Shown one piece after another: positions 1 to 64,000 of a DNA stretch of 64,000 nucleotides. The position numbers and the translations under genes were made by a program. The stretch is from positions 68,343,436 to 68,407,435 of the forward strand of contig CM059564.1 of assembly GCA_030386875.1 (NCBI GenBank). Reading direction: 5' to 3'. Source of the DNA: Morinoia aosen (Eukaryota > Arthropoda > Malacostraca > Amphipoda > Talitridae). The notes under the pieces are model-generated. The model saw only the letters and a list, made by a program, of their open reading frames with translations, had not been told where the DNA came from and did no database searches. Numbering within the stretch: position 1 is the stretch's first letter; every line of letters starts with the position of its first letter.

Positions 1-21
1 TCCGTCGTGTATAAACTACGC

Positions 22-200
22 GTCTATTAATGACTAAATGTTCAACTCTATGAAATCCTGTGCTCGGCACAAATATTGTGGAATTTTTTAAATTTTCTAC
101 AAACTTTGTACAGTTTAGATTTTGTAACCGACATTGCGTAAAGAGTACGTGTCTATTAATGATTCTGAAAATGTTCAGCGACATAAAATCCTGTACTCGT
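22..200. repeat. Diverged tandem duplication
   Basis: Two related blocks start at 22 and 151 (period about 129 bp). Both begin with gtctattaat and both contain an aatgttca motif followed by aaatcctgt. No coding frame is visible. From 201 to 624 I see only AT-rich unique sequence. Confidence 0.5.
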
Positions 201-627
201 AGCAATGAACGTGTAATGGTTTAATTATCTATGTACTACTTGCAGCTTTACATTCTTGAATGGCTTTACATAAAAAATTGAACGCGCGGTAATAAACGTA
301 AAGACCTTGAACGCTTGCAAGTCATCCATCTCCGCAATTGGAATCTCTATTCCAGAGTGTGACTAATTTGATTACATCAAACTTATGTGGTAGTAACAGG
401 AAAATGCATGTCGTAAGGCTTACCTCGTCATTGTTGCATGGTTCTCCAGAACGACAGTAATATTTCCTGGATGACCGAAAAGTTCTACATTCTTTAAATT
501 TTGATTCTACCCAACTAAATGCAGTTCTGTTGGCCGTATTCTGTCACCATTTAAGCATTAGTAAGTTAGAACATCTAATGCGCTAAACTAAACAACTGTA
601 TAACAGTCGTTTGAAGCGTGTTCCTTA

Positions 628-894
628 AGGCCAGTTTACACTATCATTGAGTGCGCGCGTGAGCAGTGAAGAGAGGCGCAAGCCCCGCCCACTTGCTTTC
701 GCTTCAGGCTCATTTACTTGCTCTATGACAGTGCGTCTGTAATGACACTGGCAAGCTCTGGCCAGCACCATGAAAACGATCATAGTCCGCTCTGTCATTG
801 AGTAGTAAATGCGCCTGAAGCGAGAGCAAATGGGCGGGGCTTGCACCTGTCTTCACTGCTCACGCACGCACTCAATGATTGTGTAAACAGGCCT
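628..894. mobile_element. Palindromic MITE with TTA target duplication
   Basis: The left end, aggccagtttacactatcat, and the reverse complement of the right end, aggcctgtttacacaatcat, match over about 100 bp, so the 267-bp unit can fold into one long hairpin. TTA flanks both ends (625-627 and 895-897). A 3-bp TTA/TAA duplication with GGCC-type ends fits a PIF/Harbinger-type non-autonomous element; that family call is inference. The open frame on the minus strand across it is a by-product of the GC-rich arms. Confidence 0.75.
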
Positions 895-1585
895 TTACAA
901 ACTATCGGATTGTAGCTAAAAGGGCTTTCACACGATCAGTTTTTTCGTGAGTCACACTCACACTCATAGCTCAGCCACACCATATCTGGGCATACGTGCT
1001 CTCTTTGCTCTCTACTCGGCACTCATTTACTGTCGGGTTTGACTGCTGCTTTGCTTCTATTTGCGCATCAGCATGCTGGTACATGCAAATCTGTATAGAA
1101 CGAGCGGAAAATATTACCTTCACTTGAAGTTATTATGAAGTAGATTATTACATTCGTAGTAGTTGTAGTATGTGTTAGATTTGGTGTGACCAAATTTTAC
1201 AAATACTAAAAAAGGAAGGAGGAATGCGATGAATAATTAGTGAACGAAATTTTGATATTTAGCCCTAACTCTCTGCAAATCCGGTTATAACTATAGAAAA
1301 AGGATTGATTACTTATATATAGGAGAGTGAAATACACGGAGTTCCGTAATGGGAAAATTTACCGTAATTTATTAGGTCAAATGTCGGAACGACATTTGGA
1401 AGAAGAGGACAAACCTCTAAACTTAAACGAACCAAGAAACTATAAACTCTTCGAAGCAGGATTTCAAGTAGACAGGCGGGCGCTGGACTTGCGGTCTGCG
1501 ACAGGGCCGTCGTAGGAAGCAAACCGTGCTCTGCGGAGTTAGTTGCGGTTAGCCGTGATATAGTTTTAATCATAGGTTTAGCACA
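895..1585. other. Non-coding stretch with one MITE end
   Basis: No gene is recognised. At 921-970 there is a gggctttcacacgatcag sequence related to the transposon end at about 19960-20020 (reverse strand). This suggests a decayed terminal inverted repeat of the same MITE family. The rest is unique or AT-rich. Confidence 0.4.
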
Positions 1586-1735
1586 GTTTATCGTTATGAG
1601 GTAAGGTTTAAGGTAAGTTATAAGGTTTAAGGTAAGTTATAAGGCTTAAGGTAAGTTATAAGGCTTAAGGTAAGTTATAAGGTTTAAGTTTTAATGCAAG
1701 TTTATAAGTTATACGTTTTAAGGTAAGTTTATTAA
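1586..1735. repeat. Minisatellite, aaggtaagttata-type units
   Basis: Tandem units of about 19-20 bp (ggtttaaggtaagttataa and variants) are followed by a 27-bp variant containing aagttatacg. The same 27-bp variant continues at 10309-10432, on the other side of Gypsy A, so Gypsy A inserted into this array. Confidence 0.8.
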
Positions 1736-1740
1736 ATGTA

Positions 1741-1923
1741 ACTACTCTTGCTAGCCACATGTCTGGTAATTGAGTATTTAAGTCAAGGTATCCAAGAGGG
1801 GAGTGCATTATTTACCTAAAGTGATGTGTCATTGCATTGTGTATTATTGTCAGCACTATTGCTGTGTTGTGTCTATGTGGAACCTATACTGTGCTCTAGT
1901 GTAGGGTTACCTACTCTACTATA
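1741..1923 (+). repeat. Gypsy A 5' LTR, 5'-truncated
   Basis: Matches 10127-10308 with a few substitutions (for example tattgctgtg against tattactgtg) and ends in ctactata, as the 3' LTR does. About the first 230 bp of the LTR are absent, and the left edge abuts the minisatellite. Confidence 0.85.
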
Positions 1924-1924
1924 C

Positions 1925-1942
1925 TGGCGACGAGGATTTTGG
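1925..1942 (+). promoter_or_regulatory. Gypsy A primer-binding site
   Basis: TGGCGACGAGGATTTTGG lies one base after the LTR end. It begins with the TGG expected to pair with the CCA end of a tRNA. The specific tRNA was not determined. The leader from 1943 to 2147 is non-coding. Confidence 0.6.
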
Positions 1943-2147
1943 TAGAACTACTGGGAGAGGCTAGACTAGTGAAGGAACTCAGAATTATTCAGTGACTAGA
2001 GTATTGGTGCTGTAAATTTCTGTTTAACAAGGTGTATTATTACAGTCTCTTGAATTGGCTACTCTTGCAACTGCTATTGTTGCTACTACTATTTCAGGTA
2101 AATATCTGACAAATTAGCTGTGTAAGTAGCTGTAAAGCTGAATAAAA

Positions 2148-2905
2148 ATGCCAATGCTAGGCTCAGTGGGAGAATTCAATCCTTTAGAGGAAGAATTCCC
2201 GGAATATGAAGTCAGGCTAAACTGCTTCCTGAGTATTAATAAAGTGGAAGATTCAAATAAAGCCAAAACATTTATTGCTCTGGTGGGTCCTAAAATTGTG
2301 AGGTTAGCAAAGGACCTGCTCTCCCCTAAAAGACTTTTAGATGCTACCTATGATGAGATCATGGAAGCGTTAAGACGGCATTTTAAGCCGACACGCAACC
2401 AGATCTTTGAAAGGTTTAGGTTCCATAAGCGGAACCAGAAACAAGGGGAAAGCATTGCTGATTTTGTGGCTAGCTTGAAGGCCCTTTCAGACACCTGTAA
2501 TTTCAAACAGGAAGTGCTAGAAGAAACACTTCTAGACAGGTTCATACTGGGTGTGGCCAGTAATGATGTTCAAAATTGTTTGCTGAATGAAGCTGACCTC
2601 ACATGGAAAAAAGCCGTGGATCTGGCAACTGCCAAAGAAACCCAACTGAGGGAGACAGTTGTGTTGAGGCAACCTAATTCCATACTAAATGTGGGCCAGC
2701 ATAGAGTAAAGCATTAAGCCTCAGGGCAGAACTCAGGCTCAAGCTAGCCCCAAATCAGCATGCAGCGGCTGTGGTAATCTGCACTGGCGTAGAGATTGCC
2801 CCTACAAAGACAGTGTTTGTCATGGTTGTGGCCAAAAAGGTCATCTAAAAAAATGTTGTTTCAAACTAAAAGGGCAGAAATCTGCTAAAGGCAACAAAAA
2901 TAATT
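2148..2905 (+). pseudogene. Gypsy A gag with zinc knuckles, frameshifted
   Basis: The frame from the ATG at 2148 gives a 189-residue capsid-like protein (retrotransposon gag domain, central FHKRNQKQGESIADFV segment) that stops at 2716-2718. In another frame, at about 2758-2860, lie two CCHC-type knuckles: CSGCGNLHWRRDC and CHGCGQKGHLKKC. That second frame runs directly into pol, so the original was probably a single gag-pol reading frame broken by an indel near 2705-2718. Gag would package element RNA in cytoplasmic particles. Confidence 0.85.
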
Positions 2906-4706
2906 TTGTGCATGCTATGCATGAAAAAAGGGGGAGGGAACACCACCCTAACACTAATGGAACTAGCAATGGAACCAGTGCAGACTACCCAGCCCCCAAT
3001 CATGGGTGTTATGGGGGAATATTTTCTTTAGCCGAGGAAATGAAACCCCCAATCAAAATTAAATTGTTACTAAGTGGTGTGCCATTAGAGATGGAGGTAG
3101 ATACAGGTGCTGCCAGGTCTATCCTTCCAATGGCCACCTACTCTAAAATACCAGCTAAGTCAAGACCCGAGCTGAGACCTTCTGATGTTAAGCTTAGGAC
3201 TTATGGGGGAGCCACACTAGTGGTTTGTGGGGAGATTAGGGCTAACATCCAGCGTGAATCTAGTGGTATGGTTCCTCAGCTAGCAACTATTGTGGTTGTA
3301 GACAGGGAGGGGCCAGCTTTGCTGGGTAGGGACCTGATTGATTCCCTTGGGCTAACTATAGTAGCAAATGAGGTCAACAAATTGACTACCTGCCCTGAAG
3401 AGTTAGCAAATAAATTCCCCGACCTTTTTCAACCAGGTCTAGGTTGCTTTAAGGGAAGGAATTTCAAAATAGAAGTGGATCCATCCGTACCACCAAAGTT
3501 TTGTAAGGCCAGGAACGTGCCTTACACACTTAGACCTAAGGGGGAGGCAGAACTTGATAGACTGGTGCAGGAAGGCATCCTCACCCCTGCACAGTACTCA
3601 AGATGGGCAGCGGCTATCGTCCCTGTGCTCAAGGCTGATCAAAGCATCCGAATATGTAGCGACTACAAACTAACCGTCAACAGAGCCACTAGGCTTGATA
3701 CCTACCCTATACCCAGAGTGAAAGATCTATTTAGCGGGTTAGCAGGAGGAGTTATATACTCCAAGCTAGATATGTCTCAGGCATACGCTCAACTACCCTT
3801 GGATGAAGACTCCAAGGAACTCACGGTAATAAACACCCACAGAGGTTTATTTGCCTACAACCGTCTCAGCTTTGGAATTGCGTCCGCACCTGGAATCTTT
3901 CAGCGTGCCATGGAAGGACTATTGCAGGGCCTCCCAGGAGTGTTCTGCTACCTGGATGACGTCCTGGTGAGTGCCACTAATGAGCAAGAGCACAACAAGC
4001 GTCTCCATCAAGTCTTATCTAAACTACAGGAGGCAGGGCTAAAACTGAAAATGGATAAGTGCCAAATTGGAGTGCCACAGGTATCCTACCTTGGATACCA
4101 AATCGACAAGGACGGATTGCACCCCACTGCAGAGAAGGTCGCAGCAATCCAGAATGCACCAGCTCCTACTAATGTAACTCAACTGAGAGCCTACCTTGGG
4201 CTGCTAAATTTCTATAGGAAATTTCTAAAATCATCTGCAACTATGCTGGAGCCCCTAAATACCTTACTGAGGGATAAAACCCCTTGGAAATGGGATGCAA
4301 GTCAGGAGAGAGCATTCCAGAAATCTAAACAAGCCCTCCTGGAGTCTCCGACTCTAGTCCACTTTGATCCTCAGAAACCCATAGTGGTAGTGGCTGACAG
4401 TAGTGCGTATGGTGTGGGAGCGGTGCTGTGTCACCGTATTGATGGGATTGAACGCCCCGCCTATTTTGCCTCCCGAACTCTAACAGCAACAGAACGCAAC
4501 TACTCCCAAACTGAGAAAGAAGCCCTAGCTAATGTGTTCGCACTTCGAAAATTTCATTGCTACCTGTGGGGACAGGACTTCACGGTGGTGACTGACCACA
4601 AACCTTTGTTAGGACTATTTGATCCGGGTAGAAGCATTCCTCCGATGGCATCAGGGCGCATTCAAAGGTGGGCTCTACTGCTACAATCCTACAAGTTCAC
4701 CTTGCG
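2906..4706 (+). pseudogene. Gypsy A pol, part 1: protease, RT, RNase H
   Basis: The aspartic protease motif is VDTGAARSILP at about 3099. Reverse transcriptase follows, with the LDMSQAYAQLPL region and the intact catalytic motif YLDDV at about 3950. The RNase H-like domain runs from about 4380 (VVVADSSAYGVGAVL, later TDHKPLLGLF). The frame is open until the foreign insertion interrupts it at 4706, inside the linker that precedes integrase. The rest of the protein resumes at 8370. Confidence 0.92.
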
Positions 4707-5126
4707 GTAGGACCTGATAGATTCCCACAGAAAGACCTACAAAAATGCATGAATTTTGCAGCAAAGGTTGTATGCAACGGTAAATTCAAAAAGCATGACC
4801 ACGTAACACCTCTCCTGAATAAACTTGGCTGGGCTCCGATTCGGGAAAGGTTTCTGGCGCACAAAGCCCAATACGTTTTCTCCTCTTTATATCTTCCTCA
4901 TAGCAGTGCTGAAGTAGTGGAATTCCACTCCCCTACCATCACGAACCAAAAGCCGAACAGGAGACGTGATGTCTCAATCAAATACCGTTCATCTAACATC
5001 GGGCAGAAAGCTCTGTCAGTATCAGGCGCCTTACTGTGGAACAGACTCACCCAGAGCTTCAAAACCCCTCAAACACTGAGAGAATTCAAAACTAAAATGG
5101 CTCTCTATCTTGCGTCAACACAATAA
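4707..5126 (+). pseudogene. C-terminal remnant of a CR1/Jockey-type LINE RT protein
   Basis: About 138 codons end in a natural stop at 5124-5126. The segment carries the C-terminal domain that follows RT in such LINEs: LQKCMNFAAKVV, then LGWAPIRERFLAHKAQYVF, then GQKALSVSGALLWNRL. The catalytic RT and endonuclease parts are missing, as in 5'-truncated LINE copies. The frame is fused by chance to the end of the Gypsy A frame at the junction. Confidence 0.75.
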
Positions 5127-6035
5127 GTGTGAACTGCAGTACGTGCTGGAAGAGTGCGCATATGCAGTACGTGTGTGCGTATATGCGGATGGATATAGGT
5201 GTACGTATGTGCGTGTGGTGGTTCTATCTAGCTGTACGTGCTCACAACCACACAAGCACAAAAGCGCCACCCCACTGCCTCGAAGCGCTCTCGCTGAACG
5301 ACCAATCAGCGCTCGAGGCTGGCGCTGGGGTGCCGAACCGAGCCTCTACAAGCTGCGCGCTCCCAGTAGCCAGGCAACATCTGAATACACCCACGTACGT
5401 TTAGCACAGCACAGACAAAGACAAACGGGCACCGCGAGTCCACTAACCAGAGGGCTAGCTCGCGTCAGTGAGGCCGCCGCCAGCCCTATATAAAGAGCTG
5501 CGCGCTTAGCGCATACAGTTCGCACAGTTCGCACAGTGCACTCGCAGGAACCCTGATATTCACACAAGTCTTCTTCCTGCGAGCCTCCTCACTGCAACGG
5601 CTCACACAAGTCTTCCAACGAGCCTCCTCACAGCAGCGGTTCACACAAGACCTCTCCCTGAGACTCTCCGCGCAGTGACTCCGGCATTCATAAGTCTCGG
5701 CTGCTCAGCAAGCAGTAGTCTCACGGCTTCCATCGCCACCTCGACGGCGCACCGCTACGCCACGGCACGCACGACGCGACTTAACGACAACCGTCGGTTC
5801 TCCAAGTCGTCCCTGTGTACTATACTACCTGCCTGTAATCATTTACCTCATGTGCCACACTGTCGGCAATCTTCTCAATAATACGGCCTTTATTCCAGTT
5901 GTGTATTCCTTATCCTGTCGGATTCGTTTGCACCTCAGGCACTCGCTCCGAGCAAAGATACTTCACAAGTCTATCGATATTCACAAGTCTGCCCGGGGTG
6001 TAAAGCAGCCTGAGGGAGAACACCACATGCGTGTC
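5127..6035 (+). promoter_or_regulatory. TATA-bearing, LTR-like block
   Basis: This GC-rich region stands out from its AT-rich neighbours. A TATA box (TATATAAA, 5487-5494) is followed by short repeats (cagttcgcacagttcgcacag) and three 35-42 bp units starting with tcacacaag at about 5559, 5600 and 5641. The layout resembles the U3-R part of a retroelement LTR. Clear TG..CA ends with a target duplication were not found, so a solo LTR is only a suggestion. Open frames across it look like GC-rich by-products. Confidence 0.35.
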
Positions 6036-6555
6036 TGTATGTTTAGAACATATTCCCCTTTAAAATGCTCATGTTGATCCTGTTGTGACGCAGTGTCGTC
6101 CTTTACACTCTTCCAGTATGCTTCGGCCACACCATTTGAGGTTGTTTTGACTTTCTCATTTTTCCCCAGCAATCTTGATAATGTTACGGTTGGCATTGTA
6201 CATCGGTCCCTCTCATCTATTTTGAATCCGGTGAATTTTTCCGTGCCAAAGCTTGTAGTATACGAAATTTAAATTTTTCCGTTATTGTAAAATCCTTCAT
6301 TTCATCCATACCAGGTATTTTAGGTTACTAGTTGATACAAAACAATGTAAAACTGCCTCTAGCATCAACCTAGCAGTCAAAGATGCAAATTAATCTTGGA
6401 TCTACCCGTTATACTTTCAACCTTTAATCCCTCATTTCACTAGTTCCAACGTTCGTAAGCTCAAATTTCAATATGGAAGCGCACCAACTGGAGTGTTCTC
6501 AACAACGCATCACATGTGCAATGTTTTCTTGACCCCTTGAAATAAAATCCAGTGT
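6036..6555. other. AT-rich stretch, nothing recognised
   Basis: No convincing coding frame, terminal repeat or RNA gene is visible. It lies between the LTR-like block and the decayed tandem array. Confidence 0.4.
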
Positions 6556-8330
6556 TAAAATCAGACCAACACAACAGAGAGAATGCATTTATCTACGTAC
6601 TTTTCTCCTAATTATTTTTTCCAAAACTTAACCGATAGAAATATTACGATCCTCATGTATTCGATATCAACACAGTGGAAGGAATGCATTTTCTTTGTAC
6701 TTCTCTCCCAACCATTTGTTTCAAAATCAACCAATATAAATATTACGATCCTCATGTATTCAATCTCAAGTCATGGTCTTAACTTTAAGATACTCGTAAG
6801 TACTTTTCGCTCATATTGAAGCTTTTTGAACATGCGACGTAGTTCATAAGCAATTTTTTACTTTCCTGCGCTCGTGTGTACATTGGTGTTCCAGCTATGT
6901 AGCAAATATTACGGACTCGTGAACCAAAAACGCGCACCCTAACAAGAGTATTTTCAGCTATGTGTCACAGGGATTTTGTGTTCTTAGTGACTCACTTTCA
7001 TCTTGCATTTCCAAACCCAAATTAATTACCGCAAAGAAAGAGAGGATGTTAAATGTGAGGGTATTTTAGTACATACTTTCTCTACTTCGGTCTCATTGAA
7101 ACATTTAAAAAAGGCCTCGGATCTGACGAATGTCATAACTTTAAAGATCATCATTTTAATCTTCTTATTCTGGTCTCCAATTGCTGTCGTAAGCTTTGTG
7201 TGGTAAACTCTTCTTACCTTTTTATTCTCGCGAATACACTACGACAACACAAATTTTAGATAGTTAACTTTTGTACGGTCCCACCAACGTTGAAAATATT
7301 ACAGCTAGCGATGTAAAACAATACTTTTCATGTCTTTAACCCCGATGTACTCTTTGCGCCAGTAGTATTAGCGCAAGTAAGAAATATCATAACCATTTTG
7401 TGTTTTGTTATAGCAAATATTATCGTTGGGACACCTTACATAGGGATGAAAGATCGGATGTGGGCTTTCACCGGATGTAAGATATAAACAAATGTGAAGC
7501 GTAACCAAATGTAGAGGCATGACCGGATGCAGGGCATCGCCGGAAGAGGGAGTGAAGTGTTGTCAGATGGGCGAAAGGAATTTTTGGATTTTGGAGTTGA
7601 TAATTTATTAGAAAAATAATAAGCTCCATTTCCATTTCCGGGCACCACAGAGGAAGTACTAGTAATTGTGGAAAGCAACCTCATTCCGCTGCATGGAACC
7701 AACAGTTGTGATGCTCATTTTATTCGACAGGAATAAGTAAGATCAATATTAGAATGACTTAGCGAACGTAAAATAAGATAAATTTTCACTTCCTAGCAAA
7801 ATTTTCAGAAATTGAAACTTAGAAATTGAAACACAGAAACTGAAACTTAGTGCCGCCTTCCAAATGCAAACGATCCTCTTATACATATTATTGTTTATTT
7901 TTTATTAACTTGTGCTGCTCCCTAAATCCTGTGTCGACAACTATCATGTGTATTACGATAACCATGTATGAATAGCAATTAAGGATTCAAATCATATGTT
8001 CCAACACTTAACATGGGTATTACGATAACCATGTATAAATAGCAATTAAGGGTTTCTATGCTAAGGTATTTGAATGCATATTTCGCTTTCATTTTTCAAT
8101 ACTTGTGCGTACTAATGAAAGTGTTTTTCAAATGAGTGTCGCGAGGATTGTGCTTTCTTAGTTCAAAATCAGATTAGGCAAGGAAAGGAACTCAATTTTG
8201 TTGTATTTTTCTATTAATCATTTTGTTTCAACATTCTACACGGGTATTACGATACCAATATGTTATAATCATTTAAGGATGTAAATGTTAAGGTGTTTTA
8301 AAAACCAATGTATCGACATTTAATGTTTGT
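6556..8330. repeat. Decayed tandem array around an 'attacgat..catgtat' core
   Basis: Related units recur at about 6580, 6680, 7950, 8015 and 8200, for example aaatattacgatcctcatgt at 6646 and 6741, and tattacgataaccatgtat at 7952 and 8020. The 6690-6760 unit aligns with 8195-8265 (caaccatttgtttcaaaatc against aatcattttgtttcaacatt). Weaker copies occur at about 6905, 7300 and 7410. Unit spacing varies between about 68 and 95 bp. No protein is encoded. Confidence 0.55.
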
Positions 8331-8369
8331 ACTTTAATGGAAATAAAATATTTTTCTTTTTCTTTTTCT

Positions 8370-9829
8370 GCGTCACCGGTCTGGCGTGCTGTTGGGCACG
8401 GCTGATGCTCTCAGTCGTCTACCTTTGACAACTCCCGAGGAAGCCACACCTATTCCGGTGGAATGGACGTCCCTAGTAAACTTCCTCGAGTCAGCTCCAG
8501 TCACCAGCACCCACATTCGCGACGGCACCCTAAGGGACCCAGTACTTTCAAAGGTATACAAATACTGCCAAGTAGGCTGGCCTTCGACGGTAATTGGTGA
8601 CCCTGATCTCGCTCCGTATACTAGGAGGCGAGACGAATTGTCCACACAAAATGGCTGTGTGCTCTGGGGAGCAAGAATTATTGTACCCCAAGCTCTCAGA
8701 CAAGCCATTGCGGATGAACTTCACTCTGGCCATGCTGGATCATCCAGGATGAAGGAGTTAGCTCGCAGCTATGTATGGTGGCCGCTTCTGGACAAAGATC
8801 TAGAAGAAACGACTAAATCATGCAGCGAGTGTCTGAGCACTCGAGCTGCCCCAACGAAAGCTGAACTCCACCCGTGGGAATGGCCTGCGAAGCCTTGGCA
8901 TCGCATACACATAGACTACGCGGGCCCAATGGATGGAAAATACTATCTAGTGATCGTGGATGCACACTCTAAGTGGGTTGAAATTTTTCCCACATCTACT
9001 ACAACCTCTAGCCAAACGATCTCGGGCCTGAAACACACTTTTGCGACATTTGGATTTCCAGTAACAATTGTTTCGGACAACGCAACGTGTTTCACATCGG
9101 CTGAATTCCAAGAATTTGTGAAGGCATGTGGTATGCGACATATTACGAACGCACCATACCACCCTTCAACTAATGGACTGGCAGAGCGCATGGTACAAAC
9201 TTTCAAGAAGAATATACGAAAGTCAACGGAACCCTTACGCCTAGCACTAGACAGGTTCCTGTTCAACTATCGGCTAACACCCCACACGACAACAGGTGTT
9301 ACGCCCGCCGAACTGATGTGAGGCAGGAAAGTTCGCTCTCGTCTTAATCTACTTTGGCCGTCCAAAGTTGCTCAACGCAATCGCGTTGAAGTTGCTCAAC
9401 GCCAGGACGTTCAGAAAAGATACCACCCAGGGTCTCGCGCGGTTGACATTGCGCGGAGTCACCTGTGATGGTCCGTCAATACACGCCGGGTTCCCCAAAA
9501 TGGACCCCTGCTACCACCATTGAGAAAACAGGCCCAGTATCCTAAAAGTGCCAACTGAAGGGAGGAGAAGTCGTTCGTCGACACCAGGACCAAGTTATTA
9601 CCTGCTCGAACACCATCCCTGAACCCTTGGAACAACCTACGGAGGAAACCGTTGTGTTCCACAACCTGCTCAAAATTCATACCCACCACCTCCGACCAAT
9701 GAACCTGACTCCGAAACACCTGATTACCCGATTCCCACCCAGGAGGCTAGGATGCACGAGCCTCCAAGTGCTAGCATCTCACTCAGGTCTACCCGGGCTC
9801 GGAAGCCTGTGGTGAGAATGGACCTTTAG
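8370..9829 (+). pseudogene. Gypsy A pol, part 2: integrase and C-terminus
   Basis: The frame resumes the interrupted pol. It carries the HHCC zinc-binding region (HSGHAG, then CSECL), the DDE core (IDYAGPMDGKYYLVIVDAH, then IVSDNATCF, then NGLAERM) and an open frame to a TGA at 9319-9321. Recognisable pol sequence continues beyond this through frame changes (for example the MVRQYTPGSPKW segment near 9468) to a final stop at 9827-9829 after an RARKPVVRMDL end. The stop and frame changes show it is non-functional. Confidence 0.88.
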
Positions 9830-9877
9830 GATTGACTATATTGAATAAGGGGACTGGGGTTACAGGGGGGGGGTTTC

Positions 9878-9895
9878 TAATTAAGGAGGGAGGGG
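9878..9895 (+). promoter_or_regulatory. Gypsy A polypurine tract
   Basis: The purine run aaggagggagggg directly precedes the 3' LTR, the position expected for the plus-strand primer. A second G-run occurs upstream at about 9865-9873. Confidence 0.7.
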
Positions 9896-10308
9896 TGTAA
9901 TATAGCGAGTAGTGTAAGTTCTAGTTAGAGAGACCAAAAGTTGGCAACGCTCGAGAGAGCAACACTCGCAGTCAGTCTTCTAGTGGTCTCGGGCTCAACA
10001 ACAAGTAAATGTTGGCCGAGTGTGTATATAATTACCTACTGTGGTTGGTATCTAACTTCTTAATTTCTAAACTAATGTACTTAATTCTACTCGACTCTTT
10101 CCTATATATTCCCACCTATCTCCGCTCTACTCTTGCTAGCCACATGTCTGGTAATTGAGTATTTAAGTTAAGGTATCCAAGAGGTGAGTGCATTACTTAC
10201 CTAAAGTGATGTGTCATTGCATTGTGTATTATTGTCAGCACTATTACTGTGTTGTGTCTATGTGGAACCTATACTCTGCTCTAGTGTAGGGTTACCTACT
10301 CTACTATA
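9896..10308 (+). repeat. Gypsy A 3' LTR
   Basis: A 413-bp LTR starts tgtaatatagcg after the polypurine tract and ends ctactata. Its last 182 bp match the truncated 5' LTR. TATA-like sequence (tgtatataat) occurs at about 10022. Confidence 0.85.
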
Positions 10309-10432
10309 AAGTTATACGTTTTAAGGTAAGTTTATAAGTTATACGTTTTAAGGTAAGTTTATAAGTTATACGTTTTAAGGCAAGTTTATAAGTTATAAGT
10401 TATAGGCACATACTAAGGCAAGTTTATTTAGA
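10309..10432. repeat. Minisatellite continuing right of Gypsy A
   Basis: Three to four 27-bp units aagttatacgttttaaggta, followed by degraded units. This is the right-hand part of the array seen at 1586-1735. Confidence 0.8.
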
Positions 10433-10957
10433 ATGCATGGGGAAACGTCCTCCTAAGTACCCAGCTCACGGCATGGCAAGTTATTGGTTACTGAACTAAT
10501 AGTTCACTAACCTCCAATAAGCTCGTGAGCATCAGGACGTGCCGGGAAGTGGAGTCAGGCGAGTGGATGGTGAGCAGAGCGGTCAGCAGCACGTAAGGCA
10601 CCTCAGCCTCTCATCTTCCGTCCGCTCAGTCCTTGACGGAGGGGAAGCGCAGCGAAGCGGCGCGACGCAGATGATAATCCACCGGGATCCCTGCGTTGGC
10701 AGCACGGGAGGTTCCGTCGGGGATGCGGAGGCTGGTGAAAACGACGGAGGCTGTGTAGGCTCAGTTATAAAGTTGAAGTTGTGTGGTCAATGGCTGGAGG
10801 CGATCTGAATCGGCATCCAGAAAATGTAAGAGGTCAGTGTAGCTTGGCTCAAATGGTGTACTCAATTGGCTGTATTCAGGATGGTAAACTAAAGTTCAAG
10901 AACCAAATACAAGCCTAGAGCTGGGTTATAGAAATTTTTATATGTTAAGGTAATGAA
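10433..10957. other. Non-coding spacer
   Basis: A GC-richer segment (10530-10760) with an uninformative open frame and no recognised domain. It ends at the TGAA target duplicate of Gypsy B (10954-10957). Confidence 0.4.
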
Positions 10958-12847
10958 TGTTAGGATTTGGTGATGGGGTTGAACTCATACAGTTATTAAC
11001 GTCCAATCCTAATCTTTCTTTTTGCTCGATAGTGCTTTTCGAAATCGTAAGAGAAGGTTAATAAAGCATGGGAACTCAGCTCAGAATTTATTAGAGGAAC
11101 GCCAGGAGGACTGGCGATGAGCTTGACTGGAAGAGCTTGTCTAGGTGGGCACTCCGTGCCGGCGGGGTCCTGCGCACGATGGTGAGGCCCGGTGAGCGAT
11201 GACGTTGGCAAAGTGTAAGTGATGTGTTTTTGGGGATTTGCAGTGTATAAGTTTTTAGCTACTGACAAACCGGCAAGTGGATGCAGTTTAGAGAAAACAA
11301 CCGTCTCAGAAATGTCTCACGTCAAACATCGGCAATTATGTTGTATGACTCGATGCATGAGTTAGTGGTGAGATTTGCCAAGTTAATATGCGACTTGTGT
11401 AGTTCAGATGAATGTATAGGTCAGGTTAAGATTAAGACCCAAGGAAGTGTTGTGGCGTTTTGGTGTGCCGTCGAGGAATCTGCAATAATCGAGGTCGCTG
11501 AATGAAAGGCTCTCGAAGAGGCATCAAGGAAAAATTCCACACTGACATTCCCTACACTGCAGATAAATTTTCCCAACACGGAGAAACACTGAGTCTTCCT
11601 ACAGATTCAACACGAGCTATTTGAATTTATTATCTTTTTGTCAAGCTCCTGAGATAGGATAGATTATAGCACTAGCAAGCTTTTTCCTAATGCCTTTGCT
11701 TTAGTACCAGCATGAGATTTACAAGACTTCCGGTAATGACAATCGTTATTCATTACCGAAACTACATGCAATTAAGTACAAGATCTACGGAATAATATGA
11801 CGTATCCACTCAGCTAGAAACTTTTTCAAGAATCTGCAGGACAGTACCAGCCTTGTGATTTTTAAAACAGTAATATTCGGTGATTCCTTTTTGTGGAATT
11901 ATGGAAAATACATGTGACTTAAAACACATGATTCGTGGAGTAGAAAGGAAATATATAAATAGCTAAAATGCATAGAATGGAAATAATACTTTTCTCGTAC
12001 TCTCAATACCTAGGTTTACACGGGAAAAATAAAAAAGGCAGTCCTAAATTCATTTACACGTCAAACACACTGAAGACGGGCACTGCAAGTATATGTTGTA
12101 AAAAATGGAGAGTTATTCCACATAAATATAGTGTAATTTAAATCACAGAGTAATGACATGAGACAGCAGTTTGTGCTACGCCATTTTGGAAAACAAAGGC
12201 GCCGGACTCTGCCGTGCGCGTTCACGATGTATTTTATGCACGAGTTTCGATATCATGAATGGCAGCTGCAAGTATATATTTTTTCCGCCAGAATAAAAAA
12301 GGAACATGATTTAAATGTTGATAATGAAATCTTGACACCGAAATGCGATGAACATCCGACGCAATATTTACGCTACGTTACAACGAATTACGAACGAAAC
12401 GAACGAACTACGTTACGAATGTTATATACGAACTCTACGACTATTTGCATGTTATCTATAAATCACGACTGACACGACCACTTATTCTTAGCACAATGGA
12501 CACTAAAAATTATACTTAATCTGAACACGAAAAGGAACACGATATTTTGTAAAACAGATTCTACTTACGAGAACTGCTGTAGCACCCAACTAGAGAGGGA
12601 ACGCACAAGTGAGAGTAAGTTTGAAAGAGACGCTTCACTGCGCAGTGTTGCCATACGGGGGCTTCTCTCTCGGGAAGTGTCGAGTGTTATTTTATATGTA
12701 ATGCATTTACACAAAAACTTCAGAGATTACTAATTATAAGTAGAAAATTGCTAATAATAATTTAGAGTAAGATTTTTAATGCTAATAGTTATGCTACTTA
12801 AGTGCGAATGAAAATTTATAATTTTACGCTTTGTAGCTGATGCTACA
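10958..12847 (-). repeat. Gypsy B 3' LTR (1890 bp)
   Basis: In element orientation it starts TGTAGCATCAGCTACA, a short perfect palindrome, and ends in TCCTAACA. It is unusually long for a Gypsy LTR. Small open frames (74-104 codons on either strand) occur at the same places in both copies but show no recognised domain. Confidence 0.93.
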
Positions 12848-12862
12848 TTACCCCCCAAGGCG
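12848..12862 (-). promoter_or_regulatory. Gypsy B polypurine tract
   Basis: On the minus strand, CCTTGGGGGGTAA immediately precedes the 3' LTR. Confidence 0.65.
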
Positions 12863-12888
12863 CAGACCGAAAGGTCCACCCGCTGCAA

Positions 12889-15800
12889 TCATTTGTAGCG
12901 GGAAGGAGTTCGAACTACGCGACCATGCCGGGTTTGGCGGTCGGAAAATGTTACTGAGCAGGGAAGTTTTACCAAACGGGTCTGCAAATTTAGATCAGCA
13001 AGAGTTCTAGGAACAGGAGTTACTGCAGCGGTCTCGTCTGGTATCTCCAGACTTGTCGCTGTTTCACTAAGAGAGCTAGAATTAGAGTCTGCGATAGGCT
13101 TAAGGATAGGGTTTGAATGTACAGGCACATAGAAAGGATTACACTCAAGTTGACTAGGCAACAATGCAGCCAACTGAGGAAGCTGAGATGGTAGATATGA
13201 TCGAGTCTCAGTGGAAAAGGAGTTCTGTGGAGAGAATAATGAGTGAGAATTCACACTATTATCGGAAGTGTACGCGACCTTTAACCGATCTATGCTCACA
13301 GGGTCGGGTGAACCAGATCTTTCAAGGATGAAATACTTGGGCGACTTTTTTAATATTTTGAATGGGCCATCATAAGGGCGTGTGAGAGTTGGCTTTATAG
13401 CGTCTATGCGAACATACACATGTGTGCACTCATGCAACGCAGGATCAAGTCTGTCCTTTGTCGGAGGCAATCGCGGGGCAACATACTTGATCTGACGCAT
13501 GCAATCTTTGAGACAGGTTACATATGCGGAACGGTCAGCAGATGAAAATTCAGGCAACGGTTTTGGGTCAACAATGTCGCCCGGGAGACGAAGGGTCTTC
13601 CCATACAGCATCTCTGCTGCTGTGCACTGCTGATCTTGTCGATACAAATTGCGGATGCTCAATAATACTACTGGAAGTCTGTCAGTCCAATCGTGACTGC
13701 AATTCAGGCAACGCAACGCAGCTTTTAAATCTCTGTGGACTCTCTCAATGAGTCCATTCGACTGCGGATGATATGCTGTGGTGTTAATGTTTTCACACCC
13801 TAAAGCGGTGCTGAGCTCACTCCAGAATTTGGAGGTAAATTGTGATCCCCGGTCATGCGTGACACTTAAGGGAACCCCAAATCTGGAAATCCAGTTACTC
13901 ATGAAAGCGCGAGCTCCAGTCTCTGTTTGGGTATCAGGAAGAGGCACGGCCTCAACCCATCTGGAGAACCTATCGATTAATGTTAACAAATAAGAATGAC
14001 CGCGCGACAAAGGCAACGGACCCACCAAATCTAGGTGTACAGAGTCGAATTTGTGTCCAGAAAAGCACAGCTCTGTAACGCTGCACGATTATGTTTCACA
14101 ATTTTGCTACTCTGACATGCATGACAATTTTGCACAATTTGCTTGACCTCCTTACGCATCGCTGGCCAGACGAAACGATCGGAAATCAAACGCAATGTAC
14201 GGTTAATACCAGGATGAGAGAGAGAATGATAGTGAAGAATAGCTACTCTGCGGAGAGTCGCAGGAAGATACAAACGAGAAGGTCGCTTAGCATCACGCTA
14301 CACGTTGTCAACCAAGGTTAATTTTAAAGAGGTGGTGTTGGAAGGTTTGAGAAGATCCTGGAGTTCAGGATCCTCCTTCTGAGCATTACTAATATTACCG
14401 AAAGTGATTTCACCACTGGTTTGGACAGAATTGATTCGAGAGAGACAGTCAGCGACCGTATTGTCGAGACCTTTTATATATCGGATATCAGTGGTGAATT
14501 GGCTTATAAACGACAGATGTCGAGCTTCTCTTGGCGAATGTCTCTCAGAAGGCATCTTGATCGCTGAGGTCAAAGGTTTGTGATCCGTGTAGATCACGAA
14601 CTCCCTTGCCTCTAGAGCATAGCGAAAGTGTCTCACAGACAGATAGATAGCAAGGAGTTCCCTACCGAACGCGCTATATGCACGCTCAGTGGGCGATAGC
14701 TTTTTGGAAAAGAAGGCAAGAGGAGAGATATTATTACCTACTTTTTGTTGCAAAACAGCACCTACGGCAGTACTTGAGGCATCAACCACCAGACTGAAAT
14801 CAGCATTAGCAATAGGGTAGGATAATTCAGTCGCGGTAGCTAACTTGTGTTTTATTTCATCAAAAGCTCCGCGTGCTTCGTTCGTCCATTTTACCTCAGT
14901 AGATTCACCTTTTCTTTTAGGTTCCAGTAAGTCTGACAAGGTCGCTAAAGTTTGCGCGCAATTTCTGATGAATCTATGATAGAAATTAACAGAACCTAGG
15001 AACCTTCTCAGTTCCTTTTGGGTCTGTGGAAGGGGAAAGTTTTTGATCACTTCTACTTTGGAAGGCAAAGGTTTTAGACCTAGGCTAGAGGTTTCATGAC
15101 CTAAGTAAATCAGTGATGGCTTTCCGAGCTCACATTTTGCAGGATTTACCAAAAGTCCATTGTCGGACAATCTTTTAAACACCACCCTAAGATGATCTTT
15201 ATGAAGCTCCGGGGTTGCGGATGCCACCAGGATGTCGTCAAGGTACACATAGGCAAAAGTGAGATCTGAGAAAATTTCAGCCATGTGTCTCTGGAACGTT
15301 TGAGGTGCGTTCCGGAGACCATATGGCATCTTGAGAAATTCAAAGAGACCAAACAGAGTGATTACCGCGGTCTTAGCGATTGCGCTCTCCTCAAGTGAAA
15401 TTTGATGGAAAGCATGTTGGAGGTCGATTTTTGAGAAAATTTGTGCTCCCTCTAAATTTGCACTGAAATCATGAAGGTAAGGAATAATGTAGCGATCAGG
15501 TAGAGTAACGGCATTCAACCTGCGTAAATCCCCGCACGGTCTGAATTCACCGTTAGCCTTGGGTACTAGCAAAAGAGGGCTAGCCCAAGGGCTTTTGGAA
15601 CTGCGGATAATGCCATTGTCCAACATCCTAGCGAATTCTTTCTTGGCTAAAGCCAATCGATCAGGCGGCAATCGCCTAGCTCTGGAATAAACTTGCGGTC
15701 CAGTCGTTTCAATGAAGTGTTTTGTGCTCGTCTGCATATTTTTAGAAGCTAAGTTAGAGTTTGTTAGTGCAGGGTAATCTGCGAGAACCTGCTCGAACAT

Positions 15801-16292
15801 GCACTCTTCCTTGAAAGCAATAGAGAAGGAATGCAAGACATTAGCTCTAGTTATGCCACAAGCGGGAATTGAGATCTGTGTCTCCCCGTCCCTAATTCTA
15901 CGGTTTTTAACATCTACAAGGATCCCATACTTCGCTAGGAAGTCCGCGCCAATTATGGGCTCTTGGACTTCCGCGATTAGGAAGGTGAAGTGAAAATTTC
16001 TCCTCAATCCCAGACTGCACTCTAGTACTCTCTCTCCATAACAAGCTATTGGATTGCCATTTGCGGCGCGTAGTGTTGCTGAGCGAATACTATTTTTGTC
16101 TTTCGCCGTAGCTGGTATGATTGACACGCTTGAACCTGTGTCTATTAGGAATCGAAGCTTTGTAATAGGATCGAAAATGATCAACAAGCGAGTGGTCTGG
16201 GAATTTGGCAACGCGGTACTCGCTATTATGCGTCGCTGTTCGCGTTTCCCGAAGTCATTTCGGTGTAACGGGGGCAGAAGCGTGAAGCACAT
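12889..16292 (-). pseudogene. Gypsy B pol: protease, RT, RNase H, integrase (one stop, one frameshift)
   Basis: It overlaps the end of gag in another frame, so expression would need ribosomal frameshifting. Domains in order: protease (FLIDTGSSVSIIP, residues about 49-61), RT (FSKIDLQHAFHQI; intact YLDDILVAS), RNase H (VVDASSTAVGAVL; YTDHKPL), integrase HHCC (HSLSHPG to CHAC), the DDE core (TLIDRFSRWVEA, THDRGSQF, NGLIERVH) and a GPF-type module (YDGPFKIL). An in-frame TAG lies at 14298-14300, between RNase H and integrase. A single-base frameshift near 14050-14065 separates the zinc domain from the catalytic core. All other catalytic residues are kept. Confidence 0.93.
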
Positions 16293-17185
16293 TTGCGCGC
16301 TTGGTCACCAAACTTTTGATGATACCAGCATAAGTTACTACTAGCATCACGAGAGCGCGATCTAAAACGGCGGTTTTGATTTGACCTATCATAAGACCTA
16401 CCTCTATCGAAACGTTGAGGAGGAGGAAAAGGATGATAGTTGTAGGGATAGTCGTAGGCATGATAGCGTGGGACATTCCTTGGGTCTGGCTGGATATGAG
16501 CTACACTCTGACCTAACTGGCAATTCTGGAGAGCTTGTTTCAGCTCTGCGATTTCTCGCTGCATCGTTTCTATTGTTGCTGAGGATGGATTATTAGCAGT
16601 ATTTGACGGGCTAAAATTCGCAGCTGATGCGCTCAAGGAAGCTACCTGCGGTGCTTGTGACATGTTTAGGTTGCGCATCACTGTCTCAGTGGACTCTGGT
16701 AGCATCTCTAAGGTTTGGTCCGGGCTTACCATCGATAGAAAAGGACGCACATTACTAGGTAGTTTATTCATAAAAACTTCTTTCAGGAATCCCTCAGCTA
16801 TGTTAACACCAGCTGATAATCTTTTGAGCTCTTTCACTAAGGTAGTCGGAGAGAAAGTGACAGAGACATGTGGAATTGCTGACTCATTTACTAGAGACCT
16901 AAACTTGTCCGCATCGGACATCTGCAACTTTGCCAATATTTTTCCTTTCAAGATCCCGTACGGATTAACAGTCGGCGGGTTCGTAATGAGATCATTCGAG
17001 TCACTTAGCATTTTAGTGGGTGCTGCGGCGATGAGGGCATAGAACATATCGCTTTCGTTCCTGATATTATTATATCTAAATATTGCCTCCACTTGGTTAA
17101 ACCAAGTGAGACTGTCGGCTGGTATGAAAGGTGGAAGACTAATAGGTTTAGTGCGCGCTCGATCTTCATTTTCTGTGTCGGACAT
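16226..17185 (-). CDS. Gypsy B gag
   Basis: A 319-residue open frame from the ATG at 17185. The N-terminal two thirds is a capsid-like domain (TWFNQVEAIFRYNNI, later LPSNVRPFLSM) with a glutamine-rich coiled segment around residues 200-220. The C-terminus has a basic RNA-binding stretch (RSYDRSNQNRRFRSRSR) and a CHCC zinc motif, CWYHQKFGDQARKC followed by a fourth Cys. This replaces the usual CCHC knuckle and marks the CsRn1/Kabuki clade. The frame is intact. Confidence 0.9.
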   Translation of the reverse strand: MSDTENEDRARTKPISLPPFIPADSLTWFNQVEAIFRYNNIRNESDMFYALIAAAPTKMLSDSNDLITNPPTVNPYGILKGKILAKLQMSDADKFRSLVNESAIPHVSVTFSPTTLVKELKRLSAGVNIAEGFLKEVFMNKLPSNVRPFLSMVSPDQTLEMLPESTETVMRNLNMSQAPQVASLSASAANFSPSNTANNPSSATIETMQREIAELKQALQNCQLGQSVAHIQPDPRNVPRYHAYDYPYNYHPFPPPQRFDRGRSYDRSNQNRRFRSRSRDASSNLCWYHQKFGDQARKCASRFCPRYTEMTSGNANSDA

Positions 17186-17685
17186 GTTAACAATTTTCTT
17201 AGGGCAGAGTTAAGCTATAACGGCACGGAATTTACGTAATCAACACCCAATAACTTTGATTATTAAAGTGTCAAAGGTTTGAGTTATTACTTTACCTACT
17301 CAATCATTCAAATAAAGTTGAAACGGAAAGAAGAACTAATGGAAACGAAAATTTTTACGGTAGTCAGAAATAAGCGTAAGGCACGGAAATAGGAGAGAAA
17401 AAAAAATTTTTCCTACCTACTGTGGCACATGAAACAAAAGACAGGAAACAGCATAAAGAAAGAAAAAAAATTTTAGAGCCGCTCAGAGAATGTTAGCACA
17501 GTAAAATCCATAGAAATTCTCAAAGCATTACTAGGAAATTGGGAAACTTATCATTACAATGATATGCCAATATTATCCTCTCTCACAATTTCTCAAACAC
17601 TTATCGAGTTGAATAGTTTGTTTTAAGCTCGAAAGCTGGGCTTTTTTTTAAGCTTTGAGGTCACCTGTGTTAATTATTGTCACTC

Positions 17686-17698
17686 TGGGTTGTCACCA
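17686..17698 (-). promoter_or_regulatory. Gypsy B primer-binding site
   Basis: On the minus strand, one base after the 5' LTR, lies TGGTGACAACCCA. CsRn1-clade elements typically use a TGGTGACCCC-type site matching tRNA-Trp. The first seven bases agree and the rest differ, so the tRNA assignment is tentative. The leader, 17186-17686 on +, is A-rich and non-coding. Confidence 0.55.
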
Positions 17699-17699
17699 G

Positions 17700-19591
17700 T
17701 GTTAGGATTTGGTGATGGGGTTAAACTCATACAGTTATTAACGTCCAATCCTAATCTTTCTTTTTGCTCGATAGTGCTTTTCGAAATCGTAAGAGAAGGT
17801 TAATAAAGCATGGGAACTCAGCTCAGAATTTATTAGAGGAACGCCAGGAGGACTGGCGATGAGCTTGACTGGAAGAGCTTGTCTAGGTGGGCACTCCGTG
17901 CCGGCGGGGTCCTGCGCACGATGGTGAGGCCCGGTGAGCGATGACGTTGGCAAAGTGTAAGTGATGTGTTTTTGGGGAGTTGCAGTGTATAAGTTTTTAG
18001 CTACTGACAAACCGGCAAGTGGATGCAGTTTAGAGAAAACAACCGTCTCAGAAATGTCTCACGTCAAACATCGGCAATTATGTTGTATGACTCGATGCAT
18101 GAGTTAGTGGTGAGATTTGCCAAGTTAATATGCGACTTGTGTAGTTCAGATGAATGTATAGGTCAGGTTGAGATTAAAACCCAAGGAAGTGTTGTGGCGT
18201 TTTGGTGTGCCGTCGAGGAATCTGCAATAATCGAGGTCGCTGAATGAAAGGCTCTCGAAGAGGCATCAAGGAAAAATTCCACACTGACATTCCCTACACT
18301 GCAGATAAATTTTCCCAACACGGAGAAACACTGAGTCTTCCTACAGATTCAACACGAGCTATTTGAATTTATTCTCTTTTTGTCAAGCTCCTGAGATAGG
18401 ATAGATTATAGCACTAGCAAGCTTTTTCCTAATGCCTTTGCTTTAGTATCAGCATGAGATTTACAAGACTTCCGGTAATGACAATCGTTATTCATTACCG
18501 AAACTAAATGCAATTAAGTACAAGATCTACGGAATAATATGACGTATCCACTCAGCTAGAAACTTTTTCAAGAATCTGCAGGACAGTACCAGCCTTGTGA
18601 TTTTTAAAACAGTAATATTCGGTGATTCCTTTTTGTGGAATTATGGAAAATACATGTGATTTAAAACACATGATTCGTGGAGTAGAAAGGAAATATATAA
18701 ATAGCTAAAATGCATAGAATGGAAATAATACTTTTCTCGTACTCTCAATACCTAGGTTTACACGGGAAAAATAAAAAAGGCAGTCCTAAATTCATTTACA
18801 CGTCAAACACACTGAAGACGGGCTCTGCAAGTATATGTTGTAAAAAAATGGAGAGTTATTCCACATAAATATAGTGCAATTTAAATCACAGAGTAATGAC
18901 ATGAGACAGCAGTTTGTGCTACGCCATTTTGGAAAACAAAGGCGCCGGACTCTGCCGTGCGCGTTCACGATGTATTTTATGCACGAGTTTCGATATCATG
19001 AATGGCAGCTGCAAGTATATATATCTTTTCCGCCAGAATAAAAAAGAAACATGATTTAAATGTTGATAATGAAATCTTGACACCGAAATGCGATGAACAT
19101 CCGACGCAATATTTACGCTACGTTACAACGAATTACGAACGAAACGAACGAACTACGTTACGAATGTTATATACGAACTCTACGACTATTTGCATGTTAT
19201 CTATAAATTACGACTGACACGATCAATTATACTTAGCACAATGGACACTAAAAATTATACTTAACCTGAACACGAAAAGGAACACGATATTTTCTAAAAC
19301 AGATTCTACTTACGAGAACTGCTGTAGCACCCAACTAGAGAGAGAACGCACAAGTGAGAGTAAGTTTGAAAAAGACGCTTCACTGCGCAGTGTTGCCATA
19401 CGGGGCTTCTCTCTCGGGAAGTGCCGAGTGTCATTTTATATGTAATGCATTTACACAAAAACTTCAGAGATTACTAATAATAAGTAGAAAATTACTAATA
19501 ATAATTTAGAGTAAGATTTTTAATGCTAATAGTTATGCTATTTAAGTGCGAATGAAAATTTATAATTTTACGCTTTGTAGCTGATGCTACA
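17700..19591 (-). repeat. Gypsy B 5' LTR (1892 bp)
   Basis: The partner of 10958-12847. Differences are scattered substitutions plus a few 1-2 bp indels (for example tatatatttttt against tatatatatctttt near 19020). Confidence 0.93.
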
Positions 19592-20024
19592 TGAAGTTTG
19601 CTACATTAATTTTAGATTTAATATTCAGATATTAAGTTTTACTTATAAGTTAAATGTTAACTTAATTATAGTCCTTAATTTTAAGTTCATGAGGAAACAA
19701 GCTTAAATTTAATTAACTTTTAGCGATTACAGGATAGCCTGTAAGTTCTCTGTACAATAACTCTCATTTTGTGGATGTTTAGCCAGCCAATCTTTTACCC
19801 ACTATCTAGAGGCGGTGTTTCTTCTTTATGACCGCAAAGCCGATGAGTATGCTTACTTTGACTACGACGAACCTCTCCCGACATTGCATAGTGAAGCACT
19901 GCCAAGCTTGCCAGTGACGCGCCACTTCAGTCACGAAAACGTACGTGTGAACGCAAGTGCTTTGACCACAGTCCCCGAGTGTGAGTGTGACTAACGGAAA
20001 ACTGATCGTGTGAAAGCCCCTTAA
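19592..20024. other. AT-rich spacer ending in a MITE terminus
   Basis: 19592-19800 is AT-rich with no gene. At about 19960-20020 the sequence ends in gatcgtgtgaaagcccc followed by TTAA (20021-20024). This matches in reverse the block at 921-970 and looks like the terminus of a DNA transposon with a TTAA target. The opposite end was not found. It sits against the decayed gag fragment that follows. Confidence 0.4.
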
Positions 20025-20475
20025 GCGTACTCACGAGCATCTGCCCAGTCATACAGAAAAGTAGAGAAACCCTCTTAAAACTTGACCCTTGAAGCCAAAT
20101 CCCCCGAGGACAACCCCATCCTCCCACCCAGACGCTCTAAGCAGGCAAGATACACGTTCACTGACTCCTCAGCTCCAGCCTGACACTCGGTGAACCACCT
20201 CCAGGCCTCCTGCCTAGGCAACTCATACTCGGCGATCAAAATTGCCTTCACCATCTCCCACTGAGCAGCATCACCGACAGTCATACGGCGACGCACTTGA
20301 GCGGCATTGTCATCGAGCATAAAGCCGATGACGTCAGCCGGCGCCACGCGCTCCAGCTGGAGAACCTCTCCAGGGTCTCCAACCACTAAAGCAGATCGAC
20401 CGACCCATCGCCAGTCAGCTTAGGCAGCTGCCTAGCCAACCGATTCAGGATCGGCCCACGCGCCTGAGTCAGGAT
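20025..20475 (-). pseudogene. Gag fragment of a fourth, minus-strand Gypsy (Gypsy D), 3' part
   Basis: A 103-residue frame (20386-20075) has a retrotransposon capsid pattern: QWEMVKAILIAEYELPRQEAW, then AEESVNVYLACLERLGG. It stops at a TAA at 20075-20077, but similar reading continues to about 20030. Upstream, in another frame, the segment from 20475 to about 20395 reads ILTQARGPILNRLARQLPKL. This frame continues exactly into 24388 on the other side of Gypsy C, so Gypsy C split this gene. Confidence 0.7.
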
Positions 20476-20564
20476 TGTCATATTAAGATTGAAATATCAA
20501 AACTTCGTTGTGTATCCTGTCTACCGGCGTTTAGGATAGATGTACGAAGCAATCTGTATTTTCA
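20476..20564 (+). repeat. Gypsy C 5' LTR (89 bp)
   Basis: Starts tgtcatattaag and ends tattttca. It differs from the 3' copy at two positions: C against G at 20517, and the final C against T. Confidence 0.85.
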
Positions 20565-20575
20565 ATGTTAAAGTT

Positions 20576-20648
20576 GATTTTTAGTTGATTAAAACCTGCC
20601 TTAAGGTTTTTGCTTTTTATTTCACGACAATTTAATCAACTAAAAATC
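20576..20648 (+). promoter_or_regulatory. Long hairpin in the Gypsy C leader
   Basis: An 18-bp perfect inverted repeat (gatttttagttgattaaa at 20576-20593, its complement at 20631-20648) encloses a second small stem, aaaacc/ggtttt. It lies where a tRNA primer-binding site would be expected, and no TGG-starting site follows the LTR. It ends 8 bases before the gag ATG. Confidence 0.75.
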
Positions 20649-20656
20649 TTGTCTGA

Positions 20657-23600
20657 ATGGAGCGGATCTTTAGCCCAGAGAAACTAAACGCTGATCCAAA
20701 TTCACCGGCGGCCGAGAAGACGTTTCGACATTGGAAACGAACGTTTGAGAACTTCCTAGAAGATGGCGGAGAGAGAGCACCAGATAAACTTCGCTGCCTA
20801 ACCCGATATGTATCGGCCGAAATGTATGATTATATTGCTGATGAGTCCACGTATGATGGAGCTATTGCGGTACTGGAGAAGTTGTACGTAAAAAAGAAGA
20901 ATATTATCTTCGCTAGGCATCTTCTTGCTACACGCCGACAAGAGGCGTCTGAATCCTTGGATGAATTCTTTCAAGAATTGCACAGATTGAGCAAGAACTG
21001 TAAATTAACGCCTGTATCAGCAGAAGAATACCGACTGGAACTCGTTCGTGATGCCTTTATCAATGGACTCTCATCATCTATCATACGCTAACGTCTTCTG
21101 GAAAACTCTACTCTGACTCTCACCGAAGCGTATGAAACGGCCAAAGCACTCGATCTTGCACAGCGCAATTCGGAATCGTATCGGTCAGCGGATTAGTTTC
21201 CTGCAGCCATGAAAGCTAACGCTTGCAACCAGTCATCTGTTACGGAAAGTATGATGACTACTTCGCGGAAGGAGACTGAGGACAACGCAGTGATTTCTGC
21301 GGTTGCAAAGAAACAGTGCTGGTTCTGTGGTGGGGCTATTCATCCTCGCAACAAGTGTCCATCAAGAAATTCCAATTGTTCATTATGCAGTAAAGTGGGC
21401 CACTGGGCAAAGGTTTGCCACTCCAGGACTACTAGAGACGTCGTGGCCTCTATCGTTTCTCCCACCAAATGCTCGACTACCGCCGCAGCCCCGTAAGGCC
21501 TGTAACCTTCTACGGTAACAGTGCTGCTAAAAGGGACATCACTCTCAGGGCTTGTTGATACTGCAAGCACGAATAGTTATATCAACGAGAAGGTTGCCCG
21601 TCGGCTACATCTATGTGTTGAGCCAGTACATCAGGAGATTACCCTTGCATCATCATCTTCGACAGCTGTTGTGACGGGATTGTGCTCTGTCAATCTGAAA
21701 CTAAACAACCGTGAGTACCCCCACACTAGTCTTGGGGTGGTAAAAGATCTTTGTAGCGATATTCTGCTTGGCATTGATTTTTAGAGCCAACATTCATCAG
21801 TCTCAATAACATATGGCGGGGAAAAGCCGTAACTCAGAATTCACAATCATGGTTCATGTTGTTTAATGGCTGCTAGTGTGTCAGAGCCTCTCCTATTTGC
21901 GAATATGAAGGAAGGAGTAAAGCCGGTAGCAACCAAGTCTAGGGACTTTGGCCGAGCAGATCGCGAATTCATCGCTCAAGAGATTCGTCATCTCCTTTCT
22001 GAAGGTATCATTGAGCCGAGCACGCCAGCCTGGAGAGCGCAGGTGGTCATTGCAAAAGATGAAACCAATCGTCATAAGAAAAGGTTGTGCATTGATTATT
22101 CAGCCACGGTCAATAGATACACTGATCTGGATGCCTATCCTCTCCCTAAAATTTAAAACATGATGAACGAATTGGCAAAGTACAAAGTTTTCTCAACATT
22201 TGACCTCAAGAGTGCTTATCACTAGGTCCCTATCCGTGATTCTGATAAGCCATTTACTGCGTTTGAGGCAAATGGAAGATTGTACTAGTTCAAGAGAGTT
22301 CCGTTCGGGGTTACGAATGGAGTAGCCGTATTTCAAAGAGCTATTGATGAATTTGTTGAGGAAGAGCACCTAAATGGGGCATTTCCGTACCTTGACAACA
22401 TTACTATTGCTGGACGCTCTTAAGAGGAACACGATAAGAATCTTGCGAGGTTTATGGCTGCTGCCAAGCGGAGGAAGTTGACATTTAATTCATCAAAAAC
22501 GGTGACATCTGCAAGATCTATTAACTTACTCGGTTATAGACTGGAAAACGGTTTGATCAAACCAGATCCGGACAGACTAGAACCTCTGTAACAGCTCCCG
22601 CCACCCACTAGTTTTGCTGCTATTCAGAGAACACTTGGCATGTTTGCTTACTATGCAAAATGGATTCCTGGATTCTCCGACAAGGCTCGAGCTTTGTACC
22701 AGGCTAAAACATTCCCTTTGAGTTAGGAGGCCATCACCGCATTCGAAACTTTGAAGAGGCTTCTTGGGACAGCGGCACTAAGCGGCATCGACGATTCGCT
22801 TCCTTTTGTTGTGGAATGTGATGCTTCTGACGTTGCCGTATCGGCAACTTTGAACCAAGGGGGACGTCCGATCGCTTTTCTATCCAGAACGCTGAATGCG
22901 AGTGAAAAGCACTACCCGGCTGTCGAAAAGGAGGCGACTGCCATTATCGAAGCTGTGAGGAAGTGGACTCACATATTATCTGGTCACCATTTCACTATAA
23001 TTACTGATCAGAGGTCGGTAGCATTTACGCTGGATAACCGAAAAAGGACAAAGATCAAGAATGATAAAATACAAGGATGGAGACTAGAACTCGCTAATTT
23101 CAGTTACTCCATCCGATATCGACCAGGCAAAAAGAACGTTGCCCCCGATGCTTTTACTCGTGCCTTCTGTGCATCAACGTCCGGTTCCAATCGCCTTGTG
23201 GAAATTCATAACGGTCTCTGTCATCCGGGAATTACTAGGATGCTACACTTCGTGAGAAGCAGGAACTTACCATTTTCAACTGATGATGTCAAGAACGTGT
23301 GTTCTTCTTGTCAAATCTGCGCAGAAGTCAAACCGAATTTTTATAAGCCACGATCGGACAATGTTCTTATAAAAGCAACACATGCAATGGAGAGATTAAG
23401 TATTGATTTTAAGGGCCCAATTCCATCGCGTACCGGGAACAAATACTTATTTACAGCCATTGATGAATTTTCCCGATTCCCTTTCGCAATCCCTTGTTGA
23501 AATATGACATCTCAAACTGTTGTGAGGTGTCTAGACACCATATTTTCTTTGTGCGGAACGCCAAACTTTGTGCATTCTGATCGTGGGCAAGCATTTTTAT

Positions 23601-24253
23601 CTCGTGAAGTCCGAGAATACCTCATCAATCGAGGAGTTGCAACTAGTAAGACAACTCCATATCATCCAACCGGGAATAGCTAAATTGAAAGATATAATGG
23701 CATCATTTGGAAATGTATTCAATTGGCCATGAAGACTCATGGCGTAGATCAACAAGAATGGGAATCAGTTCTACCGCAAGCTCTCCATTTGATACGCTCT
23801 TTATTATCTACGTCTACCAATACTACGCCACATGAACGATTTTTCAATTTCCCAAGACGATCTTGTCAAAGTACATCACTCCCATCCTGGCTTATGACCC
23901 CAGGTCATGTACTACTGCGCCGTTTCGGTCGGACTCACAAAGAAGAGCCATTGGTGGACGAAGTTGAACTTGTATAGGCGAATCCCGCGTATGCCCACAT
24001 CAAGTATCCGAACGGTCGTGAAAACACTGTATCCCTGAAAGACTTAGTGCCCTGTTCCTAATAGCCAAATCGCCAAAGTGAGGCACCTAACTTCTCGCCC
24101 GTTGAGACAACCGAAGTGGACAAGGAAGCCCCGCAATTGGTTGTTGTGGAGGACCAGCCGAGTATGAAAAATTCTGACCATACCGAAAGTAGCACCCCGG
24201 TTTTGCGACGCTCCACTCGAGAGAGACGAGAGCCTCAACGTTATGGGTGGTGA
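20657..24253 (+). CDS. Gypsy C gag-pol, one frame with 16 TAR and 1 TGA codons
   Basis: 1198 codons in one frame from the ATG to a terminal TGA at 24251. Order: capsid-like gag (residues 1-180), two CCHC knuckles (CWFCGGAIHPRNKC, CSLCSKVGHWAKVC; about 217-255), protease (LVDTASTNSYI), RT (CIDYSATVNRYTDLDAYPLP; YLDNITIAG), RNase H (VVECDASDVAVSATLNQGG; ITDQRS), integrase HHCC, then the D, D and E of DDE (SIDFKGP, HSDRGQAF, IERYNG). The end is STRERREPQRYGW. TAA: 21089, 21494, 21503, 21830, 22154, 22421, 22589, 23681, 24059. TAG: 21194, 21782, 22223, 22286, 22724, 23975, 24062. TGA: 23498. Under the standard code it is a pseudogene. Under UAR=Gln only the TGA remains. Confidence 0.85.
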
Positions 24254-24279
24254 TTGAAATGTCAGCTGGGATTAACGTC

Positions 24280-24291
24280 GGAGGGGAAGAA
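24280..24291 (+). promoter_or_regulatory. Gypsy C polypurine tract
   Basis: GGAGGGGAAGAA directly precedes the 3' LTR. Confidence 0.75.
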
Positions 24292-24380
24292 TGTCATATT
24301 AAGATTGAAATATCAAAACTTCGTTGTGTATCGTGTCTACCGGCGTTTAGGATAGATGTACGAAGCAATCTGTATTTTTA
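24292..24380 (+). repeat. Gypsy C 3' LTR (89 bp)
   Basis: Matches the 5' LTR over 87 of 89 positions. It ends TA instead of CA, and three further bases (tta) lie before the AGGAT duplicate. Confidence 0.85.
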
Positions 24381-24383
24381 TTA

Positions 24384-24590
24384 AGGATGTTGGCCAACAT
24401 GCAAACATCCACGGCAAGCCCGGCCTGATCCCAGCTGGCGGCACTGACGATTCAGGATCGTCAAAGCTAACCGCAGCAGCCGCCGCAGCCTTTTCAGCAG
24501 TCGAAGCCTTCTCAGCCACCGCAGCCTTCCCAGCCACCACCATCCTACCAGCCCAGCCGGCAACATTGATGTCTATCACAGGCAAAGCTT
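24384..24590 (-). pseudogene. Gypsy D gag fragment, 5' part
   Basis: On the minus strand, sequence ending ...DVCMLANIL reads across the AGGAT duplicate into the ...TQARGPILN part at 20470, joining the two gag pieces. Upstream it is Ala/Gly-rich, with gcc-ttc/gcagcc repeats that give spurious open frames on both strands. The true start codon is not certain. Confidence 0.55.
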
Positions 24591-25198
24591 AAGAGCCTAG
24601 ATAGCTTGTGGTCGCAAAAATTAAAATAATATCGTGTGCTGTATCGTAGCCCAGCTATCCACACATCTTCTTATCTCGCCACGCACTCAGCTCAGATGAA
24701 ATGCAGTCGAGAACGTAGCCCCTCGTACTCGCGGAAAGGCTGTCAGTGAGCTTCTCACTGAGCACTCTCCATGCGAGGCTCCGGCTGATACACAGCCGTG
24801 CAGACCCACTCTAGGAAACCTCGTACACCCCAGCTGTACCGTGCTTTCAGGCACTTTTGCTGCCCAGCCGCTTGTGGTCTCCACTCACGCAAGTTCAACC
24901 CACGGAACACTTCTGCACAGGGCTCCAACCGTTACACAGTCACACAGAATAACTCTGCCGCAGTTCACACTGCAAATAAACAACGAGGACACAGTATACG
25001 AGCGTGACCGCTCAGTCGGCGCTCACAGCCTGTCGACGCACATGCCATGCTAACCACATCCGCTCGCCCGTCTTTTGACGGCTGGCGAGATGGCTGTCTC
25101 ACCCAGCCGGCGCGCACGCCTTCGCAGCGCCTTCTCTCTTAGCAAACACCCCCACTCTTCATCCCAAAAAAAAACATCCGTTTGAGAAAGTCATTTTG
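24591..25198. other. GC-richer unannotated stretch, possible Gypsy D leader/LTR
   Basis: No coding frame is recognised. Its position upstream (minus strand) of the Gypsy D gag would suit that element's leader or LTR, but no second copy is present in the window to prove it. There is a run of A at 25167-25175. Confidence 0.3.
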
Positions 25199-25693
25199 CT
25201 TGAACTTGAACTTGAACTTGAAATTGAGGGCCGACAGCGTCGGGGCCTTTGTAACGGCCTACAATTCCCTCCACAGTTATCACACAAAGAGTTCAGCGCC
25301 TGGTACCAGACTTGTCCACTAAGCTACTCAGGATTTACCAATCCTTGTCACAAGCTGCCATTGGATGGCGTCACTGGGATAGCCAGTGCGTCAAAACACC
25401 ATCCCCAGGCATATTGGGTAATTACTGACCATTCAACCTGACTGGCTCATTCCAGTCACTGTCTCTTACTCCAGGCACGCACAAGAAACAATTTCATAGC
25501 TTCAATGATACTCAAATTGCACTCCTGATCCAATCCAGCAAGACAGCTTATACCGCAATCATCTTCAGCACATCTGGCATACCACTCATTCTCTCCATAC
25601 TGCTCAAGCACCACATTCATAAAACTTTCTCTCTCTTGCTCATACTTACTACATTCCAGCACAAAATGCTCAATTGTTTCCTCCACTCCACTA
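25199..25693 (-). mobile_element. LINE copy 1: 3' fragment (minus strand)
   Basis: On the minus strand it holds the last 76 residues of ORF2 (EETIEHFVLECSKYEQ to the stop at 25456), the short 3' UTR and the (CAAGTT)n tail at 25199-25228. It matches copies 2 and 3, and copy 3 more closely (LEQYGENEWYARC shared). The match stops at about 25693, so it is strongly 5'-truncated. It lies head-to-head with full-length copy 2. Confidence 0.9.
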
Positions 25694-26228
25694 AACGCTT
25701 CATTAAAATTCTTTCAGAAAAAACAGAAATTGTACAATTTTTCAGCCACTGCGGATCGTCACCGGAATTAGAGGAAAAAAATCTTGTTGTTCACTGTTGC
25801 TCACAATAGGTTCGGTTTCTGTTTCTGTTCCGAGCGGTGTGCACGTGTTTCTGGGTCCTCCGACGAATATTGTGGTGAATTAAAGTGAAGTTGCTAAAAA
25901 CTGGTATAGTTTGTATATTCACGTGAGTAAAGTGTGTGACTTTGTATGGAGTGCTCGTGAGAGTAGTTTTTTTGTTGCGTGAGAGTTGAGACTGAGCATT
26001 GGACTTTGGTGTGGTGACTTGCAATTTTTGACTGAGGTGTTTTGACTGGTAGTTAAGCTTTCTTTGCATATAAAGAGTATAGTGTTTGACATTGTAGAGA
26101 GTGACTGTGAGTAGTAGGAAACGTTTTTGTTTTTTTTTTTTTTGATAACTTGATTTTCAGTAGATTTGGTGAGTGAAGACTCCTTCTGCCTGTGAAATTT
26201 GTACTGAGATAGAAGTCTGTGTCTGAGG

Positions 26229-27428
26229 ATGGCAAGAAATAGGACTGGTCGTAGGAAGGGAGGTGCAAGTGGAATGGATGAGGAGATTGAGTGCATGACT
26301 TGTAAAGAGTGGGTAGATATAGATGCATGCAAAGGTTTGAGAGAGATGAGTCGGAGGAAGTTGAATGATCTTGTGTTTACGTGCTGGAAATGTTTGAATG
26401 ACAAGAGAAAGAAGTTGGAAGAGGAGGTTGAGAGATTGACAATTCTGATGGTTGCTTTAGAGGCTGATTTGAAGGATGAAAGGAAGTTGAATGAAGGAAA
26501 GAATGAGAATGGTGCAAATGCAGTGAATGAAGAGGTAAATGGTGGTGGTGCAAGGAGTACAAATGAAGTGGATGATGGTGCAAGGAGTGCAAATGAAGTG
26601 GATGATGGTGCAAGGAGTGCAAATGAAGTGGATGATGGTGCAAGGAGTGTGAATGCAATAAATGAAGTGAATGGTGGTGCAAATGTGCCAGATGAGAGTA
26701 GAAGGATGAATGAGCATGATGAAAGAAGTACGAATGGGAAGAGAGTGAAGGAGCAACCTGTTGATATGCCACATGAGGTGCAGGCGCCTGTAGTGGAAGT
26801 GAATGTAAGGAAGATGGATGGAAAGAGTGATGTGAGTGGAAGAGTTGAACGAAAGAGTAGTATGAAAGGGAGAGTGAGACCTACGATTAGAATATGTGGT
26901 GACAGCATGGTGAAGAATGTGGATAGGTTTGTGAGTATGACTGACCGTAGTGGATGTACGAGCATGAGAGGAAAGGGAGTGAATGAGATTTGTAGGCATG
27001 CTGAGGAAGTGATAGATGGAATGGATGAAGGGATGGTTGTACTGCAAGGAGGTGGCAATGGATTGCTTGAATGTGGGAGAGAGCGTACGGTGAATGCAAT
27101 TATGAATGTTGTTGAAAGGGCGCGAAAGAAGAATGTAAGAGTGGCTGTGACCAGTCTGCTGAGAAGGCCTGCATGTGGTGAGGAGTATGAAAGGGTGCGA
27201 AAGGAGGTGAATAGGGAAGTGCATAAAAGGATCATGAGTATGAAAGCTGAGAGTATGAGAAAGCGTGAAATGGGTTCCAGCTTCCTTGATATGGATAACC
27301 TGATCCAGAGTGGGTGTTTTTGTGGAGATGGAGTCCACCTTACTCAAGAAGGTGAGATGAAACTCTCCAGGAGATACATCCGGTGGATTGGGTGTACTCA
27401 TATTGTAATGGAAGGTGGAACTGGATGA
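26229..27428 (+). CDS. LINE copy 2 ORF1: zinc finger plus SGNH esterase
   Basis: 399 residues. The N-terminus has a PHD-like Cys pattern (CMTCKEW near residue 19, CWKC near 55), then a coiled coil (EEEVERLTILMVALEADL). Residues about 106-140 are a tandem repeat with core ARSANEVDDG. The C-terminal half is an SGNH/GDSL hydrolase-like domain: ICGDSMVKN (block I Ser), GGGNG (block III Gly/Asn), GDGVHLT (block V Asp/His), so the catalytic triad is present. ORF1 proteins of this type bind element RNA, and some have lipid-esterase activity. The stop TGA is immediately followed by the ORF2 ATG in the same frame. Confidence 0.9.
   Translation: MARNRTGRRKGGASGMDEEIECMTCKEWVDIDACKGLREMSRRKLNDLVFTCWKCLNDKRKKLEEEVERLTILMVALEADLKDERKLNEGKNENGANAVNEEVNGGGARSTNEVDDGARSANEVDDGARSANEVDDGARSVNAINEVNGGANVPDESRRMNEHDERSTNGKRVKEQPVDMPHEVQAPVVEVNVRKMDGKSDVSGRVERKSSMKGRVRPTIRICGDSMVKNVDRFVSMTDRSGCTSMRGKGVNEICRHAEEVIDGMDEGMVVLQGGGNGLLECGRERTVNAIMNVVERARKKNVRVAVTSLLRRPACGEEYERVRKEVNREVHKRIMSMKAESMRKREMGSSFLDMDNLIQSGCFCGDGVHLTQEGEMKLSRRYIRWIGCTHIVMEGGTG
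26546..26665 (+). repeat. 30-bp coding minisatellite within ORF1
   Basis: About 3.5 copies of a 30-bp unit (gtgcaaatgaagtggatgat core) preserve the frame and encode the acidic ARSANEVDDG repeat. Confidence 0.85.
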
Positions 27429-30400
27429 ATGGAAAGCTGTCAGAGCAAAAATGAAAAATGTTGTGAATTGTCCAATAGTGTTGTAAGGTTTGGATGTATA
27501 AATGTGCGTGGATGGAATGCAGGAAAGTTAAATGACCTTGTAGCAGAATTTGAGAATGGAGATTTGGATTGTGTTGGTGTAGTAGAGACCCAAATGCGTG
27601 ATAGAGTCAGTTTAAAGTGTAAGGAGAGTAAGTACTACATGATTGGAAAAGGGCGTGTAAGTTGGCAAAAAAGAGGTGGTGGAGTTGGTCTCATTGTAAA
27701 AAATGCTCTAAATTGGAAATTAGAAGAAATTCCTGTTGGAAATGAACCTGAGAGTGAAGATCTGTTAGTAATAAAGTGTGAAAGAATGCATGCCAGAGAA
27801 TGTGTTATTGTGGTTGTATGCTATATGACAACTGATGGTATTTTAGCTCATCAAGAGAATGTAAAAAAGTATGAAATATTAACAAGAATTGTGCAAGAGC
27901 ATTGCAGATGCCCTCTGATTTTGATGGGTGATATGAATGGCCATGTTGGTATACTTGGTGAGCCTGTGAATGCAAATGGACAAAAATTGATTGATTTCTG
28001 TGATGAGAATGAACTTGAGAACCTAAATGTAACAATAGGAAATGGCTTGCATACATGGCAAAGCAGGGAATGTAAAACTGCAATTGACTATATGATAGTG
28101 AATAGTAGAGCAAGAGAGTGTGTCAAAGAAATGTTTGTAGATGAAGATGATTTTGATATTGATAGTGACCATAAAATGCTTGTACTAGAATATAATTGGG
28201 GTGGAAAGGAGCCGATGCAGAAGGCCAGCAGAGTAAGAGAAAATTGGCGTATTAAAATGGCAAACTGGGAAGAATTTAGAAATGAATTGAGTAGATGTAA
28301 CTGGAACAGGTGTGGAAATGTAAATGACCTAAATAAGGAGATTGCAAGAACCTTGTATGATGTGGCAGAGCAAAAGATCGGTAGAATGAAATGCAGGAAA
28401 AGTACAGGGAATGCTAGGTGGTTTACGAGTGAGATAAAGGAAGAACGAACGAGAAGGAAGACTTTAAATAAAAAACAACGCAGTATGAGGAAAATGTATG
28501 AAAGACGCAGAATTACTGAGGATGAATGGCAGAGTGTATGGAATGAGTACAAGGACCAGCAGAAGAAAGTAAAGAGAATGATCAATGAGGCTAGGGTTAA
28601 AGAAGAGAGACACCAAGTTGAAAATCTAAGAAAGAAAGGTCTAGATGGAATAAAAGATTGGTATAGGTTTATACAAGGTAATGATAGAGGTAGTGAAGTT
28701 CAAGTTGATGAATTAGTAGTCAATGGTTGCAGTGTGCAAGATAGGATGCAAATGGTGAAAGCAGTTGAAGAATACTGGGAGGACATTGGTGGAATGAATG
28801 AGCAGGTTACAGATGATGAACCAATAAATTTTCTGATAGATGAACATGAACTGCAAATGGAAGACGAAATCACTTGTGAAGAGATTGTAAGTTTTTTGAA
28901 GAAAGTGAAAAATGGAAAGGCATGTGGCCCTGATAAGATACCATATGAGTTCTATAAATGTGGAGGAGAGAGTGTAGTCAGTATGTTGAAATGTTTATTT
29001 GATGAGATATGGAAGAGTGAAAGAGTACCGGATGACTGGAACAAGTGTAATGTAGTTCTGTTGCATAAGGGTGGACATAAGAGTATGAAAGAACTTAAAA
29101 ATTACAGACCAATTGCACTGGGTGACACCGTATGTAAGATCTTTTGTGGTATTTTGAATGAGAGAATGAAAAATTTAGTTGAGGAATTAGGAGTCCTGGG
29201 AGAAGAACAGAATGGTTTTAGGCAAGATAGACGGGGGGAGGATAATCTGTTTGTAGTGAGTGAAATAATTGAGCGAATGAAGAAGGATAACAAGAAGGTA
29301 TATTTAGCATTCCTGGATATTGAAAAGGCGTATGACAGAGTGGATCGGGTTAGGCTGTTTGAAATTTTGAGAAAAGTTGGTTTTAGCAGAAAAATAGTGA
29401 ACATTGTACAGAGTCTGTATGAGAACACAAGTGCTATCTACAGGTTAGGAAATTTGGAAGCAGGGCAAGTGAGGAGTGTTAGAGGAGTGAGACAGGGCTG
29501 TACTCTGTCCCCCCTGTTGTTTGGATTGTACACAGAAGAATTAGCAGTTCGACTGAGAGGGAGTGGTTTAGGACTGAAAGTTGGTAATGAGAGACTGAGC
29601 TGTTTGTTGTATGCTGATGATGTGGTTGTGGTTAGTGAATGTGGTCATGAACTACAAAGGATGCTTGACATTGTGAATGGATATAGTACAGATTTCAAGA
29701 TGATCTTTGGTGCCGATAAAAGTAAGGTCATGGTTATAAATAGTGATGAGACTGATAGAGACAGACTGTGGAATATTGGAGAAATCAGAATAGGTAGAAC
29801 AAAAGAATACAAATATCTAGGTTGTATGATGAGTGAAGATGGATGTACTAGAACTAAAGGTGAGAAAGTGGCTAAAGCAATGCAGTGGAGTGGACGGTTA
29901 GGTAGTGTGGCCAGATACAGAGCAAACAAGTACGAATGTGTGAGAGGAATGTGGAAGTATGTTGCTGTACCTAGTGTCATGTATGGTATGAGTGCTCTTG
30001 CCTGGAATGGAAGTGATCTTGAAAAGCTGGATGTGATACAAAATAAGGTAGGACGTGTAGCATTGGGTGCTCCGAAATGGACAGCTACAGAAGCCATTAG
30101 AGGTGACCTAGGGTGGAGCCTATTTTCAGAAAGAATGATGAAAGCTGTGCTGAATTATAAGGTGAGAATTGAAAGAATGCAGAATAGCAGGTGGGTAAGG
30201 CGAATCTTTGAATGGAATCTGAGTGTAAGCTATTGGGAGAAAGTATGTTGGGGGCATGCAAGGAAACTCAGTATGCAAAAGATTATTCATGTTAGAATTG
30301 GGAGACCTGTGGATGACTGGAGTTTAATAAATGTAGGAGGTGTAGGGTCTGAGTGGGACTGCAAGAGGTGGAAGAAAGAGATTGAGAGACGAACAAAAGA

Positions 30401-30845
30401 GTATGGATTGAATAAGTGGAAGCTTAGCATGATGCGCAAGCCTACACTTAACTGGTATATGAAAAAGAAAGCACCTAAGTTTGAGCTGTTCTATGATGGT
30501 AGTTTTGGAAGTCAACTCTTGTTTGCTGTGAGATGTAAGTCATTGAGTGTGAACAGACGTACATGGAGATGGAATGAGAATAATAACAGATTATGTCAGC
30601 AGTGTAATAGTGGAGTAGAGGAAACAATTGAGCATTTTGTGCTGGAATGTAGTAAGTATGAGCAAGAGAGAGAGAGTTTTATGAATGTGGTGTCTGAGCA
30701 GTATGGAGAGAATGAGTGGAATGCCAGATGTGCTGAAGATGATTGCGGTATGAGCTGTCTTGCTGGATTGGATCAGGAGTGTAATGCGAGTATCACTGAG
30801 GCTATGAAAGTGTTTCTTGTGCGTGCCTGGAGTAAGAGACAGTGA
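27429..30845 (+). CDS. LINE copy 2 ORF2: APE endonuclease and reverse transcriptase
   Basis: 1138 residues. The AP-endonuclease-like domain spans about residues 20-255 (CINVRGWN; VVETQ; GDMNGHVG; catalytic SDHKML). The reverse transcriptase lies at about 480-760: GKACGPDKIPYEFYK, AFLDIEKAYDRVD, GVRQGCTLSPLLFGLY, and YADD in LLYADDVVVV. A C-terminal CCHC-like zinc motif follows (LCQQCNSGVEETIEHFVLEC). There is no RNase H domain. Target-primed reverse transcription would be carried out by this protein at the chromosome. The frame is fully open. Confidence 0.94.
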   Translation: MESCQSKNEKCCELSNSVVRFGCINVRGWNAGKLNDLVAEFENGDLDCVGVVETQMRDRVSLKCKESKYYMIGKGRVSWQKRGGGVGLIVKNALNWKLEEIPVGNEPESEDLLVIKCERMHARECVIVVVCYMTTDGILAHQENVKKYEILTRIVQEHCRCPLILMGDMNGHVGILGEPVNANGQKLIDFCDENELENLNVTIGNGLHTWQSRECKTAIDYMIVNSRARECVKEMFVDEDDFDIDSDHKMLVLEYNWGGKEPMQKASRVRENWRIKMANWEEFRNELSRCNWNRCGNVNDLNKEIARTLYDVAEQKIGRMKCRKSTGNARWFTSEIKEERTRRKTLNKKQRSMRKMYERRRITEDEWQSVWNEYKDQQKKVKRMINEARVKEERHQVENLRKKGLDGIKDWYRFIQGNDRGSEVQVDELVVNGCSVQDRMQMVKAVEEYWEDIGGMNEQVTDDEPINFLIDEHELQMEDEITCEEIVSFLKKVKNGKACGPDKIPYEFYKCGGESVVSMLKCLFDEIWKSERVPDDWNKCNVVLLHKGGHKSMKELKNYRPIALGDTVCKIFCGILNERMKNLVEELGVLGEEQNGFRQDRRGEDNLFVVSEIIERMKKDNKKVYLAFLDIEKAYDRVDRVRLFEILRKVGFSRKIVNIVQSLYENTSAIYRLGNLEAGQVRSVRGVRQGCTLSPLLFGLYTEELAVRLRGSGLGLKVGNERLSCLLYADDVVVVSECGHELQRMLDIVNGYSTDFKMIFGADKSKVMVINSDETDRDRLWNIGEIRIGRTKEYKYLGCMMSEDGCTRTKGEKVAKAMQWSGRLGSVARYRANKYECVRGMWKYVAVPSVMYGMSALAWNGSDLEKLDVIQNKVGRVALGAPKWTATEAIRGDLGWSLFSERMMKAVLNYKVRIERMQNSRWVRRIFEWNLSVSYWEKVCWGHARKLSMQKIIHVRIGRPVDDWSLINVGGVGSEWDCKRWKKEIERRTKEYGLNKWKLSMMRKPTLNWYMKKKAPKFELFYDGSFGSQLLFAVRCKSLSVNRRTWRWNENNNRLCQQCNSGVEETIEHFVLECSKYEQERESFMNVVSEQYGENEWNARCAEDDCGMSCLAGLDQECNASITEAMKVFLVRAWSKRQ

Positions 30846-31293
30846 CTGGAATGAGCCAGTCTGGTAGAATGGGCTGTAATGACCCAATGTGCCGGGGGAT
30901 GGTGTTTTGACACACTGGCTGTCCCGGTGATGCCTTCCAATGGAGGCTTGTGACAAGGATCGTAGATCCTGAGTAGTTTAGTGGACAAGTCTGGTACCAG
31001 GCGCTGAACTCTTTGTGTGAAAATTGTGGAGGGAATTGTAGGCCGTTACAAAGGCCCCGACACTGTCGGCCCTCAAGTTCAAGTTCAAGTTCAAGTTCAA
31101 GGAAATGGCTTGGTGTTTGGATCGCTCATCATTTGATTGCTTCGAAATTGGTCCGGGACTGGTGCAGACTGGCATAGGGGTGTGAGTAACTGCGATTTGG
31201 CGAAATACCAACTAGACAAGCTTATACCTATTTTTGTGTTTCTTTTTCTCGAGTGTGTTAGCCAAATTTCTGGCACGAACTCGACCGGAAGAT

Positions 31294-33042
31294 ATGGGAA
31301 GACATAAGAAGAGGAGGAAGGAGAATGACTCCTCTCGGTCTTCTGACGGAGATTCGGAGGGGGACTCTCCTTTTCAGCCCTCTTTCCCAACTAATGTACC
31401 TTCTCCCCCGTCTTCAGATTTTCAGCTACCAGGCGAGGTTCTTTCGGCCCTGGAGGAAAACCAAACTAATCCCTCTTCCTTCATTTCAGGTGATGCAGAG
31501 CTGAATATGCAGAAAAATTCCCAACTCATCTTAAACCCCAACTCTCCAATCTTTCAGAGCTTGCCGCAGCAGGATAGCCAAGATATGCATTGTCTAGTCT
31601 CTGAAGCATCTACTTCTTCAGCTAAAAAACCTAGGAATCCTGGACAACTTTACAATCCAGAGACTCCAGAGCCTGAAACCCAGGGGGAGCAGCCACCTGT
31701 TGTTATTATTATTGAACCAGTAGCAGACCATCGTCCAGTTGCTAAATTCTTTGCAAATGACATTTCCCTAAGTAAAGCTCTAGCAAACTCCTCCCTAGGC
31801 AAAGCAGGCATTAGCAGAATCTCCAAAAACTACCAGAAAAACTTATTAATAGTAACACTGAGCAGGAATGCTACCAAAGACCTTCCAGCCCTTCTGGCAA
31901 TCTCTGAGCTAAACACTTGGGGGGTAAAATGCAGACTTCCTCTCAACCAAACCAGAACAGTGGGAGTGATAGGGCCTTTTGGTGAGGATACAACTGACGA
32001 AGATTTGACTGAGGCTCTTTGCACGGCAGGCTATGAAATTACCTCTGCAGAGAGAATCCTCAAAGGCAAAGAAAATTCTAGAACCTCCATGTTCAAGGTA
32101 CATTTCAACACATGTTCCCTGCCACCTTACGTGTACTTAGGTTATCAACGTTTCAAAGTGAACACCTTTGTTGGGAGACCCTGGCAATGCTTCAAGTGCC
32201 AGAGATTTGGCCACAGTGCTGCCAATTGTAGGAGCTCTCCTAGGTGTGTGGCATGCAGCGGCCCCCACAACATAAAGGACTGTCCTTCTAAAGGCTCACC
32301 CAAGTGCTGCAATTGTGGAGGTAGCCATACTGCCAGCTACGGTGGGTGTTCGGTCGTTAAACAGGCAAAGAAAGTTGAAGAGGTGCGAGCAACTAACAAG
32401 CTTTCGTACAGTGAAGCACTCAAACTGATGCACAGTAAAAGTTCACCTTCTGGTGAAAAAACCGGAGCAGCAGCTGAGAATCCTGCTATACCTTCCTCTG
32501 TAACTGAAGCTGGAGAGCAAAACAGTGCCAAGTCAACTAGCAGAAGCTCAATTGGCACCCAAACCTGTGACAACTATCAAGCAATCACCCTTAAAGATGT
32601 CTCCATACTGAAATTCATTGAACTCTTGACAAAATTTTTACCTCTTTGCACAACATCTCCTCCTGATGACTTCCACCCAACTGAAGTCATTACAAAAATT
32701 GTAAAAGAAACTTTCCAGTTAGCAGGTCACTATACCAAGCCAACTCAGCAAGACTCAGACTCTAGTCTCAACAGAACACACACCCAGCACATTGATAAAA
32801 CAACATCAAAGAGATCAAACTCAGTCCTGAATGAAGATGCTCCTGGTGCTCCTACACCATCTCCAGTGATAGGTCACTCACTGCAAAACAAGCAAAAGAA
32901 TCCAAAAGTTCATGCTCAGTCTCTACCCTGCACAGCAGAAAAACCTCAGCAACCTAGAGACAAACCAATCCCAAAAAATAGGAATTCTGGGCCCAGCTCC
33001 TTTTCACCTCAATCCAAATGCCTCCCGAGGAAACAAAAGTAA
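31294..33042 (+). CDS. I-like LINE ORF1: gag-like zinc-knuckle protein
   Basis: 582 residues from the ATG at 31294 (MGRHKKRRKEN), preferred over upstream non-ATG codons. The N-terminus is Ser/Pro-rich. A central RRM-like/PRE_C2HC region (GVIGPFGEDTTDEDLTEAL; LGYQRFKVNTF) is followed by three CCHC-type knuckles: CFKCQRFGHSAANC, CVACSGPHNIKDC, CCNCGGSHTASYGGC. These ORF1 proteins coat the LINE RNA. The C-terminal third is low complexity. The frame is intact and overlaps ORF2 by 25 bases. Confidence 0.88.
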   Translation: MGRHKKRRKENDSSRSSDGDSEGDSPFQPSFPTNVPSPPSSDFQLPGEVLSALEENQTNPSSFISGDAELNMQKNSQLILNPNSPIFQSLPQQDSQDMHCLVSEASTSSAKKPRNPGQLYNPETPEPETQGEQPPVVIIIEPVADHRPVAKFFANDISLSKALANSSLGKAGISRISKNYQKNLLIVTLSRNATKDLPALLAISELNTWGVKCRLPLNQTRTVGVIGPFGEDTTDEDLTEALCTAGYEITSAERILKGKENSRTSMFKVHFNTCSLPPYVYLGYQRFKVNTFVGRPWQCFKCQRFGHSAANCRSSPRCVACSGPHNIKDCPSKGSPKCCNCGGSHTASYGGCSVVKQAKKVEEVRATNKLSYSEALKLMHSKSSPSGEKTGAAAENPAIPSSVTEAGEQNSAKSTSRSSIGTQTCDNYQAITLKDVSILKFIELLTKFLPLCTTSPPDDFHPTEVITKIVKETFQLAGHYTKPTQQDSDSSLNRTHTQHIDKTTSKRSNSVLNEDAPGAPTPSPVIGHSLQNKQKNPKVHAQSLPCTAEKPQQPRDKPIPKNRNSGPSSFSPQSKCLPRKQK

Positions 33043-36000
33043 TTCAGTAGAACTGCCATTCATTGAAAAATAAATTAAGTAATTTCAAAGTATTTTTGTA
33101 TGCAAACAAGCCCAATGTGGCTTGTCTGACAGAGACCTGGCTAAATGCTCAATATACTCCCAGTTTTATTAACTATACAGCAATATATCAACACAGGAAT
33201 GCAGCACAGCCTGGTGGTGGCCTAGCTATCCTAATTAGAAGTGATACTCCCTATGTCAGACTTAACCTTCATCCCTACCCTCAAGGCAAATTAGAGGTAA
33301 AGGGAATAAACATTTTCCTGAAAAACAGACAAACTCCTCTCTCAATACTCAACATTTATAATGCCAATCATGCCATTACCTCCTTTGAATTTCAGCACTA
33401 TCTTGCTCAGCTCGAATTCTCACGACTAATAGTTGGAGATTTCAATGCTCACAGTCCAATGTGGGAAACAAATAAAATACCCAACACAACTGGCAGAAAT
33501 CTAGAGCACACTTTAATTCATGATCCCTCTCTTGCCCTACTTACCCCACCTTCAATGCCCACATACTATAATGTGCACCTTAACTCCTTTTCTACTCTTG
33601 ACCTAACTTTAATCTCATCAAACCTACAGCCCATAGCTGATCTAAACACTGAACAGGACATGGGCAGCGACCACTACCCTGTAACCACACGCATTGGCAT
33701 CACTCCATCTACTGTCCAATTCAAGAAGCGGCCATCCTGGCAGTTCGACAGGGGATCCTGGACCGAATTCAAATCATTATTACTGCAGACAGGAATTGAG
33801 GACTCACCAAATGTACAAACAAGTAACAGCAAATTCACCAAAAGTATAGTTGAAGCTAGTTCTAGAATTTTCCCACAAACAAAAGAAATTGTCAGCCCTC
33901 GATTCAGCAAACCTTGGTGGACACCAAGATGTGCGGAGGCGGTCGAGGCCAAGAAAGCAGCAAAGAGACTCCTAATTACCCAACCCACTCCCACAAACCT
34001 AATAGCTTTCAAACGCTCGGTTGCAAAAGTTAAGTGGGAAGTGAAAAGAGCTAAACCAAACTCTTGGACACAATTTTGTGACTCAATTACCTCCGAAACT
34101 CCCATTGATATACTTTGGAAGCGGGTAAAGAGCTTAAGAAATCCTTTTAAGAGACAATCCTTTCCGTTCTTTCTTCCTGGAGGCATGGTCACTGAAGCCA
34201 GCGCAAAGGCAAATGCACTTGCATGTCACTATGAAAGGGTTCTAGCAACTTCAGTCCCTCGGCCTTACCCAATGCACATCCTCCTTCCTCTAGCCCTTGC
34301 CTTATGCGAAGAGAACGCCAGTCCAATCAATGAGCCTTTCTCAGTCCACGAAATAAATCATTGCCTAAGTTCTCTCAAACCTGTCTCTCCTGGTCTTGAC
34401 AAAATACACAACAAACACCTCTCCAATCTCCCCACAGAACATAAACTTTGGCTACTGTCAATCTTCAACCAGAGTCTGCAAAGAGCTGAAATCCCCAAGG
34501 AGTGGAAATCTAGCCTGATAATACCCATTCTGAAGCCTGGCAAACCATCAACCAGTGTAACATCCTACCGACCCATTGCTCTGGTATCATGCACAGCCAA
34601 GTTGATGGAATCCATGATCAATAAACGCATCAACTACATCCTTGAACAAAACAAGTCTTTGAGACCCACTCAGGGTGGTTTCCGTAGTCGGATGTCTGCC
34701 ATAGATCAGGTTGCCCGACTAGAGACAGCAATTCGAGCTGCTCTAGAACGCAGAAAAATTTTATTAGCAGTGTTTTGTGATCTCAGCAGTGCTTTCGACA
34801 CTGTCTGGCACACCGGTTTGTTGTATAAGTTGAGCCAGTGCGGAATACGAGGCACTATGCTTAGATGGCTCAGAGAATATCTTGCTGGGAGAAATTTTCA
34901 GGTTCTCTTTGAGGGAGAGTTCTCAGGGTCCAAAGATATAAAATCTGGCGTTCCACAAGGTGCAATTCTGTCACCCTTACTGTTCAATGTAATGATGTGT
35001 AACATCCCCTCAGAGGCAGGGGTCCAGGCTACTGAGTACGCTGATGATGTCAGCTTTTTTACAAGCCACACCGACATAGCTATTGCCACTACAAGACTTC
35101 AGTCCCAAATTGCATCTTTCTACAAGTGGACAAAAAAATGGGGCCTGACCTTGAACTTTCAGAAATCTAAAATAATGTGTTTCACCAACAGACGGATAGT
35201 CCCACGCCCCATCAACATAGACGGACAACCTTTAGAATATGTCTCTCACTACAGGTACCTTGGTGTTGTGCTGGATGCCCCTCGACTACGCTGGGAACCC
35301 CAAATTGCTCATCTCAGAATTACGTGTCTTCCTGTAATCAACCTCCTGCAATCAATTTCTCACAGACAATGGGGAGCTGATCGCAAGCTCTTGCTTAAGT
35401 TGTATAAAACTTTGGTCCGAAGTCGACTAGATTATGCTGCTGCCATATATGCAACTGCAGCCCCATCTGTTTTAGCTAAACTTGAAGTACTACAAAACAA
35501 CTGTCTTCGTATAGCAACAGGATGCCGAAGGACCACCCTAATAAATTCGCTACAGGTGGAGTCCCATGTTCCTCCATTGGATATTCACCGGGAACTGGTC
35601 ATGTGCAGATACTATTGTAGATTAATTCAGCTACCACTGTGTCCAGTAACAAATGACCTTTTGAAGGCTCACTATCAAACTACCGAACCCCATAGAGCCT
35701 CCAGCAATCTGCCTTCATTCACGTCAATGACCAGATTAATATTTTCCAAATTCAGCCTTGGCTCTCCCCAACTTTTGACCTCTCCACTAATATCTCCCTT
35801 GCCCCCTTGGTATAATACAGATGAGCATATATACACAGAGTTTGCATCCACCCCCGTCTCCTGCATGACCCCAAACATTGCTATTCAACTCTTCCAGGAT
35901 TTAATGCAAACAAAACTTCTCGGATTCACCCCCATCTACACTGACGGATCACGAATAACTGAGCCAGCAGAGTCTACATCATCAGCAGTGGTAGTCCCTA

Positions 36001-36818
36001 GCAGAGGGGTTCTCCTAAATTGGAAACTCCGCCCTGAAGTCCAGGTAATCGAGGCAGAACTGTATGCCATATTTGAGTCTCTGATGTGGGCGCAAAATAA
36101 CCTGCTTGACCAGGAAAAAGTGGCCATAATCACGGACTCAAAAGCATCGTTATTCCTAATTAAGAACAGGAAACCTAAAAACTATCTATCACTCGTGTAT
36201 AAAATTCAAAATAACTTACTCACATTGAGCAGGTCCCATGACATAAAGATGCAGTTTGTGCCTGGACATAAAAACTTAGCAGGGAATGAGGCTGCTGACC
36301 GAGCTGCCCAGGAAGCTCACTCATTACGGTACCGTACAATAACTGCTGCCTCCAGGGAAGAAACGGTAAGCCTAATTCATGATCTCCTGTTTGCATACTG
36401 GGATAGTAAGTGGCGAGGCAATGTGAGGGCTACGGGGAGGGGCCTCTTCCTCGCTCAAATTAGGGATTCAGTTGGATGGTGGCCATGGGCACACCACAAA
36501 GATCGCATTGTAGAAACAGCAATAGCTAGACTTCGTCTTGGTCATGCGGGTGTTAAGGCTCACTTAGCTAGGTTTGGAATGGTAGACAGTCCCTTGTGTC
36601 CATGTGGTAGTGTAGAGACCATAGAACATTTCTTGCTCACATGTCCCTTGCTGGCCGGGGAACGTACTAACCTGTCTAACACACTAACTACCTTAAGAGT
36701 ACCCTTGTCTCTGAAGAATATCCTTGGGGGAGGCCCTTTCCAGGCTCTAATACAGGAACAAATAATAGACGCAGCGGCCAAATTCCTGAAAGATTCCAAT
36801 TACTTGAATGCCATCTGA
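33018..36818 (+). pseudogene. I-like LINE ORF2: endonuclease, RT, RNase H (one early stop)
   Basis: The frame starts at the ATG 33018 inside ORF1. It meets a TAG at 33048-33050 (codon 11), at the position where the endonuclease motif usually has Trp, and is then open for 1251 codons from 33063. Domains: APE endonuclease (GDFNAHSPMW; SDHYPV), RT (YRPIALVS; FCDLSSAFDTVW; GVPQGAILSPLLF; YADDV), RNase H (YTDGS, EAELYAI, ITDSKAS, GHKNLAGNEAAD, so all four acidic/His positions are present) and a C-terminal zinc motif (CPCGSVETIEHFLLTC). A single nonsense change separates this copy from a full ORF2. Confidence 0.92.
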
Positions 36819-37715
36819 AATCTGCAAAACTGCCTTTGTTGCTAGACGCATTGTTCTTTTAAGGACCAAAACCCGATCAATTTGCTCACAATCTCGAGTT
36901 TTTTGTCTAGTTTCTTCTATTTATCTACTCTACTTACTAGGCAACTTATCTATGTAATTATTTAAATGTACATTTGTAATTTTCCTTGCTTCTAAACTCA
37001 TTAGCATAACCTTTTACTGCCCTCCCACTATTTGCATTTCTAACCAAGTAGACTAACATGTGACTACCACTCATGGGCACTAACGTTATATTCAAGTTCC
37101 CAAATAAGTTTTCTGGCTTTTTGGAGATGGAGGATGGAAGCCCTCTGCGCAGTGTTGTTTGTTAGGCAAAGTGGCTGTATACGTTTAGGGCACTGAAAGC
37201 ACTGCATTCTGTAAAGAGAATTTTCACTCTCCATCTACATCCCTTATAGCCAATAATTAACTCCCTTTTCTCTCTCCTTCAGAGTCCTGTCCACAGGAGT
37301 CTCCTTAGTTCATCAGAATCAGTAGAGTAAATTCTTGTTTAAATTACCACATTGGTACTAAGAAGCTCCAGGCTGCACCGTCCCAGGCTGGACCCTCAAA
37401 TAAGTCCGGTATACTCATGTGTGACACAAGTTAGGGCATGCCTTAGTTACTAACATACAATTTAAGTACTGTGCTGCATGTCTATTATGGTAAAAGTACA
37501 AATAAGAGGAATTGATGAAATAGAAATGAAATAAGTTGAATACATATGGATACATGCAATATGTAAATAAGGATGACTACCAAAAGCATCTTGCTGAAAC
37601 TCTTTTCCATTCCGTTGAATCCAGGCCCAGCTCTGACGAGAGAAACAAACGTTCAGTCGTGGAGCTGCATGGAGACCTCTTCGAAGCTCCAATAAACACC
37701 AACAGAAGAAGAAGA
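36819..37715 (+). other. 3' UTR of the I-like LINE
   Basis: Non-coding. Near the end (37657-37700) a block containing gagctgcatggagacctctt is followed by an AATAAA (37691) and an agaagaag tail. A diverged relative of this terminal block occurs at 40838-40893. Confidence 0.6.
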
Positions 37716-40700
37716 AAGGAAATGGCTTGCATACATGGCAAAGCAGGGAATGGAAAACTGCAATTGACTATATGATTGTGAATAGTAGAGCAAGAGAGTG
37801 TGTCAATGAAATGTTTGTAGATGAAGATGATTTTGATATTGATAGTGACCATAAAATGCTTGTGCTTGAATATAACTGGGGTAGAAAGGAGTCAATGCAA
37901 AAGGTCAGTAGTGTGAAAGAAAGTTGGCAGATAAAAAAGGTAAACTGGGAAGAATTTAAGAATGAATTGAGTAGGTATAACTGGAACAGGTGTGGAAATG
38001 TAAATGACCTAAATGGTGAGATTGCAAGAACCTTGTATGATGTGGCAGAGCAAAAGATTAGTAGAATAAAATGTAAGAAAGGGACAGGGAATGCCAGGTA
38101 GTTTACAAGTGAGATAAAGGAAGAACGAATGAGAAGAAAGACTTTAAATAAGAAACAACGCAGTATGAGGAAAATGTATGAAAGAAACAGAATTACTGAG
38201 GATGAATGGCAGAGTGCATGGAATGAGTACAAGGACCAGCAGAAGAAAGTAAGGAGAATGATTAATGAGGCTAGAGTTAAAGAGGAGAGACACCAAGTTG
38301 AAAATCTAAGAAAGAAAGGTCCGGATGGAATAAAAGATTGGTATAAGTTTATACAAGGTAATGATAGAAGTAGTGAAGTTCAAGTTGATGAATTAGTAGT
38401 TAATGGTTGCAGTGTGCAAGATAGGATGCAACTGGTGAAAGCAGTTGAAGAATACTGGGAGGACATTGGTGGAATGAATGAGCAGGTTACAGATAATGCA
38501 CCCATAAATTTTCTGATTGATGAACGTGAACTGCAAATGGAAGACAAAATCACTTGTGAAGAGATTGTAAGTTTTTTGAAGAAAGTGAAAAATGGAAAGG
38601 CATGTGGCCCTGATAAGATCCCATATGAGTTCTATAAATTTGGAGGAGAGAATGTGGTCAGTATGTTGAAATGTTTATTTGATGAGATATGGAAGAGTGA
38701 AAGAGTACCGGATGACTGGAACAAGTGTAATGTAGTTCTGTTGCATAAGGGTGGACATAAGAGTATGAAAGAACTTAAAAATTACAGACCAATTGCACTG
38801 GGTGACACTGTATGTAAGATATTTTGTGGTATTTTGAATGAGAGAATGAAAAATTTAGTTGAGGAATTAGGAGTCCTAGGTGAAGAACAGAATGGTTTTA
38901 GGCAGGATAGACGTGGGGAAGATAATCTGTTTGTAGTGAGTGAAATAATTGAGCGAATGAGGAAGGATGATAAGAAGGTGTATTTAGCATTCCTGGATAT
39001 TGAAAAAGCGTATGACAGAGTGGATCGGGTTAGGCTCTTTGAAGTTCTGAGAAAAGTTGGGTTTAGCAGAAAAATAGTAAAAATTGTACAAAGTCTGTAT
39101 GAGAACACAAGCGCTATATACAGGTTAGGAAATTTGGAAACGGGGCAAGTGAGGAGTGTTAGAGGAGTGAGACAGGGCTGTATTCTGTCTCCCCTGTTGT
39201 TTGGATTGTACACAGAAGAATTAGCAGTTCGACTGAGAAGGAGTGGCTTAGGACTGAAAGTTGGTAATGAGAGACTGAGCTGTTTGTTGTATGCTGATGA
39301 TGTGGTTGTGGTTAGTGGATGTGGACATGAACTGCAAAGGATGCTTGACATTGTGAACGGATATAGTACAGATTTCAAGATGAACTTTGGTGCCGACAAA
39401 AGCAAGGTTATGGTTATAAAAAGTGATGAGACTGATAGAGACAGACTGTGGAATATTGGAGAAATCAGAATAGGTAGAACAAAAGAATACAAATATCTAG
39501 GTTGTATGATAAGTGAAGATAGATGCACTAGAACTAAGGGTGAGAAAGTGGCAAAAGCTATGCAGTGGAGTGGACGATTAAGTAGCGTGGCCAGATACAG
39601 AGCAAACAAGTATGAATGTGTGAGAGGAATGTGGAAGTATGTTGCTGTACCTAGTGTCATGTATGGTATGAGTGCTCTTGCCTGGAATGGAAGTGATCTT
39701 GAAAAGCTGGATGTAATACAAAATAAGGTAGGACGGTTAGCATTGGGTGCTTTAAAATGGACAGCTACAGAAGCCATTAGAGGTGACCTTGGGTGGAGCC
39801 TATTTTCAGAAAGAATGATGAAGGCAGTGCTGAATTATAAGGTGAGAATTGAAAGAATGCAGAATAGCAGATGGGTAAAGCGAATTTTTGAATGGAATCT
39901 GAGTGTAAGCTATTGGGAGAAAGTGTGTTGGGGGCATGCAAGGAAGCTTAGTATGCAAAAGATTATTCATGTTAGAATTGGGAGACCTGTGGATGACTGG
40001 AGTTTAATAAATCCTGGAGGTGTAGGGCCTGAGTGGGACTGCAAGAGGTGGAAGAAAGAGATTGAGAGGAAAACAAAAGAGTATGGATTGAATAAGTGGA
40101 GGCTTAGCATGGTGCGGAAGCCTACACTTGACTGGTATATGAAAAAAGAAGCACCTAAGTTTGAGATGTTCTATGATGGTAGTTTTGGAAGTCAACTCTT
40201 GTTTGCTGTGAGATGTAAGTCATTGAGTGTGAACAGACGTACATGGAGGTGGAATGAGAATAATAACAGATTATGTCGGCAGTGTATTAGTGGAGTGGAG
40301 GAAACAATTGAGCATTTTGTGCTGGAATGTAGTAAGTATGAGCAAGAGAGAGAAAGTTTTATGAATGTGGTGCTTGAGCAGTATGGAGAGAATGAGTGGT
40401 ATGCCAGATGTGCTGAAGATGATTGCGGTATGAGCTGTCTTGCTGGATTGGATCAGGAGTGCAATTTGAGTATCATTGAAGCTATGAAATTGTTTCTTGT
40501 GCGTGCCTGGAGTAAGAGACAGTGACTGGAATGAGCCAGTCAGGTAGAATGGTCAGTAATGACCCAATATGCCTGGGGATGGTGTTTTGACGCACTGGCT
40601 ATCCCAGTGACGCCATCCAATGGCAGCTTGTGACGAGGATTGGTAAATCCTGAGTAGTTTAGTGGACAAGTCTGGTACCAGGCGCTGAACTCTTTGTGTG

Positions 40701-40770
40701 ATAACTGTGGAGGGAATTGTAGGCCGTTACAAAGGCCCCGACGCTGTCAGCCCTCAATTTCAAGTTCAAG
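37716..40770 (+). mobile_element. LINE copy 3: 5'-truncated
   Basis: Same family as copy 2, starting at the position equivalent to 28036 of copy 2 and ending in a shortened tail (ttcaagttcaag, 40759-40770). Its first 12 bases also lie at 31101-31112, directly after the tail of copy 2. The original copy 3 was therefore adjacent to copy 2, and the I-like LINE split it. It is very similar to copy 2 by eye. Confidence 0.9.
37727..40525 (+). pseudogene. LINE copy 3 ORF2 fragment
   Basis: The frame covers the end of the endonuclease domain and the complete RT plus C-terminal zinc motif. One in-frame TAG at 38099-38101 replaces the Trp present in copy 2 (ggtggttta against ggtagttta). Downstream the RT is intact, including YADD and CRQCISGVEETIEHFVLEC. 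There is no start codon of its own. Confidence 0.9.
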
Positions 40771-41019
40771 TGCTAACTTTTTTCAGCCTGGGTGCACCGT
40801 GCAGAACTTCAGAGCAACAATCTACATCACTAAAGACGTGGGGCTGCATGGAATCGTCTCCGAAGTTCCAATGAACCGGAAACAACTTGGGTTTATCAGC
40901 AATTGCTGTTAATTCTGATATGATACCTTGGCAAAGGTTTTTACTGGCCAGCTATTCAAAAAATTTTCAATGCCAGCTAGGCTTATTCCTTTCTGCAAAA
41001 GAATTACAACTTGAGGATA
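40771..41019 (+). other. Fragment resembling the I-like LINE 3' end, then unique sequence
   Basis: 40838-40893 (gggctgcatggaatcgtctc and onward) is related to 37657-37705 of the I-like LINE 3' UTR but diverged. No coding potential is recognised. Confidence 0.45.
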
Positions 41020-41027
41020 CTATTATT

Positions 41028-41562
41028 GGTAAATGTAAAGGACTTGACCATAATCGATTTTCCACTCTTTGATCAATAAAGATTGTTGATGAGACCAAAA
41101 TAAACAAGTTTTCTTCAATGCACTTTCCGGCGGAAATAAGTATTTTAAAAGTTATGGCATTAAATGAGTTACCGTAACTCCAGTGTTTGAGGCGGGGAAA
41201 AATACACCGCGCGGTCCGACGTGAAAGTAAACAGGCGTTCCCGCGCGCCAACCAAGCCGACGAAGAGCAAACCCCCTATTACAAACGTAAAGAGGTTGGG
41301 TCGTGAGGGGTAGCAACAGTTCTTTTAGTGAAAACTATAAAACTAAAAGAACTGTGGCTACCCCTCACGACCCAACCTCTTTACGTTTGTAATAGGGTGA
41401 TGCACACTGAAGTTCCGGTAACTCATTCATCGCCATAACTTTTAAAATACTCATTTCCGCCGGAAAGTGCATTGAAGAAAAATTGTTTATTTTGGTCTGA
41501 TCAACAATCTTTGTTGATCAAAAAGTGGAAAATCGATTATGGTCAAGTCCTCAACATTTACC
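41028..41562. mobile_element. Foldback element 1 with 8-bp target duplication
   Basis: The left end GGTAAATGTAAAGGACTTGA and the reverse complement of the right end GGTAAATGTTGAGGACTTGA match. The arms extend about 200 bp with small indels. CTATTATT flanks both ends (41020-41027, 41563-41570). An 8-bp duplication points to hAT, P or Merlin-type transposases; there is no coding capacity. Confidence 0.8.
41274..41397. repeat. Nested 124-bp near-perfect hairpin
   Basis: The arms ccctattacaaacgtaaaga and its complement pair over about 55 bp with one extra base. The loop is about 12 bases around aaaactataaa. A shortened relative occurs at 43099-43180 inside foldback 2, so this is a separate small element inserted in both. 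Confidence 0.8.
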
Positions 41563-41570
41563 CTATTATT

Positions 41571-42340
41571 TAATATACAATAATAAATTGTATTTTATTG
41601 CATACTAGTTAATGCCAAATGAAATTGTATATTACCTACATAGTATATCAAATAGGTACATAGAGTATTTTATACAGGATGTTGTTTAATTCAAAGTACA
41701 TTTTAACCATGTACAGAAAAATGCTAAATTAAACAATTTTCATGAGTGACAAAAGACCTCAACTCTGTTTTTGTGAAATGTTTCCCCAGAAGGTTTCCCG
41801 TAAGAATTCACTTACAATGCAACCATTGAGTAAAATCTAACAGGCTGCTGGCAAGCACTCGGGCATGCAAAAAGTAGAATCTAAAATTATTTCAGATTAT
41901 CATTTCTCAAAAAAATAGAATATTCAGGTTTTTGTCACTCGTGAATATTATTTGTTTAGCGTTTTTCTGTATATGGTTAAAATATGTAGATCAAATTACG
42001 CAACACCCTGTATATTACACAAAAAAATTAGAAAGTAATAAAATAAATTATGTTAGTATTGTACAAAATACAAGTCTATTACAGACCTGTCATTTTTAGG
42101 GCTTTTCCAACTTCACTCGATAAAATTTTTGTTTCATCTGTCCTTGAGTAATCTGATCATTTGGAATTATATAGAAGAGGATATTTTTCTACTTCCTTGA
42201 GCTATTTGTGTTCCTTTTATCTTACGTTAGCCAAGAGAGAAGTCAGATAGAAATGATAAGGGAAGGAATTCTGCTGCTCAATGTTTACTGTGGCTAGGTT
42301 TTAGTCACTCATTCTTCTTCTTTAGACTAATAAGCCATTT
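41571..42340. other. AT-rich spacer
   Basis: No gene, RNA or terminal repeat is recognised. The stretch is strongly AT-rich, with several stop codons in every frame. Confidence 0.4.
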
Positions 42341-43398
42341 TGGTCAACATGCAGTTTAGCGGATCCACCAAAATTAAGAATGTTATTCCAAAGAATCACT
42401 AACTAAAGGAACCCATTCAAAAATGTTTTACACAAATGACATTCTGCTTGCTGATGCGTTATTTTCGAATTATTCAACTTTGAAGTTGGCTTTTGCGTGC
42501 CAGGGAAGCGAGTGCGCCAAGCATAATTTAATTAATAACGGAAGCTAAGGTAAATCTGAAGGATATGTCAGTTATCGATTTTCCACTTTTTGGTGCCTGA
42601 ACCTAATTAATTGAAACATAATAAACAAGTTTTTTTCTATACACTTTCCGTCTCAAATAAGTATTTTACGATTTATAGCGGTAAGTTCAGTTTCGTCTTT
42701 GATGACAAATGCGCTCAAATAAACAGCTACTCATCGATTTTCAAATTTTTGTTGCTTGAATCATGGTAATAACATCGAAATAAACAACTTTTCCTCTATA
42801 CACTTTTTTATTCAAATGAGTATTTAACAAGATATAGCGGTAGGTTTGGTTTCGTCTTTGATGACGATCGGGCTGGAAGCGTGTGCGCGTTGCTGTGTTG
42901 CTGTCCGACGTGCTTCTTGAATTACTTGCCGCTTCAAACACTGGAGTTGCGGTAAGTCATTTACCGCTATAAATAATAAAATACTCATTTGAGACGGAAA
43001 GTGCATAGAAGAAAACTTGTTTATTTCGATCTAATTAAATATGCTTAGGCATTGAAATTTACAAAATTGATAACTGACATATCCTTCAGATTTTCCAAAG
43101 CTAATGTCCTATTTCAAACATTGAAAGGTTGGGTCATGAGAGGGAGCCAACCTCTTTACATTTGTTATAGGACATTAGCTTCCATTATTAATTTAATTTT
43201 GCTTGGTGCACTTGCTGCGTTGTTGGAACATCCTGTCCTTTAGCATGCAAAAGCCAACTTCAAAGTTGAATAATTTGAAAATAATGCCTAAGCGAGCAGA
43301 ATGTCATTCGTGTAAAATGTTATTAAATGGGTTCCTTTAGTGATTCTGTGGAATAAAATTCTCAGTTTTGGTGGATCCTCTAAACTGCATATTGACTA
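42341..43398. repeat. Foldback structure 2, about 1.06 kb
   Basis: The outer arms pair: tggtcaacatgcagtttagc at 42341 with the complement of gctaaac-like sequence near 43380-43398. The inner parts also pair: aaggatatgtcagttatc at 42562 with its complement near 43070. Arm identity is roughly 85-90% by eye. The left inner arm is directly duplicated (42573-42703 and 42735-42867, both ending tcgtctttgatgac). Its internal sequence (cactttccgtctcaaataag) is shared with foldback 1, so they belong to one family. Confidence 0.75.
43099..43180. repeat. Small hairpin inserted in the right arm of foldback 2
   Basis: agctaatgtcctat and ataggacattagct are its inverted ends. The body contains cctctttacatttgttatag, related to the 41274-41397 hairpin. 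The left arm of foldback 2 lacks it (ggaagctaaggtaaatctga near 42540), which gives an internal empty site. Confidence 0.65.
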
Positions 43399-46087
43399 CC
43401 ATTTTCAGAACTTAATTGTGAAAATAGAAGGCTCAATAAATATATTACCTCTAATGGTTGTGCCTACTTTATAGGGTAATTCATCAAATATTGAACTGAA
43501 CTGATTATCGAACAACTTTGAAAATTTGCGCCTAATAAATTTAATAAGCATCCAAACTTGCTCAGTGCCAGTGATCTTACATCTAAAACTCCTATTTTAG
43601 TGATAAAAACTCATTTCTGTGAGCTGCAAACTGCTACCAGCTGTTGCAAACGCATTTTCTGTATGACCCTTACAAATTGATCATATTTTTTCATTTGAAA
43701 AATCTTACGCACCTTGGTAAAATTGCGACGGTTTAACTTTTGTTGTGCCACCGTCAACCTCCTGTCATAACTAAAGAGTAGTGTTGCCATATGATGTTCT
43801 GTTGCTGTATTTTTTTCTTTCCTGCTGCTAAGACCTTGATAATTATTCCATGTTCAAAATTCAGTTCCTATTTCATGTCAGTATTAAATAGTGAACAAAG
43901 GTGTTTGCTGTGAGATATATCAATATAAATATAATAATATGTGAGATATATCAATATAAATATTTATATTGATATATGTATATCAGTATAAAGGCTGTGA
44001 GATATATCAGTATATTTTAGGAGCGCCTACTTCTTTATACTACAATACATTTTCTAGATCTTAGATTTACGATTATGGCTAAGTTCTGAAACGTATATCA
44101 TCTGGGAAGGTAGACCGAGCTTGTATACAGTTAAGACTGATATATTATTATATTTTACTTATTGTGTAACAAATATATTCTTCAGTAATTAAATTGACCT
44201 TTGATCCGTATAATACACTTTGTAATGTTAAACACGTCCGTATATATTGCCATGTATAGTTTTTAGTAAGTTGTGTTCGGATTCAAAATTCGAACAAAAA
44301 ACCTGTTTGGATCAAAATTCTTGTTTGATTCGTGTTCAATATTGATGAAATTATGTTATTAAAGTGTTCGATTTTTAGAACAATAAATAAATTCCAACAA
44401 TCTATTTTGTCTTTAAAGCGACATCACAGAACAAGAAAGCAACTGTTCAAGAATAATCTTGAGGCCCGCAACAGTTATTCAGAGCAAAAGTTAATGATTT
44501 ATGAAGATTGTTTCTAGACATACGTGGTTTCTGTTTGATATTTGATGAATTACCCTAGTTTCCATTTTTAGAACATAATTGTAAAAATGGAAGGTTCAAT
44601 AAATATATTACCTCTGATAGTTGTGCCTATTCTATAGTTTTGAGGTTTCTAGTATTAAAACAAAAATCAGTAATGGAAATGTCAGGGGCTACATTCCATT
44701 AATGCTGTTAAGACACTCTGCTGCTCAAAAAACACAACAGAAAATATTATCAGTCCTAGTTGCCTCATTTCAAAATTGGTACTACCCTTCACATAAAAAA
44801 ACTTGATCATTGAAATATTAAAGTATCTAGTTTGAGTCATCAATTTCAAAATAATTTGATGCATTATGTTCATGGAAAGCAGTAAGCTTTTCTTGCTTGT
44901 GATTACAATGGCACATTTTATTTACTTTGATTTCTTCTGTGAGGCATCACAGTGCCTTTATGCTACAATTGCAGAGCTTTTGATAAAATTTTTATAACTG
45001 AATGAAAGCTTACCCTTATTACTTTGTTATTTGTAGCTTGGTTAACCCTACTAGACCACTGTACTAAATTATTTGCAAGTCCACATAACAAAACTGCATC
45101 ACAAACTAAAAATGAATGACCAATCATAGTCAAACCTTAAAGTCTTTGGAAATGTCTGCCCATATATGTTTGAATTGATTTTGTGTTATTTAGGATTTAG
45201 CAATTGGGTTCAAGGCCTCAGGTCTGATAGCCTTATGAAAGTTGAGGGCATACATACTATAAACTTTTTCAAATTTGTGTTACTTCTGATAATTAAGTTT
45301 TCATACTAATATTTTATAATATTAGCTTATTTATAACAGCAATCTTACATTAATAACAGGATTAATTCATTTTTTTTTTCAAATAAGCATATAAAGTATT
45401 TTATTATTGGGGCTTATTCATCTAATCATTCAATGCTTTCATTTTTTAATTGGTCCCACCCAAATGTTATTTCAGAGCTGTTGTTAGAGTTGATTTTGAG
45501 AACTATTTCATTACTGAATGTTGTTTGTTATAGTTCCTTCAAATTAGTTACACAAGCCCCTAAAACAGGCTATAATAAGTTCAAGTCCTTCCCAGCCTAA
45601 TGTTAGCAAAACTGATTCTGTAGTGTAGAAATGAAAAAAGAAATTTTCCTTCAAGGTAGGAATGCAATTAAATTATTGTTTTGTCTTCCCATTATTTGCC
45701 CCTAACTAAAATTATTCATCACATATGAACCTAATATTCAATTCCAGCAATCAAGTTCGATGACATTTAAATAATAATATTCACTTAGAAATTGATGTAA
45801 TTTTGTAAGTCTTCTGCATTATCCCTGTTGCAGGATGGATGGATAGATTGGTGTCATATTTAGGTTTCTAAGTTTGATTGTATTCATTTCAATCTAACTC
45901 AATTTTTCTAAAAATATTTATATTAAAATTAGTTGAGAAATCTGAACATCTCTTTTTTAGTAGATGATTCAAATATGATACCAGTAAACATCTCAATAAA
46001 AGCAAAATCAATGATCACTGGAAAAAATTATATGTTTTGAAAATTTTATTAGTAAGAACCTGTTCCCTGACAATTTGTAAATCACCA
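43399..46087. other. AT-rich non-coding region upstream of zinc-finger unit A
   Basis: No gene is recognised. A block of about 85 bp is directly repeated (43395-43478 and 44552-44638, both with caataaatatattacctct). An AT-rich self-complementary stretch (atatatcaatataaatat and complement) lies at 43915-44015. Promoter elements for the downstream unit could not be identified. Confidence 0.4.
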
Positions 46088-46229
46088 ATGATGATATCAA
46101 ATTTAAGGGAATATCGTCATCAGCATCCTAACTTTGACTACATCCGGGACTGCTCAGCTGATCTGATCCTTGCCAGAGTTCCATCTGGAGCCAAACACAA
46201 CAACGTTGAACAAATTATCAAAGTTGAAG
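46088..46229 (+). CDS. Zinc-finger unit A, putative first coding exon
   Basis: From an ATG at 46088, 47 codons plus one base read through PNFDYIRDCSADLILARVP and end IIKVE, before a good splice donor (gaag|gtagga). The exon ends in phase 1, and the next exon completes the codon to Asp. IKVE is a sumoylation-type motif. The start is uncertain: an in-frame upstream codon exists and an acceptor-like tttattag lies at about 46052, so this could be an internal exon. The family of this N-terminal segment is not recognised. Confidence 0.55.
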
Positions 46230-46503
46230 GTAGGAATTAGTGAAGTTTCCTTTAAATTTTTGTATTTAGTAGTTATGGTATAAAATTATTTTGGATGCAC
46301 AGATGGCTTTGTCTGCTTCTAAGATCATCAAGCTAGATGATTAGAGCTCAAGTTGCTGCTGCCACTGATGCTAAAATATTTCATATTCTTGCTATTATTG
46401 ATGCGCAACTACCTCTGTTTTCTGCCACCACTGATGGTAAAATATTTCAGGTTCCAGTTACTGTAAGGTTGTTTTTAAGGTAGTTATAAGGTTTTAAGGT
46501 AGT

Positions 46504-46577
46504 TATAGTAAGGCTGTAAAAATCAGGTTTTGGAATTGTATCAGGGGTTAGGATACAGTCATACCTCGCCTTATGGA
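46504..46577 (+). repeat. 75-bp direct repeat, copy 1
   Basis: aaggctgtaaaaatcaggtt and the following bases recur at 48102-48176 with only two or three changes. Both copies lie in introns of unit A. Confidence 0.8.
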
Positions 46578-47170
46578 AGACTTTAAATTTTCTAACTTTT
46601 CTTATTGAATTTCATAATTTTCCATCACTCAGGCAATCTCATATGAAATTTTTGCAATCTGCTGTAGATTTGCTGAAGAGTGTGTTGAAAATATCTGAGA
46701 GCTGGTGATCTGGGGATGATGCAAATGTTTCTGAAATCAATCCCAAAGATGTTCACAAAATGTAACATCTGGGTAAGAGATAATCATCTTTTCTAAGCGT
46801 GCCATTTTATATCTGAGGAGCTAACTGTGTTTTAGTCAATTTCCAAGTAATTTTATCACAATTTCAATGAAAATAGCACACACTTCATTAGAATGAGACA
46901 TTTACATATTCATGCTTTATTTATAAAACCAATAAATTTTTCTGATGGTAATAAACCAAGGAGTATGTATAATTACTGAATGACAAGATACAGATTAGAC
47001 ATTAGTGGTGAATTCACTGTAATGTTCTTATCCTCTCAAGCAAATGCAAGAAGTTTCTGTAATTCCAATAAATTTTGATTGCTACTGTTAAAACCTGATA
47101 ACCTGTAAAAATGTCTGCTCTTGTGTGTTTGAATTGGATAGGTTATTCCTGTCTTGTGTTCTGCCCTCAG

Positions 47171-47292
47171 ATGCTGGTCTGGATCTGCCTCCATTTGATG
47201 TGCCAGCCATCAAGCAAGAGCGTCAAGATGATCTCCAAGATTGGTTTACTGTTAAAGAGGAAGCTGTTGCCTCTTCTGATGACACGCTTCCT
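47171..47292 (+). CDS. Zinc-finger unit A, second coding exon
   Basis: The acceptor ttctgccctcag precedes AT GCT GGT; the donor cttcct|gtgaga ends it. The phases fit the first exon (142+122 = 264 bases, 88 codons). It encodes about 40 residues of acidic linker with IKQERQ and FTVKEEAV, two sumoylation-type motifs. There is no zinc finger in this exon. Such linkers are common between the N-terminal part and finger arrays of arthropod C2H2 proteins. Confidence 0.65.
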
Positions 47293-49281
47293 GTGAGATT
47301 CAGGCCTTTTATGTATGGTTTTTGTAATATTCCTGCTTTTTTATGAGGGTTTCAGTAAGACTTGTTTTTGTTGAAATCATATTCAAGTAAAATATATGCT
47401 TGTTAATTTTTTTATTGTTTCTGTAATGCTCATGTCACCTTTTTTTTAGAATAGGGCTTCATTTATCTTCATTAGTTTTGGATTTTGCTAGAAATCTACA
47501 TGTTAATAAAGTGGATTCATTTAGAGGTAACTCAGGATTTCAAACCTATTCAGCCCAACATGTTGACTGGCTTGTGACGCACCAGTGATCACACAGGGCT
47601 TTTTTATTTGTGCCTAATCAGATAATGGCACTTTAAAGTTCATTTTTTGTTCTTTTGCAAATGAATTGTTAAAATGGAGTTGAGTCTTAAATTTCAAGGT
47701 AACCTGCTGCTTATAGTTTAACCGGCTGCAGTGTGCCTACACTATAATTTGTTTTTAATACCAACGAATGTATATTACATGCAAGTAATTAAAGTTGTAA
47801 GTAGAAACCATTGCTGCTAATGAAATTGTTTACATTTTGTTAAATAATATGTTCACATTTCAGTGTCTCAATTTAAGTTTCAAATCTGTACCCAATGATA
47901 GCTATGATTGGGGATAATTAGTTATGTTGCAGTCAAAAACATCCACTTTCCTAGATGGAAGAAGATGTGTTTTCAAAAGACTTTATGAGTGGAAAAAGTT
48001 CATCCAGTAACTTGATATTGTCTATGTTTTTTGCTTGAAATATTTGAGTGACAACTGTAGTTTAATCTCTAAGTTGAAACTAAGCAAAAAAAAGGACTGG
48101 CAAAAGGCTGTAAAAATCAGGTTTTGGAATTGTATCAGAGGTTAGGAGACAGTCATACCTCGCCTTATGGAAGACCTAACTAGCAAATAATCCAAGTTAC
48201 AAACTGCTGTTACGTAAAATTTTCGTCACTGAAAACAAAATAAAAATTAAGTTACCAAACGCAAAAGCTCAAAAATTTTAATAATTCACGTTTGTCTTTG
48301 CAGTCTAAAGAATCCCCTGAAACGTAAATGCACTTGTAGCATCCTGTATTGCTTTGAAATTGGCATGGTAGCATTGCTCTCCCATTGGCTATCTCCCAAC
48401 CTCCAAGCAAGAGCTGGCCTCCCATTGGCTAGAAGGAAGCTGCATCTTTGTGAAACCCATGATACTAAATTGGTGTAATGTAAAGTAAGGCAAAAACGCT
48501 TTACGAATGGCCATTCTATTATTAAAAATAGTAAAGTCTAAATGAATAAAATTGAATGTTTCAAACTAAAAAGTTCATCTTCAGCAAAACAAAAAGAATT
48601 CTGCAACCAAATAAAACAAATATGAGTAAATTAAAACTACACTATACAAAAGAATACTAATAAATTTACAGAAAACATTCGTAGATCTAAAACTAAAAAT
48701 AAAAAAAAAAAACTAAAAAACCTAAACTAATGATCACGTATTTCCAACGAGAAGAGGAAAAGCACTTTGAGTATCATTTAGAGGCGGTCTGAGCTTGGAG
48801 CTGCATAGTGACTCAAGGATCGCTAACCTAATCTGGTGTATGGACAATCCATTAAACATAAAAACTAAATTAATTGAATTATGAAGTGCAGACCATAACC
48901 AAAAGGGACCAAGCTAAGTTTGCAAGTATGATTGATTTATACTTTACTGACATGTTACTGTCTTCCTTACCTAGTGTTTACCTTTGTGGGTCAAAATGAA
49001 GTTGAATATTCAACTCAAATAAAATTATTGTAGAGAGTTGTTTTGAAACTATCAAGTATTAATGTGATTGTGCTTTTATTTAGCTTTGATTCAGTTTTAT
49101 GAAAATCGAGTTTGTGACTGCTAGTCATTCAGCAGCATTATGAAAATTCCCTTTGTATACACCGGCAGCTCATGTCGTGGTAAAAGTATCAAAAGAGAAT
49201 GACTGTGCTTAGATTAAGTCAAAGTGATTCATTAGTGTGCCCTTTGCTCAAGTAGAAGCAGGACGAAGCTACAAAATAGTA
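47293..49281 (+). other. Putative intron of unit A
   Basis: AT-rich. Contains the second copy of the 75-bp repeat (48102-48176) and an A-rich stretch at 48690-48720. No additional exon with matching phases was found by eye. Confidence 0.45.
48102..48176 (+). repeat. 75-bp direct repeat, copy 2
   Basis: The partner of 46504-46577, including the shared gacagtcatacctcgcctta or a one-base variant. Confidence 0.8.
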
Positions 49282-49645
49282 ATGTCCCTCACAGGGGAAT
49301 AAAAGGGAGTGTCTAAGGGAGTTAACGCTCTCAGGGGAATATTATGTGAGGTCCTGACCTAAAGGTTTGGTTGGCCTTCCTTATGTTGAAAATAAAATTT
49401 GTTTTTGTTTTGCTGCAGGCCGTCATTTTTTGGTTCACTGATGTCCTGTTTCTCAGCTCCTACAACTTGCTTCCTCAACTTTAATCTTTTTTCACAAATT
49501 ACTTTCCCAATTTACCGTTCAACTGCAGTTAGTGCATTGATTCTGTGTTTCCTTAAGTCCATACTAAATGGTGCCTTCCTCCTTTCTTTCTCCGGTCTGA
49601 ACGCCTTTGTTGCAGTTAGGGAGGTTTTCGCTAACATCTAATCTT
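49282..49645 (+). repeat. SINE-like repeat, copy 1
   Basis: The start is degenerate (ctcacaggggaata) and the end is gctaacatctaatctt. It contains the family core tccatactaaatggtgcctt. It lies just upstream of unit A exon 3. Confidence 0.7.
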
Positions 49646-49748
49646 ATTGGAGTGCCTCACCTTGCCACACTCCCACCAGCTGTGCCCGGCTGCACCTGCT
49701 TCCAACATCCACTTGAAGACCTCAGCCGTTTCTCTTCCATGCAAGCAG

Positions 49749-49820
49749 GAACCTGAGCTGGATGCTGCTGAGGAGGCCCTGCCCAATGTACATTTAGGGA
49801 AGGTCAAGCAAAAATTAGAG
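49749..49820 (+). CDS. Zinc-finger unit A, third coding exon
   Basis: A pyrimidine-rich tract (ccgtttctcttcc) leads to a tandem acceptor, gcaag|cag|GAA. Use of the first AG would add one Gln (exon from 49746). The exon gives EPELDAAEEALPNVH and ends KQKLE at the donor gag|gtgact, phase 0. It adds a further acidic segment with a KQEPE-like motif if the first acceptor is used. Confidence 0.5.
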
Positions 49821-49865
49821 GTGACTTTGAAGTGTTCCTGTGCATGTTAGTTGCATTTTATGGCA

Positions 49866-50222
49866 ATACCCTCAAGGAGATACAACTATTGCAACTATGG
49901 GAACTAGCGCTCCCAGGGGGACTATGTGAGGGCCCGAGCTAAAGGTTAGGTAGGCTTTTTTTTTTTGTTGAACTAGCATAGGTTTTTGTTTTGTTACAGA
50001 CCACCTTTCTTCCGTACACTGCTGTCCTGTTTTTCAGCACCTACTACTTTCTTCTTCAACTTTTTCTTGCTTCATGAACTTCTTTCTTAGCTTAGTGTTC
50101 CTTTGCACCTTGTGCATAGATTCCACGTTCCCTCATCTCCATGCTAAATAGTGCCTTCCTCCTTCCTCTCTTGGAACATCTTTGTCGTGGTTAAGGGAGG
50201 CTAAAACTTTCTTATATAAAAA
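49866..50222 (+). repeat. SINE-like repeat, copy 2
   Basis: A nearly complete copy from ccctcaaggagatacaacta to ttcttatataaaaatac, in the intron before the finger exon. Confidence 0.8.
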
Positions 50223-50466
50223 TACTAATTTTATGGCCATGTATACATGTTGGTTCAATTTTCACACTTTCGTTATTAGTTTCAGCTGTCAAGTGCCTCA
50301 ACTGATTTTTTTTGTATTCAGAAGATCGTTCTAGTGATAGATGTGTTTGCTGAATGTGCTTTGATTTATGTAATAAATATTACACAGAAAGTTTGAAGTG
50401 AATAATTAATGTCCATTAATGTGATGCAACAGATCATTTGTTCACTTGTTTTTACTTTCTTCCCAG

Positions 50467-51909
50467 GCTGATAAGAGTGATCTGTTGCTTGGGCCTGGTT
50501 TTATCCATGCAGAAGAGGTTCTTCCTGACACACTCCTGCATGATTCATGCGAGCTGCAACAGCAGGAGGAAGCTTCAGTGACAGAGAATGGCTGCAATGG
50601 TCACGCACTTAATTACAGTAAAACTGTGAAAAAAGTTCACACATGCATCGAATGTGGTTATTTCACAGTGTTAAAAAATAATTTTGAGAGACACGTCAGA
50701 AGCAAACATACAGGGGAGGTTCATCAGTGTCCTGAATGTGACTTCTCCACTCTAGTGAGATTTAAGTTGACGTGTCACCTGAAGTCGTGCCACAAGAAGC
50801 TCAGTCAGTGCCCTGAGTGTGCGTACTCAGCCTCCACTAAACAGCACCTCAAGAACCACATGCTCTCGAAACATTCAACTCAGAGGCCGTTCCAGTGCTC
50901 CCTTTGTGAGTATGCAACTGTGTTCAAAAAAAGCCTGGACCAGCACTTTGCCTCTGTACATTTAGGTGTGAAGCATTACCAGTGCAGTGAATGTGACTTC
51001 TCCACCGCGTATAGAGATTCTTTGAAAAACCACTGCGCTCATCACCATTCCAACGCCAGAACCGTCAAGTGCTCCATGTGCGAGTACTCGTGCGCGGTCA
51101 AGAGCCAGCTGAGGGTGCACATGAGGAGTAAACATTCAGGAAAAACGTACCCATGTTCTCTTTGTGATTTTTCGAGTGTGTACAAGTTCCATCTTCTCGA
51201 GCATATCAAAAATAAACATTCCCTTAAAAAGCCACTTCAGTGTTCCGACTGTGAATTTGCATGTGTAAACAAAAGTCAAATGAGAAATCATTTCTGGACA
51301 AAGCATTCCTCTCTAAAACATTTCTGTTGTTCCCAGTGTGATTATGAGTGTTCTACAAAGTATCTTTTAGCCTATCATGTTAAGGACAAGCATTCTAGCG
51401 ACACCCCACATAAATGCCCCTATTGTGATTATTCAAGCTGGTCAAAAGCAAGATTTTCTGTACACCTAAAGAGTAGGCATTCAAGTGATAAAAAGTATAA
51501 ATGTTCTCAATGCGATTACTCAACGGTGTATAAAAAAAATTTAGAGATGCACATGCTGGCCAAGCACAGTGAAGAGAAGCCTTACAAGTGCTCAGTGTGT
51601 GTAGCATCGTATGTCACTGAAGCCAAACTCAAGGTGCACGTCATCTCGAGACACTCAGCTGAGAAGCCATATAAATGTTCAGAGTGCACGTACTCATGTG
51701 CTGCTGGATACCTACTCAAAAAGCACATGCAGTTTAGGCACTGTGACGACAGGCCGTACCCGTGCTGCCACTGCAAGTATACGTGTAAGAGCAAGGGCAA
51801 CCTCCAGAAGCATGTCCTGAAGATGCATTCTCAGCAGACTTCTGCGGCTGATCAGCATGTTCCACCTTCATTGATGACCACAAGGAGTGTGAAGGTTGAA
51901 AGGGAATAG
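50467..51909 (+). CDS. Zinc-finger unit A, terminal exon: 14 C2H2 fingers
   Basis: The acceptor ttactttcttcccag precedes ADKSDLLLGPG in phase 0; the stop is at 51907. 480 residues. After an acidic linker of about 60 residues come 14 consecutive C2H2 fingers (first CIECGYFTVLKNNFERH, last CCHCKYTCKSKGNLQKH), all C-x2-C-x12-H-x3-4-H, with short linkers of the H-S-x-K-P-Y type. The C-terminus ends in VKVERE, another sumoylation-type motif. It is presumably a nuclear DNA-binding regulator; the target and orthologue are not recognised. With the upstream exons the protein would be about 592 residues. Confidence 0.88.
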   Translation, partial: ADKSDLLLGPGFIHAEEVLPDTLLHDSCELQQQEEASVTENGCNGHALNYSKTVKKVHTCIECGYFTVLKNNFERHVRSKHTGEVHQCPECDFSTLVRFKLTCHLKSCHKKLSQCPECAYSASTKQHLKNHMLSKHSTQRPFQCSLCEYATVFKKSLDQHFASVHLGVKHYQCSECDFSTAYRDSLKNHCAHHHSNARTVKCSMCEYSCAVKSQLRVHMRSKHSGKTYPCSLCDFSSVYKFHLLEHIKNKHSLKKPLQCSDCEFACVNKSQMRNHFWTKHSSLKHFCCSQCDYECSTKYLLAYHVKDKHSSDTPHKCPYCDYSSWSKARFSVHLKSRHSSDKKYKCSQCDYSTVYKKNLEMHMLAKHSEEKPYKCSVCVASYVTEAKLKVHVISRHSAEKPYKCSECTYSCAAGYLLKKHMQFRHCDDRPYPCCHCKYTCKSKGNLQKHVLKMHSQQTSAADQHVPPSLMTTRSVKVERE

Positions 51910-52239
51910 TCAAAACTACCTTTGACTTAGAGAAGCATTTTACATGAAGAAGTCTTAAACATGATTGAAAAAGCTTTCACTGGTTTCCCTGCGTATCTAT
52001 TTGTAGATATTATTGTATCAGGATTAGGTACATAACGCTGTTTCTACTCTAGTGTTTCATTCTATGATTAGGTGTGGTCTTGTGTCACCAGTTGACGACT
52101 TTGATGGTTAAAATTCTGTAGAGTCTTTACTAGATTTGTTAAATGTTTACCCACCAAACTGGTATTGTGTTCTATCGTCTTCTACTCAGATTCGTTGTCA
52201 TTCATGCATGACATAATAATATACAAATTTAATTTCTCT

Positions 52240-52304
<65 letters not shown>

Positions 52305-53224
52305 AAAATTGTCCTGTTATTGGTTTCGTTTGAAATATTTTAGTATTTGTTTATTCACTGTTTGTTGTATGAATTTACCTACCATGTAAACTATTCTACT
52401 TATTGCTCTTTAGAATTATCCCTGTCTTCATCTCCCGTGCGTCAGTGGTGTATCTGTGATGGCAGGCTTCCGGTACAAGGCCTCCAATTGAAAAGCATAA
52501 AATAGTTATTTAGGTTTGCTGAATATATTTCCGGATTGGTCCTTGTGAAGCTCTTATTATTTTAAATTTTAAATTAGGTGTACCATCTGTAGACTAATGA
52601 GTACCTCTGATGTTCCCTATTGTGGTTGAAAGTTTTGAAATAATTCTGTTTGTAAAATACAAAAAAGTTGTTGTGGAACCAATTTCTACTATGCTGAAAA
52701 TTTCTTTCCTTGCATTCAAGAATTTTACAATATTTCCTTTGTGATAAATGGAGATGGGGTTTGCTGTTATAGCATTAAAGTGCTCGTTTATTAATAACAG
52801 TTTGCTAGTGTAGCCAGCAATACAGGGACCCACACACAGGCAACAGTGCACGAACTCTAAGGTATTATTTCTAAGCCATTAAACACAGCTTACTAGCGTT
52901 AAAATCATCGTGATTCCTAAAAGACTGAGAAAATACTTGATCTTTTACTACAGATGTTTTGTTTATGCTCAACACCCTGTGACATATTATCAGTGATAAT
53001 CAACGTGCCATGTCTGTAGTTATTCGCTCACAAGAAAATAGCTTAATCTTCAGAGTGTTTGTTACAGAGGTCTTTATTCCTGCTCTTATTATTGTGACAC
53101 GATCAGTAGGTATTTCTTAATATTTCATGAAGATATCTCAAGTAGTGATGGTGTCCTTGGCTTCCAGATGTTGCCTCACTAACTTTGACAATTTTGCCAA
53201 CCTAGCTTAGTTGTAGACTGTTTT
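51910..53224 (+). other. 3' flank of unit A
   Basis: Probable 3' UTR followed by AT-rich non-coding sequence. No clear AATAAA is found close to the stop codon. It contains the CT/TA microsatellite at 52229. Confidence 0.45.
52229..52304. repeat. (CT)n(TA)n microsatellite
   Basis: About 26 CT units followed by 11 TA units. Confidence 0.95.
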
Positions 53225-53460
53225 TTTTATTCACTGCTGTCCTTTTTTTCATTTTTTCTGCTTTTTCTTTAACTTCCATCTTGTTTCATAAACTTCTTTC
53301 TCAACTTACTGTTTCTATGCGTGTGGGGTTTTATGTGGGAACACATATTCTGTATAGATTCCACTCTCCCTAAAGCACATACTGAATGATGCCTTCCTCC
53401 TACCTTGCTTTGGAGCACCTTTATAGGGATGAGGGAGGCTTATACTAACTTATATAATCT
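53225..53460 (+). repeat. SINE-like repeat, copy 3 (5'-truncated)
   Basis: Begins at the ttcactgctgtcc core and ends acttatataatctt. Carries a variant middle (tgtggggttttatgtgggaa). Confidence 0.7.
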
Positions 53461-54529
53461 TTTGAATGTTCCTGTTCATGCATGTTAGCCTTGTCTTTAA
53501 TTGTGTAAACAAATGTTGAATAGAATTTGAGATTTTTGTTAGCCATTATATTAGATTATCCAAAAAGTATATGTATTTTATGCTTTAGTGACATTCTGGA
53601 TCTGGAGCGCATAACTTATTGCTTCACACCTGAAACTCGGAGTTGGAAACAATAGCCACTCCCAATAGTGAAATGTTGCTTTAAACCTTGTACGGTACGC
53701 AATTTAGTGTCTGCTTGACTTGTTGGTGCAATGGTTTAAGGTTCCATGTCTGTTCTTGAACTTTCTTTTTTATTTTGTAGTAGTTTTGTATTAATTTTGT
53801 ATTTATCTCTTTAAGTGTTGTGTTTGTGTGAGCTGTTGTAGACTAAGTGTTTGTGCTTTAATTAAATTCGCGTTATCTTAACTAGTATTGTTCTCACCTC
53901 TCATGTTTGTGCCTAATATAAATATAGTACACGTCAGACACCGCAAGATAGTCAACTGCCAAACAAGGAGATTGCATGGTTGGGGAGGTGAAGATCACGT
54001 GCTGGAGAAGTAAAAGACTTGCAGTGTGAAACATTGAGCTTCACTTGCAAAGTTGATAGATTGACTTTGTTTACCAATATTATCCAATTTTTTACCTTAA
54101 AAAAGAAGTATGGCCGTAAAACCACTCGTCTGACAATCCTGCTGGGTTCCCTGATATTGAGCGCTCATTGTACTGAATTTGGTTTGAAAAGATGCCAGTT
54201 ATGAGAATTCTAGTGAGAAAAGGGCAATCTGTTAGCCATGAGCTGCACGACCGGTACCCACTGAATGAAGCAAACTCCCGCCTGGCTGCTGTGAAGTCGT
54301 GAGAGTTGAGGACTGCAGCACTGAGGAAGCGGTCGTCACCAGGTGCTGCAGGAGGCAGGTGCTCAGCTCCTGTCAGGGGAGGGTAGGCGCTCCCCCAGCC
54401 CGTCTCAGCCTACCTTTTGTGTCCGTGTGTTGGGTGGCATGTACTTGCAGCTACTTTGTTGAGCTCACGATTTCTAAATCTTTGTACTCCATTCCAAGAG
54501 TTTTGTCACGAGTTGTGATGACGATGAAT
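53461..54529. other. Non-coding spacer with a local duplication
   Basis: No gene is recognised. 54443-54530 is related to 54930-55030 (cgatttctaaatctttgtac against cgatttctgaatctgtgtgc), so SINE-like copy 4 lies between two parts of a duplicated segment. Confidence 0.4.
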
Positions 54530-54852
54530 TAGTGCTCCCAGGGGGACTATGTAAAGGCCTGAGCTAAAGGTTAGGTAGGCTTTCTTTTCGTTGAAATAGA
54601 ATAGGTTTCTGTTTTGTTACTGACCATCTTTTTCGGTTCACTGCTGTCCTGTTTTTTCATCACCTACTACTTTCTTCTTCAACTTTGCTCTTGTTTCATG
54701 AACTTCTTTCTCATCTTACTGTTTCTGTGCCCTTTATGCATCGATTCCACGTTCCCTTAACTCCATACTAAATGGTGCCTTCTTCCTTCCTCTCTTTGGA
54801 TAGCCTTTGTTGCGGATAGGGAGGCTTAAACTAACTAATAATCTAATCTGTG
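54530..54852 (+). repeat. SINE-like repeat, copy 4
   Basis: From gctcccagggggactatgta to taactaataatctaatctg. Confidence 0.8.
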
Positions 54853-55030
54853 ATGACGATGAGTGATGATGACTTAACTCATGACGATGTCATGAGTTTA
54901 GAGTCCTGGTGTATTTGGTTGCATTTATTTATGACTACTTACTTTGTCAAGCTCGCGATTTCTGAATCTGTGTGCTCCATTCTAACAGTGCGTGTGGCAA
55001 TGTCATGGGTTGTTGAACGCATGAACTGGA

Positions 55031-55639
55031 GGTGCACTTGAGGAGTCGCTTATCAGCAACACTGCGCGACTTATAATAACTTAGACGTGTAGCTCTCCTG
55101 CGGTTATTTCTACAGATATCCTAGCGCGATCAGTCATTTTTGTGTTTCACTTGTCTAGAGGAATAGGATAAATAATAGGTTGGGGTTAGGTAGCTTTGTT
55201 GGTCATATACCATGAGGACTGGCGTCTCAATGAGATATTCTTAGGTTACCTCAGCTGAAGACAGGCCTTAGGGCTTCCCTATTTTGTGCACACTGGGCTT
55301 CTATTGATCTTCATGTCTTCGCTTTCCCTTTGTTTTTTCTTCCTTTCTTCCAAATTTGCTTTTTCTTTAAATATGGTGCCATGTAGAAATATACCTGGTG
55401 TATTGATTCCCCATTTTCTATTGTCCGTATGGTTTAGTTGGAAGAGTAGACATGCATGTATGGTTTGGTGAATTCATTTGCCATGGCAATCACTACTTTC
55501 TACAATATCCTTTACAACAATGCTGCTAAATTTCATTGGTCCAAGTGCATCAAGTTGCAATCATCGTGATCTCATAATGCAAGTATTATCAGTTTCGTGT
55601 AAGAGTTTCTCTACATGATGTTCCGAGCTGATAATTGGG
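55031..55639. other. Non-coding spacer
   Basis: T-rich stretch (55310-55380) and no recognised coding frame or repeat family. Confidence 0.35.
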
Positions 55640-55745
55640 TTGGCCTTCCATTTGTTGAAATAAAATAATTTTTTTGTGTTGGTACGAGCCATCTTTTTTC
55701 AGTTGACTGCTGTTCTGTTTTTCATCTCCAACAACTTCATTGAGG
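55640..55745 (+). repeat. SINE-like repeat, copy 5 (3'-truncated)
   Basis: Covers ttggccttccatttgttgaa to catctccaacaacttc, then stops. Confidence 0.65.
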
Positions 55746-55947
55746 TGCAAACCTACAATTTGGGTGTTTTTTTCTGGTTTTGTTGTAAACGAAAATTATT
55801 CCTAAGTAACATTAGAAATGGTGCATTGCATACGTTTAGGGAGTAGCTATCTCTCTCCTGATTTGCCAGTAAGTCTTATGACAAATAATCATGTGTTGTT
55901 GAAGTCTCATTTAAATTGAATTTTCATCACATATGCTGTAAAACATT

Positions 55948-56262
55948 AGCACTCCCAAAGGAAGATGTGAGGTCGTGCCTAGAGTTAGGTTGGTTTTCTT
56001 TTTTTTTAGCAAGAAAATAAGTATTTTGTTGTGCTAAGAACAATCTTTTTTCGCTTCACTGCTGTCCTGTTTATTCCACACCGGTTACTTTCTTTTTTAA
56101 CTGATATCTTGTTGCCTTGAGGATCCTGGACACGAACACACCTTGTGTATAGATTCTGCGTTCTTTTGATTCCATACCAAATGGTACCTTCATCCTTCCT
56201 CTCTTTGAACATCTTTGTTGTGGTGAGGGAGACTGAAACTAACTTATAATCAATCTGCAAAA
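55948..56262 (+). repeat. SINE-like repeat, copy 6
   Basis: From agcactcccaaaggaagatg to cttataatcaatctg, directly before the candidate first exon of unit B. Confidence 0.75.
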
Positions 56263-56285
56263 AAAAAGGTAAAAGGCCAATTGGT

Positions 56286-56391
56286 ATGAGCTGCGCAATT
56301 GCTGTGGAGTGCGGCAATATTAAAGTTGACCTCAAGAAGATTTGTATGGAAGCTACCTTTGGGAGTCGCACAGAAAACCGTAGCGCTGCGC
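56286..56391 (+). CDS. Candidate first exon of zinc-finger unit B
   Basis: An ATG opens 35 codons plus one base (MSCAIAVECGNIKVDLKKIC onward), ending at a strong donor, gcgc|gtaagc, in phase 1. That matches the next exon, which supplies two bases. No domain is visible. An alternative is that unit B uses the exon at 46088-46229, which also ends in phase 1. Confidence 0.35.
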
Positions 56392-56610
56392 GTAAGCCTT
56401 TGTTCATCATTTTTCATGCACATTCATGCTGATATTGCTGATGTGATATTAAGCCTTACGTAATGTTATCCCTTGCTTTAATACTTAGATTTTACTCTGA
56501 ATGGACAGGCGAGTATAAAGATAAATGCGCTTGCCTTCGAGATTGTTGTGTGATATGTGTGAACTAAACTGCTGATCTGGGATGTTTTGCCTACAAATTT
56601 GTGTTTACAG

Positions 56611-56903
56611 GTGGTGAGAACAAAAGTATGGAGCTAAGAACAGCGAAGTTTTCTCACATCAAGAAGGAAGACGGGGATAGCACACTCATCATGAGAGAAA
56701 CTCCAGAACATGACGAGGAAGAAAATGCCTTGGAAAGCCTTGAGGAAGGAAATGCTCAAAAAGGACATCATAAAGGACATAACTTGAATGGGAAAACACA
56801 TAGTACACTGCAGGGAGAAAGTCTCCTTAACGAGGATTCGCCTGACACAGAGCTCGAGTTCGTGCCTGTAAAGGAGGAGCCAACTGATCTTCATGATCTT
56901 CAG
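56611..56903 (+). CDS. Zinc-finger unit B, linker exon
   Basis: The acceptor tttgtgtttacag precedes GT GGT GAG; the donor cttcag|gtattt ends it in phase 0. About 98 residues: acidic, hydrophilic, with IKKED and VKEEP sumoylation-type motifs and a small His-rich patch (KGHHKGH). Corresponds in place and style to exons 2-3 of unit A. No zinc finger. Confidence 0.65.
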
Positions 56904-57065
56904 GTATTTAGATTGCAAAGAAGAGAGGGTGTCTTTATGTACAAGTTTGTGGAAAAAAAGCTCTTGGTTTGTGTGGAGGTGTTGGCTATTTCACCGCACG
57001 CTGCATGTGAGGTGATAGTTACGTTATTGCGAAGTCTTGTTGAAGAGGGACAGCCCCCAAGGTAA

Positions 57066-57441
57066 AGTTTCATTCATCATCATGGCTTATAAACACTCGA
57101 GTGAAGAAGTGCTTTATAGGAATGGTCTAATTAACTTGCATTTTTGACCAGGCAGGAGAAGATTGAGACGCATTATTTTTACTCTAAAAACGTTTGTTTC
57201 GATTTACGCCTAATTCACGTAGAAACAACGAAGAATGGTAGTGCAACAAATTGTCACCACGTTGATGGTGTTTAATGATTCATTACTTATACGTAGAGCA
57301 TGATGGTCTGTGAATATAGTGTCGAACTCTTGGATGAGTAGAATTTGTGAAGTTAAAGGTACATTTTATCTTGTGGGGTATCGTACAAATCTTAGTATTG
57401 CAGCAGCCCATATGAGCTAAGCTCAACATTTTATGTTTGAA
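57066..57441 (+). other. Intron sequence of unit B
   Basis: No gene or repeat is recognised. The open frame that continues past 56903 into this stretch is intronic. Confidence 0.4.
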
Positions 57442-57815
57442 GGGCCCCTCAGGGGGATACAACTATTGTATCTGTGGGAATTAGCGCTCCCAGTGGAAAA
57501 ATGTGAGGGCCCGAGCTGAGAGTTAGGTAGGCCTTCTTTTTGTTGAAATAAAATGTTTTTTGTTATGTTAAGGACCAACTTTTTTCGGTTCACCACTGTC
57601 CTGTTTTTCAGCACCTCTGACTTTCTTCTTCAACTTTGATCTTGTTTCATGAACTTATTTCCCATCTTACTGTTTTTATGCCCTTTCTGCATAGATTCCT
57701 CATTTTCTTATCTCCATACTAAATGGTGCCTTCCTCCTTCCTCTCTTCCATACGCTCTATTTTTGCGGCGGTTAGGGAGGCTTAAACTAACTTATAATCT
57801 AATCTAATCTAATCT
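57442..57815 (+). repeat. SINE-like repeat, copy 7 (most complete)
   Basis: From cccctcagggggatacaact to the clearest tail, ataatctaatctaatctaat. In the intron of unit B. Confidence 0.85.
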
Positions 57816-58160
57816 GTACCTATGGGAATTATCATCCCTGGGGGAAAATGTGAGGGTCCGAACTGATAGATAGGTAGGCCTTCTTTTCGTTGAAATAAAG
57901 TGTTTTTGTTATTTTAATTAAGAACCACCTTTTTCGGTTCACTGCTGTCCCGTTTATCCAGCACCTACTACCTTCTTCTTCAACTTTGATCTTGTTTCAT
58001 AATCTTTTTCCTCAACTTACTATTTCTATGCCCTTTCTGCATAGATTCCGTGTTTCCTTAACTCCGTACTAAATAGTACCTTCCTCCTTCCTCTCTTTGG
58101 ATCACCCTCGTGGCAGATAAGGAGGCTTTAACTAATATTCTAATCATCATCTAATCTGGG
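57816..58160 (+). repeat. SINE-like repeat, copy 8
   Basis: Directly abuts copy 7 (head-to-tail). Starts tacctatgggaattatcatc and ends ctaatcatcatctaatctg. Confidence 0.8.
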
Positions 58161-58324
58161 TTTATAGGTCAGTGCTGGCTGTGTTTTTTGTACGATTAGC
58201 TTAGTATTGTAGTGCGATGCTTTGAAACTTAGTGTTGTATTAAAGCTGTTATGATGCTGTAGACTGCATGCTTTATGCTGCGAGTGTTGAACAACATGCC
58301 TGGCATTTCCGTATTCTGTTGCAG

Positions 58325-59386
58325 GACGACGATGTCAGCGATGCCTCGACGTTCTCTGTCAAGCTGGAGCCAGACAATCTGCGTAGTGACAGTATGTCGG
58401 TGAAGCGAGAAGCGAACGATGGAGGTACCTCTGTTGTATGTGACTCGGATTTCACTCCGCTGGAATCCGCGTTTTATCCTGCAGTAGACACACGTTTTGG
58501 GTTACCCGAGGGAGCTTGTCAAACCACCCCAGACGTGAAAAAATTGAGGTCTCCAGTTTCAGGCGTGAGCAAGAAGTACAAATGCAATTTGTGCGAGTAC
58601 ACGTGTGCTCAGCGCTACAACTTGGCGTCTCACCAGCTGGCCAGGCACGGCGTCGGTGAACCCTTCAAATGCGACTTCTGCAGCTACACGTGTGCACAGA
58701 AAGGCAGTTTGAAGGCCCATCAGATATCCAAACATGGGCTGGGGGTTCCCTTCAAATGTGATGCCTGTGACTATACGTGCGCTCTCAAATGTAACTTGAA
58801 GGACCACCAGGTCTCCAAGCATGAACCGAGACTAACTTTCAACTGTGATTTATGTAATTATACTTGTACCCAGAAACGTAGTTTGAAAATGCATCAAGTC
58901 GGCAAACATGGCTCGGGTGAACAGCCGTACAAGTGTGAGTTTTGCAAGTACACTTGCTCTCGTAAAATACAGCTGAAACTGCACAAGGTTTCCAAACATG
59001 CCTTGGGCGATCCGTTCTTGTGTCATCTCTGCGACTATTCGTGTCCCGACAAGTATAGCTTGAAGTGCCATCAGTTTGCCAAACACGGTATTGGTGAATC
59101 TCACAAATGCGAGTTCTGTAACTTTTCTTCCGCTCACACGAGTAGTTTTAAGCGGCACCAGCTCGCGAAGCACGGCATAGGTGAGCCACTAAAGTGTAGG
59201 ATCTGCGATTATTCAACTGCTTACCCTAACGTTCTGAAGCAACACGTCACTACCGCTCACAACATCGGCGAGTTCCTCAGATGTGACTTATGCGATTATT
59301 CAACTACGATCAAATCTCACATGAAAAGGCACAAACTAGGCAAACACAATGCTAGCTTAACAAACGTCTGCAAAGAACCCTCTTGA
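58325..59386 (+). CDS. Zinc-finger unit B, terminal exon: 9 C2H2 fingers
   Basis: The acceptor ccgtattctgttgcag precedes DDDVSDAST in phase 0. 353 residues to the stop at 59384. An acidic linker with FSVKLEPD and MSVKREA motifs is followed by nine C2H2 fingers (first CNLCEYTCAQRYNLASH, last CDLCDYSTTIKSHMKRH) of the C-x2-C-x12-H-x4-H type. The linkers, mostly H-G-x-G-E/V-P-F, are more uniform than in unit A. Probably a sequence-specific nuclear DNA-binding protein. Upstream in-frame ATG codons at 58268 lie in the intron and are not used if the acceptor is correct. Confidence 0.87.
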   Translation, partial: DDDVSDASTFSVKLEPDNLRSDSMSVKREANDGGTSVVCDSDFTPLESAFYPAVDTRFGLPEGACQTTPDVKKLRSPVSGVSKKYKCNLCEYTCAQRYNLASHQLARHGVGEPFKCDFCSYTCAQKGSLKAHQISKHGLGVPFKCDACDYTCALKCNLKDHQVSKHEPRLTFNCDLCNYTCTQKRSLKMHQVGKHGSGEQPYKCEFCKYTCSRKIQLKLHKVSKHALGDPFLCHLCDYSCPDKYSLKCHQFAKHGIGESHKCEFCNFSSAHTSSFKRHQLAKHGIGEPLKCRICDYSTAYPNVLKQHVTTAHNIGEFLRCDLCDYSTTIKSHMKRHKLGKHNASLTNVCKEPS

Positions 59387-59442
59387 ATTAATTTCTATCA
59401 GAAAATATTCTCAATGTTAGTCCTCATTCTAACGAAATTTTG

Positions 59443-59452
59443 AATAAATAAA
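59443..59452 (+). terminator. Polyadenylation signal of unit B
   Basis: Two overlapping AATAAA hexamers (aataaataaa) about 57 bases after the stop codon. Confidence 0.75.
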
Positions 59453-60607
59453 ATGCTCATTAACTCACCGAGAGAAATGGGTGAGCGCAATGTTGTTATT
59501 CTGGAAAAGTTGTGAAGTTCAGTTCAGCGTTGTTGAGTAATTCTGTTCCGCAATAAATATTGTAAATACTGGATTATTTTGTATAGACGCCACGTGGTTT
59601 TTACAGCAGTAGCAATTGTTGTTCTTGTAATGTATAGCACTTCTCTTATTCAGTGCATAATAATTGTTGCGTGTATTCGGTGACCTGATGGTCAGGACGC
59701 CACTTGGTGCTAATGATGAGCACGCTCAAATAAATTACCTTTGTACCAGCAATCGATGTAACTACTGTTATTTTGGAACCTAGGAACTGGCGTGAACTTC
59801 TTAATGACATAATAAACCTTCGGGGAGCTTTTATTTACTGAGCTCACGCCCCGATGCTTGCAGAGGTTACGAGTCACTGTAATGATGTAATGCGATGTCA
59901 CTGATAGGATGTAATGTAGTCACTGGCTACACTACTCGAGTGAGTGAACTTAAAAGCCTCTCTTACCCTGCTCATGTAACGGCCACCCTTAAATATGAGG
60001 GAGAGTCAGCGTAAAAAGCGCCATTTATTCTACTTGCATACAAATTTGTTCGGCATTAGTTTTGTAAATAAAACTAGTAACGCAAAGAGTCACCTACTGC
60101 TAATACGAGAAAGTTTGCGGGATCTGAGCATTCTGTTCGTGTAATCATTAACTACAGTTAAGTTCCTGAGTTATCAGTTATGTCAGTCAAGTATTTTTGT
60201 CATCAGCCATTGGAATAGTGCCATTATTACCTGCCATTGAATTGAATGCCTCCTTGTCCTCTATTGCAGTTCTTTCACATGAGGAACTTCGCAACATAAT
60301 TATTACTCCGCACTCTCAAATGTTTCTCATCTTGTTAATGGTATTTTAAGAATTTTTGCGTTATTTTTACGTGTTTTTAGTGCAAACTTCCGTATCTATT
60401 TGGTGCTATTACTATTATTAAATTTATGTTTGTTCGAACTATCTCCGGCTCATACTAAGCAGCGCGCCAGCCCTTCTTTAACGTTTGATGCTTTTCACTG
60501 TAAATGTTCCCGATTGTTTCACTCGGTGCTGTCGTCACTCAAATATTACTCCAATTCTGGTGTGAAGTTGTTATGGGAGAATTGCGTGCTCGTTGACTAT
60601 GACTTAC
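59453..60607. other. Intergenic, nothing recognised
   Basis: No coding frame with recognisable content. Ordinary AT-rich intergenic sequence. Confidence 0.4.
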
Positions 60608-60828
60608 CCCATTAATGCATAGCGATTAAAATATTGGACGCTAAGAAATTTAGAATCATTTGCTTGGCAACTGACGTAGCTCACTTTGGTTTGTGACAAA
60701 AAATTGGATGTCCCGTCCAGTTTTTTTGAGTCGTGCTTGTCTGAAATGAAAGTGAGCCATATCATTTACCTAGCAAATAATGTTAAATTTCTTAGCGTCC
60801 AATTTTTTAGTCGCTATGCATTAATGGG
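60608..60828. mobile_element. Palindromic MITE, piggyBac-like ends
   Basis: The inverted ends cccattaatgcatagcga pair, and the arms extend about 100 bp. Flanks are TTAC (60604-60607) and TTAA (60829-60832), i.e. a TTAA target with one change. CCC-starting ends plus TTAA suggest a piggyBac-derived non-autonomous element. No coding capacity. Confidence 0.75.
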
Positions 60829-60832
60829 TTAA

Positions 60833-61169
60833 TTTTGTTCTACGTGTCACGTAGTCCATGTCTGCGGTCGGATCGGAAGTGCAGTACGTTTGAATTCTGT
60901 TGTTAATGCCACTTTATTTTCTCTAGAGCTTTTGGTTACGCGTTGTTAGAACTGTACGAGCTTCATTAATGAAGTGAAAGTAGTTTTTATATTATTTATT
61001 GTAACGGGGAGTTTAGCGATGACCAGTTACCTTCTGTTCTTTCAATAACACATGGTGGCTCCGTCCCGATGAATCTTGTAACAAAAAGACCATTATTGTT
61101 GAGCTACCGCTTAAGCTGAAAAAGTTGTGCGTCCTAGTAGCTGAGTGATGTTCAAAAAACTTCGGGTGC
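60833..61169. other. Intergenic, nothing recognised
   Basis: No feature beyond unique AT-rich sequence. Confidence 0.35.
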
Positions 61170-61316
61170 CGACCTCTCAGAGGATACAACTATTGTATGT
61201 GTAGGAATAGCGCGCTCAGGGAAAGCTGTAAGGTCCCGAGCTGAAGGTTAGATAGGCCTTCCATTCGTTGAAATAAATTAGGTTTTGGTTTTGTACCGGG
61301 CTTTTTTTTCGTTTAC
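61170..61316 (+). repeat. SINE-like repeat, copy 9 (3'-truncated)
   Basis: ctctcagaggatacaactat to ttttttttcgtttac, cut off by copy 10. Confidence 0.75.
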
Positions 61317-61678
61317 TCCCCTAAGGGGGATACAACTATTGTATCTATGGGAATTAGCGCTCCCAGGGGAACCATGTGTGGGCCCGAGCTAAAGGTTTGG
61401 TAGGCTTCCTTTTTGTTGTAATAAAATAGGTTTTTGTTTTGTTACGGACCATCTTTTTTCGGTTCACTGCTGTCCTGGTTTTCAGCACCTACTACTTTCT
61501 CCTTCAACTTTTTCTTGTTTCATGAACTTCTTTCCTAGCTTACTGTTTCTGTGCACCTTGTGCATAGATTCCACGTTCCCTCAACTCCATACTAAATGGT
61601 GCCTTCCTCTTTCCTCTCTTGGAACATCTTTGTTGTGGTTAAGGGAGGCTAAAACTTTCTTATATAATAATAATAATT
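61317..61678 (+). repeat. SINE-like repeat, copy 10
   Basis: A complete-looking copy from cccctaagggggatacaact to ttatataataataat. Confidence 0.85.
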
Positions 61679-61895
61679 TTTTGTTTACTGCTGTTTTTTC
61701 AATACTTGTTGGTTTCCATCAACTTTTTTCTTGTTTCATAAACTTTTTTCAATCTTGCTTTTATGTGCACGTGGTGCAGGCACAGCTTGTGCATTGATTC
61801 CTCTGTTTCCTTGAGTCCATACTAATTGGTGCTTTCTCCTTTGAGGAACACGTTTTTTGTGGTTAAGGATGCTTAAACTAACATAATAAAATCCA
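61679..61895 (+). repeat. SINE-like repeat, copy 11 (5'-truncated)
   Basis: Starts at the tttactgctg core directly after copy 10 and ends cttaaactaacataataaaa. Diverged. Confidence 0.65.
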
Positions 61896-62707
61896 ATTCG
61901 GGCGGTGATGAGGAAGCGATGTCCGTCGTAGGTATTACTGGGAATGTTCTATTACCATTTGAAGGTGAATGATCTACTAGGCTGTGATTCACACCTACCG
62001 GCTGTCGTCAGCTCTTCACAATAATCAAGCGCTGTAAAATTATTAGTTTGCAGCGCAAAAACTTAAAGGGAAATCCATTCCCAAATGTACGAATTTCTTA
62101 GAAAAGTCATGGTTGTCTTAAGCCCTTACAAAACAACTACATAATGTGGAAGTGGAGAAGGAAACTCGATCAAGTCAGAAAAGTATTCCAGGTTTTCTAG
62201 TCGCTGGTATTTGAGTTCATTAGTATTCGTTACCCTCGCCATGGGAGTGGACTGTGTTCGCTTGTGCCGCCAGTTGATGCGTGTTAGAAATGCAATATTG
62301 TTGATGCAGTTCTGTAGTGCGCCACTATAGCAGATTTTGTGTCGCTGCAGTCCAAGCAGTAGTGTATGTAAGAATGCTGGTTTGGTACTTGATGGCATGA
62401 GATCCTGAGTAATGAATGTTGATGTCATGCCTCCCGCTGTTTAGCGTGGCCTATCTGAACTTTTTGCTTGGTGCATCCTGTACCTATTGCCTCCACTCTA
62501 TTCAGTGTGTAAGTTACGTTTTATTTCTGCTCATATATGAACATTTCAGTGTCCTGAGGTAAATTTCAGCTCATCTTGTAGTGCCGCTTCTTGTCACTAA
62601 GTTATTCTTCCTGCAGAAGACTCGCTGCTCTGATCATGAGGTGTATTTCTGTTCACTGTTTTGATCTTACTGTCCTGAGCTGCTGCACGTCTCCTGTTTA
62701 TTGTGTA
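61896..62707. other. Intergenic, nothing recognised
   Basis: A 100-codon minus-strand open frame (62428-62126) shows no recognised domain and is not proposed as a gene. Confidence 0.35.
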
Positions 62708-63035
62708 CTGCGGGAACTAGCGCTTCCTGAGGAAAATGTTAGGTTTCGAGCTGAGAGTTAGGTAGGCCTTCTTTTTCTTGAAATAAAATATGTTTTTGTT
62801 TTGTTAAGGATGGTTCACTGCTGTCCTGTTATTTTAGCACTTCTAACTTTTATCTTGTTTCATTGCCCTTCCTTGTCAACTTTCTGTTTCTACGCGCAGG
62901 GGATCTTGTGTAGAAACACACCTTTTTCATGGATTCTGCGTTCCTTCAACGCTATCCTAATTGGTGTCTTCATCCTTCCTCTCTTTGAAACACCTTTGTT
63001 TCGGTTAGGGAGGCTTAAACTAACATCTAATCTAT
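62708..63035 (+). repeat. SINE-like repeat, copy 12
   Basis: From tgcgggaactagcgcttcct to taacatctaatctatata. Confidence 0.8.
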
Positions 63036-63504
63036 ATAATGTACTGTAGTCCATATTACAAAAGTGGTAGCGTCATCAATTTTATTAAGAATTTTGTCTC
63101 CTCCAGAGGGGATTAATAGAAAAGTTTGTTCGTGCATATTACGAAAGGTAAGACGTGCAACACTTGTTGCATGAAAACAAATCATGGCGGTCACGGAAAA
63201 AAAATACAAATCCTCGACACAAATTCGTGTACTGTGCTGCATTTCTTTGACGGCTGTGTTGTACCATCGATAAGATTTTATTCCAATTCAAAGTGCAATG
63301 AGCTATATGATGGTTCTAGGTTTTTGAAGTTATCAGAACAAATTTCCACTCCAATAAAATTGAAATTGAAATTCGCACTTTAAAAAGGATGTTCGAAAGA
63401 AGAGTTCTTGTCATACTAGTTTTCTGAAAATTATCTCTGAAATATTATACTGTCTTTAGTGAATGACCACTTCACCCTTTTCGTCTAGTCTTCCGAAAAT
63501 TCTA

Positions 63505-63620
63505 ATGGATAGTCCAGATCGACGAGGTCTGAGCGTCGGTGATCTGGCTAAGTGCGAAGCTGAAGCCGGAGGTGCTTCGTCGGGTGCGAATGAACTTCAA
63601 GTTCCTCACATTCAGCTCAT
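63505..63620 (+). CDS. Possible first coding exon of a further gene
   Basis: An ATG opens 38 codons (MDSPDRRGLSVGDLAKCEAE onward) in a locally CpG-richer stretch and ends at a near-consensus donor, ctcat|gtgagt, in phase 2. Without splicing the frame stops immediately (TGA within the donor). No domain is recognised. The following exon was not located within the window. Confidence 0.3.
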
Positions 63621-64000
63621 GTGAGTCACTCGACCGAGTCAGAGACCGCATTTCTAAACAATTCACGTCATTGACGGGGTACAGCCGGTAGCAAAAGTTA
63701 ATATGTCGACTTGTGCACTACGGGCTATTTTGCTGATTTTTCTTCATTGAGAAATTGTAAATTAGAGGATTTAGCTGGAAAAGAGGTCGCTATACAGGTC
63801 AGCAGAAATGCTATTACTGGAGCTGTACCGCTGCAATGGCGTAAATTGTGTGAAAATTACGTTCTGAGGCTCCAGCATTGCAATTTTTGTCAAGCATGTA
63901 AGACTCTAGAATAGATTTAGTCTGAAAATGGTAGTAGTTGGCGATTATAAGTGCGTTTCAAGTGAAGCTTCCATGTGTGGATCGAATCATTTTCTTGATA
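63621..64000. other. Right edge, nothing firm
   Basis: A 67-codon open frame at 63711-63914 has a Cys-containing end but no recognised domain. It is left unassigned. Confidence 0.3.

Follow-up and report, generated by a model that had tools for sequence, protein, structure and literature searches.

In-frame UAA and UAG codons probably read as glutamine in a Ty3/gypsy retrotransposon family of an animal genome

A 64-kb stretch (C9:68343436-68407435; the whole of this stretch is called the window) of what, to judge from its types of genes and repeats, is an animal genome contains an LTR retrotransposon whose single gag-pol frame is crossed by TAA and TAG codons (together TAR, or UAR in RNA) that recur family-wide. 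We consider it probable that this Ty3/gypsy element, which we take to be of the mag kind, has replicated with UAR decoded as Gln by natural suppressor tRNAs and with UGA as its stop, in a host whose own genes still terminate at UAA. This was among the explanations offered in a first-pass annotation of the window made from the sequence alone, and of those offered it fits our results best.

The frame from 20657 to 24253 consists of 1199 codons with the terminal TGA and includes nine TAA, seven TAG, and an internal TGA at 23498. Each of the remaining five frames contains 48 to 82 stops, and the gag-pol frame is continuous. The codon count bears out the first-pass annotation, which had described one continuous frame of 1198 codons with 16 TAA/TAG and one TGA, and had estimated that about 28 CAA or CAG codons (CAR) remain and that roughly a third of the putative Gln codons are TAR; we count 28 CAR and a TAR share of 16/44 (36%). 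It had also argued that all the stops can be derived from CAA, CAG, or CGA by a C-to-T change. This is true, but since it holds for any stop it is uninformative, and comparison with homologs was needed as an outside test. The element is laid out as follows:

20476..20629 (+): 5' LTR, 154 bp, TGTC...GACA, its extent taken from complete copies
20576..20593 (+): GATTTTTAGTTGATTAAA, arm of an 18-nt inverted repeat within the LTR, with a putative priming role suggested by sequence and fold
20631..20648 (+): complementary arm directly 3' of the LTR, at the position expected of the primer-binding site; role likewise putative, from sequence and fold
20657..24253 (+): single gag-pol frame of the LTR retrotransposon; 1198 codons and a terminal TGA, interrupted by 16 TAA/TAG and an internal TGA
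24292..24379 (+): truncated 3' LTR, about 89 bp, from comparison with complete copies

Pfam matches to RT_RNaseH, Integrase_H2C2, and rve were found in the open pieces of the frame, while a gag match fell short of the cut-off; 1478 homologs were obtained at E <= 1e-3, many with RT_1 (PF00078). The earlier LTR comparison over 89 sites covers only the length of the cut 3' LTR of the window, the full LTR being 154 bp. In one complete copy (L039) both 154-bp LTRs are identical and are flanked by a 5-bp duplication, GGGAG. Such 5-bp target duplications are present in 6/7 copies in which both LTRs were found, representing four independent insertions because three of the six come from one duplicated insertion; in the seventh (L044) the target duplication is absent. 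Taken with the RNase H and integrase domains and the homologs, the LTRs and target duplications identify the element as a Ty3/gypsy LTR retrotransposon. Like the mag lineage, it has short LTRs, encodes gag together with RT, RNase H, and integrase in a single frame, and has homologs of up to 72% identity over the aligned part. It differs in its roughly 17 family-wide in-frame TAA/TAG codons, of which the homologs listed have none, being standard-code predictions.

To compare the stop columns with homologs, we searched with the pol piece, placing an X at each stop; 7985 candidates were scored, and the best 120 of the 1478 homologs, up to 72% identical over the aligned part, were used. The named homologs among the matches listed are all from animals (Xenia, Palaemon, Oratosquilla, Caligus, Clavelina, and Mytilus). 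Across the 120, the mean Gln fraction was 0.377 at the 14 TAR columns in pol, 0.343 at the 19 CAR columns, and 0.023 at the 824 others, and the TAR mean lay above that of every one of 20000 random column sets, which went no higher than 0.2125. The summed log-odds at TAR columns was +26.0 for Gln, with Glu next at -3.1. Among 432 columns that are at least 80% conserved, stops fall at 4/10 Gln columns and at 0/422 others. As a set, therefore, TAR falls at the Gln columns of homologs, though not at every column.

Copies were then sought in the 1.99-Gb assembly (29 contigs). A DNA search with the RT part gave 63 matches, of which we used the best 40, at 95 to 100% identity, setting the window against the 39 others; three of these (L040, L041, and L042) lie at a single insertion site and were subsequently treated as one. 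Individual columns read as follows in the homologs that have a residue there and in the copies:

21089..21091 (+): TAA at a conserved gag Gln column; Gln in 84/88 homologs; TAA in 30/30 readable copies including the window
21782..21784 (+): TAG at a Gln column; Gln in 86/105 homologs; copies (n = 36) TAG 30, CAG 6
22154..22156 (+): TAA at an Asp/Glu column; Asp 77 and Glu 21 of 116 homologs; copies (n = 40) TAA 36, TAC 3, CAA 1
22223..22225 (+): TAG at an invariant RT Gln column; Gln in 118/118 homologs; TAG in 38/40 copies
22286..22288 (+): TAG at an RT Gln column; Gln 75, Glu 35, His 6 of 116 homologs; copies (n = 40) TAG 39, TAA 1
22334..22336 (+): CAA in the window; Gln in 116/116 homologs; copies (n = 40) CAA 29, TAA 11, TAA mostly in the more divergent copies
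22421..22423 (+): TAA at an RT Gln column; Gln in 94/120 homologs; copies (n = 40) TAA 36, TAG 2, other 2
22589..22591 (+): TAA where Gln is commonest; Gln 53, Arg 26, Leu 14, Lys 11, and others of 120 homologs; copies (n = 40) TAA 38, TAC 1, TGA 1
22724..22726 (+): TAG in the window; variable homolog column; copies (n = 40) TAG 29, TAA 11
23498..23500 (+): internal TGA, private to the window copy; TAA in 31/33 fully readable other copies, with one further copy gapped
23681..23683 (+): TAA at a conserved integrase Gln column; Gln in 104/105 homologs; TAA in 32/32 readable copies

The five stops that the first-pass annotation had assigned to Gln sites from family knowledge (21089, 22223, 22286, 22421, and 23681) do stand at columns where Gln predominates. 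Gln is not the prevailing residue in homologs at six or more other TAR columns: 22154, whose Asp and Glu residues count against a strict Gln origin there; 23498, which is mostly Pro; and 21194, 21830, 24059, and 24062, which are variable. The columns at 21494, 21503, 22724, and 23975 are mixed.

The other 39 copies have the TARs in common with the window at nearly all readable positions. The internal TGA, which had been thought either inactivating or itself read through, turned out to be a TAA-to-TGA change private to the window copy. The terminal TGA is retained in 20/22 readable other copies, indicating that UGA ends the element's frame. Tabulating TAR against CAR across copies, a check proposed earlier, revealed exchanges that are silent only if UAR encodes Gln: TAA/CAA at 22334, TAG/TAA at 22724, TAA/TAG at 22421, TAG/CAG at 21782, and CAG/TAG at 23009. 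The switches at 22334 and 22724 involve 11 copies each and require three changes each on the copy tree, whereas those at 22421 and 23009 are confined to one pair of sister copies. CAG at 21782 occurs in four insertions, and the tree requires four separate changes, so that either this site is repeatedly mutable or the tree is unsure there. Two more distant copies (92 to 93% identity) have most TARs in common and both carry CAG at 21194. In one of them, 22154 and 22223 are TAC; in the other, 22286 is TAT; and both have extra stops of their own.

Selection on the frame was assessed in 37 copies over the region after the first TAR, with Gln columns left out. Private variants comprised 262 synonymous, 634 nonsynonymous, and 47 stops; variants in 2 to 4 copies comprised 66, 91, and 5, respectively; and variants in at least five copies comprised 34, 19, and 0 (versus private, Fisher p = 4e-7). 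The same shift was seen within domains, with synonymous to nonsynonymous counts of 14 to 5 among variants in at least five copies and 110 to 269 among private variants in RT/RNase H, and of 12 to 1 and 68 to 170 in the integrase. Given a mutational opportunity of 2.4 to 3.2 nonsynonymous changes per synonymous one, the ratio for shared variants corresponds to a dN/dS near 0.2, which answers a second check proposed in the first-pass annotation. Private variants thus look near neutral and shared ones constrained, indicating that the frame has been under protein-level selection while bearing stops. In detail the Gln rule has exceptions: the five stops among variants in 2 to 4 copies lie at non-Gln codons, and in the four examined a TAR takes the place of a Tyr or Lys codon (22181, 22682, 23051, and 23132). 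The first-pass annotation had named non-Gln stops spread among related copies as a sign of editing or ordinary decay, so that these five count against recoding in detail. Of its other refuting signs, CAR at all the stop sites was seen in none of the copies used, and no C-to-T excess outside Gln codons was found at the conserved columns.

Non-autonomous LTR elements are common, and the TAR copies are many and dispersed, as they would be if a founder with stops had been copied by the proteins of an intact relative, its stops never being read. We regard such mobilisation of a dead lineage in trans as unlikely. Beyond the stops, widely shared variants are under strong protein-level constraint and private ones are near neutral, which is unlike a lineage copied only in trans; stops at conserved columns are found only on Gln columns; and the TAR/CAR exchanges act as silent. 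Moreover, a genome search with an intact homolog (P0002), in which the best 38 of 23491 first-look candidates gave 47 rows, found no stop-free relative, as all 38 bear TARs. Only two rows were free of stops, and these are pieces of 77 and 50 residues adjoining rows with stops. The best match, on C14, has a 1198-codon frame with 17 TAR and no TGA; at least one TGA is present in 21/47 rows.

In-frame TARs are not general in this genome, as judged from a second gypsy family of the window used as a control, in which 33/66 copies are stop-free and the rest have one to three stops. An apparent excess of TAG in the control family was traced mostly to one column at the query start, where TAG stands in all eight copies fetched (of 66) in place of the window's ACG; the other four stops in these eight copies are each limited to one copy and affect a Glu, a Lys, and two Gln codons.

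A single host histone H4 gene, reached via Pfam profile PF15511 (CENP-T_C), was read and ends GGA GGT TAA, indicating that the host still terminates at UAA. A host eRF1-like exon carries TASNIKS, which we take to be the canonical eRF1 motif, so that any suppression must compete with termination. In the search row for that place the match contains one TAA, perhaps situated beyond the exon boundary. On the evidence of the H4 terminator, this exon, and the second gypsy family, we reject a host-wide code in which UAR is Gln. Other long frames of the window, 12 in number, end in TAA (3), TAG (3), or TGA (6). Matches on C12 that were first read as eRF1 were set aside, their sequence resembling what we take to be Pelota paralogs.

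The first-pass annotation had also proposed a search for suppressor tRNA genes. None of any tRNA kind was found in the 64-kb window. In the genome, 37 tRNA-Gln-like places were listed and all were read, giving 13 with anticodon TTG (one a fragment), 23 with CTG, and one with TTA. The latter (UUA; C23, 18361475) scores 30.9 bits in Rfam (gathering threshold 29) versus 69.3 for a normal tRNA-Gln. Its acceptor stem has seven pairs, with both sides changed relative to normal tRNA-Gln, and it has an anticodon-stem mismatch, one extra base, and a best fold that is not a cloverleaf; it is possibly a pseudogene. With a short pattern aimed at Lys-derived suppressors, 62 matches were obtained versus 76 in the reversed control, so most matches are due to chance. 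Twelve of the 62 were fetched, yielding one normal tRNA-Lys, nine places without a tRNA by ARAGORN, and two complete tRNAs on C19 (L113 at 39308153 and L114 at 39321047) with anticodon CUA by ARAGORN, which labels them Pyl because of that anticodon. A first pattern match, on C16, proved to contain no tRNA.

The C19 genes score 70.8 bits in Rfam, compared with 69.3 for host tRNA-Gln and 72.8 for host tRNA-Lys. They are identical to each other at 72/72 bases, while their flanks match at 37/64 and 31/64; identity amid diverged flanks is as expected of genes under selection, although gene conversion could do the same. Among six host tRNAs compared, their sequence is nearest tRNA-Gln, with 55 of 72 bases matching for both Gln types, versus 49 for Lys, 47 for Trp, 46 for His, and 42 for Arg. 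The proposed search therefore succeeded for CUA, for which two putative suppressor tRNA genes with sound cloverleaves are present, and yielded only a weak candidate, on C23, for UUA. By normal rules CUA pairs with UAG only, and as 9/16 TARs are TAA, which a CUA tRNA should not read, UAA is the weak point of the mechanism.

We infer the following scheme. The C19 CUA tRNA would be charged with Gln and read UAG in the germ line, and a UUA tRNA, either the degenerate C23 gene, the sole candidate found, or another, would read UAA. For the element, a change from CAR to TAR would then be all but silent, and the use of UGA as its own terminator would leave it free to drift from CAR to TAR; TAR could in this way have accumulated to its present share of the Gln codons. 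With somewhat less assurance, we also favor the broader proposal that UAA and UAG have two meanings in one animal germ line, namely termination of the animal's own genes and, via dedicated suppressor tRNAs, Gln for a retrotransposon family that depends on them.

Suppression in the present host is to be weighed against arrival by horizontal transfer from an organism in which UAR is Gln, such as a ciliate, with the element a mere passenger. The decoding would equal the ciliate nuclear code (table 6), and related elements are widespread. However, relatives among the matches listed are stop-free, though a database of standard-code predictions favors such sequences; the named ones are animal; and the nearest homolog on the tree is P0092. 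A search of viral_contigs with six peptide patterns, which detects close relatives only, found none. In addition, TAR/CAR exchange and selection among copies inside this genome argue that the code was still read after arrival, making a passenger very unlikely. Restoration of CAR in the translated mRNA by U-to-C editing would likewise act on UAR codons, but once edited RNA was reverse transcribed the TARs would be lost, save where the genomic RNA escaped editing, and we know of no such editing of animal nuclear mRNA; we give it slighter credence still. Least credible is that the founder DNA underwent C-to-T hypermutation or editing, also raised in the first-pass annotation. Every TAR derived from CAR does represent a C-to-T change, but only five C-to-T-reachable departures occur at the 422 conserved non-Gln columns, against TAR at 4/10 Gln columns, CpG observed/expected is 0.96 in the element and 0.65 in the window, and the TARs run through the family's history rather than arising in a single burst.

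Decoding of UAR as Gln by suppressor tRNAs in a standard-stop host has partial parallels. Phages of standard-code bacteria can use TAG as Gln (code 15) with suppressor tRNAs, as set out in PMC9523058 and PMC10879173; these too are mobile elements that give a stop the meaning Gln inside a standard-code host, whereas here the element is a eukaryotic retrotransposon, both UAA and UAG are involved, and no tRNA gene accompanies it in the window. In Amoebophrya sp. ex Karlodinium, according to PMC12005148, in-frame UAR is likely Gln while stops also terminate, and suppressor tRNAs are present in the assembly; about half of the predicted gene models are affected there, rather than one retrotransposon family. 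Ciliates without a dedicated stop codon, in which stops have two meanings, represent the whole nuclear code of a protist and not a single mobile element (PMC4967479). LTR elements with tRNA-like LTRs (PMC10886601), some of these LTRs being predicted CTA suppressor tRNAs in Uromyces and Cronartium, are a different phenomenon from a recoded retrotransposon. Among the papers listed by literature searches for recoded retrotransposons, none described such an element from an animal.

Should the proposed reading be true, this would be, to our knowledge, the first recoded transposable element known in an animal, and we know of no nuclear stop-codon reassignment in animals. It might also show, at its earliest stage, a codon reassignment propelled by a mobile element. 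With a selfish element exploiting or maintaining suppressor tRNAs in a standard-stop host, the step of reassignment at which the code is ambiguous could be put to direct test. It would also mean that standard-code gene finders overlook live elements.

As a separate observation on the homolog set, three of its members (P0092, P0113, and P0114) are 5'-truncated and begin right after TAR columns.

At the edge of the 5' LTR of the TAR retrotransposon, the mag-like Ty3/gypsy element with in-frame TAA/TAG codons, we observed two arms of an inverted repeat that pair perfectly over 18 nt:

20576-20593, arm 1, 18 nt, inside the 5' LTR
20631-20648, arm 2, 18 nt, directly 3' of the LTR, at the expected tRNA primer site

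This perfect repeat suggests that reverse transcription of the element may be self-primed. Elsewhere in the assembly, at L004, L006 and L007 (C23:15449023, C22:24432324), LTRs of the same family are paired in inverted orientation, with starts 180 bp apart, and adjoin partial sequence of the retrotransposon.

The control gypsy element, the second gypsy family of the window, is flanked on both sides by copies of a ~1.9-kb repeat:

10958-12848, repeat copy
17700-19592, repeat copy

These copies share 97-99% identity, are spaced ~6.7 kb apart and are probably the long LTRs of this element.

GC skew is extreme (0.50 to 0.57) at 26001-30000 and 38001-40000 of the window, regions that correspond to two related non-LTR elements with a G-rich, C-poor coding strand.

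tRNA-Gln genes form a large array at C25:34.2-36.5 Mb, in which UUG and CUG types are intermixed. An intronless frame at C16:35503600-35505000 (L099), which we take to be eRF1-like, contains the motifs KSSNIKS, GGQ and YDCGKSF and is possibly a release-factor paralog or retrocopy. Presumably Pelota-like gene copies (L096, L097, L098) lie at C12:25.57-26.56 Mb as two pairs, with ~0.94 Mb between them.
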